In this document: positions 1-64,000 of the stretch, in pieces | How positions within the stretch are numbered: the stretch's first letter is position 1 | Layout: every line of letters starts with the position of its first letter | NCBI RefSeq assembly: GCF_000002985.6 | Contig: NC_003283.11 | Span: 7,006,001-7,070,000, forward strand | Direction of reading: 5' to 3' | Origin: Caenorhabditis elegans | Taxonomy: Eukaryota > Nematoda > Chromadorea > Rhabditida > Rhabditidae | DNA: 64,000 nucleotides | Position numbers and translations under genes: made by a program | Notes under the pieces: model-generated | Seen by the model: only the letters and a program-made list of their open reading frames with translations | What the model was told of the DNA's origin: nothing | Databases searched by the model: none

Positions 1-340
1 TTATTCAAAATCTGGAACTTGACAATTGTAATAAATTGAAATCACGATGCACTAAACAAATTTGTTACTTAATCTAAAGTAAAAGTTATTTTGATACACA
101 AGGTCCTGAGAGATTTTAAATCACGTTTCCAACATCAAACTTTTCACACACTACGAGTTCGAAGAGTTCGATCTTTGAAATGATCACTACCAATAAAAAA
201 TAATTCAACTTAAAAACTAGTTCGGATCAAATCAAACACATACCATCATCAAATATAACCCTCATATCGTCAGATTATCCTTTTCATTCTCCTTCATTCT
301 ACCATTTCTACCATTTCTACCATTTCTGTTTAACCGGACA

Positions 341-713
341 ATGTGCCGATTTCTCGTCGCCCTCCTTTTTACGGCAATTTCTGTCTATGCAGGAGCTCCA
401 ACAGGTTTGTTGCATTCAGTTTTAGATCTAAAAATAAAATAATTCAGCCGAGGAAGCAAAAGCTGAAGTAGTTGCCGCCGGTGTCTCTGAGGCCGCCGCT
501 GATGGAATTTTAAAGATTGCGGAGACCTACAAGGGCCAATTCGAGGCAGCAAAAGGTGATCGGGAAGCTGGAAAGAATGTTTTTCACACATTCCACGCAG
601 AGGTTGATAAGTACATGGAAACACAATCGGAAGACGACCAGATTGCTTACAAGGCATTTGTTGATAAGAAGAAGGCCGAGCTTCAAAAACGTAACAGTAC
701 ACCAAAGGCTTAG
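341..713 (+). CDS. SXP/RAL-2-like small secreted protein
   Basis: Two exons (341-404, 448-713) joined in frame give a protein of about 109 residues. The first 17 residues (MCRFLVALLFTAISVYA) form a signal peptide. The rest has the helical pattern of the nematode SXP/RAL-2 (DUF148) family: an AAGVSEAAADGI stretch, then a KAFVDKKKAEL-type end. These proteins are secreted and reported to bind divalent cations; the in vivo role is unknown. The closest relatives in the window are at 45728-46119 and 46798-47197, which share the MC-start signal peptide and an intron after a single base of a codon. The intron is 43 nt. The stop is TAG at 711-713. The first ATG with a signal peptide was taken as the start. 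Confidence 0.85.
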
Positions 714-1565
714 ATAATCATGGAAGATCTATATTTGGTTAATAATCTGCTGAGAAAGTATTTGTCATTTATATGTCTTCTAAAATTAATTATTTGGATA
801 AAGTACTACATATTCAGATTTATATGAAGATAGAGAACCAGGGAGTTTTGTATAATGGTAAAAAATGGCTTGAGTCGAATATTTAGAATTTAAATCTCGA
901 AGCCTTTGCCCAAGGTTTTAAGACTTCTCCCATCACAAATTCAAGCAAAAAGCCCTTCTTACAAAAATAGTTTTTTTTAATATTAAGTGAAAGTTTATGA
1001 AACATCTCCACCTCGGGAATGCGGACAGGCGTTTCAAGCTTATTTTTATTTTAGTTTATGATTTAATTTTGTTCAAGCCTTGCATACACCAAATAATGAA
1101 ACGCAAAAGCGAGAGAAATTTTAATTTTTTAAAGCGCAAATCAATATAGCAGTGGACATTTGTAAGCGCATTCGGAAGCAGCACTTCCGAAGTGGTTCAG
1201 AAAAAGGGTTTTAGGACTTTTCGCTTGCTATATCAGTTTGTTTCTTCACGATTTTTAAATAAGTGAATAAATTTTCAAAAAACAAATAACTTCGCATAAA
1301 GATGAATATAATTATTTATTCGGATGTCACAAGATTATTCAGAATTAAAAAATGTAACGGAAACAAACGTTCAATACGCTCCCAGTGGTGTTACAGGCTG
1401 AAGATTTTGATTTAGTTTCTTGATCTCCTACTTTTGTTCATATTTTTCTATCAAGTTTGTGTCTTGTGCAGTTCATTTGAAAAACACGAAATTTTTTCTG
1501 ATCGAGATCTCAAAATTGATATCGATGGCGAACAATTTCGGTTCATGCCTTCGGCCCGGTCATCC
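714..1565. other. Intergenic, nothing recognised
   Basis: AT-rich spacer between two secreted-protein genes. I see no open frame or repeat worth naming; the last 100 bases are the promoter of the next gene. Confidence 0.5.
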
Positions 1566-1572
1566 TATAAAA
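1566..1572 (+). promoter_or_regulatory. TATA box of the 1612 gene
   Basis: TATAAAA lies 46 bases before the ATG at 1612. The paralogue at 3983 has the same arrangement with its box at 3941. Confidence 0.6.
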
Positions 1573-1611
1573 GAGTCTGATAGAACCAAAATATAATAAG
1601 AAAGTTTAAAC

Positions 1612-2224
1612 ATGAGAACACTTCCTATTCTTCTTCTTGTCATAGTCGGCGTTGTCTACTGTTATCCATTGAACGAGGACAATGTCGATTTGGAATCGGA
1701 TGTTGCCGAGATGGAGGGAGCTGAGTTGGACAGAGTGAAGAGAGCAAGTGATCATAAACTTGAGAAGAAGTTGGATGAAATCGTGAGTTACTACCATATT
1801 TGATGGTAACTAATGAAAATTCAAAATTTCAGATGGAAAAGGTCGAGAAGATCAAGGACAAGATTGAAGAGAATAAGGAAAAACGTGTAAGTAATTAAAG
1901 CGTATTAAAGTTGACTTGGTTTGCTTAAAAATATTTTATAAAAAATTGTATAACACATGAAATTTATGTTTTATATTAATAGTATGTTTTAAACTCATCT
2001 TTATTTATTTTTAATTTCAGGAGAAGAAGAATAAGAAGAAGGGAAACAAGAAGGACGAGGACGAGGAGGAGGAAGAGGATAAGGATAAGAAGAAGAAGGA
2101 CAAGAAGAAGAATAAGGATAGTGAAGAGGAAGAGGACAAGAAAAAGGATAAAAAGAAGAAGAATGATAGCAGCGATGAATCCGAAGAGGAAAACAAGAAG
2201 AGAAAGAACAAGAGAAAAAACTGA
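1612..2224 (+). CDS. Secreted Lys/Glu/Asp-rich protein with RVKR cleavage site (short paralogue)
   Basis: Three exons (1612-1782, 1833-1886, 2021-2224), every one a whole number of codons, give a protein of 142 residues. Residues 1-17 (MRTLPILLLVIVGVVYC) are a signal peptide. An acidic stretch follows, ending in RVKR, a furin-type proprotein site at about residue 45. The second exon codes 18 residues of predicted helix. The last exon is almost only Lys, Asp, Glu, Asn and Ser, with KDKKKK units. It is a clear paralogue of the gene at 3983: same signal peptide, same RVKR, same 54-nt second exon. I do not recognise a named family. The mature part should be disordered and highly charged; a role in binding ions or polyanions outside the cell is only a guess. 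A TATA box precedes it, and AATAAA follows the stop at about 2279. Confidence 0.8.
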
Positions 2225-3940
2225 ACAGCTTTACTTTTCATGTGAATAGTAGTTTCTTGTATTATCATTTCGACATCAATAATAAACCTTTGAAATTCTA
2301 CAAACTTAAATTTATGTAGTAATTTCACGGAATTCGATATTTTAATTTGAATCAATAGATTTGATTTGTAGATGTGCACATTTTTGAGAGGCAAACAATT
2401 AAAATTAAATCATTATTTTTCTTTAAAAAAACAGTTAGCAAAGTCAGATTCAATTACTTCTGAAAATGGAGGAAAGGCCAGACTTTGGATCGAACATTAA
2501 AAAAAAAACAAAGTACTTTTGGAGTTTTCATTTTTTCATCGCTCTTTAATTTATGTTTTGATAAATTATCCGTTGCGGAACTGAAAAGTTGCCAAAATTT
2601 GCGTAGTGAAAATAGGTATTTTTCCACAACTTTGAACCACCATGACTTTTTAGATCAAGAAATGTTCAGAGCGTCTCACTACGAAATTCGGTAATTCTGG
2701 CCTGCTTTAGGTCTCAAAACGCAACGTCTAAGATTGCTGTATTCCACCTTAGAAAGTTTTAAAAAATTGAAAAATATGGTGAAACACAACTGCTCAGAAC
2801 AATATTTAACTGAAAAAAACCTGTTTTGTAAAGTTAAGGTAAAAAAAAACGATCTAAAATTATCCCTTTTATACAATACAGAGCCCGATCTATTTTCTGT
2901 CTTGTGCTGCTTATAAAAAAATTCACGACAGTTGCTTCTTGTCATTATATTTTTCAAAACTATCTTCTAGTTGACGCTCAAGAAATCATGGACCTTGAAA
3001 CCTTGTGTTCTCGGTCAGCTCTAGACTCTCTGTCCAATCCACACTCTTTAAATTTTTTTTTTTGAAAAAGCATTCGTAAAGTATCGGTGGAGTTCAAAAG
3101 GTTGAACTATTCGATTCTTGGTTCAAAGTTGTTTTATCGATGTGATTGACAGCTCGAGACCACATAAATAGCACCAGAGAATAACCAAAAATTCAGTTGA
3201 TCCAAGATTTTTGAATCCGAAAATTTTTCAGAAAAATCATTTTTAGTTTCCGTTTTAATTCAATATTATGTTTCTCTCCGATATTTTTTCGCTAATGAAA
3301 ATAAATAAATAACAGATTTTTATTAGTATTGCACCTCAAACATTGTTGAAAATTTAAACCTGCATTATCTATTGGTGTTGCACTCAGGTTCAGTTGCGAG
3401 AGCCACTTCTATAACACAGTTTTTAAATCTCATTTTTGATGATTGTTTTCAAATTATCGAAAAAAATAATTTTCACATTGTATTTTTGATACAACAATCG
3501 ATAATTAACTGTTTACATACACATAACCTATTTTGTAAAATTAAAAAAAAAAACTTACAATTAGAACATTAGTCATGTGGTCATTTCAATTTTTAAAAAA
3601 TACTGTAGATAGCGATGAACAAAAATATCAACATTACCAATTTGACAAAAAAAGTCATTAATGCTGTTTCATTGTAAACTTGAATGGAAATTTCCTTTCG
3701 ATTTTTGACTCATAATAATTCAGATTCAAAAGAAATGCATGAATGATTCATTTTCGATTCATTTCATTTCAAGTGGGTTTGAAATTTTGTCGAACTTCAT
3801 ATCAAAAATCTGTTTTGTAAAGTTCTTCATCTCCTGTCTTGTGTCTTCTGTCCCGACTTTGTCAAATGAAAAGAAAACTTTTTTCAACATCAAAATCTCT
3901 AGTTCGATATCATCTTTATCAATTCGTGATCTTTCTCCAC
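2225..3940. other. Intergenic, scattered degenerate repeats only
   Basis: AT-rich spacer of 1.7 kb between the two paralogous charged-protein genes. I see short open frames without start or splice support and poly-A/T runs, and no gene. Confidence 0.45.
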
Positions 3941-3947
3941 TATAAAA
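3941..3947 (+). promoter_or_regulatory. TATA box of the 3983 gene
   Basis: TATAAAA lies 42 bases before the ATG at 3983, matching the spacing in the paralogue at 1612. Confidence 0.6.
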
Positions 3948-3982
3948 GTAACTATCCATTTTTTGGGAGGTATTCTTCTAAC

Positions 3983-6244
3983 ATGCGGACATTACCTATA
4001 CTTATCCTTGCCATTATTGGCGTTGCCTACTGTTATCCGGTTGATCAGGATTCTTTAAATGCAGAAGTTGAAACTAAAACTGATCTTGTCAAGATGGGAA
4101 GTGATTCCGATTCTGATTCCGATTCACAGAGAGTGAAGAGAAGTGGACAGGGATTGGAAAAAGCTGTTGAAAAAATTGTAAGTTTTTTCGGTGTTTTTGT
4201 GAGTTATTATAAGTTTTTCGTTTTAGATTGAGAAAGTAGAAGATATCAAAAACAAGATCCAGGAACACAGAGAAAATCGGGTAAGTTCAGATGATCTCTA
4301 AATATCTCTAGATATTGTTTTGTTTGAGAATAAAAAACAGAGAATATAGAAAACTTTCTGAAAACAAATCTTTACAGATGAGGCACGGTGAAAGGGGAAG
4401 GGTATGAATTTAAAAACTAAACTTATAGCATTCATAAAGCCATAACAAACGCTAATAACCTGCTATAACACTTTCCTTACTCATCAATATGGTTTTTTTC
4501 TTCAGGGAAGACACGGACACCATGGAAGACATGGAATGGGAAGACATGGAGGACATGGAAGACGAAACAAAAGTGGTTCTGATTCGGATTCGTCGGATTC
4601 TTCAGAAGATAAAAAGAAGAGAAAGCAGATGAGGGATAAGAAGAAGCAGGAGGAAGAAGATAAGAAGAAGGAGGAGGAGGAGGTGAGTTATCTGATTGGA
4701 ATGGCATTTGCAGTAGCAAATCAGGAATCATGTAAATGTTAGAATTCAGTGGAAAACACTTGAGGATACTAGTCATCTCTAGATTCTCTTGATCGTTTTT
4801 CCGATTTGGGGTTTTTTTATATCAGTTTTAATTTTTCATTTTGTTGATTGAAGCTAGTATGAAAATATAGGCGCTTATGAGTTCAATTCACTTGTTGACT
4901 GAAATTTCCAGTGAAATGTACCCATCATTTGTCTGGAAAAATTATCAGGTACTCAACAAATTTTATAAACAATATTCCGAAGATATCCCGAGATATATTT
5001 TTTCTGTTTGAGATAGCATTGTGTGACATGAAACTTGATTTTTTTTTAAATCACCAATACGAAATTATTATATTGGCATTTTTGTTGGAATGTTATGGAA
5101 GAGTAAAAAATTCCAGGCAAATGGGTGTTTGAGTAGACTATTCACGGTCACGTAGCGTTTGAGATATTGTCCATCAAGACTAATTGAAGCCTCACTCTTT
5201 TTTTTTTAAATCTGAATATTTTTTAATGACAAAAAACCAATAACTTCCTTCGAGTTTTTTGGAGGAAGACAAATAAAACTATCACTAGACCAAATATATA
5301 ATGTAACACCGGTGAAACTTGAGATTTAATATTTCAGAAAGACAAAAAGAAGAAGGATAAGAAGAAGGAAGAAGATGATGAGGAGGAAGAGCAAAAAGAT
5401 AAGAAAAAAAAAGACGAGAAGAATGACGATGATGATGAAGAAGACAAGAAGAAAGACAAGAAGAAAAAGAAGGATGATAATGATGAGGAGGAAAAAGAGA
5501 AAGATAAGAAAAAGAAGGACAAGAAAAAGGACGATGATGACGATGAAGATGAAAATGATAAGAAAAAGGATAAGAAAAAAAAGAAGGATGACAAGGATGA
5601 TGATGAGAATGAGGATGACAAAAAGAAGGACAAAAAGAAAAAGAAGGATGATAAGGAAAAGGATGATGATGATGAGGAAGAGAAGGATAAGAAAAAGAAA
5701 GACAAAAAGAAGAATGACGACGACGAAGAAGATAAAAAGAAGGACAAGAAAAAGAAAAAGGACGATGATGACGATGAGGATGAGGATAATAAGAAAAAGG
5801 ATAAGAAAAAGAAGAAGGATGATAAGGATGATGAAGATGAGGAAAAGGAGAAGGACAAGAAGAAAAAGGATAAGAAAAAAGATGATGACGATGACGATGA
5901 TGAAAAAGAGAAAAAAGATAAAAAGAAGAAAGATGATAAGGATGATGATGAGGATGAAGACAAAGATGATAAGAAGAAAAAGAAGGATGATGTAGATGAT
6001 GACATGAAAAAAGACAAGAAAAAGAAGGTGGGTCAAGATTTAAGATTTTGGAACATGATTTTTCACATTCAGTGTAATTTAACTTTTTTTCGATAAAAAC
6101 AAAACTTCTCATAGAATCTAAAATTATTAAAATCATTCAAGGAATCCCTTTTTGCTTAAAAGTTCACAAAAATATTATCAATTGCAGGAGGATGACGATA
6201 AAGAGGATGAAGATGACAAGAAAAAGGACAAAAAGAAGAACTAA
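3983..6244 (+). CDS. Secreted Lys/Asp-repeat protein with RVKR cleavage site (long paralogue)
   Basis: Six exons: 3983-4177, 4227-4280, 4378-4401, 4506-4682, 5338-6027, 6188-6244. All are multiples of three, so all introns are phase 0. The protein is 398 residues. It starts with the signal peptide MRTLPILILAIIGVAYC, then an acidic DSDSDSDS run and RVKR, then an 18-residue helix exon like its neighbour at 1612. A Gly-His-Arg-rich part with GRHG repeats follows (exons 3-4), then a Ser-Asp run. The 690-nt fifth exon codes 230 residues that are nearly all Lys, Asp or Glu, in irregular KKDKKKKD / DDDDE blocks. The coding strand there is almost pure purine plus T, which keeps all reverse frames open. 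Extra exons compared with its paralogue suggest tandem duplication followed by repeat growth. I recognise no family. The His/Arg part could bind metals; this is inference. Confidence 0.8.
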
Positions 6245-6883
6245 TTATAGACATGATGTTATAGAATTCGCCGATTTCCAACCAAAGCTAATAAATTTGT
6301 AAATACTACAGGCTCACTATTTGAAAAACGAATTTATGATACAATCAAATTTTTCACTGTACATATTTGTACATTCTGTACACTGTACAATACATTATTA
6401 ATATTTTCTGGCGTTTTTATTGGTCGTAACCTGTTTTTCAGCGAATAACAGTCATAATATGTATATTTCCAATATTAACTGAACGTTATCATTTTTCTTG
6501 CGAAAATTTCTAGAACACTGCTATGAAACCACTGCTTCATTAGTTTCTGGGAAAAACTTCTCATTGTTTTGATATTTTTTTACTAAGGCAACTTCAAAAT
6601 GGTAGTCTTGATGTTATTGGTCTATCGTTAAAACTAGAAATACACAATTATTTTTAATTTGTGTACGTGTCTAGTGTAGTCAATCAGAAGGAATTCTAGT
6701 TAGAAAAAATTCGTGCGAACTCATAATTTCCTAATTTTCATGTCTAGCACAAACTCAAATTGCACCTGTTGTACCTCCGAAAGCAACTGATTTATTTGGT
6801 TATTCTATTATTCACAATCAGCTCTATCTTAAAATAATACGGAACAAGTTTCACACCACGGTTTCACGTGGCCAATCCTCAAA
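6245..6883. other. Intergenic
   Basis: AT-rich spacer with no coding signal seen. Its last 200 bases should hold the promoter of the srw receptor. Confidence 0.45.
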
Positions 6884-8412
6884 ATGCCCTACGAAATTTG
6901 TTTTACTTGCTTGGATATGGAAGGAATGCAAAGTTGCAACAAGCTTGATTTAATGTTTCCGGGATACAAAAAATATACTGCAAAAACGTTGTGCAAAATT
7001 GATGAGTTCATTGGGTAAGTACCCCACGGCTCCAAAATGAGTTTATTATTTGAACAAATGTTGAATTATTTTTAATATTTTCAGCTCTTTTTCGATGAAT
7101 ATTTTAGCATTTGATCCTTATATTTCACTTGTCAGCATTATCATAAACATACTTCATATCGTGGTTCTAACGAGAAAACCATTACGAAGTTCGTCAATCA
7201 ATGTAATTATGGCAGCTGTTGCAATTTTTGACGTTGGGGCCCAACTCCGTCCGGTGCAGATCGCGATAGTGGATATAGTGAATTTATTCTATCCGTGTGT
7301 TCTTCAATTAGACTCATACAATCAGCTTATATCAGAAATAGCTCTCGAAACAATTAAAGATTATTCGAGAAGATGCTCAACGTGGCTGTGTTTTCTGGTT
7401 GCATTAATACGAACATTAGTGGTTCGAAATCCAATGAATTCAAATTACGAAAGACTGACATACTCATCTACAGCTATTGTTTTTATTCTCATTGTCGTAG
7501 TTTTCAGCGGTCTTTTCAATATTTATCAATTATTTTCATATAAAATTGCCGAAGAGGAAAAATTTGATGTGTGCTTTGATTACGTGAAAGCTTATTTTCG
7601 AGACTACACCCAGCTTTTTTTGAAAAACAATAGTAGATTGCTCAAACTTTGGAACTTTGTTAACGCTCTCGCATCTTTTGTGAGTTTAACAAATCTTTAA
7701 AATTAAAAGCAATTATTAAATCTGTGATGACTTTTGTAACAGCCATAGGCCGCACATCTAGCGTTGCCTCCTCCCAATTTTATGAGCTGGAAACGATGTG
7801 TTTTTTTTCCAAACTACAGTAATCATGCAGTACTCCAATCATTGAAACAAATCATTGCAGATTATCCCATCTGTCGCCTTTCCTCTAGTTACCATCTTTC
7901 TAATCAGAGAACTTTTGAAAGCGGACAAAATGCGGAGAAAAATGACATCTACTTCGAGCAAATTGAAAGAGTCCCGGAATACTACAAAAGTTGTTGTATA
8001 CAACACCATCATATTCAGCATAGTTTTATTCCCAATCGGTGTCACTATGGGATTTCAGTATTTGTTTATAGAAATCAAAGGAATAACGTAAGATTTTCAT
8101 CATCTTATTTTGCTTTTTTGGAAGAATATTCAAAAAAATTTCAGACGAATTTTTGAATATCTAGGATTTGTTTTTTCAATGTTTTTTTCTGCAAACACAA
8201 TGTCTCATTTCATAATTTGTCTTTTAATTTCATCACAATATAATGATACTGCAAAATTATTGTGTACATGTTGTTGTTGTGCTCGGGTTCGTTTCTCGTC
8301 ATATATTTTGAATTTTACTTTCATTCTTCAGAATAAGAATAATAATACTTCTATCAGTTTGACGAGGACCTTTACAAATGGAGTATCGACTTCAATGAGC
8401 CCAATATCATAA
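6884..8412 (+). CDS. Serpentine chemoreceptor, srw family
   Basis: A seven-helix G-protein-coupled receptor of the nematode srw family, related to peptide receptors. Exons are 6884-7014, 7085-7679, 7861-8087 and 8145 onward. A 45-nt GT-AG intron at 8287-8331 is possible; removing it keeps the frame. Family marks are the conserved third-helix stretch ending LVVRNPM, the KESRNTTKVVVYNTIIFS sixth helix, and a seventh helix with NTMSHFIICLLISSQY. The C-terminal CTCCCCAR cluster may be palmitoylated. The first ATG at 6884 gives a short cysteine-containing extracellular N-terminus. The exact family member cannot be named by eye. Expression in a few sensory neurons would be typical of the family but is not shown here. 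Confidence 0.85.
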
Positions 8413-8613
8413 CTATTTATCAAGCAAATTTTAATTTGAAACAATTATCTGAACAGATATAATAATGTAATGTCAAAATACAAAAAAAAAACGGTAGGCA
8501 CGCTTCAGTGGGTACAAAGTACAGTTTTAAACCATATGCTTATTTAACATCGTATGTGAAATTGGAACTTTACAATTCGTCAGATAGATTATATACTCTC
8601 AAAACACAACAAT

Positions 8614-9938
8614 TTACTCTTTAACATATAATTTGACACATTCTTCGTCACCAACATTAACAAGGAATAACCGAATAAATCGATATTTTTCCACATCAAT
8701 AAAATTTGGTTTCATGAAAATGTACTTTTCGTCTTCTAGAACTTTGAAAATGAAATCATGGAATTTTTCCTTCTCCTTTTCACCGGTTTCCAACAGAGCA
8801 TTGTGAATTTCCACGTTCATTTGACAAATTTTAATTCCTTCCTTGTCAATTGTTCCGCCATTATGAACTTGATCAAGGAATGAAAATTCGTTGCCTTCGA
8901 CGTCAATCCAAAAAATATCAATTCGACTTCTCTTCACAAAATACTTTAAAAAGTATTCAGCTCCAACGTGCTCGGTGATTTCTTCCTTATATCGTCGAGT
9001 TTCTGATTTAATTTACCACATTGAACGTTAAAAAGAAAAAATCACAAACCTTGAAAAACTCGCGAGTTTTTCATTCCTCTCTCACCACTGATCGCGTATT
9101 TATAAAATTTCCCTCCAAGTTTATTTTCGTAAAGATCTTTATTCACAATACTTGAAGGATCTGATCCGTAGAATTCAATGTTGGGGTATAACTGAAAATA
9201 GATTTCATACAGATTTTTTGAAAGTTTCAGAATTTTCAGCAAATCCAATGTTCTAATTTTTTGGAAAAAAACTTTTATTCTAAAAATATAATACATTCAA
9301 AACTAATGTACTTAATTATTTGGAAAAAATTTGGATTTAAAAATTAAATAAATTTTCATTTTAATAAATTTAATCTGTTCTTTTGGTAGACTATTTACCT
9401 CATTTAGTTTGATTTCTGCTTTAATATCCTGACCTATTCCCAAAGTGACCATTGTCAGTGTTTCGTTCTGAAAAGGTTTCACATTATTTACGGTTTCAAA
9501 AAAAAAAACAAAATTCACCTTTCTTGGAAGTACGACATATTTAACTTCGTCTCGATTGGGCGTTGTTCGAACATCAAGAGATTGGTATTCTTGTAGGATG
9601 TCGCATTCTCTGACTATATTGGTGAAGGAAAAGTAAAACTGAAAGAAGTTTTTATGGTAAGAATAGAGTTTTCGGTCCAATACCTCAGTATACTTATCTT
9701 TCAGAGGCAAAAGTCTTGGATGCACACAGTCTCGGAACACTTTGAACAAGCTTTTACTTGTATTAGGCTTTTTAAATGCGTAAGAAAATAAAAAGCAGAC
9801 TACGATAAGTTTAATAATGAGGAACCTTCGAAGCCAACCTCTTTGAAAACATATATCTTCAAAAAATGTTTTATCTCTAAAATAAGTAGCTAAAGTTTAT
9901 TACCTTTTTTCAATCGAAACATATTTAACTGCAAAAGC
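8614..9938 (-). CDS. FkbM-type (Methyltransf_21) protein, membrane-anchored
   Basis: Minus-strand gene of about six exons. The C-terminal exon has IDIFWIDVEGNEF, the FkbM methyltransferase hallmark, followed by the NVEIHN region; an upstream exon has the family's IEFYGSDPS motif. An N-terminal hydrophobic stretch (LIIKLIVVCFLFSYAF) would act as a signal anchor, putting the enzyme domain in the secretory lumen. In order, the read exons end ...KYTE, ...VLPRK, ...IKLNE, ...RVFQ and the stop at 8614. The first exon is uncertain. An ATG at 9938 or 9920 joins to the next exon only through a weak acceptor about 9875 (..TAGAG), so the 5' end may differ or be damaged. The family is expanded in nematodes; substrates are unknown. 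Confidence 0.75.
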
Positions 9939-10189
9939 ATTCAAACAATAATAAGAAATGGTATTGTCGTGTAGATTTTCCTTTTACTTTCAATCCTTAT
10001 ATATGAAAATTGAAATAAGAATGTTTGGTAGATTTTATCGAAGTCTCCGAAAAAAAAGTCCCGTTCATTGACTGGTTTTTCTTGCATGAAAGTTGTTGGG
10101 ATTTTGACGATAAAAAAGTAGATGTGTTTTATGAAAATGTTAAATAGGAGAGGGATAGATATTTTATTTTTTAAAAAGCATTTTATTTA

Positions 10190-10765
10190 TTTTTTTAATT
10201 CCATCTTACAGAATAATTGAGTTCGTGTGGTGATCACTTCAGAACAACGACGAATGCTTTCAAAGTGACGTGTCATTTTTAAACGAGGTTTCAATGAATT
10301 ATGAATGTTGACATATATTCCAACGATGTGTTAACTGCTTTTCTTACTAGATTTATCAGAAGAAAATTGAGTTTTTAAAAGAATAGAAGAAGCAAGGTAT
10401 TGCTTACATTCTTCGAATTCATCAAGCCAATTGTCTAGAGCTCTCTTGTAGCCAGTTTCCACTAATCTTAACACAACCAGTTTCTCATATACGTTCTTAT
10501 TATGCACTACGCACTTGGCTGCAATCTTTCACATTTCCCAAACAGTATAAAGAACGTTTTTTGCTGCAAGTGCTCTAGAACTAATATTTTAATTATTGAA
10601 GTTTGTCGAATTGGGTTTTTTTCAAACTGTCCCGATACCATTCACGTTCAAAAACCGTATGTGTTTCAATCAATGTTTAACTTTTTTGCGAAATGCGAAC
10701 AAGTTTTTATTGGCAAATTCAATAAACTATTATCAAATCTGAAATAAAATCTGTCGTTTCAAATT
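10190..10765 (-). pseudogene. Decayed coding remnant of unknown family
   Basis: On the minus strand, several protein-like stretches follow each other but change frame. From high to low coordinates: one containing LLNLPIKTCSHFAKKLNI, one containing RQTSIIKILVLEHLQQKTFF, one containing VYEKLVVLRLVETGYKRAL, and one with HFESIRRCSEVITTRTQLFC. Stops or frame changes separate them, and only some can be explained by introns. I do not recognise the family. It could be a pseudogene or a gene with unusual splicing. The plus-strand 81-codon frame at 10502 lies antisense and looks less like protein. Confidence 0.4.
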
Positions 10766-11358
10766 CGTCAAGCGTCCCAAGATCAAGTTTCAGTTTGCGC
10801 AATTCGGTACGGTATAATTATGTGCCACTCTGAAGTGTAGGTGCCTATTATCTGATCCAGAATTTAAAATTTTAATTATTATATGTAGGTGCAATTAACA
10901 TAATTTGTCTATTTATCTGATAATTTTCATGATCATATTTAGTGCTGCTTCCACTTCATTCAACATGATTTCTGTACTGATGAGGTTTTAGGTTGAAAAT
11001 GAATTCTAATGAATTCGATTTTGCAATCTCATATTACTGTGATTCAAGTTTGGGCTTCTGGCAAGGGTGAGGCTGAGTCAGCTCTCAAAATTGAACGATA
11101 ACGAGAGAAGAAAAAGATTGCGCTTGTAACTCCTCACACCCAAAATCAGAAAATATTTTATAATCTAGACCATCTATTCGTTCAACTTCCAGAAATAAGG
11201 TCATTTGCAACCAATACGACGAGTCATAAGATTTTTGACATGTCAATCGGTTCAACTGTGTGCACTTTCCCACGCCATGAGAAAACAATGATTTCTTGCG
11301 ACTTTTGATCTTATCTTCTGGAGCACACCCACTTTATGTCCATTTTTAAAATATAACC

Positions 11359-12851
11359 ATGGTTGCCGAAGTTAACCTTCCTATTGCTCCAATTGCAATA
11401 TTTTATCTGTGTTGCTCTATTGTGAGTTGCACCGGAAACTCAATTATGATAATTCTGTTTATCAAAGAAAAGTAAAAATTTTGTCCTAAATTTCAAATCG
11501 AATACCATAGTTTTTAGAAACTTTCACTCCCCTTGTCATTATATGATCACGTTCAGCTGTCTGGCGGATATGCTGCACCTATGTGGCCATTTTGTATTCA
11601 ATTACCATATTTTTGCAGACGGTAGACAGAAAAAAGAAATCGGAGAAAATTTAATTGAGTGGTTTTCAGTAACGGATACACAGGCAAATTGTTATTGGAT
11701 GCTATTTTTCACGAGTATCGGTAAAACAATGAGCAATCCGCTGATATTGATGACCGGAATTGATAGGCTGATTGCTTGCAAGTCACCAGTTTTGTAAGTT
11801 AAAAATAAGAAGAATTGCGTTTTTAAATTCAAATCATAACAGTTTTCTAAAACTTTTAAAATCCAAAAAGCAATTTCTAGAAAAAAAACTAAATACAACC
11901 ATTCTGATGCACGTCGATTAAGATGTCAACACAAGAAATCTACAAAACTTACAAAAAAGATGTCACCAAAGCAACTAATTTTGCGCAAAAATCCGATAAG
12001 TATTCGTAGGTAAAACATTAAGTCTTCAGGTATAGCCACGAGGAGTAAATGCATCAATGGAAACATACCTGTCTCTCGTGGACCAATCCTACGACCAACC
12101 AAATTTTTAATGCTTGCAGGAAGGAAGAATGGTACTAACTTTTACCAATTTCCAGATACCGAGCTCTTCTTGAACGTCCGAATCTGTACGTGTGCGGGCA
12201 ATTGATTCTTCCAACAGCTTACTCATCATTTCTCATGGTATCTGGTTTTCTACAAAGAGATACTGTAACGTGAGTCAGGTTGCCTGGCTTAATTCCCACT
12301 CGATTCCAAAATTTCAGACAAATATATTGCGCAGTTCCTGCAGCGTTTGCTGGCACCGCATTTTCCAAATTTAATACGAGTGGGATATTTATCAACATAG
12401 CAATTGTGATAGTTTATTTTTTCACCTTTCTCCAACTCCGCACCTACGCAGGAGCTACTCAAATGAAAGTCGTGTTCCGCTCGATTCTTTGGACAGTGAT
12501 ATTCGTGATAATTGGCTGGAGTAGTGTGACCATTGCAAATCAGTTTGCTATATTTGCAAAAGATGCAGCTACTCGGAAGCTCATTTCTATTTACGCTGGA
12601 ATCGGTGTTAATCTCGCTTGCGCCAGTAATATTTTTGTTTTCTACGCCATCAAGTGAGTGGTTTATTAAATTTTAATTCTTCCTGGTTGAACATTGCAAA
12701 ATCTGGTTAAGTTATAAAATTGTGTATTTTCAGCACGGAATATCGAAATGCGATTCGGCGCCTTTTTGGCTTATCCAGCAGTCTCTCTAATCGTGCAACG
12801 AGTCTCGGACCGAGAAGTACAACTAAAATAACACCAGTTACTACGATGTAA
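11359..12851 (+). CDS. Serpentine chemoreceptor, srsx-like
   Basis: Five exons (11359-11471, 11518-11793, 12156-12269, 12318-12653, 12734-12851) join in frame to give a seven-helix receptor of about 318 residues. The first helix has GNSIMIILFIKEK followed by a short loop and the second helix, which fits Srsx-type receptors. The third helix ends in GIDRLIACKSP, the equivalent of the DRY motif. The last exon codes a basic tail, including TEYRNAIRRLFG after the seventh helix. The third intron (362 nt) is longer than the others. The stop lies 50 bases from the stop of the convergent RND-like gene, so the two 3' ends probably overlap. Assignment between srsx and a nearby serpentine family is not certain. 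Confidence 0.8.
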
Positions 12852-12900
12852 TTTATTATTACAAACAACCATAATAGTAATAATAATAACAATGTTCGAA

Positions 12901-15769
12901 TCAAAATAAAGCAAGTTCCTTGATCAAAATATTATCACTCGTAATTGAATCTTCCTTTCTCATTAGCTTTAATGCTTCCCGAGGTGTCATTGTTATAACT
13001 CCATCGACTGAAAAACATGCTCCGTTCGCCCATGATCTTCTGAAAATGAAAGTAGATTTTAAAAAATAAAGTTCGACTTCAAACTTACTTTTTTAAAATT
13101 GGCGCATTCGAGTTAGTAATCGCAATTTGCTGAACACAGACTGGCATGGAAGCTCTTCTAGAATCGGTCACAAGAACATTATAGGACCTCTTCTGTTTAG
13201 CTGATCCATAGTAATTACTCGTGGAGTATTTCTTTGTGTAATCTGGGTTATCAACAAGAAGATGCGAAGAAAATCGATCAGTATTCATGGATCGTGTCTC
13301 CGATATCTGACTTCCACGTCGCTTCCCTCCGCAGATTAACGGACCAATTGTGGCGATTGCAGATGGATAGAAGAAGACCACTGTGATCCAATTGGTTATC
13401 AATAGAATGATAACCAGTAAAATCACATTTGACTGGCCAAAGTGATACCAAAGATACAAAAGTGCAAATCCAGAACAGATCGAGGAAATTGTTACTTGAG
13501 AAAACAATGCGTCCACCGTGTCCAACACTTTTGCACTGTGATTCTTTTTTCGAGACATGCTGTAAATGTTGCAGAACCGAAGTGCACCATCTGCAGGAAT
13601 AATGCTGTAAACCACAAATTGAATAGGATCAACTCTGATGTTTCCAAATACGAATTCCTGCAAACAAATTAATATTTAATGAAAATAAGTTCATTTCGCC
13701 ACTGACTCTGAGCAATTCAAAAACCACCAAAGTGAACGAGAAGCCCACCAAAGCAATGATAGTGTTGATTTGAAGTTTGTTAACAGTGCAGAAGAATACC
13801 GGTGGAACTATGAAAAGAGATAAACAGAGAGTGATGGATTCATAGCAACGGAAAAATGAGCACTCGACAGTTCCTTTGTCTATGGAGATATTCATGAAAT
13901 TCACGAAACGGACAATGTTAAGCGTTCTGGAAAATGCATGGTAAAGTTGTTGGCACGCAAATTTTTCAAGTTGTGCCTATTTTTAAAATGTTAAAATTCT
14001 ATGTATAGAGCTTCTCAAAAAAAATATTTACTTGGCAATGAAAATTCAAAAAAAAAACATTTCAACTACTTATATGTAGAATATTTTTTCCCCCGAGTAT
14101 TTTCCCGATCTAGTTTTTGTTGTTGTGATAACAATTACATATCATGAGTTTTATTTTTGGATCAAAGCTCAGTATGACTAGTATTTCCTTTTCCACGGTC
14201 TGGAGGCAGTCTCTGAAACTCACACAAATCCTGTGATAACCACAAGGTACGCAATTACGAAGGGAATTTTTGCGGGGGACGCGAGCAAACGTTGCCCAAT
14301 TTGGCACATGAGATGAGCAAAGTACACGAGCTTCTCCTCCACAAATGCTTGGATTCCACGTAAGAAGCTTAGCCGAACTGTTGGAATACACTGAAATAAT
14401 ATTGTTTGCGTAGGGGAAAGGGTTTAAATGTCTTTAAAGGGTTTCTGATTGGATAACAAGGAAGTTTTGTTGTTGCAGAAACTTTGGCTAATCTTGGCTT
14501 AATTTATACATTTAGATTTGGTATTAGACACAACTACAGTTTGCGATAAGATTATAAGAAAACATACCCAGTTATAAGTGTTCCGGATTAACAAAATAGA
14601 CAGTGCAACCATCATAATGCAGATGTTCTGAAGTAGGTTTAAAACACATAATGTCACTGATGGTATGATAGTTTTGGCAGGCGATACTATAATTGAGACC
14701 AGTGGAATTATAGAAGCACACGTGGAGGTGGTTAATAACATTGGTAGAGACTTATCGACTGTTGCTAGTAGTAGTCGAACAATGGTGGATGAGCAGGGAC
14801 CTCTTCTGGAAATTTTAATCATTTTGGTAAATTTGACAAACTATCATCGGGAAAATCTACAATGTAAAAAAATAATCTGACGTTAAAATTTTAATAACAA
14901 TCAATAATGATCTAAATTTACCTGTACTTATCCCAACATCTTCTTAAGAAAATCGAGTTGGCTGTTGTGACATGTAAAATAACCACAATGTGAACAGGGT
15001 CTGGATCCAGATAATGATTGAGCCTTGACAGAAATGATAATATGCAAATTGAAAGGAAAGTTGTTATTGCTGTAGAAATCGTAACTGGAATACTTCGTGA
15101 GAACACTGTTAGGCAGACAAGGGGGATGAGCAAAAATGGAATTAGAATTTGAGGGTCTGCAAATAATTTATTTATGTTCAGCGTTCAGTGATACTTTGAT
15201 CACCTTGAAATGTTCCAGCCGGCTGATCCAATCCATTTGAATCCTGAAAAATTGTATCACTGAGATCAAAATTACCAGACTTGTTTAATTAGTGGAATTC
15301 GTGAGTATTCATTGGCTTCACATTTGCAACGCGATTTTGAAAGATCAAAAGCTCACCTGAACATGTATTTGCATCAGCTCAAATGTGAAGGTCAATAGAA
15401 AGAATGTGAAGCTGGCAAGGCTCCAAAAGAATAATACAAGGATTGGGCGGAACTGGAGAAAATTTGAGATTCTGAAAAATTATTTAAATGACTAAACAAG
15501 AAAATTAGTTTGTTACAGACAGTTTTTAAAAGTTTAATTGGTTAGAATTTTAAAGCCGAAATTTGTTGTATGAGATGCTTGCCTACATGGCTTACACACT
15601 TGAGATTTTTAAAATTATTTTAAACATAATTTCAAGATTATGAAATTCAGGGAATTCGTGTTTTACTGTTTTTATCATCAAAAACTAAAAAATTGAATTA
15701 AAAATAATGATGAGAACTTTTGGTTTAAAACAATAAAAATAAAACTCACTTTTTAGCGACGAGAAGCAT
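12901..15769 (-). CDS. Loop-less Patched/RND-like twelve-helix membrane protein
   Basis: Nine exons (15769-15750, 15471-15357, 15243-15204, 15156-14922, 14805-14568, 14390-14224, 13926-13707, 13657-13089, 13039-12901) total 1743 nt, in frame throughout, for 580 residues. The order of hydrophobic segments copies an RND/sterol-sensing-domain protein: one helix, a gap, five helices, a cytosolic linker (VEEKLVYFAHLMCQIGQRLL), one helix, a gap, five helices, then a basic Ser-rich tail. The IPFVIAYLVVITG and SICSGFALLYLWYHFG helices match Patched-related proteins. The two gaps, which normally hold domains of 200-300 residues, are only about 20 residues each. The fourth-helix GxxxDD proton-relay motif is replaced by HVTTANS. 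So it is likely not a normal proton-driven transporter. Start is the first ATG of a 20-nt exon. Confidence 0.6.
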
Positions 15770-18755
15770 TTTTTTTTCTTATTCTGGTAGTGCCGAGCAG
15801 ACTGACTTTAAAATTAAGCGAATATTTTTGCCTCCCACTATTTTTTGTTGTGCTCACTCGAACGGCTTATCTGGGCTCTAGAATATCATTAGACTTTAAA
15901 CCAAAATTCTACGAAGCGACGGAAAAAGAGATAGAGCGTGTTAACTTGGATATATGTCAGATGAATTAAATTGTGGGTGGATTGGAAGAGATAGGAAAAG
16001 CTGATTATAAAAAATAATGAATGCAAATTAGAGAATTGAAAAGAATAGAAACCAGGATTCATGCGAAAAAAAATTCCAAAATTTTTGATTTTTTTTGTGG
16101 TTTTTTTTTTCTTTTCAGTCTGCATAATCTCGTTATGTGGGATGACTCTTCTGATTTTTGAACGGACGTTTGCATGAATGAAGAATAGCAATAATTTGAA
16201 GAAATGAAATTCGAACCAAAAAAAAAAGAAATTTTCACAAATGATCGTTTGAATAAATTTGTAGGGTTATCGGGTTACAATAATATGTGTTTTTTTTTAA
16301 ATAAGTTTAAAGCGAATTTTAAATTTTTCAAACTATAATTTCAGATTATAATCATTAAAAGGAGATATAATTTTTTAATTATTAAAGCATATGAAATTTG
16401 TTTACCAATTGAAAATTTTCAAAAAAAGATATCGAAAACAAGACCTGAGTCATAAATTCCAGACAAAAAATACACGCATTTCTGTTCATACAAAGCATGA
16501 AAATTTTGAAAGTCTGTGTGATCGGTCATTTTGATTCGAGGTGGATCTTGGAGCATCTATGATACATCTTTCTTTGATTAAATAAATAATAAAACTTATT
16601 AATCTAATATTTATTCACTTTGGAGCAACATTTTGATCCCATAAAATATTTGTCATTTACATGCGCATTTCTATTCAATAACTTCCGAATATCTACTCAA
16701 ACAACCACCTACTCAGATTATGATTCTCAATTGACGTGATTTTGGATCAAGAGCTTGCGTACTCTTCATTTTAATTTTCAAAATTTGAAAAATTTTTTGA
16801 GCTTAAAAAAATTGCTTAAAGAAAAAATGCAGTTAAGTGTTAAGTTTGTATTCTACAGTAGTCTGAACTTTTGTAAATATTTAAAACATACTTTCGATTA
16901 ACTTTTGGTAAAGTCTATATGTTTCTGTTCTAAAAATGTCTTTACAACTTTATCATTGTACTCGTGAAAGAAAAAAAACACGAATAATATTGTCTTGAGT
17001 CGTTTGAGATTTAAAAAAAGGAAAAATGTACCCAAATGGCGTAAGAGGAAACAAAAATCTAAAAGTGACAAGAAATCGGAACCTAATTAGTAATCGGAGA
17101 GGGAGGGACTAATTAGAATACACCGCCATCATTGCAATGCTCATGCTTTTTGACGTACACTTCTGAAAAGAGCGGAAAGACACGAGACGTACATGAAAAA
17201 TCTTAGGATAAAAATCACGGCATTTGGTAGAGACTAGAAGAAGCACTCACTCATTGAAATAGTTTCTCGAAACAGATTAAACGACGATATGTGATTTGAG
17301 AGAAAAGAGAATATTGACGCACACTATAAGAGCATTTGCTTATGCCGTTCACAACAAATGGATTATCACCTCTCTATATCTGGTTCTAGACGGAAAAGCG
17401 ACACCGACTACGACAAATGGGGAAAATATGAGCAGAGTGAGAAAATATGTTTTGAGATGGATAAAAATAATATGTAAAAGGAGAGCAACGCGTCGTCAGT
17501 TGTCAGATTCAATTCGGCGTCAATTTTGGCATATACTCAGAGAGGTTATCTTCGGATTATTACTCGGTTCTTCGGTGTTTTGTGTGTGCGTCGAAATGAC
17601 GAATATAAAACATTTATTCTAATATTTTCAGTTGGGGGATATATTTAGATCTATCTGTCCATATTAATAGAAAATTACATTTGGGAGAATTAGATTTGGA
17701 AATTGACTAAAAATCTCTTTCCGGAGGAACAAATAGATTTTTTTTCCTGACAGATTCTAAACAAACCATCGATAAATAAAAGTCTTAATTGTTGTAAATG
17801 TTATTTTTCAAAAAAAACATGATTTAAAAATTGGCAAATGCTGTAAAAGCATGAAAGAGTGATAGGTACTTTTTTGATTTTGGCATAGTTTAAATTTGAC
17901 AATTATAAATTCGTCAACCTACTATGTTTAAAGAAAAGCTGGAGTTAAAGCCAAAAATAAAAATTTGGCGATGAACAGGACTGATATAGGTATAGGCAAG
18001 CACGTAGGACGAGCCGATGGTTTTTTTAAATATATATATATATTTTTTTTTAAATAGTGTTTCTTTTTTGTATAAAAGAACCCTTCAACCTAATTTTTCA
18101 ATTTTTCATCGATAAATGGGACAGTAAATGTGAAATGTTCAAATTTAAATTTAGTACTTAATAATTTTTCAAAGATCTGGAATAAAAAATTATGTGTACT
18201 CATAAAAATCAAAAAGATAAAATGAATAGGGTAAATTAAAATAGTAAAATAAAACGTATTTTTCTCAGCCGCTTGTAAGGTGATATTTGAAATCCCTCGT
18301 TACATATAATGCCAAAAATATGTGAAAATAAACACTTGTCGACCTCCGTTATAATCCAATCTTTACCAGATCAAATCCTTTTTGGAATTTTCTGATAACT
18401 TCAAATAGACTTCACGAATTCGAATAAATTTTTCAAAAATTATTGCTAAAGAAAAAAAACACTGAACTATGAATATTAAATATCAAAACATTAAGAATTT
18501 ACTAATCCGTAACCAAAAAGGTTTGTCATATGGTTGAGATGGCATGGGAACACGAGTGTAGACAAAATGTGATCTTATACTAATGTGTAGTAGAAATATT
18601 TGAACAATTTATGAGTACATTGAAAGATTATGTGTACCAGGAAGATAATATCAAGGAAGAGATAATTTGTATGTAATCTTCATTTATAGAAGAAAAAATA
18701 AAAAAGCCGATTTGAATAATAAAAACAAAATAAGCAGACAAGGAGGGTGTTCCAT
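15770..18755. other. Intergenic, 3 kb, no supported gene
   Basis: Mostly AT-rich. Around 17090-17620 base composition is more balanced and a 108-codon frame (17296-17622) lies open, but it begins at TTG; its first ATG gives 66 basic residues and a possible membrane helix. No splice or promoter context supports it. Confidence 0.4.
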
Positions 18756-21080
18756 TTATCCAGACTGAAAGGACACTTTTTGTGTTTTAGTCGTCGTTAT
18801 GCCGCTTCCCGGAATCTGGAAAAGCAAAATAGACAGATTGATTTGAAAATAAGGAAATTGGAAAACCTCTGAGTGAGCGGGGGACGACCACCTCCCCGTC
18901 CACCGTTTTGGGGGTGTGGTAGTGAATCTCTGTGGGTTTGACAGCTGAATACGACGCGGTCCTTCTAGGGTACGAGGACGATGAAATGAGCTGCTGGAGG
19001 GCCTGGAAGTCTGAATATCGGATTTAGTTGTTTGGAGAGTTTTTGAACAGATTTATTTCTGAAGTTTCATGGACTCATTTGAAAATGTAAATTTAAGATA
19101 GGGATAAGCTTGTTCAACAAAAGTAGTTTGAATTTTCTTAAAGTTCGAGTTATGTACAGGATTTCACTTGACCAGGCAAGGTTGGTTTTTTATAAAATTG
19201 TTTTTTTTTTGAGTATATCTTTCAGGTTTAAATTAACTGTACTGAATTGGTTTTTTAGAATCTAATAATATGACTGTTAGTTTTAAAGTTTACATTTAAT
19301 ATCAAACTTTCCTCTTTCTAACCTTCCGGTAATAGTATTTTCTTGGTTTGTACGTCTTGAACTTCTGTAACATTTTCACAAATAAATCTTCAAAAAGTGA
19401 CCTGAATTTGTGCATTCTGCATTCTCATCATCTCATTCATGATTCTAACGTGATCTCTCATCCAGTCATCGAATCCATCGGGTTGATACATCATCTGTGA
19501 AGTGACATGCTTAGAAAACAAAAGAGAAACATAAACACGTTTATTAGATTTCAGTGAACTTGGGAAAGTGAACGACGTTCGACGAAACACACAGAGACTA
19601 TACAAGGTGCAATAGTGACGGGTGTTAGTCTTAAGCATCATCGCCAACCTTTGATTCAGTTCCTGAAATTTGAATAGATTTAGAAGGAACCTTTAAAATT
19701 GTCACCTACCAAATGAAGTACTCGGAGCACCAAATCCCATTCCCCCGAAACCCATTCCCATGTTGTGCTGAATATTGCTCATAATCGCGTTGTGACGATC
19801 CATTGCATCCTGAATATTTGTTTCTTTTTGAAGTTCAACTAATTTATTGAAAAAGTAATATAAAACAGTAGATTTTCAATTTTTAAAATATTTTTCAAGT
19901 GTTTTCATTTTCAAAACTAAACGTAATATCGATGGGGTCGTTTATTCGTTTTTATTGAGAAAAAAAATCGAACAAACAGTCGTTGCCAACTGAGTTTGCT
20001 GCTGAAATTTCAAAAAATTCACTTAATAGGTTAATTTTGATTGCTTGTTAATATAAATGTCAATTATTGTTAACTTCTGAAAGATTTTCAAACAAAAAAA
20101 AAACAAAACAAAACCTTTTGAGCCTTCGCGATATTGCTTCTGATACTGTCACTCATTGCACTTGCCTTCGCTCTAGTCCAAAAAATAGTTGGTTATTTTA
20201 TTAGCTATTGTTTCATTTTGTTATTTACCTCAGCAATTTTTTTCGAGACATCCGCCGCACTCATTGCATTGTTGTTAATTGATGAGAAGCTCTAAAACTA
20301 ATATTACAAAGAACATTGAGTTAGTTTGAATTGGTTAGAATATTATTCAGACTGACAATGGAACTAGTGAATAGTTTTCTGTGAGTACTGTGAATTGAAA
20401 GACGGGAATTAAAGTTATTCAATGGAAAATAAACTCACTTGAGATTGTTGAGTGTCTGAAGAACCGAACGATTGGTGTCTGGAATTAATAATAATTTGGT
20501 CAATTGCCGGTGAAAAAACTGTACATTTGAAATTGTGAAGTCAAATCATATTGAGTGCAGCTCTAATAGAGGCGCACCTCTAATATTGAAAAATCAGCGT
20601 TTTTGAGAATTCTTTTAAAAAGATTATTTTCTGATTCAACAATTTTTCAAATTTCCGACTAGTTTTAAACATTTTTCAAAAATTAAACTCGGTACCAAAG
20701 CAACAAAATAACTTACTTGCTGTATGTCTGACTCCACGAGTTTGAACCTGGTTCATTTGAAGCAACAACCTCTGCATGTTCCGATCCTCCAGGAATTCTG
20801 CAGTTAACAATTAGAGAAATTCAAGCAAAATTGTTTAAGTTCTAGGAGATATCAAGAATCAAAAGTTCACAGTAGAAAGTGTGCATCAAAGTTTATCGGA
20901 AACCATTACTCACTCTTTATGATACGTTTTCTTATAGTTGTTCGGGTCTTGTCCCTGTCGTTCTTTTTCCTTCTGGTAGTCAGTACCAGTAGCAAACGAT
21001 CCAGAATTCTGAATCTCAACGGCTGCCGCCATTCCAACCATCATCAATGCCAACACTATGATTTTTCGATTGTTGTCCAT
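18756..21080 (-). CDS. Secreted Met/Gly/Gln-rich protein, unrecognised
   Basis: Minus-strand gene of about ten short exons. The first exon begins MDNNRKIIVLALMMVGMAAA, a signal peptide, and continues to a Lys-rich end. Later exons code SNEPGSNSWSQTYSK, a Ser/Gln-rich piece, then QHNMGMGFGGMGFGAP, then GFDDWMRDHVRIMNEMMRMQ, which looks like an amphipathic Met-rich helix. A basic tail follows, ending at the TAA at 18756. Two things are uncertain. The exon near 20150 only fits in frame with a poor acceptor; the better-looking one gives a stop after eight codons. The last three exons are open in two frames, the second ending at 18787. I recognise no family; an extracellular matrix or secreted structural role is a guess. 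Confidence 0.6.
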
Positions 21081-22407
21081 ATTCTGTGCAGTTACACAGT
21101 GAAAAAAGTCGGCAAATACACACAAAAAAGAAGTGAAAACGAGAGAGGCAACAAATCTCGAAATGAATCAAAAAACTGGAAGTGATAAATGGGTGATATA
21201 AATATATTCGTTCAAATGTATCAGTAAAAGCACCACTCTCTTTCTTCCCCCGCTTCCCTCCGAGAGGGGAGCCTCCACCGTTTTATGTTCAAATCGAAGA
21301 CCATCTAACCGTCATAAACACACGACACACATCCATTTCATCATTTCAAAAATTGAAGTAACACACAAAAAATTTGGGCAAAAATATCACCAACAAAGCC
21401 AACAAAATACTAGGTGGGAACAACAAGAAAACTGGTTTTTTTTCACTTCAAATTTAGTGGGATGTTGAGTTAAAGTGCGAACGAAATGGACACACAAAAA
21501 CAATAAGAAAATGACCGAATTTAAGGAATAACACGAGTAGAGTGATTCATCAGGTTTTTTAAAATAATGTATCTGATGTAACTTCGGAAGTAGGCTAAAG
21601 TTCATAAGATATCGACATTTTTTAGAATCAACTCTCACAGTTTTTTTCAATTGATTTTGAGACACAATCGCCGAAAAAGTTCAATTCAGTCTAGCTGCAG
21701 CCGTTTTTGAAGCAAAATTTGCAGAACGCATTTCACAACCGTCGAGCGAATATTTGAACATCTGCCATGTAAAGTAACCAAAAAACAATATTTTGCTACG
21801 TGTACCAAACTATTTGTTTGGCAGAAGTGGCAGAAGGATTCTCATGCAAATAGGGTGTGGGAAAAAATGAACAAAACAACAAGAAAACGTTTTTCAGGGC
21901 AAGGGAAAAGCTATTGTGATAGGAGGATATATTTCAAAAAGTGCTCAGAGTTTATCAGTCGTCAACAGTTGTTCTCTTGCTGTCAACAAACGTCATAACC
22001 TCTGAAACTTTAATACAAAAAATGAACAATAAAAAAAATGAAAACCTAAATTTTGAAAACATGATTTTTCGATTTTTGTTAAACTTCATCTTTGATTTTT
22101 TTTTATTTTACAATTAGAGGGAATTCACCGAAACATTGTACTACGTACTTTGTCTTGTGGTGTTTATGAGCTCAATACTATTCTAACTTCAAGAATAGCT
22201 ATCTCAATACTGTTGGCTCGGAAGCATTTGGAAGTGTTTATAGGAGAAAAATAACGAGTTCAGGAGAAAACTAATTTTCAATTGTTAATTAGGTCTTTAT
22301 GAGAGACTCACTAACAGTTTTAAACATCTTCCCTGAATTCAATATTTTATTAAAAGTTGAGATAAGGCATATGGCAAACAATCAAATTTAGAACTAATTA
22401 ATTGGAA
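21081..22407. other. Intergenic, promoter region of the 21080 gene
   Basis: No gene seen. A GC-richer stretch at 21230-21330, upstream of the minus-strand secreted gene, contains CCTCCGAGAGGGGAGCC and is a plausible promoter. The rest is AT-rich. Confidence 0.4.
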
Positions 22408-25400
22408 TTAAAAGAAATGTTTGGGATCCGTAGATGTTCCTTCTTCATCATCTTTCGGTGGTGATTTTGGTGGAGATTTCATTTCAAATCTTGCACGTAG
22501 ATCTTGAACCTGAAAATTGACGTTTACAAACTGATAGTTAAAAACAATTAAACCGACAATATTTGTTTTGTCCCCCTTTTTCTCGGGATCAAGTTCCCTC
22601 GTTCTTCTCTTCAATGAGCCATGCCTCGATGCAAATGGACTTGCTCTCTCTGGCCATAAATGATCATCCATTGATTCAGCTGCAGAGAGCGCTGTCCCGG
22701 AAGCGGATGGCGCCAATGACTCTTCGCTGCTTTTCGCAGTTTTCGTTGATATGTGTTCCGAGGAGTCGGAAGACTTTCGAAGAGTGATTGGAGCAGATGA
22801 AGATGGTCCCACATCATCAGATATTGGACGGGTATAAATGTGTTGAACACGTGCCAGAACACCGGTTTGTATGCCAATGTCTGACATACGCATTCGACGT
22901 TCTTCATCGAGTTCTTGAACATACACCTGAAAAAAGTGGGTTACGGAGATTTTATTTTAAAAAGGAAGAGAAGACGGTCCAGAAAATAGACAACTAAAAG
23001 CTTTTTTTTCTTGTAATTTGCTTCAATCCTCTTTGACTTCTCTCCTTTTTCTATTAAACTTGACAGTAGAAGCTTATTAGTTGAAAATGAAAGTTAATTT
23101 TTAAACATGCTCTGCAGAAAGATATGCCCATAGAAGAAGTGCTGCAATAGTGAAATAGAAGGTGCCGAGTGGTGCTGATTCACCTGAAGCCAGTCGTCTT
23201 CAATGCTTCCAGCACTTTGCTCGCACATTTCAGTGGTTGCTTGCACAGTTGAAGTGCTCATTTCAACCTTGGCTTCTATGTTCTTCTCAACCTTCTTTTT
23301 CTTTTTAAACTTGGACGTTTGGATTTTCATATCATATGATTCGGGGGAACATTGAACTGCTGATTCAGAAGCAAGACTATCTGATGATTGTTGGACACTT
23401 GAAGGTGTTTCCAGCAAGTTTTCTGATGAGATGCATTGACTTTTTCTAATCTTCTTTCTACGAGATGATCTACCGATAGCAGTTTGATCATGAGCTCTTT
23501 CTTTATCATCTTCACCTTCTTCTTGTTCCTGTCCTCTCTGTTCATCAAATTCTGGATCACCTGGCTCGCTTCCATCCTGTGTCTGAGTCTCTCCGTCCAT
23601 AACTTCTTCCCCATCTTCGCCTATCACCGGCGTATAATCAAAATCACTCCAAAGCGGTCCTGCATAATAATTACGTGAAGTTTCCTCCGGTTCAAAACAG
23701 TCCTCATCAACTTGTACTTCTTTCTCTTCAGAAGCTCCTGGCTCTGTCATTGTGAACATATTGGAGACATCTAATCTAATTGGAGAAAGATTAATGGACG
23801 AAACGTCCACTTCTATTTGACTTTCACTATCTATTTTGAGAACTGACAGCATTGAGTCGTCTTCTACCTAAACAAATTTTTTGGAAATAGGGAATCACAC
23901 GAATAAAGATTATTGGTAAATCAATTGAATTAGCATTCCAGAATACCTGACTCTTTTTGTTTTTCATTCGAACTCCTTCGGTTTGGCAAGATTTCACTTC
24001 AAGTTCAATGGAATGTTGTGTCTGAGTTTCAAATGAGATTGGCGTTGCCTGGACGTCCTTTTCTTCTATGGATAAAGCCTGAAATTTGAATAGTCAGGAA
24101 ACACGTTTGAAACATTTTTAAACAAACATATTGAGTTTCAGAATCGAAAACTTGAGCAGATTCCGATTGTGTGATTTGGTCGGTTGTTGGAACATCGCCA
24201 GCAAAAGAAACATCGTCAGTTTGAGTCTCTTGCAGTTCTGTGGATGGTTGTTCGGTTTGCGATTCTATTGTGAATATTTCTTTCTGAAACAACTGTTTTT
24301 AGTTTTATCAAAAATTATCAAGAAAAACTGGAATTGACAGGCCAACCCATAATTTGATAAGGTTTTTTTATTTCAGAATTTTTTTGTAAAAACTAATAAT
24401 AAACTTTCCAAAAATTGGTTGATTTCTCAGATTGAAATATCTCAACTAACATAAGAACAACTACCGGACCAAATTTTGTATGTGAATGTCTTATCAATTT
24501 TCGAAAAAATGTAATTTCGTGCACATCCACGAAAATCAGTTTGAAAATAATAGAATCCACCTCGTCTGTTTGCATCTCCGTGTCCCCTACACTGAGCACA
24601 TCGGTTTGAGATTCCGATGCATTTGTTATTGTCTGAAAGTATCAAAATTGTATATTTTTGATTGTTCCAACTTACCATATCAGTTTGCATTTCAATGTGG
24701 CCTACATCAACATTATCAGTTTGGGACTGCGAAACCGAAATATCCAGTTCTGTTTGAACTTCTACTTCTTCATGATTTAGCGCATCTGTTTGGCATTCGA
24801 CAAGTGAAAACTCTACAGCTCGAACTGCTTGAACTTCAACTTCCGAGCTTGTTATCAATTCTGTCTGACATATAAATGATTTTGTGGATGGTGGATCAGT
24901 TTGAGAATCAATTTCCGAAGATTTTGTTTGCTCAGTCTGTGACTCATCAGATACCAACAGTGGCTCGTCGGTTTGCATTGTTGCTACCACAACTGAAAAT
25001 AAATTGATTTTTAAAACATTGTAATTTTGAGAAGTTTCAAAACTCGCATTCTTGTTGCATTGTTTGTACTTCAGTTTCAGAAACTTGCATGGCTGTCTGA
25101 CTGGATCCTTCAGAAGTTTCAACGTCTCCAACAAAACTAACATTCTCTGTTGATGTGGCACATTCGAATGATATTACTTCAACGGTTTGACAATCCGAAT
25201 TTTTTAAGAACAGAGGCATTTCTTCATCAACGGCACTTTGTTCTTTTATGCCGTCGTGGGTATTTTGAGTTTGAAGATTTTCTTCAACAAATTTCGGTTT
25301 TTCATCAATATGGAACGATGTATGCATCGTCTGTACTCCAGTGTTGGTCATAAAGAACACTTCCTGTTTAGATTTCTTCTGTTTTTCATCTTCACCATCG

Positions 25401-28400
25401 TTTTTATGATCTTCCTCGTCACTTGAGGTGCTCGCCGACTCATATACCTTCTGCGGAATGTGGAATGTGCTGAAAAATAATGTTGTTTTTTCGTTGTTTT
25501 GCTGATTTTCCCAATAATATTAACACTTACCTGAATGTTGTCTGAGTGCTGCAGTTTTTAATAATTTCCAGCAACTTTGGAGTTGCATTATCTTGCTTGT
25601 CCAGCATGACCTTTGTTTCAGTCTGAATTCCGGCGTCTGTGGTATACAGTTCGAGTTCTTCAAGACTTTCTAACTCCTCATCTTCTGAATCCAGATGTAC
25701 TTTCTCAGCGGAAAGTGATTCGGACGCAGTGGTGAGCTCCGATGTTGGTGAAAATGATTCATGTCGTTGAACAGCTTTAGGTACTTCCTTAGGAATATCA
25801 ACAACTTTCCCGGATTCATCAACTCCGAGAGCAACTACAGAAAGATCTAAACTGATTTCAGCGACTTCCGGTTCTTTTCCAGTTTCACTATCCCAGTCAC
25901 TTTCAGAAACATTCGACACCTTACTCATTTCACTTTCTCTTCTTCTCAACTTTTGAACTGTTTCTCGAATCCCTTGTAACTGCTCATGATTTATACTGGA
26001 AAGTTTTGTCTGACATTTTCGGCTTCTTCCTTTCACATCGTATTGCGACCCACTTTCCACTGTAAATATCTCATATTGTGTAGAGCAATCCATAAGAAGG
26101 GGAGATGCTTGATTTCCGCTATTCTTCAAAAATCTCAGCTCATGCTCTCTTGTCTTCTTTGAACGAAGCTTCTTCTTTTTCTTTCTTCTCTTTTTCTCCT
26201 GTCCACTTTCAGTTTTTAGGTCATCATTTGTTTCTTGATCTTTACTTTCTTTTTCTTCACTTCTTTTCTCATCATCATTAACGCCAACTGGTTTCACATG
26301 AATAACTGTATCAGTCGAGTCCATTGATAACGATTTGCCAACTTTTATAGTCTTTGGTGTCAACTTGGATCGCTTGGAAGATGTTGGTGGGACAGGAGAA
26401 CTTCTTGCGTCGCTTGCAGCTGATTCATCATCCGTGAAGGGAGTTATTTCAATTGGTGGAGACTGTAATCCGAGCGACATCATTCCTGGATCTTCGACTT
26501 CAAATGGAAGAGGTGTTTCTTTGTATTTCGCAGAAGATTTAAGTTCACTTTCCTCATCGGATGATACATCCGAGTCATCCGAATCGTCTTCTGATTCACA
26601 TCCACTTTCTTCGTCCGAATGATCAGATAAGCCGGCTCCAATATAAATTGATGAGACTTCTGGTTGAATTCCAATACTTGTTAATCTGAAATCAATCATA
26701 CTTTACATTAATGCTTCCCGTACCAAACTTACAGAACGATTTCATATTGAGTGCCAATGTCCGCCATAACTTTCTCTGGCTCCTTGTTTTTTTCATCATC
26801 AAAATCAATGCTATAATCCGTCTGAATTCCTTCGTCAGAACTTTCCGTCTGTGTCTGTGATCCATAATCATGGAACTTTCCCATTGTGGTTCCAGCCTGT
26901 ACTTCTAGTGATACGCATGCCTGTGGTCTAGCTGTTTGAGTAACAGCTACAGTGACAGTTGGACGTGGTGTGGGTGATTGTAAAAAGTCGGTGGATTTTG
27001 ATAACGGGGTTTGAGAGAGCCTCTGTTGTTCATCAGCAAATTTTTCATCTGCCTGGAAATAAGTTCAGGTTGAATATAAGAACGTGTAATAATTTCTACT
27101 GAAATTTGGTCAAATTTTACTTCTTTTTCTATTAAAAAAATGTATTTTGTCGTCGATGACAGTTTAAAAAAACGGAAAATTGGTGTAATTTCAAATTGAG
27201 AAATTATGTTCTGGCTACTCGTTCAGTTGAGAACTCACAACTTCAATATAATCTCTAAAATCTTCTTTCGGAGCATTTGCAAAAGCTGGCATTCCGGTCT
27301 CCGGGTTGATATTTGTTAAAACCGGTGGTGGATCGATTCCCTTCTTTGAACAATCTTGTTTGAACTTATCCATAACTTTTGCTCCTTCGTTTTTACTAAT
27401 CAACGGCATCAAAAACTTTGCCCTTCCTTGAAAACCAGCCATCATAGCTGATGCAGCATTTGGGTCTCCGCTTTTCACAGCTTCCATGTACTCTGTCAAT
27501 AACTTCTGAAGTAGAGCCATATACATTTGAGCAAGTTTTTCTTGTAAGACGTCGATACAGACAGTGAGCATTGATAAACCGACAATCACAACTCCAAATG
27601 TTGCAATCATATATTCTGGATTAGCAGGTGTCACATCTCCAAGACCGATTGTTGTCAGAGAGATGAAACAAAAATAAAAACTGGTGAAAAATGTCCAGTC
27701 CTCAAAAAGACAAAACACAGCAGCCGAAAGAATAATCCAGGCAACAGTTGCAATTAGAGTCGAAAGAACTGGAGGATCCTGATGAATTTCTTCCTCTTCT
27801 TCGTCGTCTTCAGGTGTTGAATTTAACCGGTTTTCTTCCGAATTGCTAATCTGGAAAATTTTTCTTGAAATACATTTCTGAAGTTTGGAATTTTAAAAGA
27901 CAAACCGCTATACTACTTGGAGCTCCGTGTTTTGAAAGTTTCCACCTTTTCATTGTCTTGGCAAGTTTTGTGTAGCGAAGGCGCTTCTGGACTTCGTCCT
28001 GCCGAATAACTGTTATTCCCAAGCGAACACCTGAATAGTTTAATTGCACATGAGCATCGACAAGAAAACAAAAGGCTTACCAATATAAAGCGTCATATCA
28101 CTAACTCCATTCGTAATAAGTTTTATCCATTTTAACAAAAAATTGTTGAGCGAGGTGAGCATCACCAGCATGATCGGAATTCCGACAAAAGCATATACCA
28201 TTGTAGCTATCTGGCCAGCACGCGTCTTACATGCAATGTTTCCATATCCTAAAAAATGAGTATTTTGTAAATGGAATAAAAACATGAAATGCCAAACCTA
28301 TTGTTGTGAAAATAGTTCCTGCATAGAGGAAAGACATCCAAAAAGTCCATACAGTTTCAATGACAGGTTCTTCTAAGCCAATGTCCTCTTCGAACTTCAA

Positions 28401-29352
28401 AATGGCATGCTTCCATCGTTCCTCGCGATCTTCGCGGTTGTCGTAGAAAATTGCACGGAGACTGGAAAAGGTAATTACTTTAAATTTGACCTAACTTCAA
28501 CTTTCAATTTGACTCAAGCGTTATACATTGTATTATTTTTGTTACTTAATTTTTTATGAGTTCTCTACTGTCATTTTACTCACTTCAGCACCATCACTTC
28601 CCTCGCTATTTTTCTTTGATGAAATCCATCTTCTCTTGCTTCTAAATCAGTTGGAACCTGCAACAAAGAACACTCATCTCCCCATCTTCTACACATTTTT
28701 GCTCACTTCCAAGTACATGAATATATGAGCGCCAATAAATGAGTAAAGACCGATTATGATGAGTAGTTTGAAAGTGGATAACAACTTCTTGATTGGGGTG
28801 CATATGAACGAGCAGTAGTATTTTCTGGAAATAATCTTTTGAAGTTCAGAAATTCAAAAGTTTTGGTTAACCAACAGTTTTCGCTTTGAGCTAATGGCAC
28901 TTTCCTTTATGGAGGCTACGAGAGAGGTTGGACGTTCCTCTTCGAAATTGTGCATTAAATGGCATCTGAAAATTAAAAATATATAGGAATAAAAAATTCA
29001 AAAAACATTTATTACGTGGAAGAGTTGAAGCCTGCTTCCACATCATACTCCACATCGTCCGGAGGGTCGATTTCAATCGCCTGAATAATTTAGCACGTTG
29101 AAAAAAGACATCATATTTTGATCATTTATATTTAACTGTCGCTTTAAAAACTGTAATCAGAAATTTTAATGGTTGAATTTTCAGAATTTTCATATCATTC
29201 AACCTTTCCCATCAAAAATTTAAACTCAACTTAAAGTTTTGCAAATTGATGGAAGTTTAAAAACGATTTCTCAGACTCACCTGTTCTCTATTTTTCCTAA
29301 ATGCTACCGTATAGCTACTGGTATTACTGCTACTATTACGGTTAAGAAACAT
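22408..29352 (-). CDS. Two-pore-domain potassium channel (TWK) with very long QT-motif tail
   Basis: A large minus-strand gene of about 18 exons, estimated at 1500-1700 residues. The channel core is complete: first helix (LLIIIGLYSFIGAHIF), first pore TTIGYGN near 28235, second helix, third helix (LIATVAWIILSAAVFC), second pore TTIGLGD near 27650, fourth helix (GVVIVGLSMLTVCIDVL). It therefore conducts K+ as a dimer in the plasma membrane. After DYIEV at about 27236, splicing continues into roughly 1000 acidic, disordered residues. These hold about thirty IQTD, SQTD, CQTE, MQTD or TQTE motifs, with a dense run at 24440-25060. Basic KKRRKKKKK and RSSRRKKIRK patches interrupt it. The exon at 25527-26690 alone codes almost 390 residues. 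Start: ATG at 29352, the only one upstream that stays in frame. Most worm TWK channels are 400-700 residues. I cannot name the gene. Confidence 0.85.
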
Positions 29353-29527
29353 TGCCGAACGACTGCATCGAGAGCTTAACACCAAAAAAGAAACCTATGA
29401 ATTGATCGAAAGTGAAATAGAGTGTCTCTGCCCGGATATTGTTTGACTATCCATTTCATTTTTCTGCTAGCCATTCATTTCTTGATCAAACACACTCTAT
29501 CTAGATGATCCCTTTGATTTAAATGAG

Positions 29528-29552
29528 TTATTATTATTATTATTATTATTAT
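29528..29552. repeat. (TTA)n microsatellite
   Basis: About eight perfect TTA units. Confidence 0.9.
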
Positions 29553-30072
29553 AACTGTGAGGGGTGCCCCGTTCAAGCTCATGCTTATCACTCATCAATG
29601 CGTTGAGCACTACAAAAGTTCAAGTGGCAACAATTCGAGCTAGCAGCTTGACACTCTACGCAAGAAGTCAAAACACTTGAAATACTTGGGGAGCCTGATT
29701 GCCTTGTTGCGAAAACGAGAGAAAACCTATGAGATGCGTAGTACTGTTGACATGTTTGTTCTTTCTAAATTAGGGCTCCGCGCACTTTGACGTAATATTA
29801 GGTGATGCTAACAGTGCAGAGAGCAGATAAAAAAGTGTGAACGGAGAGTTTTCTTTTGCAGAGGATCAATAAAAAAGGGAGAGGAGAGCAAAGTTTAATT
29901 GGACTTGCAGCAACTTTTTATTAGTATGTTCTATTGAACTACGTGGTGTTAAATTTTTAATAGGAAATTTGAAAACTACAAAATTTTTTAAAGATTTTTT
30001 TAACATTTGCAGAGTATTGCCAACTTTTTTCAATTGGTTCACCAAAAAATTTAAAATTCAAAATAGCTACCT

Positions 30073-30089
30073 GGGGGGGGGGGGGGGGG
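30073..30089 (+). repeat. Poly-G tract (17 G)
   Basis: Seventeen consecutive G residues in otherwise AT-rich DNA. Such monoG tracts in C. elegans can form G-quadruplexes and are known to be deletion-prone in dog-1 mutants. Confidence 0.95.
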
Positions 30090-30479
30090 AAATTAGAAAA
30101 AAAAATCAACCGAATTCTGTGAAAAATGTTACATATTCTAATCGAGATTCAAAGTGTTTAAAATTTTTTCTTAATTTAGCTCTTATAGAGTAAGCATTTT
30201 TTGAAAAAAACGTGGTCAATTTATCGAAATCGAAATAATTTTGAAAAGCAACCAAAAATTTTAAAAGAGTTGAAAAGAGTTCATCAGTCATCAGTAAACA
30301 ATCATCAGTAATTTAAGTGAAGCCTAACGTTTTGAAAGTTTTTTTGGTTTTTATTTTCTTTGAGTGACTTTAAACAAAATACCTACTGCCGTTACTTCAT
30401 TAATAAACTATTTCAAAAACATACCAAGTTATCATTGGACATCAGCGTACAGTTTCCAGCTCAATCGAATAAAATGAAA

Positions 30480-30821
30480 TGAACTTCAAAACTAATGCTA
30501 GAAATCGACAGCTCCTTCCTGCTCGACAGCCTCTGAACAACACTGGACAACTCAGGCTGACGGTAATTGTGAGCACAGCATCCCCCCAGGAGCCACACCT
30601 AATCAACGACAAGTCAAGAAAAATTTCGACGAGATAGCGTGTCGGATGCGGAGACGCAGAAATGTCGCGGCCAGTTGCTGGTCATGTCGGAAGAGTACGG
30701 TGCGTCGGTGATTTCAAGTGATATTGTCAACATGGGGTTTATTGTGTGCAAGACGCAGGCGACAGATGTGGAATTGTCTCGAATAAAAAATGACGCGGAA
30801 GACAATGTGATGATTTCATAA
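30480..30821 (+). CDS. Putative small gene, structure unresolved
   Basis: A GC-richer island in AT-rich DNA. An acceptor-like TTTCCAG at about 30450 precedes ATG at 30480, which opens 54 codons (MNFKTNARNRQLLPARQPLN...) to a stop. A second frame then runs to a TAA at 30819-30821 with LLVMSEEYGASVISSDIVNM, the most protein-like stretch. No intron I can see joins the two in frame; the candidate at 30563-30589 is too short at 27 nt. An AATAAA follows near 30948. It may be a real short gene, a gene with an upstream exon I missed, or a pseudogene. Confidence 0.25.
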
Positions 30822-33800
30822 ATTGTATCGAAATCTTTGAAGATTTTCAAGTGTCATTTAAGTGGATTTTGTGTTTTCAATGTTGCACTTTTAAAATTTG
30901 GAGAAGGCTTTGACTCCGTGTAACTCTACAAAAAGTTAGTGTACTGAAATAAAAACTATTGAATTAGAAAGAAAAAATATTTCTGATCATTTTGTTGGTT
31001 GGACATTTGTTTTCCAGATGTGTATTTTTTGAGATACGAGTAGTATAGTGCTATACTACTGATACGCCAGTTTGAAAATACTCAGTTCAGAGAGTTTTGG
31101 AGGTTATTTCATTTTTAGATCGACAGCCCACATCAACTCCAGTGCAGCAGAAAACGAGTGATTGACTCCGACTCCGAATGAATTTCTTTTGCCAAATTTC
31201 ATTGTTATTGATTTTACGTTCTTTTCCACTTTTTTTCAAATTTTTAATTGTTGTTTTTTGTTGCTATTGTTGCTATTAATGTTGATGGATAATGAATGTT
31301 GCCCAGCCTTTGCGTGTCCTATCAAAATTAATATAAATTGAAACATGACAGCTACTACTAATTGTTGCCCGAAATGTTGTGTACAGATTGAAAGATTGTA
31401 AATATGTATACCCTTTGAATGAATGAACAAATTGAGTAGATGTACCTTTGATGTATTCTTGGAATACGGTCCTTGTACGTGCCTCTTGACTGATGAAGAA
31501 AACGAGTAGACAATGAGCAAAGGGTAGGCAATGAGAAAAGTAGGCAATGAGAAAAGGTAGTCAACGAGCAACAGGTAGGCAATGAGAACAGGAAGGCAAA
31601 GAGCAAGGGTAGTCAATGAGCAAGGGTAGGCAATGAAAACAGGTAGTCAATGATTTTGGAGTCAATGAGTATTTGCCCCAAAAAAACGAACCCTCTTATC
31701 ATTTTGAGCGCATCTCAATTAAAGACGTTTTCTTCTTAAAGGCTCATGGTCGGTTGAGCTGATCACACTTCAAGGTAAAATCTGTTTGCTTTTCAAATAA
31801 TTTTTTCATGAATACTAAACTAATACTTGTTTTGATCAAGTGTATGATCTTTCCTTTTTTGCAAAAATCTCTCAAATTGAACTTTGATGTCTATCCTCAG
31901 GCATGGTTAAAATCATTTAAAATGTGATCTTCGGTTTTCCAAATAGAAATATTTGTTGTTTATTGTATTTTCGTGACTACAATTCTCTTCCCATAAATTC
32001 TGACTTGAGTTTCAAATTCCAAAAATCTCTCAAATTGAATTTGAACGGTTATATATCTTTTCTTAGGAATTCGGAATCTGACTTTGGTCACCAAAACGTC
32101 GGAATACGTCGAATTAACAAGCAAACAAGAAAACAGCTAACAGATGTTGTTAGACGATAAATGCATTAAATTGCAGTCCCGTGATTGTATTTAACTGGCT
32201 TAAAAAGTCTAGATTTCTTGCGGAAACAGTTCAGAGCAAACGGTGGTTCAAATTCTTTAACGTGTTTGAATCTATTAATCATGAGCAGAAAATAGAAAAT
32301 ATTACAGTTGAAAAAAAAGAAAAACGAATTTATTGATATTTGAAATTTAAATTTGCAGCCAATTTTTTTTCATATTGAAAAAGTTGATCTCTTCCCATTA
32401 GTTCACCGTGTGAATAATTTTGTTTCCGTAAAGTTTCAAAATAGGCAAGTGATGTAAAAGTATTTGTTTATTTTTAGCACTTGATGTGCACCTAAAACAC
32501 TGATTCTTGAACCTTTTGATGAGGTGAGGTACCGAAAGTATTCCTATTTCCACGTTTTTTTTTTCAATTTCAATTTCATTGCATTCGCTCATTTTACTGC
32601 AAAAAAATAAAATCGGACGACAACCATCAAGAGCACGAAACGTGATTCTGCACGTAACGATGCCACTTGCTCTCCTATTTGAATTGCTCATTTCCATTCC
32701 CTTCCATGTTTCTTCGGTAATTTTTTTATGTATGTGATTTGTGTTTCCTGAAAAGTTTTCAAAAAAATTTTAAGGAATATATCATTTTTGAAGTCAGTAG
32801 CTATATGCTTCAAACTATTTAAAAAAAATTATCTGTTCCGGAAGTTGTGTTGGAAATAATTTTCGTATATCAATTTTGAATGTAGCCTGGTCGAACCAAA
32901 AAACACATGTTTTTTCAAGAGTGATTGACAGATCAACGAGGTGTTGTGAGTTTAGTATTTCAAAGTTTTCTGAGTTTTTTGAATTGTTTTCGCGGAAGAG
33001 ATGTTGTCGAATTAGGTGAAAATTAGCAAAATGAATTCAAAGCTGAAAGTTCGAAAGATGGGAGCATTTCGTTGATCGGTTGAGCTCGCGTGATAGTAAA
33101 AACAACAGTTTTCCCAGAATAGGGCGTCAATTTTGTTTTTGTTTTTATCTAGTTCCCTTTAAAGGTAGTGTAGCGAAATTTGAGACGTTGTTTTTGCAGA
33201 ACCAAAATGTACAAAAACTACCGAATTTTGCAATGAGGCGTTTGGAAATTTTTTCAAACCGCCTATTTTTGTAAACTGCTGTTATTTCCGGAGTTTGGTG
33301 TTTGACGGAGATTACGTACATATCATTTTTTTTTCTTATTCCAAGAAGTATTTCGGAAGTTCGATAATATAAAAATAAAATAAATGAATTCATTTGTCCT
33401 TTGACAGTAAACACGCATTTAGTAACTAGGAAATCGTAGGTGACCTCAAAAAACATGTATTTTTGTGCCCACTAAATAGGCTTATTCTAGTTCAAACGCT
33501 CACTATTAGCTATCTCCTTAGTCGTTCCAATTTATTATTTCGGATTTTTTATTTAAAATATGGAACTTGAAACATGTGTTTGAAATTTGTTCTCATATGC
33601 ATTAGTTGAAAGTGAAAATTCTGTGAAAATAGGCTCATAAATTGTTTAGAGCACGTTCTGAGTACTTGAACCTGTCCGAGTTCAGAGCTCAGCAATTAAT
33701 TATGTGTAGTTCCTCGGTCAATTTGTTCATCACTCTTGATACAATTGGCAAAATCCAGTGATGCGCGCTTTTCAATTGGTACATTAGATCAACTTTTTCC

Positions 33801-36800
33801 ATGCATGCGATGTTTTTTCTGAGCTCAAGCTTTTCTGTATTTTTTGAACGTAAATGAATTTTAGTTTAAAATCAAATTAATTAATATCTAATAGAATACT
33901 AATTGGTTTGTTTAGTTTGGAATATTTATGACCAACTTTTTTGAAAATTTCCCTCATTTTTTTTGACACATTTGAATATTTAATTTGAAGTATCAGGAAA
34001 CTCATCAGCTCAACCATGTTATTGAACGGCGTAGCAATTTCCGAGTCACCCCAAAACATATGATTAATCTGTAAACCCTGAATTTATTTCAATTTATCTT
34101 GTTTTCAAGTGAAAAAAAGAAGATTTCGAGCCGAAATAAATGCAAATTACGCCAACATTTCCGCCGCACATGTCATTCAGATCCATATTTATAAGAGGCG
34201 GAGCATCTGTAGATTTAGACGAATTTAGCTATAAGGAATGAGATGGTGCATGTTTTTCAATCTTATGCGATTTTTTAAATAAATGGGAAACGATTGAAGA
34301 CCAGTTTCCAGATGATGCATATTTTTTGAAAGCGAAGATTAAGATTTGCAGAAAGTCTTTTTTGAGTTTTTCGAAAAAGGTAATTCGAAAAAGGAAACAA
34401 AAGTTGAACATTGACTATCTATGGAGTCACGGCAAATTCTGACGGAAATTCATATTCCATTCCAAATTTACCAATAGCTCGTACTAATCTTAAAAATCCA
34501 AAAATACCCAGTTAAGGAATTGGCTAGCATTTGTTGTACAGTTCAAAAAAACTAAACATATATTGCTAAATTTTCGGTTTTTTTCACTTCACATCGATTT
34601 TGTAAAATTTTTATTTGGCATTTGAATTCCTTGAAGCAATTAAGAGCATAATAGCAACATTCTTGTTTTCTTGATAATCCTTCTGGTAAAAAAACAACTT
34701 GAACGCTTTCGATGGTCAACAAGATTCTGCAAAAAAGTTTACGGTGCTCAAATTTCTGTCTGGAAAAAATTTCTTAGTATAAGGAATCCGTGATGCTTTT
34801 CTTCGAAAAAAAATTTAATTTAAAACTCTTAAATGTTCAGGCTGAATTTTGCCACGTGACATTTCTATTGAAATTTTCTACAGAAAGTTTAGAATTTTAG
34901 TCAAGTTTGGCCGTTTTGAAAGTGACCGTATACTTTCAATGTTATAATTAAAGAAGATAACTTTTACTGAAATTTTTGAAATTTTCTAAACATCATTTTT
35001 GAACTAAACGTAACGAGGTAACAAAAAAACTAGGCCATTTGACTCTCGACTTCCTATTTCCATGTTCCATTGAACGTTTCAAATTTCCTGTCAATTTCTG
35101 AAAGGGTAAAACTTAAAGTACGCCAAACAAACGAACAAAAAAAAAGAGAATCGGAAACCGGACCACATCGACACAAGATTAGCCCATTGGATGTCTTGTT
35201 ATAACGCACACATGAGCATTTTATGGGTTATTGGCTATTTGGATGAGACACTTATGGACATGTGTCTAGGCGTTTTTTCTATCAGTAACATGGTTTTGTT
35301 TTAAAAATATTGATGGTGATGTTTTTGGCAGTCTGTGTGTTCTGTTCCCTATCTACATTTTTCAAATATTATTATTTTCTCAAATTCAAATGTTCTAAGT
35401 ATCTCTATTTAGATTATAAATTAGTATCAGAGCTATAAAATTCTAAAAATAATTGTGTTTTTACTGTAAATGAGAAAATTGATCAGGTGGGTGTTTCCTG
35501 TTTTTGGTTTCATGAAATTATCAAAAACAATTATATTTACATTGGCTCCGCCAGTCGAATATTGATATGAATGGAACCAATTCAATTTCCTATAACAAAT
35601 TTGATTTGGATGTATTGAAAAAACATGAGTACAGGAACTTTTGATACCAAGAATGGCGTCGTTTTTTTTTTAAACGAAATCATCAGAAAATGTTTTCAAA
35701 AAGCGTAGTTTTAAGTGGTTTGTTTTTAAATTATGCTTGTGGACTTTGAGTGTATTTTTTCACTCAATAATGTGAACAATAATTTTTTAAAAAAATTGAG
35801 GAAACCAGAGCATTCAGTATTAAACCTAGAAATGCATAATCCGGGAGAACCGGATTTTTTAAAATTATGGCGTTTGTATTTAAGTTTTTTGCGCATTTCA
35901 GCTTTCAGCCCAAACGGTTTAAAAGCTACATTACATTTTTTGTTTTGAGTGTTTCTCTGAGATGTACAGTATACGAACAGTACTTTTAACGTAATCTATA
36001 CATTTGTGGTCCGGGTTTTATAATCCTCAAATTTATTTAAAATTATGTGTCAAACTACAAACTAAAAATTCCTTATAGTAATCTATACAAATGTACAAAT
36101 GTACTGAATTTTTTTAACACAAGAAAATATTTGAAAACATGCCCTCCGTGAAGCGTGTTTTTAGATTATCCTTCTTCTTCTAATAATTGAAAACTTTTTT
36201 TTTCAGTTTTTGATCTCATTTTTGTTAAATTAATGGTCCAATGTGGTAGGAAGTGAATAGGATTTCCGCGGATTTTTCTTCCTCATTCATTTTTACGTAT
36301 TGAAATTAGTAAAAGCGGGGAATCGTAGATGTGCCAGTTATTTTAGATTCTCAGCATCTTACTATTAGTCTGATTTGGTTAAAATGTGACGGCATAGATT
36401 TTATTTGCATTTTTCGAGTTAATTCTTAGAACAGTGTTCTTGCAAATTTGTTGATACATGTAGCGTTTGGAGCCTATTTTGAGTTTTTTTTCCAAGTTTT
36501 GAGTAAATTCAATTTTTCGAAATTTATACTAAAATTCATTTTTTCTAATACATAGCTAGCTCCTAGAAACTTAACACAATGACATGTTTTTCCTCTAGTT
36601 TTTTTTTAAAGGACAATTTTGGCAGGACTATCTGTCCAGTTGACTTTTAATTAGCGTTGAACGGCGTGTGGTGACAGCTAGTTTCTCAAATTGCGGAGAT
36701 CTTTCCAAAAATGTTGTTTTCAGACAAAATATTAGAGAATTTCTTGTTTTAAGAGCCCACTGCCGTCTAAGAAGACAAGTTTCTTGGGAGTCGGCGATTA

Positions 36801-39800
36801 AAAAATGAATTTCAACTTCGTTTAAGTTTTGCTTGGCGTATTTGAGTGTTTAATTGAATGTTAGAATTTGTTTAATTCTAACAATTCAAAAAATTCGTTT
36901 GGTGCCTATAAATTTTTCAAGGTAAACGTACGTAAAGAAGCTAAAAATATCAAATTAGCTTTTACTAAAAATGTCTTTCTATTATAAATGACTTCATTTC
37001 CCTGAATTGATTTGACCCATCAGCTCAAATTTCCCCGCCTTCTAACTTGAGATCCCATCCACCCTCAACTTACTAAACTCCCCTTCCGTCCATTTATTCC
37101 CGCCTTTTCTATCTTGCAATTTGATGCCCATTATGAATATGTAAGGCGAAATATGTGGGAGGCGCGATTTGAATAGACTGTTTTTGTTTTTAAGCCCGTT
37201 TTTTGGTGGCTAGACTCATATTCTATTGTCTATGAGGTGTAGATTTTTGAGTTTTTTTATGTTTTCCCACATTTCAACAATTATTTTTTCGAAATGCTCT
37301 GGTTGTCTGTTTTTATGTGTCATTTAGCACTTGAAAATTTCTAGGAATGAACTAAAAACCATGTGGAAAAAACTAGAAAAAGTTAACTAAAAAATTCATC
37401 AGTAATTCGAGATTCTAGTGCTCAAAAATCGTAAAAATTAAGATGATTATTCATATTTTTAATATAATAATTTTAAACGGATATGTTTCAGTATCGACCT
37501 TGAAATGTTATTGATATGAAAATCATTTTTCCTAACACAGTCATGTTTTCGGTGCAACGTTTTCGTTATCATAATTTTAGTAAAACCTTGACAGGGACTT
37601 TTAAAACTTCTAGCAAGATATCGGCTGTTTAAAATTTGCTCTCGAATTTTGCTAGTTCACTTTCCCTAATTTAATTTCGGTTTGATAATGATTTGCAATG
37701 TAAGTAGGTATATCTCGTGCGAAAAGTATGTCCCTCTTGCCTGCCTGCCTGTCTGTCTGCATGAAACAGAATGTAGTACATTGTAGGTGAAAATTTTTTC
37801 ACCTAAATCAGATATTTGTACGTTTTCTCAATTTTCAACGGCAACTCTCACTATTTGAACTTCGAATAATAAAAACATTTAATTTCCGTTTTCTGAACAC
37901 TTTGACACTCATACTTCCGTTTCGGAAAATATATAGTAATTTCGAAGTATTCCGAACTTTCTCGATGATCATTCATTTCATTCATAAATGTTTTGAAGTT
38001 CAACCAACAAAATATTATGTTCAAATTCATAGAGGTTTGGTAAACACAATAAATGGCTAGCCGCCTGCATCTAGACAATTATTGCTCTTCATTGCTTCTA
38101 AAAACATAATATTTTATCTTTCACTCATCTTTCCGTGGGTTCTTTGAAGAAACATTTCTCACGAAACGTGTGTTTTGCTTGAAAGATTAAACGAAATTGT
38201 TTGACCTTTTAAATGAAAACTTCACTCTCTTCTCAATCTTTCTGGAGAATCCAAAACTCGAAAATTTTGCATCAAATTTTCTGCAATTCTCTCATTTAAG
38301 AGCGAGTTGTATCACATTAAGCATGTCGCGAATTCATAATGAGAAGATCATCAAAAATTATATGAAGTACTTGGCGGATCGCACGTTTCGTTAACTTAGA
38401 ACCATCTACTAGTATTTCTATAAACTTCCGATGATTTTTGTTCGTTTCGACTTCCGTTGAAGATACTTTTTTTAATTTTCAAATTTTCGTGAGGCAAGCC
38501 AGCAATTTTAGAAAAAAAAACCCTTACTTGCCTGTTTACTTTGCAGTCAAATTATTTATTTCGTTGAAAAATTCTGCATCATCCACATGTTTTTCTACTT
38601 ATTTTTCCAGCTCGTTTTCCAGTTTTCCTTCAAGCCAAACTCGCACATCCTGCGACTCATCCAAATTTTCCGTTTTCCTTTTTCTACTTTATTCGAATCA
38701 GCTAGTTTATGTCACTCATTTATCAGGAAAGAGTAACGATGAGCTTTGCTCTTTTTCTGACCTTCTGCCTAATAGCTTATCCTTGAATATTGATTTTTTC
38801 TTTGAAAACTCTTGAGCTTTTTTTAAAATAAGACATTTTAAAGTGAAGCTAGTGAGTGTAGTGAGTGTTCAGATACAATAAGTGTTTTTCTTAAAAACCA
38901 GCAAATTTTTTTATTACTCGAAAAAAACCCAAACGCTTCAAATGGAATGCTTACAGATAGGCAGAAAGGCCTACATAAAGAATCCAAAGTTAATATCACT
39001 TCAAAGTTTTTGAGGTATTTTGCTAACAATTAATGTCTAAGAGATGACTAGTTATCCGTTTAAAATTAATTTCCAGTTTCCGTTCCTTCTGGCTTAACTG
39101 TTTTTTATTTATTCGAATTAACCTGTGATATTTATTCTATCCGATTACTACACTTAAAGCTTGAACTATGTTCATTTCTTGACCTCTTGCTTCCTCAAGA
39201 TCTCCCTTCGAATACTTTCAAATGAGTTTTGCTTGTTTTTTTTAACTAGACGGACGGACAAAAAGTATTTCCGCTCTTCCCCACACATGTGAAATGTTTT
39301 TCTCTATATTTAGATTATTCAGAATGAACTTACTCGTCACTAAAAATGAAGCCTTGTTTGATATTTTTAATTAAAACTTTTAGTATGAACAGTGGAAAAG
39401 AAGTAACGCAATAATTTATTTCATCTGTAAATAAGAAACCAATGATTATTCAAAAACGTTGTTTTTAGCTACAGAATTTCTCTACATGAATCATATAATG
39501 TGAGAGTTTTTCGAAATATTGTTGTGCTCCCATTAGAATACAATTACAAGTACATTTTTCATAGGCTCACAAAACCAAAAAATCATGCATTTAACTATAG
39601 TCCGTGCCATTGCACCTAGGGTATCAAGCTAAGTTTGTTGTAAGCACAAAAATGCTTGTATATCATTTAATACAGTAAATACCGAAAAAAATATTTCTAG
39701 AACAAAGATTTTGTTTTGAAACTTACCACAACTTGGTTACGAGCTTTAGTAGACTATGTTTACAGATGTGTCAATCTCAATCCGTTTGAAACGTTCTTAG

Positions 39801-40311
39801 ACCAACTTGGTAAAAAACATCAAACACCGACATTTACGTAAAAATGGAAAAACGCCTGAAGATGCGTCTGACTACCATAGAAGCCCCAAATGAAACATTT
39901 GTAGATTAATAAAAAAAACGACAAATCATACAATTTCCTCTTTATATATTTCACGGTGATGTATGTATTATTTATACATTATGTATATAAACACCGATAT
40001 TCCAATTCCCTTCCTACAATGCCCCTAAAAAGTTGTAGGGAAAAAAAATTATTTTACATCAATTTTTGTGTATTCCATGATTTCACGCTGATCGTTCAGA
40101 AAAATAGCATTTTCAAGCTAAGCTTGCACTAGACAATTTATCACACTTTGACACAAAAACTACATGTTGTACAAGACTTAATACCTAGTGTCCTTTCTTT
40201 GTTGAGACCCTTCACGACTTTCAATCTTTCTTTCCAGCTTCATTCGTATTTTCTTTTCTTTATTTTAAATTTGTCTTTTTAATCAAATATTGCATACAAA
40301 TATATTTCAGA
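30822..40311. other. 9.5 kb without a supported gene
   Basis: AT-rich, with many short open frames that lack starts or splice context. It holds the degenerate tandem repeat at 31505-31675 and a CTGCC/CTGTC microsatellite at 37737-37760. A 99-codon minus frame at 32398-32697 starts with a true ATG but has no other support. A 125-codon plus frame at 38438 starts without ATG. I saw no transposase or RNA gene. Conserved noncoding elements or a small RNA could be missed by eye. Confidence 0.4.
31505..31675 (+). repeat. Degenerate tandem repeat, unit near 18 bp
   Basis: About nine imperfect copies of a unit like GGTAGGCAATGAGAAAA, alternating GTAGGCAATGAG and GTAGTCAATGAG forms. The repeat explains the antisense open frames at 31236-31616, whose leucine-rich translations are artefacts. 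Confidence 0.85.
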
Positions 40312-43081
40312 ATGACTGACTATGAGGTGACATGTGGATATACGGAAGAAGTCTCGATGGCTCGATTCATTTATATATCAGTTGGAGGAATCGTGGCTTG
40401 TGTCGGTTGCATATGCAATATTATTCTTTTGTATCTTTTCACATTTCGACAGCTTGCTAATTCACCTCCACAACTTTATCCGGCAATTCTCGCCTTTTTA
40501 GACACACTTCTTTGTTTCTTTTTTCTAATGATATTCGTTGTGGATGTCAATATGATTTATAATAAGAGTGAGGTGAGTCATCTCAAATCTTTGAGCTCTT
40601 GGAATGAAAAAGCTTCAATACTTAAATTTTAATTTTAATTTTCAGTATCTGTTCCTGCTCTTCCATCGCTATATTATTGTAACATTTTGCACTGCAAAAT
40701 TGGTGCAGTTTTTGATTCCATATATGTTAATGTTAGGTACACTTGAGAGATACACGTGGATCGATAACAAGCAGTGAGTTTTTGTTGAATTCGTGACAAT
40801 AAAAAGGTTGAAAGATGAGTAGGATGGATGGAGAGAGTGCGTCAGCATGGCTCATCATGAAAAATGACTCTTTTCAGCAACAAAATGGCAATCTTGCAAC
40901 CAAAGTACCGCCCGTTCACACTAGGAGGATTGGTGTTGGGAGCAATTATGCTCAGGGTACCGTCGGCATTGGCTCTGAAAATTACGGATTTTCCAAAGTG
41001 TCCTGATTTTTTCAGGACTTTGGCAGTAGATGTGGAAGAGTGGGCTCAGGTAAGCAAAAAGGTTACAAATATTTATTCGATGAATACAATAAGCAGTCAT
41101 TAAAATTTCGTTCGCTTCATCCAAATTCAATGGTGTTTCTTTTTAATAGTATAGTTCAACAAAGTATAGCGTTCTTGCACCTGAAATTATAGACTACTTC
41201 ATGGAAAGTGGAAAATGTTGAGATAGCTCTTGCAATTGCATACTTAAGAATCACTTAAAATCTATGTATATAACCTTACCTGCTCTGGAGTCAGAGTTGC
41301 GAACCAATCACGTTTTGTCCTGATCTTTGGAGCTTCCTTCTCGTCTTGTTTTTCCTTAAAATCCTTGTATTCCGCGGCGGCTTTTTTGACTTGCTCGGCG
41401 TGCTAAAAATAGAAAAAGGTAACCGAAACTGAAGTGTTTTTTCTGCGCATTTTGTCAAACCTCGGTTATAATGTAGTAGCGCTTCCCTCTAACGTGTTCC
41501 ATCCTTTCATTTTTGTATCTGTCGACTGGAAATGTGGGTGATGGGTAGTCGAAAAGAGCATGAAGAGGGGTAATAAAGAACAGAAGAACCAACAGAAGGC
41601 GCATTTCTGAAATATAATTTGAATGAAAATATAGAAAAATTCAACAAAGAATGTAACTTTCAGGTTAGCACTCTATACACAATTCACGATGTTTATGGGA
41701 TCGCTTGTCTTCAAACGTTTTGCCCATTTCTCTGTCTAATGGTGCTCAATTTGGTAATAGTTAATAAGCTGGCCAAAATAGATGCACAGCAGTTTCCCAC
41801 CAAAGAAATGAAGGGAAGCCCTACAAGAAGAAAAAGATCCCGAGTGTTGTCATCGCTGCGGATAACAAAACTACAAATCACATCTACTGTTAGAAATGCA
41901 ATTTATACAATGGTTAGTTCAATTATAAAAATTGAAAAATTGAAAAAAGAAATTCAGGTGGCAATCGTCTCGACGTATCTGATCTCCAACTCATTGCACA
42001 TCCTTCTGACTCTGCTGGAAGTGACGAAGGCGTCGGTGCTAGTCGAGTAAGTTGGTCCCATACAAAAAAAACCGGTCACATTCCATTCGACAGCTGCTTC
42101 CCATATTATTAATGACCATCTTCATACCGGGTAAAGAGCTAAAACCTTGGAAGACCGGGAGGGTGGTTACACTCCTAGAAATAGAGTGTGGTACGGAGAG
42201 ATACCTAGAGAACAATGGGGGCTTGAAAGAGCAAATCGGAAGTTGATAGCTCATGAGCTGTCACGCTGCAAGCATGTGCAAAGTTAGCATGGGCCACCAA
42301 GGAAATGTGTGAACTAGACTTTTGTTTGAAATACCGAATACTTTGAGATATGTACCTTCGTCGAAATAATTTTTAATTGCCAATAAAGACCAAATATCAA
42401 GATTCGAAACACTCCACAATGCTAGACTTACTTACGTTTATTTTTATTGAACGTTTTGGTGAAATGGCAGGAAAAATTGAAAATTTTGGGATTTTTGAGA
42501 AGGTTGCTTTTTACTTATTTTACTTATGGAAAGCTCCACAATTCATAAATATGAATGAAATGAACATTATGAGAACTTGTCTTTATCTAGTCGTACATAT
42601 GTATGCCTACCTACGTGCCTACAAGGTTTTCGTAGGTGTTGGTCGCCTATGATGTTACGGCTGCAAAAAAGGTACGTAGGGATGCTCAATTTGAATATGG
42701 AATTCGACACTTCCAAAACTAATTTTTGACCTTAAAATCTTAAAAATGACCCATTATTTTCTTCATAGCATTATAGGAATACAGTACTAGCGCTCCTCGA
42801 CTTTATTCGGAACGATCCAAGTTCGTAACAAAATATTTTTCAGCGAAAACGATCCTTACAAGGCATCACTTCTGTACACTCTTCTTGGTGACGCTGTGAG
42901 CATTCTCTACATGATCTCATCAGCAGTTCGAATTCTGATCTACACCTACTGCAATCCCGCAATCCGTCACCAACTCTTCTCATTCTTCGGAGTTCGGAAA
43001 GATCGAAAAGATTCGGATCAGTCAAGAATCATTATTGCATCACCGCTTCTTATCGAGGGAATACTATCGGATAGTGTCTAG
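40312..43081 (+). CDS. Orphan rhodopsin-class GPCR, neuropeptide-receptor type
   Basis: Six exons (40312-40572, 40646-40773, 40878-41049, 41664-41912, 41958-42046, 42844-43081) join in frame. The protein of about 312 residues has seven helices. The first is ISVGGIVACVGCICNIILLY; the third ends LGTLERYTWID, the ERY form of the DRY motif; the seventh has ILIYTYCNPAIRHQLF, the NPxxx form of NPxxY. The third loop is basic (TRRKRSRVL). This fits the peptide-type class A receptors of nematodes rather than the srsx or srw families. Introns 3 and 5 are long (614 and 797 nt). Intron 3 contains a complete gene on the other strand (41127-41604). Ligand unknown. Confidence 0.8.
41127..41604 (-). CDS. Nested small secreted peptide precursor
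   Basis: Lies wholly inside intron 3 of the 40312 receptor gene, on the opposite strand. Exons 41604-41461, 41402-41280 and 41180-41127 are 144, 123 and 54 nt, all in phase 0, giving 106 residues. Residues 1-16 (MRLLLVLLFFITPLHA) are a signal peptide. Two furin-type sites follow, RGKR and RTKR, around a Lys/Glu-rich helix (HAEQVKKAAAEYKDFKEKQD). The end is basic (IKKKHH). The introns have GT donors and TTTTTAG / ATTTCAG acceptors. AATAAA lies downstream, inside the receptor intron. Two dibasic sites suggest a processed peptide precursor; RGKR could leave an amidated C-terminus. I recognise no named family. Confidence 0.7.
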
Positions 43082-43469
43082 TTTTTTTTTGTTGGAATTT
43101 GATATCTTCATATTTATTACGTTTGTTTGTAGTTTTGATTATTTAATTTTATTTATTTTTCTTATTATTTGATCCAGTGCTTTATAATATGTGTATTTAT
43201 TTGTGATCTTACGGGTACTTCAATATTTTTTAAATGAACTGTTAGTGATTTTGATTTGTTTTGGAGTCTTCGGAAAAATGCAAGTAAACTTTCACGTAGG
43301 CATAAAAAATGTATGTATACCTGCCTACAGGCGGACCTATTTTGGATTAACCTACATAAGCTTCTTTTACGGAAAAAAACTGACTACATTATGTGTAATC
43401 TCCTTCGTATTTTTAACTCTTGTTACAAAAGTTCAACTCAACAAATTTATTGAAACTTTTCGAACTTAA

Positions 43470-45227
43470 TTAGTCAAACTTTGAAAAACTGTCAATTTCG
43501 GCACGGGCCTCGTCAGGAAGATCGACGAATACTTGGTTCTTTTCGTTCATCATGCGGCGTAGATCGTCCAGATATACGCACTTGTTCGAAGCCATTCGTC
43601 GACTGAAACCGAAATATTTAATAGTTTTGTAAATCATTTCATAGAAACGAACCGATATACAAGCCCTTCTTCGTTTTGGAAAATCGTTGTGCGGCTGTTA
43701 GGATTTGGCGGCGAAACTTGAATGATGAGAAGATACTGCTTGGTTGGAGCTTTATTAATTTCCAAAAAGCAATCGCACTGAAATTCGTAGATTTTTTATA
43801 TTATTTAATCGTAAAACACGTACGAATGATCCGCCAACACTGTGGCAGGCGAGCTTCGGGAAATCATGAGCTTCTTCTTTGAGCAAATCCGCTTTTCTCA
43901 GCTTAACTTTTATCACTCCCACCGGGATAACTTCGAGAATGGAGACTTTGATACGACATAGCGGACTGCATGGTTTAAAATTTTCACACATGTGTCGCAG
44001 AGAACCGAAGAAATGGTATATCTGAAAATCCAACTAGCTAATTGTGCGTTTTTATTATTAAAAACTAGCCATGTTCTTGCTCATCGAAATTCCTTTAATA
44101 ACTTTATCATCGTTGACACCCAGAAAAAGCCGTCCACCGTCAGTGTTCAGAAATGCGCAAATTGTTCTGAAATCTATATTTATTTTTTGGCTCCAGAAAC
44201 ACCCATACTTGCTGATCGGCTGAAGAGTTCTTCGAATAGATCCATCCTTGTCCTGCTTGCATTGAGTCCTCTTTAGCTGTAAATTGAAAATTCAAAAACC
44301 TTTATTTTCCACTTTAAATTACTTCAGTGAGCATCAGTTTGGTATGCATTCTGAACTCATTATGAACATCTTCTTCTACTGCAAACGGTAGTTTCACCAC
44401 TACATGTTCGAATGAGTTTTGCTCCTCATAGCTCCACCAATTCACATTTTCATTTGGAGCATCGGAAACCGCAGTAAACTGATTTCCCGGGGGAAATTTG
44501 AACGGTTGAGATCCAAAGTTGACTGAGAGGCTTGAGTTTTGACATAAGACCGCCGGGAAGAGACACGTGTTCGAGTTTTTGTATTTCACATCGATGGAAA
44601 AAGCGGCGGGAAATTGTTCTCCATTTTTTGACCACCAGATGGTACGGGAATCCAGGTCAAGATAGCAACCGATCACATCGTTCAGAGTGAATGGGAGACC
44701 ATAATCATCGAACTTTTTGTGGGTTGACTTCATTCCAGTCCCACCATAACCGAAACTATCCAGTCCTTTACCTGGAACATTTTAATTGGAATAAAGAATA
44801 ATTTTGCACAATGCAAAAAAGTATTACCAATATTCAAACTTCCACCGAGAGTAGCCCAGCCAACTCTGCACAGTCCTTTACTTGTAATTGTAACTTCATA
44901 GTAATACTTTCCATTTCCATATAATCCGGCTGTTCCACGTGCTCCGAGCCATCTTTTCTTCACTTCACTTTTGCAGGCTAATCCAGTTTCATCAATTTCG
45001 AGATGAAGATCTTGATCCTGCTTGTTCAGTTTGGATTCACGTGGACTTGTGTCGGCCTGAAAAATAATATGTAGCATTAAACAGCACACCGGAATTTTTT
45101 GTTGAATATATTTATTTTAACTAATAGTGAGATTTAAAAATGCTAAAATTAGCGGAATATTAGAAGAGAAACTTTTAAAAAACTATAAATTTATTTTCTG
45201 ATTCTAAAAATATTTAAAACTTACCAT
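43470..45227 (-). CDS. DDX1-like SPRY plus Schlafen-type AlbA_2 fusion protein
   Basis: Seven exons (45227-45225, 45056-44828, 44771-44323, 44276-44070, 44021-43824, 43777-43653, 43602-43470) total 1344 nt in frame: 447 residues. The first exon is just the ATG. Residues about 15-190 are a SPRY domain close to the one inside RNA helicase DDX1 (FGYGGTG, IGCYLDLD, FKFPPGNQF). No helicase motifs follow. Instead comes EEDVHNEFR, like the Glu-rich ESxxxEFK start of AlbA_2, then CAFLNTDGGRLFLGVNDD, its core, and YLLIIQVSP...EEGLVYR, its end. AlbA_2 is the fold of Schlafen nucleases; in C. elegans Schlafen-like subunits cut piRNA precursors (PUCH complex). A link to that is inference. The intron after exon 4 must use a GC donor to keep the frame. 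Confidence 0.75.
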
Positions 45228-45394
45228 TTTTCAATGACCAGGCACGGAAGAGTTGAAATTTTAATTACGAAAATTAAAAAAAAATTATCTCGCGAAAAAT
45301 GCACAACGATGCTCCATCGTTACGCGGCGCGTGTTGTTTAGCCGATAGAAAATGGAGGGAATTTCAAATAAATTTTTTGATGAAAAAATTATTT

Positions 45395-45650
45395 TCATAC
45401 CACAAAAAATATTAAAACATCAGATTTAACAGAAAGTTCAGTTACACATTTTTTGAAAAGTTCGAAACTGAAATCGTTTGATCCTCCGCAATTGATGCGA
45501 ATGTCTATGAATTGAACTGTTGGGCAACAAATCATAAACTGAAAAAACCATGTTGTAGTGAGAGTGTGTGTAGTCCAATTCAATATTCAAACCGGATTTT
45601 AGAACCAATCGTTTTTGTGTCAAATGTGCCTTGCCACTAATCACCACTAC
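45395..45650 (-). pseudogene. Protein-like fragment without a start
   Basis: In the divergent promoter region between two genes, a minus-strand frame reads QFIDIRINCGGSNDFSFELF and on to a stop at 45395, preceded by a TTTTTTCAG acceptor-like site. No ATG or upstream exon is evident. It may be an old gene fragment or chance. Confidence 0.25.
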
Positions 45651-45671
45651 GTGTCGTCACAATTCGATTCG

Positions 45672-45678
45672 TATAAAT
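45672..45678 (+). promoter_or_regulatory. TATA box of the 45728 gene
   Basis: TATAAAT lies 56 bases before the ATG. Confidence 0.55.
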
Positions 45679-45727
45679 AGTCGACAGGTTGTAGTAATTT
45701 CAATTCAATTCACTTCCAACTTTCAAA

Positions 45728-46119
45728 ATGTGCAAACTTTTCGTCGCCGTTGCCCTTCTCGCTGTCGTTTATGCTCATCAAATGCCATCAGGTAGAAGTT
45801 TTTCATTTCAACGTTCTTCTTAAAACCCTTATAATTTTAAGCTGATGAGATGAAGGCCAAGCTCGTTGAGGGTGGAGTCTCCGAGGCTGCTGCCGCTGGA
45901 CTCGTTGAAATCGGAGATAAGTACAAGAGCCAATTCCAGGCTCTCACCAAGGGAGATCATGAAGCTGGAAAGAAAGTTTTCGATAGCATGAAGTCCGAGT
46001 CTGATGCCTACATCGCCACCCAATCTGAAGCTGATCAGACCGCTTACAAAGCATTCGTTGAGAAGGCCAAGGAGCACTTCCAAGCTCACAAGGAAGCTGC
46101 TGCTGCCGAAAGTGCTTAA
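45728..46119 (+). CDS. SXP/RAL-2-like small secreted protein
   Basis: Two exons (45728-45791, 45842-46119) give 113 residues. The signal peptide is MCKLFVAVALLAVVYA, nearly the same as in the gene at 47197 on the other strand. The mature part has EGGVSEAAAAGLVEIGDKYK and ends in an Ala/Glu-rich tail, typical of SXP/RAL-2 (DUF148). The intron falls after the first base of a codon, as in the other family members here, and its acceptor is an unusual TTTTAAG. Codons are strongly biased to C-ending forms (GTC, CTC, GCC, AAG), which in C. elegans goes with high expression, and a TATA box is present. Confidence 0.88.
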
Positions 46120-46797
46120 ATATCAATTTTTTTGAATATGGAACCATTTTTTATTTGAAAATAAAACTTTAATTTCGCGAATCATTCCATATGTGCTTCA
46201 TCCAGACATAAGACTACAGTAACGGGTGAAATATCGAGAACAACCCAATCTTTTTCCCTTGTTTTAAAAACCTACCTACCTACCTATCTACCTACCTACT
46301 TACTCTATCTATCTATGTAAACGTATTAAATAATAATAATAGTAATAATAATGATACTAAGCTATTCCATGTTCCTAATTTTGCTAATAGCTCAGACTTA
46401 AAACGATAAATAGCTGGAATAATAGTTACAGAAGCGAAAATAATATCAAGTTTCAACCTGGTATTTATTAACACAGGGTGGGCGTCATTGCAGGCACCAA
46501 CAGGTCTACAAGTTACCTTCAGGTCAATAATAACTGGACTTGAAATAGATGTATCATTACCGTGTTATGCTCCGGCCCGAATAAACGTTTTTTCACGGTT
46601 TGTCAAAATGTACTTCTCCTTCGCGGCGATCAGGGTTTGTCTTTTAGGCATGTAGGTAGGCATGCTTTTCTTATGGCAGGTTCTAATTTTTACAAGAGAC
46701 TTGTCAACATTTCAAACAGAAAATTCGATTCATTCAATACAAAAAGTCAAGGGAAAATGTATATATGTGCATTTCGAGCAACAACATCAGAAAATAT
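46120..46797. other. Intergenic between convergent SXP/RAL-2-like genes
   Basis: Holds the CTAC microsatellite at 46271-46317 and a nearby GGTAGGCATG motif. No gene seen. Confidence 0.45.
46271..46317. repeat. (CTAC/CTAT)n microsatellite
   Basis: About eleven tetranucleotide units, first CTAC and then CTAT. Confidence 0.9.
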
Positions 46798-47197
46798 TTA
46801 GTGAGCTGGAGTAGAGTGGTGTCCCTCGAATTCCTTCTTCTTAGACTCGATATAGGTGGCATAAGCTTTCTGATCAGCTTCTGGTTGAGTCTTGATGTAG
46901 GCATCCGTGTCAGTCTTGATCTCCTCGAAAACCTTCTTTATTGCTTCCTTATCGTCCTTGTTATCCTTGAGAGCTTCGAGTTGAGTCTTGTACTTCTCGG
47001 CAACCTCGACGATTCCTGCGGCAGAAGTCTCCGAGAGCCCAGCGGCGACAAGTTGAGCTTTCACCTCCTCGGCTGAAAATCAGATTCAGAGTTTTTCAAA
47101 GTTCAAAATATAAAAATTTCCTACCACTTGGTGGTACTGGTGGAGCAGCATAGATGGCAACAGCGAGAAGTGCAACGGCGACGAAGAGTTTGCACAT
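46798..47197 (-). CDS. SXP/RAL-2-like small secreted protein
   Basis: Minus-strand gene of two exons (47197-47125, 47072-46798), 115 residues. It begins MCKLFVAVALLAVAIYA, then a Pro-rich APPVPPS linker. The SXP/RAL-2 domain reads AAGLSETSAAGIVEVAEKYK, followed by a small LKDNKDDKEAIKK insertion not seen in its relatives. It is the convergent neighbour of the gene at 45728 and probably its inverted duplicate, given the near-identical signal peptides. Codon use is again of the highly expressed type. A TATAAAAA sits 120 bases upstream (47317-47324), farther than in the sister genes, so an untranslated leader is likely. Confidence 0.88.
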
Positions 47198-48897
47198 TTT
47201 CTGAACAAATATTAATTTTTTATTTTGATGAGATACAGAAAGAAGATGCTTGCGAAAAGAACATATGAAACCAAACTTAAAAAATGATGATGTTATTTTC
47301 AGAGCTATCAGCACGGTTTTTATACATCCAAATTGAGATCGGTTCTAGGCGGAGACACATAACTGGTTTGTAATTTGTTACGCTTTCGAATTGAAAAAAT
47401 ATCCGTGCCTGTGGTTCTCTACGGCAATTATCTAGAGGGGAATAGTTCGAAAACAGGGAAAACGGTTAGATATTTTGATGTCTATCGGGTTATGGCACAA
47501 CGTTTATCTCGAAGTGTTTTCGGAAAGTGTGAATCACGAGAATGACGTTTTATAGTATTCAATCAACATGAAAATTTTAATAATTGAAACCCGTAGTTCT
47601 ACATATATTTAGCTTAATATTTTCGATAGGACCTAATTGTAAGAAATGTAAAAAGAGCTCCCGTTTTGTTACAAGGAGATTCTATTTAGTTTTCAATAGA
47701 CGTCAACAGAACGTGAATTTCCAGTAATTTACTTAAAAATAGGTTCGTCCAGGTGAATTAATCATCCAATTTCTATGTCATAAAATAGTTCAGCGTTTTC
47801 TGTACTTTATTTTGATTGTTTTTTAATGATATTTTTTTAAAACTGCCAAACATGCAAACAAGGAAAATTTTTAATTTTCCAATTGGAAATTTCATGCAGT
47901 TTTCAGTGAACTCTGAGAGTATAAGACTTTCAACAAAAAAAACTTTACTTCCAAAGTATCGATTTTCTTTTTTATATTAAAAATCACAATTTTTTCAAGT
48001 ACCGTATTTCCTCAAATAGTATTGCACCCCATTGCTTCGAATTTAAAAGGTTTTATCTCGGAAGTTTTTACCAAAACTTAATACAAATAAGATATGAGCA
48101 GTCAAAGTTGCACTACGGAGAGCGATATGATTAGAGGGAAAAGGCAACCAAAGACGTCTTAATTCTTATTTTAAAGCATGTGGTTTCAAATCAAATGAGC
48201 CAAATCTAAACAACTGGGAATCATATGCAAGTTATTTTACTTTTGAACTTATTCATGAAACGTCGCATTTTTAGTCACAGTCGTTTGAAAAGCCAAGACT
48301 GAACACCACTAAATATTTTTCATAACTAAAGTGTAATTTTGTAAAATTTCAAAAAAGTTGGATTTGAAAAGTTGGATTGAAACCTTAGGTTCAAATTTTT
48401 CCTGCTAAAAATTTAAGTTTTGGAATAATTTTAGTAACTTAGATGTTTTTGATCTTTCTGTAAACAGTTTCATTTCCAGACTAAAAAGTTCTTCAAAAAA
48501 GTATGTCTCATCTAAATCAAGTTCTGTGCATCAATGGATATCCCACTCAAAGTTCAACACCATGATCGACCATCAATCATCGTCAGAAACAAACGATCAA
48601 CTAAACCAAAACCCTCCAAAAACTTCCGGTGAATCCCATCCTCGCACACAGACAACCTGTGTTAATCTGGTTTATCGCAATAACATTTTAGATTTTCATG
48701 TTTTGGAAAAATGAAATTGTTTTTGAATATGATTTGCTCAGTGATTCATCGATCTATTCGAATACTCGTAATACATAGATTTGAAAAACTTGTATAAAGT
48801 ACTGTCATAAAAAAAAGAACTAGAAGTCATTAAAATTCCAATAAATAAAATTTTAATAAAAGTGGAATGATTGCAAAAGAAATGCAAGTTGTTTCTC
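47198..48897. other. Intergenic
   Basis: Contains a stretch near 48002 (ACCGTATTTCCTCAAATAG) that resembles a dispersed C. elegans repeat. The 62-codon frame at 48526 begins with GTG and is not supported. Confidence 0.4.
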
Positions 48898-49275
48898 ATG
48901 TTTTTGAAATTTTCCCTACTTTTTATTTTCTGCTGCGTGGCATTGGCAAGTACTGATGGCCAAATTTTCTCTCCTAAAGATGTTGAGAATGGATTAATTT
49001 CTGAAGGAGTCACCGAACCTGGAGCACATGAAATTACTGAGTTTTTGTTCAAAGTGAGTAGTTTCGGTATAGATGCTACGTTCTTTTTTTTTATTGTGAA
49101 TCAATTTTAGGAACGCCCAGACGATGTAACTGCTGGTGAGCTGAAAATTGAATTCCAGAAGTTCTTGGCAAGTTTGAGTGAAGGTGATAAGGCAGCTGTT
49201 CGGCAGATTATCAATAAGGAATTGGACAAGTTTTTCGAAGGAAATGAGGAATCTGTTTCAATACTTTTGAATTGA
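48898..49275 (+). CDS. Divergent SXP/RAL-2-like secreted protein
   Basis: Two exons (48898-49053, 49111-49275), phase 0, give 106 residues. The signal peptide is MFLKFSLLFIFCCVALA. The mature part starts with FSPKDVENGLISEGVTEPG, which lines up with the AEEVKAQLVAAGLSE start of the nearby family members, and ends with SEGDKAAVRQIINKEL, the equivalent of their DQxAYxAF helix. The intron position differs from the close members, so this is a more distant relative. Codon use is weaker, suggesting lower expression. The start is the ATG at 48898; nothing upstream in frame is an ATG. AATAAA follows the stop by about 40 bases. Confidence 0.75.
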
Positions 49276-49816
49276 AATGTTGTCTGGAGTTTCTTGTTCT
49301 TTTTTATCTGGAATAAATAAACTTTCATCTTTCTCCTGGAAATCTTTTTAAGAGCATATTGTTAGGTACGTAATATAGTTTTGAAAATGTTTTTTATATA
49401 CTACCCACATGCTATTAATGTTGACGCAATAATACGGTAGCTGGTCTCGACACGACCTGTAAATTTCATCAAAAGCTGTGAAAAAGTTTGCGCCTTTAAG
49501 AACAACACTAGTCTTTCTCCTCTATTTTCTTTTTACGAAAATGAGTTTTAAAAAAAGGTATCCAATAAAATGCAGAGCAATATTGCTAGCAATTAAGAAA
49601 ACTACCGTATTCATTAAACGCACAGATCCTAATCCAGGATCTTTTTTTGAGATTTTTCGGTCGCTTCGAGACCCTATACCGTATCCTTGTTTCCCAAATC
49701 GGACAGTTTCGCATCAGTACCTAACTTGGTAATAAAGTTTTATTAGAAATTTGAAAAGTTGTCATAAACTGGCGCACAAAACTCATAAAACTGTAGTACT
49801 TTCATATACAAAAGTC

Positions 49817-49824
49817 TATAAAAA
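49817..49824 (+). promoter_or_regulatory. TATA box of the 49854 gene
   Basis: TATAAAAA, 37 bases before the ATG. Confidence 0.55.
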
Positions 49825-49853
49825 TCTGTGGGAAAATTAGAAAATGCACCGAA

Positions 49854-50123
49854 ATGACTTTCCCGTTTCTATTAATGTTATTCTCAATACTGATGTCAAC
49901 TTCCGTTTGCGAAAGTAAGAGTTCAGAGATTTTTGTACCCGTTGCAGCTACATAAGCCAAATTTTCAGGCGCACAATCAGCTTACAAAATTGGTTCAGGG
50001 GTTCAGCCAACTAATGCCATCGGTTCCATTTTTGCAAGCGAAATTCCACGAGATAAATTGATAACTAATGACGGAAATACCAAAATGAGCAAGCTTTTGG
50101 AAGGCTACAATCCCTACAATTGA
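49854..50123 (+). CDS. Small secreted peptide, 67 residues, unrecognised
   Basis: Two exons (49854-49914, 49969-50123) separated by a 54-nt intron with GTAAGA donor and ATTTTCAG acceptor. Residues 1-20 (MTFPFLLMLFSILMSTSVCE) are a signal peptide. The mature part is short and polar (SAYKIGSGVQPTNAIGSIF) and ends GYNPYN. A TATA box lies 37 bases upstream (49817-49824) and AATAAA follows at about 50142. The gene sits in the SXP/RAL-2 cluster but shows no clear similarity to it. Lack of Lys-Arg pairs argues against a classical neuropeptide. Function unknown. Confidence 0.6.
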
Positions 50124-50269
50124 AAATTTTGAAAAATCTTGAATAAATGTTGTAGTCAATTATTTAGTCAGTTCATCTGGAAAACGAACGTTCAGCTATT
50201 TATAATCATATTTTTTCAAGGTTTTTGAAAAATTCAAGTTGAAAAAGTCAAAATATGATATGAATATAT

Positions 50270-50630
50270 TACTGGAACACTAAATTTTGTGAATGCGTAT
50301 TGCGTAGCATATCTGACGCGCAAAATATCTCGTAGGGAAAAGTACAGTAACTCATTAAATGACTACTGTTGCGCTGTTGTTTTTTTTTGTTGTTTGATGA
50401 ACCGCTTGAAAGAAGCAACGAAAAACTTAAGGTAATAGGTAATTTAAATGTTTTTAAAGCAGTCACAATTTCATAAGAAAAACGTTTCGGAAGTCCAGTC
50501 CGTAAATCGACACAAGCGCTACAGTAGTAATTTAAACAATTACTGTCGTTTTCTCTACGAGATATTGCGCGCGTCAGATATGTTGGGCAATACGCATTCA
50601 CGGAATTAAGACTTCCCGTAATAACTTGTT
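50270..50630. mobile_element. Foldback (MITE-like) repeat, copy 1
   Basis: Long imperfect inverted repeat. The left arm has CGCAAAATATCTCGTAG and TACAGTAA; the right arm has the same parts in reverse order. A related copy lies at 58242-58583. No coding capacity. It is a non-autonomous foldback element. Confidence 0.8.
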
Positions 50631-50748
50631 TCGGAAACAGTATTCTAAATCACTTTTAAACCTTTCTCATTCATTGAATTTCTGGTTATTCCTCAATATA
50701 TTTCTGAAAATCTGAGGAAAAATGTTGGTCTAGTGATAAAAGCATGTA

Positions 50749-51990
50749 TCAGGTTGTCCCATAAGTTTTTGTACTTTTTTTCAAATATTTTTCCAAAACT
50801 TCTAGAAAGTTTTAAAATTTTTTCATCGTAGGTCGTGTCAAGGTCGGGTCGTCCCCTTTCAGAAAAGATTCATTTCATCCATTTCTACTTTGCCACGATG
50901 ACAATCATCAAACTTGAACGTCGAGACGTTAGATTGCTTCTTCTTTATGAATTTCGTCTTGGTCATTCAGCAATGGAAGCGGAACGAAACATATGCGGTG
51001 CGATGGGTGAGGGAGCACTCTCTTATAATACAGCAAAGAGTTGGTTTCAAAAGTTCAAGAACGGCGACTTCAGTCTCGAAGAAATAGAACGTTCTGGGCG
51101 ACCGGTAGAGTTAAATGAAGAAGACCTAGTGAAGCTGGTGGAGGAAGAGCCTCGTCTTAGTCTTCGTGAAATGGAAGAGAAGCTTGAGTGTTGTCATAGC
51201 ACAATTGCACGTCACTTGGGTCGCCTTGGTTTTACTTCAAAACTTGGAATTTGGGTGCCTCATGAACTTTCGGCATCACAGAAGCTCACTCGGGTCAACG
51301 TTTGTACTCAACTTCTAACTTTTCGTCGAAAGTTCGATTGGCTGAACAATCTGGTTACTGGAGATGAGAAGTGGGTGCTCTATGTTAACCATTCCAGAAA
51401 ACGTTAATGGCTTCCGATCGGTGAGAAAGGAATACCGACGCCAAAGCCTGATCTTCACCCAAAAAAGATTATGATCTGTGTCTGGTGGGGTGTTCAAGGA
51501 CCCGTGCACTGGGAATTGTTGCCAACTAATAAAACTATCACTGCTGATTACTATTGTGCCCAATTGGACCGAGTTGCAGAAAAGACCAACGGAAAATATG
51601 AAAAACTATATTTTCTTCACGATAATGCTAGGCCTCATGTCGCCAAGAAGACTTTCCAAAAGCTGCAAGATCTTGGTTGGACTGTTTTACCGCATCCACC
51701 ATATTCTCCAGATCTTGCACCAACCGACTACCATTTGTTCTTGTCTCTCAGTGACTACATGCGCGACAAGCAATTCGACGACGAAGAGCATCTCAAAACT
51801 GAACTCTCCACTTTCTTCTCATCGCGTTCGCCGGATTTCTTCTCCCGTGGCATCATGATGTTACCTAGTAAATGGCAACAAGTGGTGGACACTAATGGTG
51901 AATACTTGTGTGAATAGTACTACTTGTCGCTTGAGAGAAATAAATTTTTTTCAAAAAAAAAATAGTACAAAAACTTATGGGACAACCTGA
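50749..51990 (+). mobile_element. mariner-family transposon
   Basis: A full-length element of 1242 bp flanked by TA on both sides (50747-50748 and 51991-51992), the mariner target duplication. The terminal inverted repeats are about 27 bp, beginning TCAGGTTGTCCCATAAG, at 50749-50775 and 51964-51990. It carries one transposase frame, broken once. It sits between the foldback repeat and an SXP/RAL-2-like gene. Confidence 0.95.
50898..51917 (+). pseudogene. mariner transposase with one in-frame stop
   Basis: The frame runs from ATG 50898 to TAG 51917 without frameshift, 340 codons, the usual mariner length. N-terminal helix-turn-helix regions recognise the inverted repeats (SYNTAKSWFQKFKNGDFSLE). 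The catalytic acidic residues are present: TGDEKWVLY, FLHDNARPH and YSPDLAPTDYHLF, the last being the mariner D34D spacing. A single TAA at 51405-51407, just after the first catalytic block, interrupts it. All else looks intact, so the copy was lost recently or works only in trans through its ends. Confidence 0.93.
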
Positions 51991-52133
51991 TACATAAATT
52001 GAAAGTAGTAACCTGAAAACTTTTTTGGTAGTATTCTGATGCTGATCTTTCAGCCCACTCCAGAGAACCAGTACAGATAACCCATAAACTCTGAATGCCG
52101 GTTATCAAAACATCAACCTCTACGAGAAATTAC

Positions 52134-52140
52134 TATAAAA
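52134..52140 (+). promoter_or_regulatory. TATA box of the 52179 gene
   Basis: TATAAAA, 45 bases before the ATG and about 140 bases from the mariner right end. Confidence 0.55.
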
Positions 52141-52178
52141 TCAGGGTGGGAGAGGGGAAAACCCAACTGAACCGAACC

Positions 52179-52507
52179 ATGTTCAAGCATTTTTCTGTAT
52201 TTGCTCTTCTAGCTGTTGTTGCTTTTGCCAATCGTAATCGTAAGTTCAAATTGCAAACAAAACCAATAGATATATAAAAGTTCCAGCGGAGCAAATGAAA
52301 TCTGAAATGCTTGCTGCAGGAGTTTCAGCTGCCGGTGTAGCTACGATTTCCACCTTCATGGAGACTCATAAACCACAAAGAGGAGCTAACCGTGAAACAG
52401 GAAAAGCCGAGTTTGATGCTATGCTTGCCACTCTCACTGTAGCCGATCGCACTGCTTTCCAGAAAGTGAAGCAAAACAAGCATCATCCGGAAGGAAAGAA
52501 ACAATAA
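52179..52507 (+). CDS. SXP/RAL-2-like small secreted protein
   Basis: Two exons (52179-52239, 52287-52507) give 93 residues. The signal peptide is MFKHFSVFALLAVVAFA. The domain reads LAAGVSAAGVATISTFMETH and ends in a Lys/His-rich tail (KQNKHHPEGKKQ). The intron again falls after the first base of a codon. It is shorter than its relatives at 45728 and 46798. The mariner insertion 190 bases upstream could separate the gene from distal enhancers while leaving its TATA box. Confidence 0.82.
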
Positions 52508-52626
52508 CATTTTCCAAGTTGTCAACTGATTCAATAAACTTTAACTAATAATTTAATGTTCATTTTTAGTGAAATTTGAAAGATCATAGTATAAAAAGTG
52601 TACAGAATGTGAAAGCTTTGACCCGT

Positions 52627-53619
52627 TTATTGTTTTGACGTTGTTCTGGCAGTTGGTTCTGCAAACTTCGGCTCATCAGTTGAAGTTGTTGGTTCCTCAG
52701 TTTTTAACGTTTCTTCTTCTTCTTCCTCAACCTCTTCTTTTTCTTCTCTTTCAAGAGCGTCTTCTGCTGGCATTTCACTGAACAACTGATTCAGCAACAT
52801 CATCGTTCGTGTTTTTTGGAAGTTTGTGCTTCTATCTTCCAATTTCTCTTCTTCGTCCTCTTTCTATAAATATATTGTTTAGAGTAAATAGAAGATTCAA
52901 TTTGTACACCTTTTCTTCTTCTCGCTTCTTAACATTGGGCTTATTCTTGAACTCCCAGTAGTAGCCCTTGGCAGTGTTGTAGCGAGAATAGTTGGTAACT
53001 TCACCGAAAGCGTTGCGAAGTGGCTCCAGAGCTCCGAGTAAACGGGATTGAACGAGACTATACATGTCGGGAGCTTGATGTACACTTCCATTGATGACAT
53101 AATAGTACGCGATGGGACTAACTGAAATTAGTAAGATTAAAAACAAAATATTTAATGATAAATATGGCAAACCTTCCAGTTTTTATTGTTTAAAAAAATA
53201 TTTCGAAGCATTTCTAAATGTGTAAAGTAAGCAAAATGAAGATAATTGTTCAAAAAAGAAAATTACCTTACTTTATTTAAAGCTGGTAAATTAATTCAAT
53301 TTTTATAACTCTTACCATTTGTAACATTATTTCGTCGTTGTTTGCATATAATGAACAATGGCGGTTGTGAGTACCAGAGGACATACTGAATTCCCGGCAT
53401 TGTTCGAAGACATTCTTCCACTGTTCGGTTAACGATGTTCTGCATCCGAATTTGTTGATTGCAAGAGTTCATTTCATAGAACGCGTTGGCTTGATTGCAA
53501 AAGTAGTCCAGCACGTTATCTTTGTTAATGAAGTTTGGTGGCCACTGTGGGTTCCGAAACGAGACGTGTAAAGGATTGTCTTGCCGTGCAGCTGCTGGAG
53601 GTCCCATTCGTGGCATCAT
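52627..53619 (-). CDS. mdt-6: Mediator complex subunit 6 (MED6)
   Basis: Three exons on the minus strand (about 53619-53316, 53122-52911, 52863-52627). MED6 is a head-module subunit of Mediator that links transcription factors to RNA polymerase II in the nucleus. The sequence shows the whole conserved core: NPLHVSFRNPQWPPNFIN, DYFCNQANAFYEMNSCNQQI, IQYVLWYSQPPLFII, then PIAYYYVINGSVHQAPDMY and SRYNTAKGYYWEFKNKPN, each matching the human order. The last exon is an acidic Glu-rich tail. A splice acceptor (CTCTGCAG) stands just before the ATG. The stop of an unrelated gene lies only about 200 bases upstream, so it may be the second gene of an operon. Confidence 0.93.
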
Positions 53620-53821
53620 TATTGCTGCAGAGGGATGTTTAAATGTGGGAAATCATTTTTTATATTCGTTTTCATAATTTGATATTTGCAGTGTGGTTAG
53701 AACCGTTCTTTTCGACATTAATAGCGAATTTTACAGAATAATTTATGGTAATTCACGGGAAAAAGAGGGTTGTATAAATAAAATCATAATCCGGAGAAGG
53801 GAAAGAGTACATCAGCCGTAT

Positions 53822-54358
53822 TTAGCGCTTCATCTTGGAATCAAAGTTGAGATAATCAGATGGGAAAATGGACTCGTCGCGGTTGAGCAGCATGTCGAAG
53901 TGAAGACGTGACGACTGGAACACACCGTCTGGTCCTCGATTAATCTGTGCAGCAGAGTTGAGCTCACTGAAAATTTGTTATATTGTTTTTTCAGTTATTT
54001 TACGGTCTCACAGCAAGCGTTGCTCTGCTTGAGCATTTCCGGAGAGAAGACGTTGAGCGTTCAAGTAGTTCTCGATCTTTGGATTCATGCGGGATCCATC
54101 GGCAAGCAACTCGTGGGCAACAACGTTGTTCGGCTGAAAAATAAAAAAATTTAATACGATTCGAAAATCGGGTGAGACGGAATAAAAACACATGGTTTTG
54201 TCAGAGCAAAATTTTTTAAAAAATCCACTAACCATTTTTGGAGCCTCCGTTGGCTTCTTCTCGACGGTTGGTCTTTGCATGAAGAACTCTTGCTGCTCAG
54301 ATGAGCTGTCGCGCAGCAAATCTTCTTCGCGAGTTTTTGTGAGTTTCAGAAGAGCCAT
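53822..54358 (-). CDS. Conserved-looking small protein of unknown function
   Basis: Three exons on the minus strand code about 130 residues beginning MALLKLTKTREEDLLRDS and ending YLNFDSKMKR. The middle exon carries NNVVAHELLADGSRMNPKIE and a Gln/Ala-rich helix; the last starts ELNSAAQINRGPDGVF. No signal peptide or membrane helix. Codon use is that of a well expressed gene. It lies just upstream of MED6 in the same direction (about 200 bases), the layout of a nematode operon, and shares a 456-bp divergent promoter with Serinc. I do not recognise the family. Confidence 0.75.
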
Positions 54359-54814
54359 CTGCAATGAATAAAAAGATGAGAACCTGATAGAAGAAGAACA
54401 ATAAAACAAAATTTTCAAAAATGAAATTGCTTACAATATCTTTCAAAAGAACAAAGGAAAATTAAAAAATGAACAAGAAAATAAAATGGCCATTCAAAAA
54501 TCATCATTTATTATTGCGCAAGGCGGTTTGCTGGCGCGTTTCTCGTTCCTAGCTGCACATGAAACGCGCCAACGTTACGTCAACTCCACATGATTTTCCG
54601 TTCTGCTGTTGGCATCGATAAACTGGTCTTCAACTAACTTTTTTCGTTTTTCTTTTGTTCAAGGTACTTATTTAGCATTGATTTATCGATTACATTTTTC
54701 CGCTAAAGTTCTTTAGTAACAATGAGTAACGAAAAACTCGTAAAAATCGATAATCAACGCAGACACGTTTTTTCCCGCTCAATTGTGCAATTTTTTAATT
54801 TATTTTTCAGGAAC
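54359..54814. promoter_or_regulatory. Divergent promoter between the MED6 unit and Serinc
   Basis: A 456-bp spacer between two starts facing away from each other. It holds a perfect 11-bp inverted repeat (TGGCGCGTTTC ... GAAACGCGCCA, 54532-54571) in a GC-richer core. A splice acceptor at 54810 precedes the Serinc start. Confidence 0.6.
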
Positions 54815-56514
54815 ATGGGTGCTTTGCTTGCAGCACCAGCGTGCGCTGCTTCGGTAAGTTTTGTGTTCTGATTTGAGGCTAAATTCTTTATAATTGTCAA
54901 TATTTCAGTCGGCATGCTGTTTCGGGAGCGCGGCATGTTCACTTTGCTGCTCAATTTGCCCAACGACTAAAAGCTCGACAACTACTCGTATCATGTATGC
55001 ATTCTTGCTCTTCACTAGCACATTCCTCTCCTGTATAATGCTTCTACCAGGAATTCAAAACAAATTAGCAGAGGTGGGTTTTTTTAGCGTGCAGAATTTA
55101 ATTTTACTATTTAATAGCTTTTTTCAGAACAAATGGTTTTGTGAAGGGTTGAACGAATATGCTGGAATCAGCTGTGCACACGCTACTGGATTCCAGGCTG
55201 TCTACAGAGTTTGTGCAGCAACTGCGTCATTCTATCTCCTTTTTATGCTCATCATGATTGGCGTAAAGGATTCAAAAGATGGCCGGTCATCGATTCAGAA
55301 CGGGTTTTGGTTCTTCAAATATTTAATTCTTGGAGCCTTGATCGTCGGATTTTTCTTTATTCGCAGCGAAAGTCTTGCAACTCGTAAGAAATAATAATGT
55401 CAGCTTTTCAATCAAATCAGTTACATTTCAGCACTCATGTACATTGGCTTAATTGGAGGTTTCATGTTCATTCTGATCCAGCTTATTCTCATCGTTGATT
55501 TTGCTCACGGACTCGCAGAAGCTTGGGTGACATCGTACGAAGAGAGTGAATCAAACTACTGCTATGCCGGTCTACTGGTGACAGTATTTGGAGGATTTGC
55601 CCTTGCTTTAACCGCAGTTATTATAATGTACATCTACTATGCTTCCGGCGAAGGATGTGGTCTGCCAAGATTCTTCGTGATTTTCAACACGCTGCTATGC
55701 GTTGGTCTCACAGCTTTATCGCTGGCTCCAGCGGTTCAAGAAGTCTCACCAAGATCGGGTCTTGTTCAAGCAGTTATGATCACCGGATACGTTATGTATC
55801 TAACATGGGCTGCTTTGATCAACAACCCAGATAAGGCCTGTAATCCTTCACTCATCAGCATTTTCACTGGAAACAGCACTGATCCATCACACAAAACCGA
55901 CGAAGGACATTATGGAATTCCACTTCCAGCTCAGTCGATCGTCTCTCTGTTCCTCTGGTTTGCGTGTCTTCTATATGCATCGATCCGCAATTCGTCGAAT
56001 ACCTCACTCGGAAAAATTACTGGAGGAGGAAATACCAGCGATGAAGCTATTCAACTAAGTTCGTCTTTGAATGGTGGTTCGTGCATGACATTTTCCATTT
56101 TTGTCTGTCCTGTAGAAAATGTTTTCCATGTCTTGTCGCTGTTATAATTTTTAAATTTGTAACTGGTTCTTAAAATACATTTTTTCAGCTGATGATGCAG
56201 AATCACAAAACTCCAAACGAGTATACGATAACGAAGAAGAAGGCGTAGCTTATTCCTATAGTTTCTTCCACTTCATGTTTGCCCTGGCTTCCCTCTACGT
56301 TATGATGACACTGACTTCGTGGTACAAGTATGTTTCTTGAAAAATGCTTTCAAATTTAATGAAAACCCTTATTTTCAGACCATCTAACGATTTGTCCCAT
56401 TTGAATTCAAATATGGCATCTGTCTGGGTGAAAATAGTTTCATCGTGGGTGTGTGTTGCTCTTTACTGCTGGACGTTGGTTGCTCCAATCATCTATCCGG
56501 ACCGAGAGTTTTGA
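54815..56514 (+). CDS. Serinc (TMS1/Serinc family membrane protein)
   Basis: Six exons (54815-54853, 54909-55073, 55128-55383, 55432-56076, 56189-56327, 56379-56514) join in frame to about 459 residues. Serinc proteins have ten or so helices and are linked to phospholipid scrambling and serine-derived lipids in cell membranes. Family marks: [13 protein letters not shown] start, the Cys-rich [30 protein letters not shown], the [20 protein letters not shown] helix, WAALINNP, and the [20 protein letters not shown] and [20 protein letters not shown] end. It ends at TGA 56512-56514. The loop exon holds possible N-glycosylation sites (NSTD, NSSN, NTS). The gene starts from the divergent promoter shared with the 54358 gene. 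Confidence 0.95.
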
Positions 56515-56787
56515 ATTGCTTAAATTCTCTTAAACTTCCCAGTGATTCCGATTCTCGTCAAAATATACTTATTCGTATCAGATGTATATATCATCAAAAT
56601 TTGCCATGTAAAAGTAGCTGTACATTCACGACTTGCCCGACTTGATGCCATCACCAAAATTCACTTTTATTTTGTAATAAATTTTATTCGACCATATTTA
56701 TTTTTAAAATATCTATTTAACCCGTTCGACACGGTGGCCAATACTTGCTTGTTAATTTATTTTTTTATTTGAATATTTATTGTACTT

Positions 56788-57147
56788 TACACTCAAAATA
56801 AAAAAACTGCGTGGCGTGTACTGCAGAAAACCTCATATTTAGGCCCCGCCTTTTTCTCGTCCACTCACGGAGAAAAGGCAAAAATTTGGGGACCAACCAA
56901 TATCAGGCCGCCGACATCCTACGGGTTCCGCGCGCCGCTATGTTTAACTCGCTGTGGGCGTGGCGAGCTGTCTCCGCCCGCTGCGAGTTAAACATAGCGG
57001 CGCGCGGAACCCGTAGGATGTCGGCGGCCTGATATTGGTTGGTCCCCAAATTTTTGCCTTTTCTCCGTGAGTGGACGAGAAAAAGGCGGGGCCTAAATAT
57101 GAGGTTTTCTGCAGTACACGCCACGCAGTTTTTTTATTTTGAGTGTA
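56788..57147. mobile_element. Perfect 360-bp palindromic foldback element
   Basis: Two arms of 165 bp (56788-56952 and 56983-57147) are exact inverted copies by eye, with a 30-bp spacer. The ends read TACACTC...GAGTGTA. GC-rich arms contrast with the AT-rich neighbourhood. No coding function; the matching 73-codon frames on both strands are artefacts of symmetry. It lies between Serinc and TMEM258, ending 32 bases before the TMEM258 ATG. Confidence 0.95.
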
Positions 57148-57179
57148 GTTGAAAATTTTTTTTAAAATTATAGATCGCC

Positions 57180-57537
57180 ATGGATATTTCCAAGATGAAC
57201 AGATACACCGCTCCAGTAAACTTCGCGAGCCTTCCACTGCTCACCACGTTTCTCTGTGGAGTTGGTCTTCTTCTGCTCGCCACGTTCACCATGATCCAGG
57301 TTCGTGACAGCGGTACTTTTTTTCTAGTCAAAATGGCATGTTAATTTCAGTTCGATTCGTAAAATTCATTCTGAAATTGTAGAACCTCAAAAATAATTTT
57401 TATACTTTTCTTTCCAGGTTACATCGACGAAATACAACCGTAACCTTCTGAAGGAACTCTTCATCGCCGCCACATCATCAGTCTTCCTTGGCTTCGGATC
57501 GGTCTTCCTTCTTCTCTGGGTTGGAATCTACGTTTAA
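57180..57537 (+). CDS. TMEM258 homologue, oligosaccharyltransferase subunit
   Basis: Two exons (57180-57299, 57418-57537), 79 residues. TMEM258 is a small two-helix subunit of the oligosaccharyltransferase in the endoplasmic reticulum, needed for N-glycosylation. Matches to the human protein are clear: MNRYTAPVN near the start, [14 protein letters not shown] between helices, and [15 protein letters not shown] at the very end. The start is the first ATG, preceded by an AAATTATAG acceptor-like site. A perfect palindrome lies directly upstream, inside what should be the promoter or 5' leader. Codon use is that of a strongly expressed gene. Confidence 0.95.
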
Positions 57538-57814
57538 AGGCTTGCATCAATGCAAAACATACTTGGGACAATGTGATATTTATATAGATCAAAACTCTTG
57601 GATTTACCTTTAAATTATTAATTATGGTTACAGCTTTTTCATTGTTGAATGCCCGGGCACATTGAATTGCTTTTGTTTAAAATTATTGCCAAAAACAGTA
57701 ATAAACTATTTATTTGGGAAACCCGTAAATCAATTCAGACAGAATGTGCGAATGGGATAGAACATAAGACATAGGACCCGCAAAATAGGGAAATTTGGAA
57801 CTGAATTTACAAAG

Positions 57815-59320
57815 TTATGAAGATTCCGAGGATCTACAAAATTGCTGGCATTCTGAGCGATTGTTGAACTGATTCTGATTTCCTCCACATTTTTGTACGC
57901 CAAATGGATAACATTCTTGAGTTGCCACGTCGAAATAGTATCTGGTTGAAAGATTATCAGGTGTATTCGCCGAAAAGTCGCACAACGCAGAATCTGAAAA
58001 AAAAAACGAAAGTTTACGAGATCATATCACAAATTCGTGGCATTCTCAAGCTCTTTTACGGATAATCTCCGATTTGTTTGACGTCTATTGTTTGTCTATG
58101 CGAAGAAACACTACTTGCAACAAATCAGAAACCAGGGCGAAAAATCAACAAAAGTCTGCGGTTATCTATAGTTTACTCAATTTTTTAGAACACATAATTT
58201 CTGATTAAATAAAGTTTTCGATTAAAAAAATGTGTATCTGCTTATTCCGGGAACACAAAATTCCGAGACTGCTTATTGCGCAACATATTTGACGCGCAAA
58301 ATATCTCGTAGCGAAAACTACAGTAATTCTTTAAACGAATTTTTTCTCGAAATAGCAACAGCGATGTTCCATTTATTCGCTTTGTTTTCCCCCTTTTTTC
58401 ATAATTTTAACATTCTATTGATAAATAAATTATTTTAACTCAATTCGAAAATCGAGCCCGTAAATCGACACAAGCTCTACAGTAGTCATTCAAAGCATTA
58501 CTGTAGTTTTCGCTACGAGATATTTTGCGCATCAAATATGTTGCTCAAAACGCTTTCTCAGAATGTTTTGTTCCCGGACTATGTATCTACTTAAAAGTTA
58601 AAGGCACATTCATTTATGTCTCGGTACGAGAAGAAAAATGTAGTATTACACTGATATTCTTCTCGAGACAAGCCCGAATAAATGTATGCGCCTTTAAACA
58701 CCGCTACCGTACCCGCGAGTTCTTTCAACTGAATGTTTTTTTTTCAAAATTTAAGATTGATTTTGATTCTTTATTCAAAAATTCTGAAAACACGAAGGCG
58801 AAGAAAATCTGAGAAAACTGCAAAAAAAAAGTTTACCGTACTCGCGGGTACGGTAGCAAATAAAGTTTGTCTCGTGCCAGGACCCTGTGCCGTAATTTTA
58901 ATTGGAATGCAACATAGAAAAATTAAAATTAACTACTAGAGTAATGATCAAAATCTGAAATTTCATGGGAATTTGTTTTAAAGATTGTTTGGAAATATTT
59001 TTGAGTTACGAATAATTTATATTTTTTTATTAGAAAATCTCAAATAGGTGTTCTAACTATTTCTAATTTGATGTGATTACCAGAAGAAAATTAAAAATTC
59101 CTTCGTAGAATCTTAGAATCTATAGAAAAAGCCATGAAAAAAGATGAATTCACAAAAATCCTAATAGTAAGAATTAACACAAAAAATAATAAAGTTTACC
59201 TGGCGGTAAGTAGCAAATACTTGGATAAGTGACTGGCGATGGGAAAACTGGCGGATCTGGATACCTGGATTTGGCTTCTATTGCCACTGCCGTTATCAGG
59301 AGCAGGATCGGTAAGTACAT
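57815..59320 (-). CDS. Secreted single-domain Kunitz (BPTI) protein
   Basis: Two exons (59320-59200, 57993-57815) give about 99 residues. The signal peptide is MYLPILLLITAVAIEA, followed by a Pro-rich linker. All six Kunitz cysteines are there: ICYLPPDSALC (first two), RYYFDVATQECYPF (third), KCGGNQNQF (fourth) and SECQQFC (last two). The aromatic YYFD and GGN signatures are intact. Such proteins usually inhibit serine proteases outside the cell. The residue after the second cysteine, where a trypsin inhibitor has Lys or Arg, is Asp, so it may not inhibit trypsin-like enzymes. The 1.2 kb intron holds a foldback repeat and smaller palindromes. Confidence 0.88.
58242..58583. mobile_element. Foldback (MITE-like) repeat, copy 2
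   Basis: Inverted repeat with arms sharing CCGGGAACA, GCAACATATTTGA, GCGCAAAATATCTCGTAG and CGAAAACTACAGTAAT. Same family as 50270-50630 but better preserved. It lies inside the Kunitz gene intron. Confidence 0.85.
58597..58860. repeat. Two short imperfect palindromes
   Basis: The first (about 58597-58698) pairs TTAAAGGCACATTCATTTAT with a later AATAAATGTATGCGCCTTTA. The second pairs ACCGTACCCGCGAG (58707) with CTCGCGGGTACGGT (about 58843). Both resemble dispersed nematode repeats. Confidence 0.7.
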
Positions 59321-62300
59321 CTGAAAATCGTCACAAAAATAGGGGAAAACATGAACATAACACAAGATATAGAAATGTGATGAGCCGGTTGTTATAAGAG
59401 AACATTAGAGCGGAGAAAGGCAGGAAGAACAAATAGGCAAATAATCAAACGGGAATTTTTTAAGTTTATCAACGAGATTTCGCGTTTTTTGTCTTGATAC
59501 ATACGAGAAAACCGTAAGATATGTTCATTTATTGTGATTTTTTAAGGGAAAAAAATGGAGAAATAGAAGAAAAGAGCAACGATTGATGAAAGGTGGAGAA
59601 CTGGTTCTACCACAGTTTTCTTCACAATGTTTTGCTTCTTGTGTTGCGGGCAAAGTGGAATGTGTCAATACAGGAGCAAATGATCATCTCGAGAGCCGTG
59701 AGTGAGAGCATGTGTTGACTAACATATTGATTTATCGCGGAAACGGAAATAAGAATTTACTTAAAATAATGTAGTCTCAATATTTGTTTTTAAAATTTTA
59801 TTTTGAGACACACTTTTGGGTAGCCAATTTACAGTTCTTCTATTGTATTGTATTAAAAAAACAAATATGTACTTATATCAAGGCACATCAAATGTTTGCC
59901 TGCCTGTTTCAAGGCAACTTATGCCTACCGGCCTCCTACTTCCAAAATACACCTGAACATTTTCTTCTTGAAGGAACGTTCAAAAAACTGGCTGAAATTT
60001 GAAAAATCGTGTAATTGCAATAATTGTAAGAAAAAAAGGAAACTGGCGTTACCTAATCAGGCAGGCTCGGTCGTCTGAAGAACAACCTACCTACCTTTGA
60101 ATCCACACAGTGCACTTCAGAGTTTTGACACTTCTAACCCTTTTTATGTGAGTCTGTGAAAATTCACAAGATTCACAACTTCCCCTGCCACTTACAAGGA
60201 AAATGTTTCGGCTCTTTTTTTTCAAACTCTTGATGATTTTAAGGGTGTCTAGCCAAGTTTACAAATTTCTGAACAAGGGGGAAAATTAATTGAAAATAAT
60301 TCAAAAAAAAAGGTTACCTAGGAATAAAAATCTATGAAACTACGAAAATTTCAAAACTGAGCGGATCGTCACACTGTACACATAGCTGATGTATTGGCCA
60401 TTTGTTCTACAAAAACTTTTTGCGCAAAACATATGGTAACTTTTGAAACGACCTGTGTCGTCGTGTTTCATGTGGGGGCCGCCTGTCTACCTGTTCGTAA
60501 TTATCGCATTATTGTGGATTTTTCGGAGAATGACCACCAATATACAAAGTAGGTTAGAAGGCCCGGTAATTCGTAGAAATGGGAAGGTGACCGTTCTTCA
60601 GTGAATTTAGTAAAAAAAAACATGGAGAAAGGGAAAACAGATCATCAGAACAAATAAGGAAAGATCTAGAAAGGTTTCTGAACATTTTAGAAAACACGAC
60701 AAAAATAAAGAAGCCAATCAAGACTTTTCCTATCATCAATGATTTCACTGATTTCTCGTGAAAGCCCAAAAGGCAGAAAAACGAAAAAAAAAGTGAAGAG
60801 AATGGAGAGAAGGAGACAAAGATCGGTGGTACCTGATTGACTACATTGTAATAATATTGCCATTAGTAAAAAGACAGAAGAATAAGCCGAAGAGGTAGAT
60901 CTTAGTGTGTGTGTGTGTGAAACCAGGTCGATTCTAGTTTCGAGAAGAAGTCACACAGGGGTTGGGAGAGATGGTGATGATCTAGATTAAATATTATTCA
61001 CTGAAAATTTGTAATAATTTTGGACGGAAAATGCTGTAATATTCAGATGTTTCAAATAGTTTTAAACATGTTTTACTTGAATATATTTTCGCTTTAAAAA
61101 ATTGGCTGATTTTGTCAAAAATTCAACTCGCGTCATTCTTCTTATTTGAATTACCTACCTAAACATAGGTACAAAAATGAATGCCTACAAGATGGTCAAC
61201 TCCTGATTTATGCCTACAAAAGTGACACGTTGCCAAACTACTCGAGAATTTTTTTTCAATTTTTAGGCGAACTTATAGCAGATAATTTTAAATGAGAGAT
61301 ACGTGTTCTCTATAATACCAAGCACACGAGTTTCCGTCAAGATGTAGAAAATAGGTGGCAGGCAGGCATGCACGTTGGTAGGCACTCACTTGATACTGTT
61401 GTTTTTGTACACATGGAATGATATATAAGTAGAGTGCCTCTTGGTATTTACCATTAACATGTTCCTACCTATTTCTAAATAGACATATTTTAATTGCATG
61501 TCTACTTGTCGAACCGACATTTTTTTTCGAAAATGCATTAGTTACACTTCAGAATAAATATTTGGAACAAGTTTAAAAAAAAGCTGTGGAAATTCAATGA
61601 ATTAAGATTTCAAAATTTTTCCACAATACTTTATTTCACTGAATCATAATATCGGGACTGACTACAATTAAAATTTGGTAATTTATCATTAAATTAATAA
61701 CTATGAAACTACAGAGAAAAACAAACAAAATTGACAATTTTAGCAAAACAGAAGATAATCGATATAAAGTCAAAACATTTGAAGTTTAGTAAAAGACCAA
61801 ATTGATCACATGTTTTTCCGTCAATCTCATTTTCTAACCTATTTTTCCTCCTATTTCCAAAGCCATTACTGTCTTTAAACATATACCAAGATGTGTCCTA
61901 GAAGATAACAACGGACTTTCAAGATGATTCTTTTATGCTATTGAATCGGGGAAAGTTGTATCTGAAACCTTATTTTACAGCGAAAAACTGAAAATTGACC
62001 AGAAAATGGAACGGTAGCAAAATAAAGAGAAGAAAGGACACATTTTCTGTTTTTGACGACCCGGCAGGCAATTTATGGAAGAAACAAGTTTCGATGCCCC
62101 GTACCTTTTTCTTATTCTCTCGTTTTCTTCTTCTTCTTCTTCTGAAGACTTCACGCCTTGAGGCATTCAAAAATTGGGCCAATAAAAATAGTTGATCAAG
62201 GCAGAGGATGGCATCGCTTACTTTTTATATTGCACGTCTTAAAATCCGATTAAGAAGAGGACAATGGCATGCTAGTTTAGTATTGAAGGCTTTTGGTAGA

Positions 62301-63747
62301 TGGAAAATGACTTTTTTGAAAAAAAAAAAGGGAAGTAGGGGAGTAGAGAAATGAACTAATCGAATTATACATCCATTATCCGGAATTCGGCTTCAAGTTC
62401 GACAACTTCACTTAAAAATTGTAGTAGAAGAAACTTCTGTTTTTTGAGTAAAAGTCCGGGATTTAATAATAAAAAATTTACATCGGTCTATCGGTAAAAC
62501 CGCCTTTGGAAGGTTATCAAAACTAATTTCATTTTAAATTTTCCCGACATGAAATATTGTACATTAGAGGCCGCCTGAAAGCCTATTGCTCATTGCTTTT
62601 TGGTCGGTCATTTTTCGAAAAAATCAGTTATTTCAACGATTCCAACAAATTGTCTTAGAATTTGATTTAAACAATTTTTATTAAAATTTAGTATCAAACG
62701 AGTTCTAAATTAACTTAAAGAGCTTTTCTTTAAAAAAATTTGACAACTGTCAAAAAATTTTGAAAATTCGTAATCTTATCAAATATTCAAGAAAAAAAAA
62801 TTTCAGATTTATAACATTAGGAGAATTGTAGGAATTCATCAAATTTGTTCTGGAAATTAAATTTTCAAAAGTGCACTTGAATTATGTTCTAACTATTTCA
62901 ACGCAATGAAACTAGATTAATCCGGAAAATTAGACGCCTATGAGAATAGTAATTAAAAAATGAAACACCGACTCTTGACACATATTCTTGCAAATTCTCG
63001 AGAAAGTTGCGAATTGAACAAGGACACAACGGAGAAAGTCGGACGGACGGGTGTCCTGAAGAAAACCAATCTAGATTTTCATCGAACAACATGAATATAA
63101 TCCACCCAAATAATAAGAATAGAATCGTTGCGCCAGGATACATCAAGAGGTGAAAGTACAAATTACGATGCATGCTGACCGCAAAAAAAGCATCACTCGC
63201 ACAAAAAAAGTCATGTTGAATTGAAAGAGAATTGGTCATGAATGGCGGCTCGTGGCGACCGGACACTGTCTTTTCTTGCCTCTTCGCCACGAATGCAATT
63301 CCCAACAGTTATCTGATCGAAAAAGGACGGAAGACTGGATGTGTTCGGTTGAGAACAATATGACTTTTACGTTTTTTTTTCTGCAAATTATTATTTTGAA
63401 ATAGAAAGGAAATCTTACTAATCTTAGGATTAATCGGCAAATTGTGTGTTTCGGTTTGCTTGCTGAAGCGGATGATTGTTCAGGAACGTGAAGGTTTTGA
63501 TTCAAAACGATTCAGTTTTAGCTTTTTCGAAATGAGAATTACAAGAAAAATAGGATCGGAAGTTTCATGAGAAACAACACCACAGGAGGGAGGGCGTCGA
63601 TTATTTGCATTTCGCATTTCGCGACGAGCTGGCCAACCTTTTCTCTTCGTCGATCAAAAGAAGCATTGTTATGTTTTCTTTGAGGCTTCTCGTGTTCTTT
63701 TCGGATTATCATTAGTGTGGTTGTTTTAGAATGCAAAAAAAATAAAC
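59321..63747. other. 4.4 kb gene-poor stretch
   Basis: The first few hundred bases should be the promoter of the minus-strand Kunitz gene. Scattered TGCCTACC-like motifs occur at 59895-59935, 60055-60095 and 61150-61390, and a (GT)n run lies near 60905. A 113-codon minus frame with a true ATG (63240-62898) has a hydrophobic stretch (ATILFLLFGWIIFMLF) but no other support. No other gene seen. Confidence 0.4.
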
Positions 63748-63818
63748 TTCCCATGCCGGGAATCGAACCGGGCCGCGTGGGTGAAAACCACGAATCCTAA
63801 CCACTAGACCACATGGGA
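63748..63818 (-). tRNA. tRNA-Glu (anticodon TTC)
   Basis: The acceptor stem TCCCATG pairs with CATGGGA. The anticodon arm is CGTGG-TTTTCAC-CCACG with anticodon TTC, reading GAA. A-box (TGGTCTAGTGG) and B-box (GGTTCGATTCC) are present. The T arm reads CCCGG-TTCGATT-CCCGG, which leaves a C-C mismatch and makes the gene 71 nt, one less than the usual 72 (CCGGG expected). It may be a slightly defective copy. Confidence 0.9.
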
Positions 63819-64000
63819 GGACGAGAAAACTCGTTTTCCGGCTCAACAGGAGGGTCAACATGGGACAATGAAATGTATCACTTTTTCATGTATTTTATTT
63901 TGGGCTTCGTATAATAAAAGATGACATCGGAAATAAGAAAACAAGGTGAATATACCAGCTAGTTACGGATTAATGCAATTTTCCTCAAAAAACCGCGACC

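Follow-up and report, generated by a model that had tools for sequence, protein, structure and literature searches.

A Caenorhabditis elegans K2P channel tail with a 12-residue register of QT motifs, a probable docking strip for the LC8 protein DLC-1

K2P potassium channels are dimers whose N and C termini are cytosolic. A K2P channel gene in a 64,000-nucleotide window of the C. elegans genome (NC_003283.11, positions 7,006,001 to 7,070,000; coordinates below are those of the window) appears to continue into a very long tail rich in QT motifs. The question raised by this locus is whether these motifs are docking sites for the dynein light chain LC8 (DLC-1) and, if so, what their arrangement would do to the channel. 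A sequence-only reading of this DNA had proposed a multivalent LC8 dock of about thirty motifs that could zip channel dimers together or tie them to dynein transport.

The channel gene and its tail

The gene lies on the minus strand, as do all features described here, and was modelled from 29352 to 22408 as 18 exons encoding 1708 residues. The K2P (TWK) channel core (27239..29352; residues 1-466), defined by the gene model and Pfam, comprises exons 1-4 (29352-29281, 29080-29016, 28824-28707, 28657-28584) and exons 5-8 (28461-28298, 28248-28081, 28030-27906, 27850-27239). Two stretches match Pfam Ion_trans_2 (E 1.8e-31), and the selectivity filters TTIGYGN and TTIGLGD give two pore loops in one chain, the pore architecture common to the TWK K2P channels of C. 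elegans. A count of 46 K2P genes in this species is given by PMC11811770. The gene is not TWK-43, because residue TM2.6 is Met in TWK-43 (PMC6377628) and Leu here (GIPIML).

The C-terminal tail (22408..27052; residues 467-1708, 1242 residues) is encoded by exons 9-13 (27052-26733, 26685-25531, 25469-25048, 24992-24676, 24632-24561) and exons 14-18 (24283-24128, 24078-23947, 23867-23184, 22926-22558, 22509-22408). Exon 8 ends at 27239 (GTT/gtgagt) and exon 9 starts at 27052 (atttccag/GCA), and this phase-0 junction keeps the tail in frame with the channel. No AATAAA occurs in the 186-nt intron between them, and one starts 57 nt past the tail stop codon. The phase-0 junction and the lack of AATAAA in intron 8 give no sign that the tail would be a gene of its own, though it may be one. 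A short channel isoform is possible, in which read-through of the exon 8 donor would yield an end in YIEVVSSQLNE with a stop near 27215.

Several details of the tail model are less certain. The exon 11 donor (24993..25101) is either GC (AAT/gcgagt, intron from 25047) or GT (CCA/gtcaga, intron from 25101); both keep the frame, and the GT choice loses Q1082, Q1086 and Q1093. A GT at 25043 breaks the frame, and two further GTs between the candidate donors were excluded by hand arithmetic only. Intron 17 (22510-22557) may be false, given that its donor was picked so as to preserve the frame, which is also open through the intron; none of the motifs hinges on it. The automatic gene prediction differs from the model used here in lacking exon 14, ending exon 11 at 25102, extending exon 13 to 24465 and leaving exons 17 and 18 unsplit.

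QT motifs and the 12-residue register

QT occurs 32 times in the 1242 residues of the tail against a mean of 7.4 in 2000 shuffles (maximum 16), which bears out the earlier count of about thirty, and Q[TV] occurs 37 times (mean 13.1, maximum 24 in 2000 shuffles); neither is found in the 466-residue channel part. The stricter pattern on which that count had been read as LC8 sites, [TVIS]Q[TV][DE], matches 12 sites rather than thirty (shuffle mean 0.9, maximum 5), and [TVIS]Q[TV] matches 23 (mean 4.3, maximum 12). With C and M also admitted at -1, a widening made only after the sites had been seen, [TVISCM]Q[TV] gives 32 sites (mean 4.8, maximum 13) and [TVISCM]Q[TV][DE] 18 (mean 1.0, maximum 5 in 2000 shuffles), so that an acidic residue stands at +2 in 18 of 32 where 6.6 are expected. 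Figures for residue -1 and for proline are reported over all 37 Q[TV] sites, since within the 32-site class any claim about -1 is bound to be circular. Proline fills none of the 185 positions from -5 to -1, where about 8 are expected (tail Pro 4.3%), which would leave the sites free to adopt a strand. M precedes Q in 4/37 sites and C in 5/37, and neither does so in any of the 35 binder peptides used for scoring (see below). C at -1 does occur in SAO-1, a DLC-1 partner.

The seven motifs quoted in the sequence-only reading are all present in the spliced tail (EGIQTD Q543, IDSQTD Q1129, FICQTE Q1141, VEVQTE Q1178, IEMQTD Q1201, QETQTD Q1249 and CSTQTT Q954). Its densest stretch, 24440-25060, was misplaced, as it runs into intron 13 (24284-24560). 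The array itself occupies 24200..25114, in parts of exons 11-14, and has a period of about 12 residues, the main regularity that the first reading overlooked. Its anchors are Q1082, 1093, 1105, 1117, 1129, 1141, 1153 (VQA), 1166, 1178, 1189, 1201, 1213, 1225, 1237 and 1249, that is, 13 to 15 anchors (from Q1105 or Q1082, up to Q1249) at steps of 11-13 residues. Among these 15 listed anchors, chosen post hoc with Q1153 (VQA) counted and Q1086 (MQV) and Q1120 (EQTK) excluded, 11 of 14 gaps are exactly 12 and the rest are 11, 13 and 11. Between Q1105 and Q1249 inclusive, QT precedes D or E at 12 of 13 anchors, and the exception is the VQA. Within residues 1080-1250, limits set after seeing the data, 10 Q[TV] pairs lie at distance 12 against a mean of 1.32 and a maximum of 7 in 20,000 randomisations; distance 12 is also the commonest across the whole tail (11 pairs), followed by 24 (7 pairs). 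Exon 13 (24561..24632; 72 nt, phase 0) encodes 24 residues, as long as two array units, with anchors Q1213 and Q1225.

Further sites lie outside the register. Upstream are HDYGSQTQ / YGSQTQTE (Q532, Q534) and SDEGIQTD (Q543) at 26816..26872, and TDAGIQTE (Q927) and KNCSTQTT (Q954, the best-scoring window at 14.7) at 25536..25640. A looser cluster 3' of the array (23862..24169) comprises AQV Q1272, TQY Q1279, VQA Q1290, TQT Q1299, CQT Q1312 and SQV Q1324, the last straddling the exon 15/16 junction, and the last LC8-like site is SDIGIQTG (Q1572; 22861..22884; score 9.4).

Recent tandem DNA duplication was rejected as the origin of the array. A 36-nt period is absent from the four TRF rows in 22400-27100, with no tandem array of that period detectable at the DNA level, and unit flanks are 33% identical against 28% for random in-frame pieces. 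Codon identity is close to expectation both for Thr among the anchors (0.308 against 0.314) and at agreeing flank residues (0.43 against 0.42); the seemingly random choice of synonymous codons across the units argues that the array is not a fresh duplication. The closest pair of units (Q1129, Q1237) shares 72% identity over 36 nt and may be a remaining trace of duplication. As a protein query against the genome, with E allowed to reach 10, the 207-residue array gave four matches, each of them a piece of its own gene, in a loose first look that is no proof of uniqueness. Searched singly against the PDB, the array returned seven hits attributable to chance, among arsenate reductases and one designed protein, and the array profile gave one match that was not significant (Radial spoke protein 3, E 8.3). 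RSP3 is listed among LC8 clients (PMC10046861).

Individual sites were scored with a matrix built from 35 binder peptides, in which the repeated motifs of MUC4 and WWC3 were entered once and four 'weak' binders were retained as binders; the cut-off was the 10th percentile of left-out binders. Non-binders were 29 of the 43 rows in Tables 1 and 2 of PMC6607443; the 14 dropped rows had no usable Q anchor or were duplicates, except that DDX1, with TQT, was omitted without good reason. The power of the matrix to tell binders from these 29 tested non-binders is only fair (AUC 0.84). The score check was mixed: 25/37 Q[TV] sites score no lower than the weakest of the verified Drosophila ASCIZ sites and 14/37 exceed the non-binder median (8.1), but only 8 windows reach the binder 10th percentile, or 12 after adding dASCIZ, each set including one TQY. 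Taken singly, most scores are modest, as are those of certain verified sites in ASCIZ and SAO-1. A V or L at -4, disfavoured for LC8 (PMC6607443), is found in 4/15 array units (Q1105, 1166, 1189, 1249). The best likenesses among 18 reference peptides were KSFICQTE (6/8) and SLVECQTD (5/8) to SAO-1 (KSVECQTE), MDCSTQYE (6/8) to AMOT and TNTGVQTM (5/8) to LCA5; since each is the best of 18, some such likenesses are expected by chance.

A DLC-1 zipper and its alternatives

Multivalent LC8 docking, as first proposed, is the best-supported reading of the acidic +2 position, the lack of proline and, most of all, the register, which agrees with that of worm DLC-1 bound to SAO-1; thirty sites was an overstatement. 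We consider it probable, from the sequence and its analysis, that the tail serves DLC-1 as a polybivalent docking strip, with paired tails zipped in register. Because the K2P channel is a dimer, two identical cytosolic tails would lie side by side in parallel, and each DLC-1 dimer would clasp corresponding motifs of the two tails, each as a β-strand; the earlier suggestion that LC8 zips channel dimers fits both this and the parallel, in-register mode of LC8 binding. With 13-15 motifs at a pitch of about 12 (an 8-residue motif plus a 4-residue linker), consecutive DLC-1 dimers could adjoin in register, so that the two flexible chains would become a rigid, ladder-like rod beneath the channel; additional dimers would occupy the scattered sites flanking the array. 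By our own rough estimate the ladder would be about 50-60 nm long if fully extended. We infer that such a rod, once DLC-1 bound the tail and the rod formed, would tune channel stability, clustering, cytoskeleton spacing or gating, comparable to the effect of LC8 on Kir4.1.

A heterogeneous, mostly under-occupied LC8 binder, acting like ASCIZ as a DLC-1 sensor or sink with no stiff rod, is a possible but doubtful alternative. It would suit the weak single scores, the mixed gap lengths outside the array and the 37 Q[TV] sites. In dASCIZ, linkers of 3, 30 and 41 residues are heterogeneous and those of 12 and 16 are maybe so; solved tandem LC8 complexes have linkers of 3-9 residues, and the 4-residue linker of the tail is closer to the short case (3) than to the homogeneous 6-9. 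However, the array linker is near-constant rather than mixed, and at 12-residue spacing both SAO-1 and LCA5 bind two LC8 dimers or molecules.

It seems unlikely that the 12-residue units bind some other partner or fold periodically, their likeness to LC8 sites being coincidental. Hydrophobic residues at -6 (17/32, 6.9 expected) and E at -2 (12/32, 3.9 expected) do go beyond the consensus of PMC3078936, but E at -2 is also present in dASCIZ QT1/QT2 and SAO-1, there are LC8-like sites beyond the register too (SDEGIQTD, TDAGIQTE, KNCSTQTT), and charge-hydropathy places the tail, by composition alone, on the disordered side. A tie to cytoplasmic dynein for transport, the weaker half of the earlier proposal, is improbable despite LC8 being a dynein subunit. 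Clients and dynein occupy the same LC8 grooves, and since the two tails would occupy both, a DLC-1 dimer gripping them would have no groove left for the dynein intermediate chain; LC8 is generally accepted as a dimerisation hub, a view that has superseded that of a cargo adaptor (PMC6607443).

Functionless, neutral repeat expansion is very improbable: low-complexity tails grow readily and one unit pair retains its identity at the DNA level, but unit flanks and synonymous positions are close to random, whereas QT[DE] and the spacing have been retained. A reading as an SQ/TQ cluster serving ATM/ATR-type kinases can practically be dismissed, as S or T precedes Q in 15/37 Q[TV] sites but another residue does so in 22/37, and [ST]Q (26 against a shuffle mean of 18.5, maximum 30 in 2000) is, unlike QT, not clearly enriched.

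Significance and comparison with known LC8 systems

If the docking strip is real, the tail would surpass the site count of ASCIZ, whose 11 verified sites were called 'the most by far' in 2018 (PMC5963919), with LC8 client sites still given as 'as many as 11' in 2025 (PMC12017986), and the record would move from a transcription factor to a membrane channel. Our judgement is evenly balanced on the reading in which the tails carry the longest ordered LC8 ladder known, with 13-15 DLC-1 dimers in succession at a near-constant pitch of 12 residues, and in which DLC-1 is a stoichiometric structural subunit that sets the spacing, clustering or gating of the channel without involving dynein; with the more than 10 scattered candidate sites included, the total would exceed the 11 sites verified in human ASCIZ. 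The tail would also be a natural, near-uniform 12-residue array for testing how LC8 stacks into rods. In C. elegans, the anchors, their spacing and dlc-1 are open to editing and the position of the channel is visible in living tissue, and the dynein question becomes testable as whether the channel follows DLC-1 or dynein.

The closest comparison is with SAO-1 and DLC-1 of C. elegans itself (PDB 7Y8W; PMC9630320), DLC-1 being encoded in the same genome with 89/89 residues identical to 7y8w_A. The SAO-1 peptide is 7y8w_E, and the SAO-1 sequence is ANVATDQVVMKSVECQTE. Its anchors VAT 187-189 and CQT 199-201 form a 2:4 complex with a Kd of 0.5 uM (PMC9630320), and the docked anchors in the crystal are 12 residues apart, as in the tail register. 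The two systems share the LC8 protein, the anchor distance, a CQT anchor and a VEC-Q-T-acidic core (tail Q1166), but SAO-1 is a GYF-domain protein with two sites only and no channel. In LCA5 (lebercilin), KNAACQSD 317-324 and CTKGVQTM 329-336 are likewise 12 apart and both bind within the protein, whereas KNAACQSD does not bind as an isolated peptide; the GVQTM core recurs at tail Q1004, though LCA5 is a coiled-coil ciliary protein with two sites. With the same period as SAO-1 and LCA5, the tail spacing is compatible with neighbouring LC8 dimers.

The yeast Nup159/Dyn2 (LC8) complex resembles the proposed rod as a stiff, beads-on-a-string stack on tandem LC8 motifs; it has five sites, belongs to the nuclear pore and is likened by its stack, not by spacing. 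ASCIZ shares with the tail a long disordered C-terminal region, many individually weak QT sites and IETQT/METQT cores, but it is a transcription factor (11 verified sites in human, 7 in Drosophila) with irregular spacing and dynamic, partial occupancy. Kir4.1 is, like the channel described here, a potassium channel, and LC8 serves it as an auxiliary that alters stability and gating; its motif YSQTTQTE is similar to YGSQTQTE of the tail. It differs in being a tetramer of another channel family with a single N-terminal site per subunit. DLC-1 docking on the tail would widen the channel-auxiliary role of LC8 from Kir4.1 to K2P channels.

Gene structure and identity of the channel

The gene, a minus-strand model of 18 exons (29352 to 22408) built from splice signals and reading frame, encodes 1708 residues. 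Residues 1-466 (exons 1-8) can be assigned to a K2P/TWK channel, given two stretches that match Ion_trans_2 (E 1.8e-31) and two selectivity filters. TWK-43 was ruled out as its identity, given that TM2.6 is Leu here (GIPIML) and Met in TWK-43 (PMC6377628). The remaining residues, 467-1708 (exons 9-18), form the tail. The exon 8/exon 9 junction is phase 0 in the gene model, AATAAA was not found in the 186-nt intron between these exons, and AATAAA starts 57 nt past the stop codon of the tail. Read-through beyond the exon 8 donor appends VSSQLNE followed by a stop (27215-27239), and a short, tail-less channel isoform ending just beyond exon 8 is thus possible by intron retention. Skipping any one of exons 13-18 (22408-24632) would preserve the reading frame, since successive exons are phase 0 with lengths in multiples of three (exons 13-16 and, as modelled here, exons 17 and 18). 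Intron 17 (minus strand) is a tentative assignment, and the motifs are unaffected either way.

Several other features were observed. The cytosolic tail, otherwise acidic, has three strongly basic stretches in exons 10 and 16 (KKRRKKKKK 737-745, SRRKKIRK 1459-1466 and KFKKKKK 1510-1516), which could contact membrane phosphoinositides or tubulin. Residues 593-620 (exon 10) form a Ser/Asp/Glu cluster, SDHSDEESGCESEDDSDDSDVSSDEESE, that resembles clustered casein kinase 2 sites. Downstream, at 20910-21167 on the minus strand, lies a short open frame whose beginning, MDNNRKIIVLALMMVGMAAAVE, resembles a signal peptide; it is possibly a small secreted peptide gene.

Excess and register of QT motifs in the tail

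The 1242-residue tail contains 32 QT, compared with a mean of 7.4 and a maximum of 16 in 2000 whole-tail shuffles. The same shuffles gave means of 13.1 (maximum 24) for Q[TV], found 37 times, 4.8 (maximum 13) for [TVISCM]Q[TV], found 32 times, and 1.0 (maximum 5) for [TVISCM]Q[TV][DE], found 18 times; when shuffling was confined to 60-residue blocks, the four means (QT, Q[TV], [TVISCM]Q[TV] and [TVISCM]Q[TV][DE]) were 8.8, 15.0, 6.1 and 1.3, respectively. The channel part (residues 1-466) contains none of these motifs. The sequence-only reading had claimed about thirty LC8 (dynein light chain) motifs, a figure that agrees with the QT count, but its stricter pattern, [TVIS]Q[TV][DE], occurs only 12 times (shuffle mean 0.9, maximum 5). 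For [ST]Q, the tail shows no clear enrichment (26; shuffle mean 18.5, maximum 30).

The dense block, or array (24200-25114), holds 15 anchors, the Q-centred cores of LC8-like motifs, at Q1082, 1093, 1105, 1117, 1129, 1141, 1153, 1166, 1178, 1189, 1201, 1213, 1225, 1237 and 1249. Eleven of the 14 gaps between them are exactly 12 residues, the remaining three being 11, 13 and 11. Residues 1080-1250 contain 16 Q[TV] sites (counting Q1086 and Q1120 and leaving out the VQA at 1153), which form 10 pairs at distance 12, two at 11 and none at 13; random placement gave 1.3 pairs at distance 12, with a maximum of 7 in 20,000. Of the 13 anchors from 1105 to 1249, 12 read QT[DE] and one is VQA. Exon 13 (72 nt, two unit lengths) contains two of the roughly 12-residue units. 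Exon 11 has two candidate donors on the minus strand, one a GC (25047) and the other a GT (25101); the GT is weak and, if used, would drop Q1082, Q1086 and Q1093.

The units appear to be old or convergent, with anchor and pitch apparently under selection, because flanks and codons are near random and TRF found no 36-nt array. DNA identity of the unit flanks is 33%, whereas random in-frame pieces average 28% (s.d. 9%), and the closest pair (Q1129/Q1237) reaches 72% over 36 nt. Codon agreement among anchors is at chance for Thr (0.308 vs 0.314) and slightly above it for Gln (0.637 vs 0.555, equalled by 26% of draws); in flanks with matching residues it is 0.43 vs 0.42 predicted from usage (112 comparisons).

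LC8 motif scores and site composition

Tail windows were scored with a matrix built on 35 binder peptides from the literature, which separated these only fairly from 29 tested non-binders (AUC 0.84). Eight windows (one TQY) exceeded the 10th percentile of left-out binders (shuffled 0.85, maximum 5), rising to 12 (one TQY; shuffled 0.96, maximum 5) once seven dASCIZ (Drosophila ASCIZ) peptides were added. The extended matrix gave 27 windows at a cut-off of 5 (21 Q[TV], two TQY, four neither; shuffled 4.6, maximum 12) and 34 at a cut-off of 3 (shuffled 9.5, maximum 19). By the first matrix, of which they were not part, dASCIZ sites score 3.7-20.2, three of them below 5, and of the two SAO-1 sites proven by the crystal, CQT scores 6.7 and VAT 2.2. 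Among the 37 Q[TV] tail sites, 25 score at least as high as the lowest dASCIZ site and 19 at least as high as SAO-1 CQT, but only 14 exceed the non-binder median of 8.1. Because some verified sites score low and no more than these 14 tail sites beat that median, sequence scores alone cannot decide LC8 docking for or against. Weak sites binding through avidity are normal in multivalent LC8 clients; affinities of dASCIZ peptides are 7-20 uM, with one too weak to quantify, but the whole chain reaches 1.4 uM (PMC5963919).

M at -1, present in four tail sites, is without precedent in the binder lists used. Position -4 is V or L, both reported as disfavoured (PMC6607443), in four units of the array. 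An acidic +2 residue occurs in 18 of 32 [TVISCM]Q[TV] sites (6.6 expected). Proline is absent from all 185 positions at -5 to -1 of the 37 Q[TV] sites (about 8 expected), which counts for LC8, as a bound strand would require this absence. The charge-hydropathy plot places the tail, by composition, among disordered chains, which also counts for LC8. Hydrophobic residues were also observed at -6 in 17 of 32 anchor sites (6.9 expected) and at +6 in 14 of 32; at a 12-residue pitch these are largely one residue, which might touch adjacent LC8 dimers.

Proposed mechanism and comparison with known LC8 clients

K2P channels are dimers, and a dimer would set two tails side by side and parallel. Since LC8 holds two chains in register (PMC12017986), cooperative zipping would be expected of such a client, already dimeric and with nearly uniform linkers, and at full load the array would carry 13-15 DLC-1 (worm LC8) dimers. 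Linkers of 6 and 9 residues were homogeneous, and those of 3, 30 and 41 heterogeneous (PMC10046861). The 4-residue linker of the array is not among the lengths compared in that study, so partial loading with the chains out of register is a realistic alternative.

Several parallels suggest LC8 as the partner of the tail. Worm DLC-1 binds SAO-1 182-205 in a 2:4 complex at VAT 187-189 and CQT 199-201, two anchors 12 residues apart, and SAO-1 182-226 binds with a Kd of 0.5 uM (PMC9630320). The genome-encoded DLC-1 is identical to PDB 7y8w chain A (89/89 residues), as is the SAO-1 segment to chain E (24/24 aligned residues; anchor region ANVATDQVVMKSVECQTE). The LCA5 sites KNAACQSD 317-324 and CTKGVQTM 329-336 are also 12 apart, a 4-residue gap being enough for two LC8 molecules in the authors' model (PMC9481538), and the array shares this pitch with both proteins. 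Tandem LC8 complexes with solved structures have motifs 3-9 residues apart in parallel topology (PMC12797016). Individual tail sites resemble SAO-1 KSVECQTE (KSFICQTE 6/8, SLVECQTD 5/8), AMOT (MDCSTQYE 6/8), LCA5 (TNTGVQTM 5/8) and Kir4.1 (YGSQTQTE 5/8), each likeness being the best among 18 reference peptides and hence partly chance. Against PDB, the array profile had a sole, non-significant match (E 8.3), at HIEVQTE and QQETQTD, to Radial spoke protein 3 (9e5c), a known LC8 client.

No TWK/K2P channel was linked to LC8 or DLC-1 in the title or abstract start of the open-access matches listed; both kinds of term co-occur in a glia study (PMC10943081, with dlc-1 and twk) and in a review of calcium channels (PMC5095125, with LC8, dynein light chain and K2P). 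ASCIZ was still stated in 2025 to have as many as 11 LC8 sites (PMC12017986). Kir4.1 copurifies with stoichiometric amounts of LC8, which alters the PIP2 response of the channel, and the channel is more prone to degradation without its LC8 site (PMC11999606). This precedent, together with the proposed in-register zipping, therefore favours, by analogy, a structural, auxiliary-subunit role for LC8 on the tail over dynein transport.
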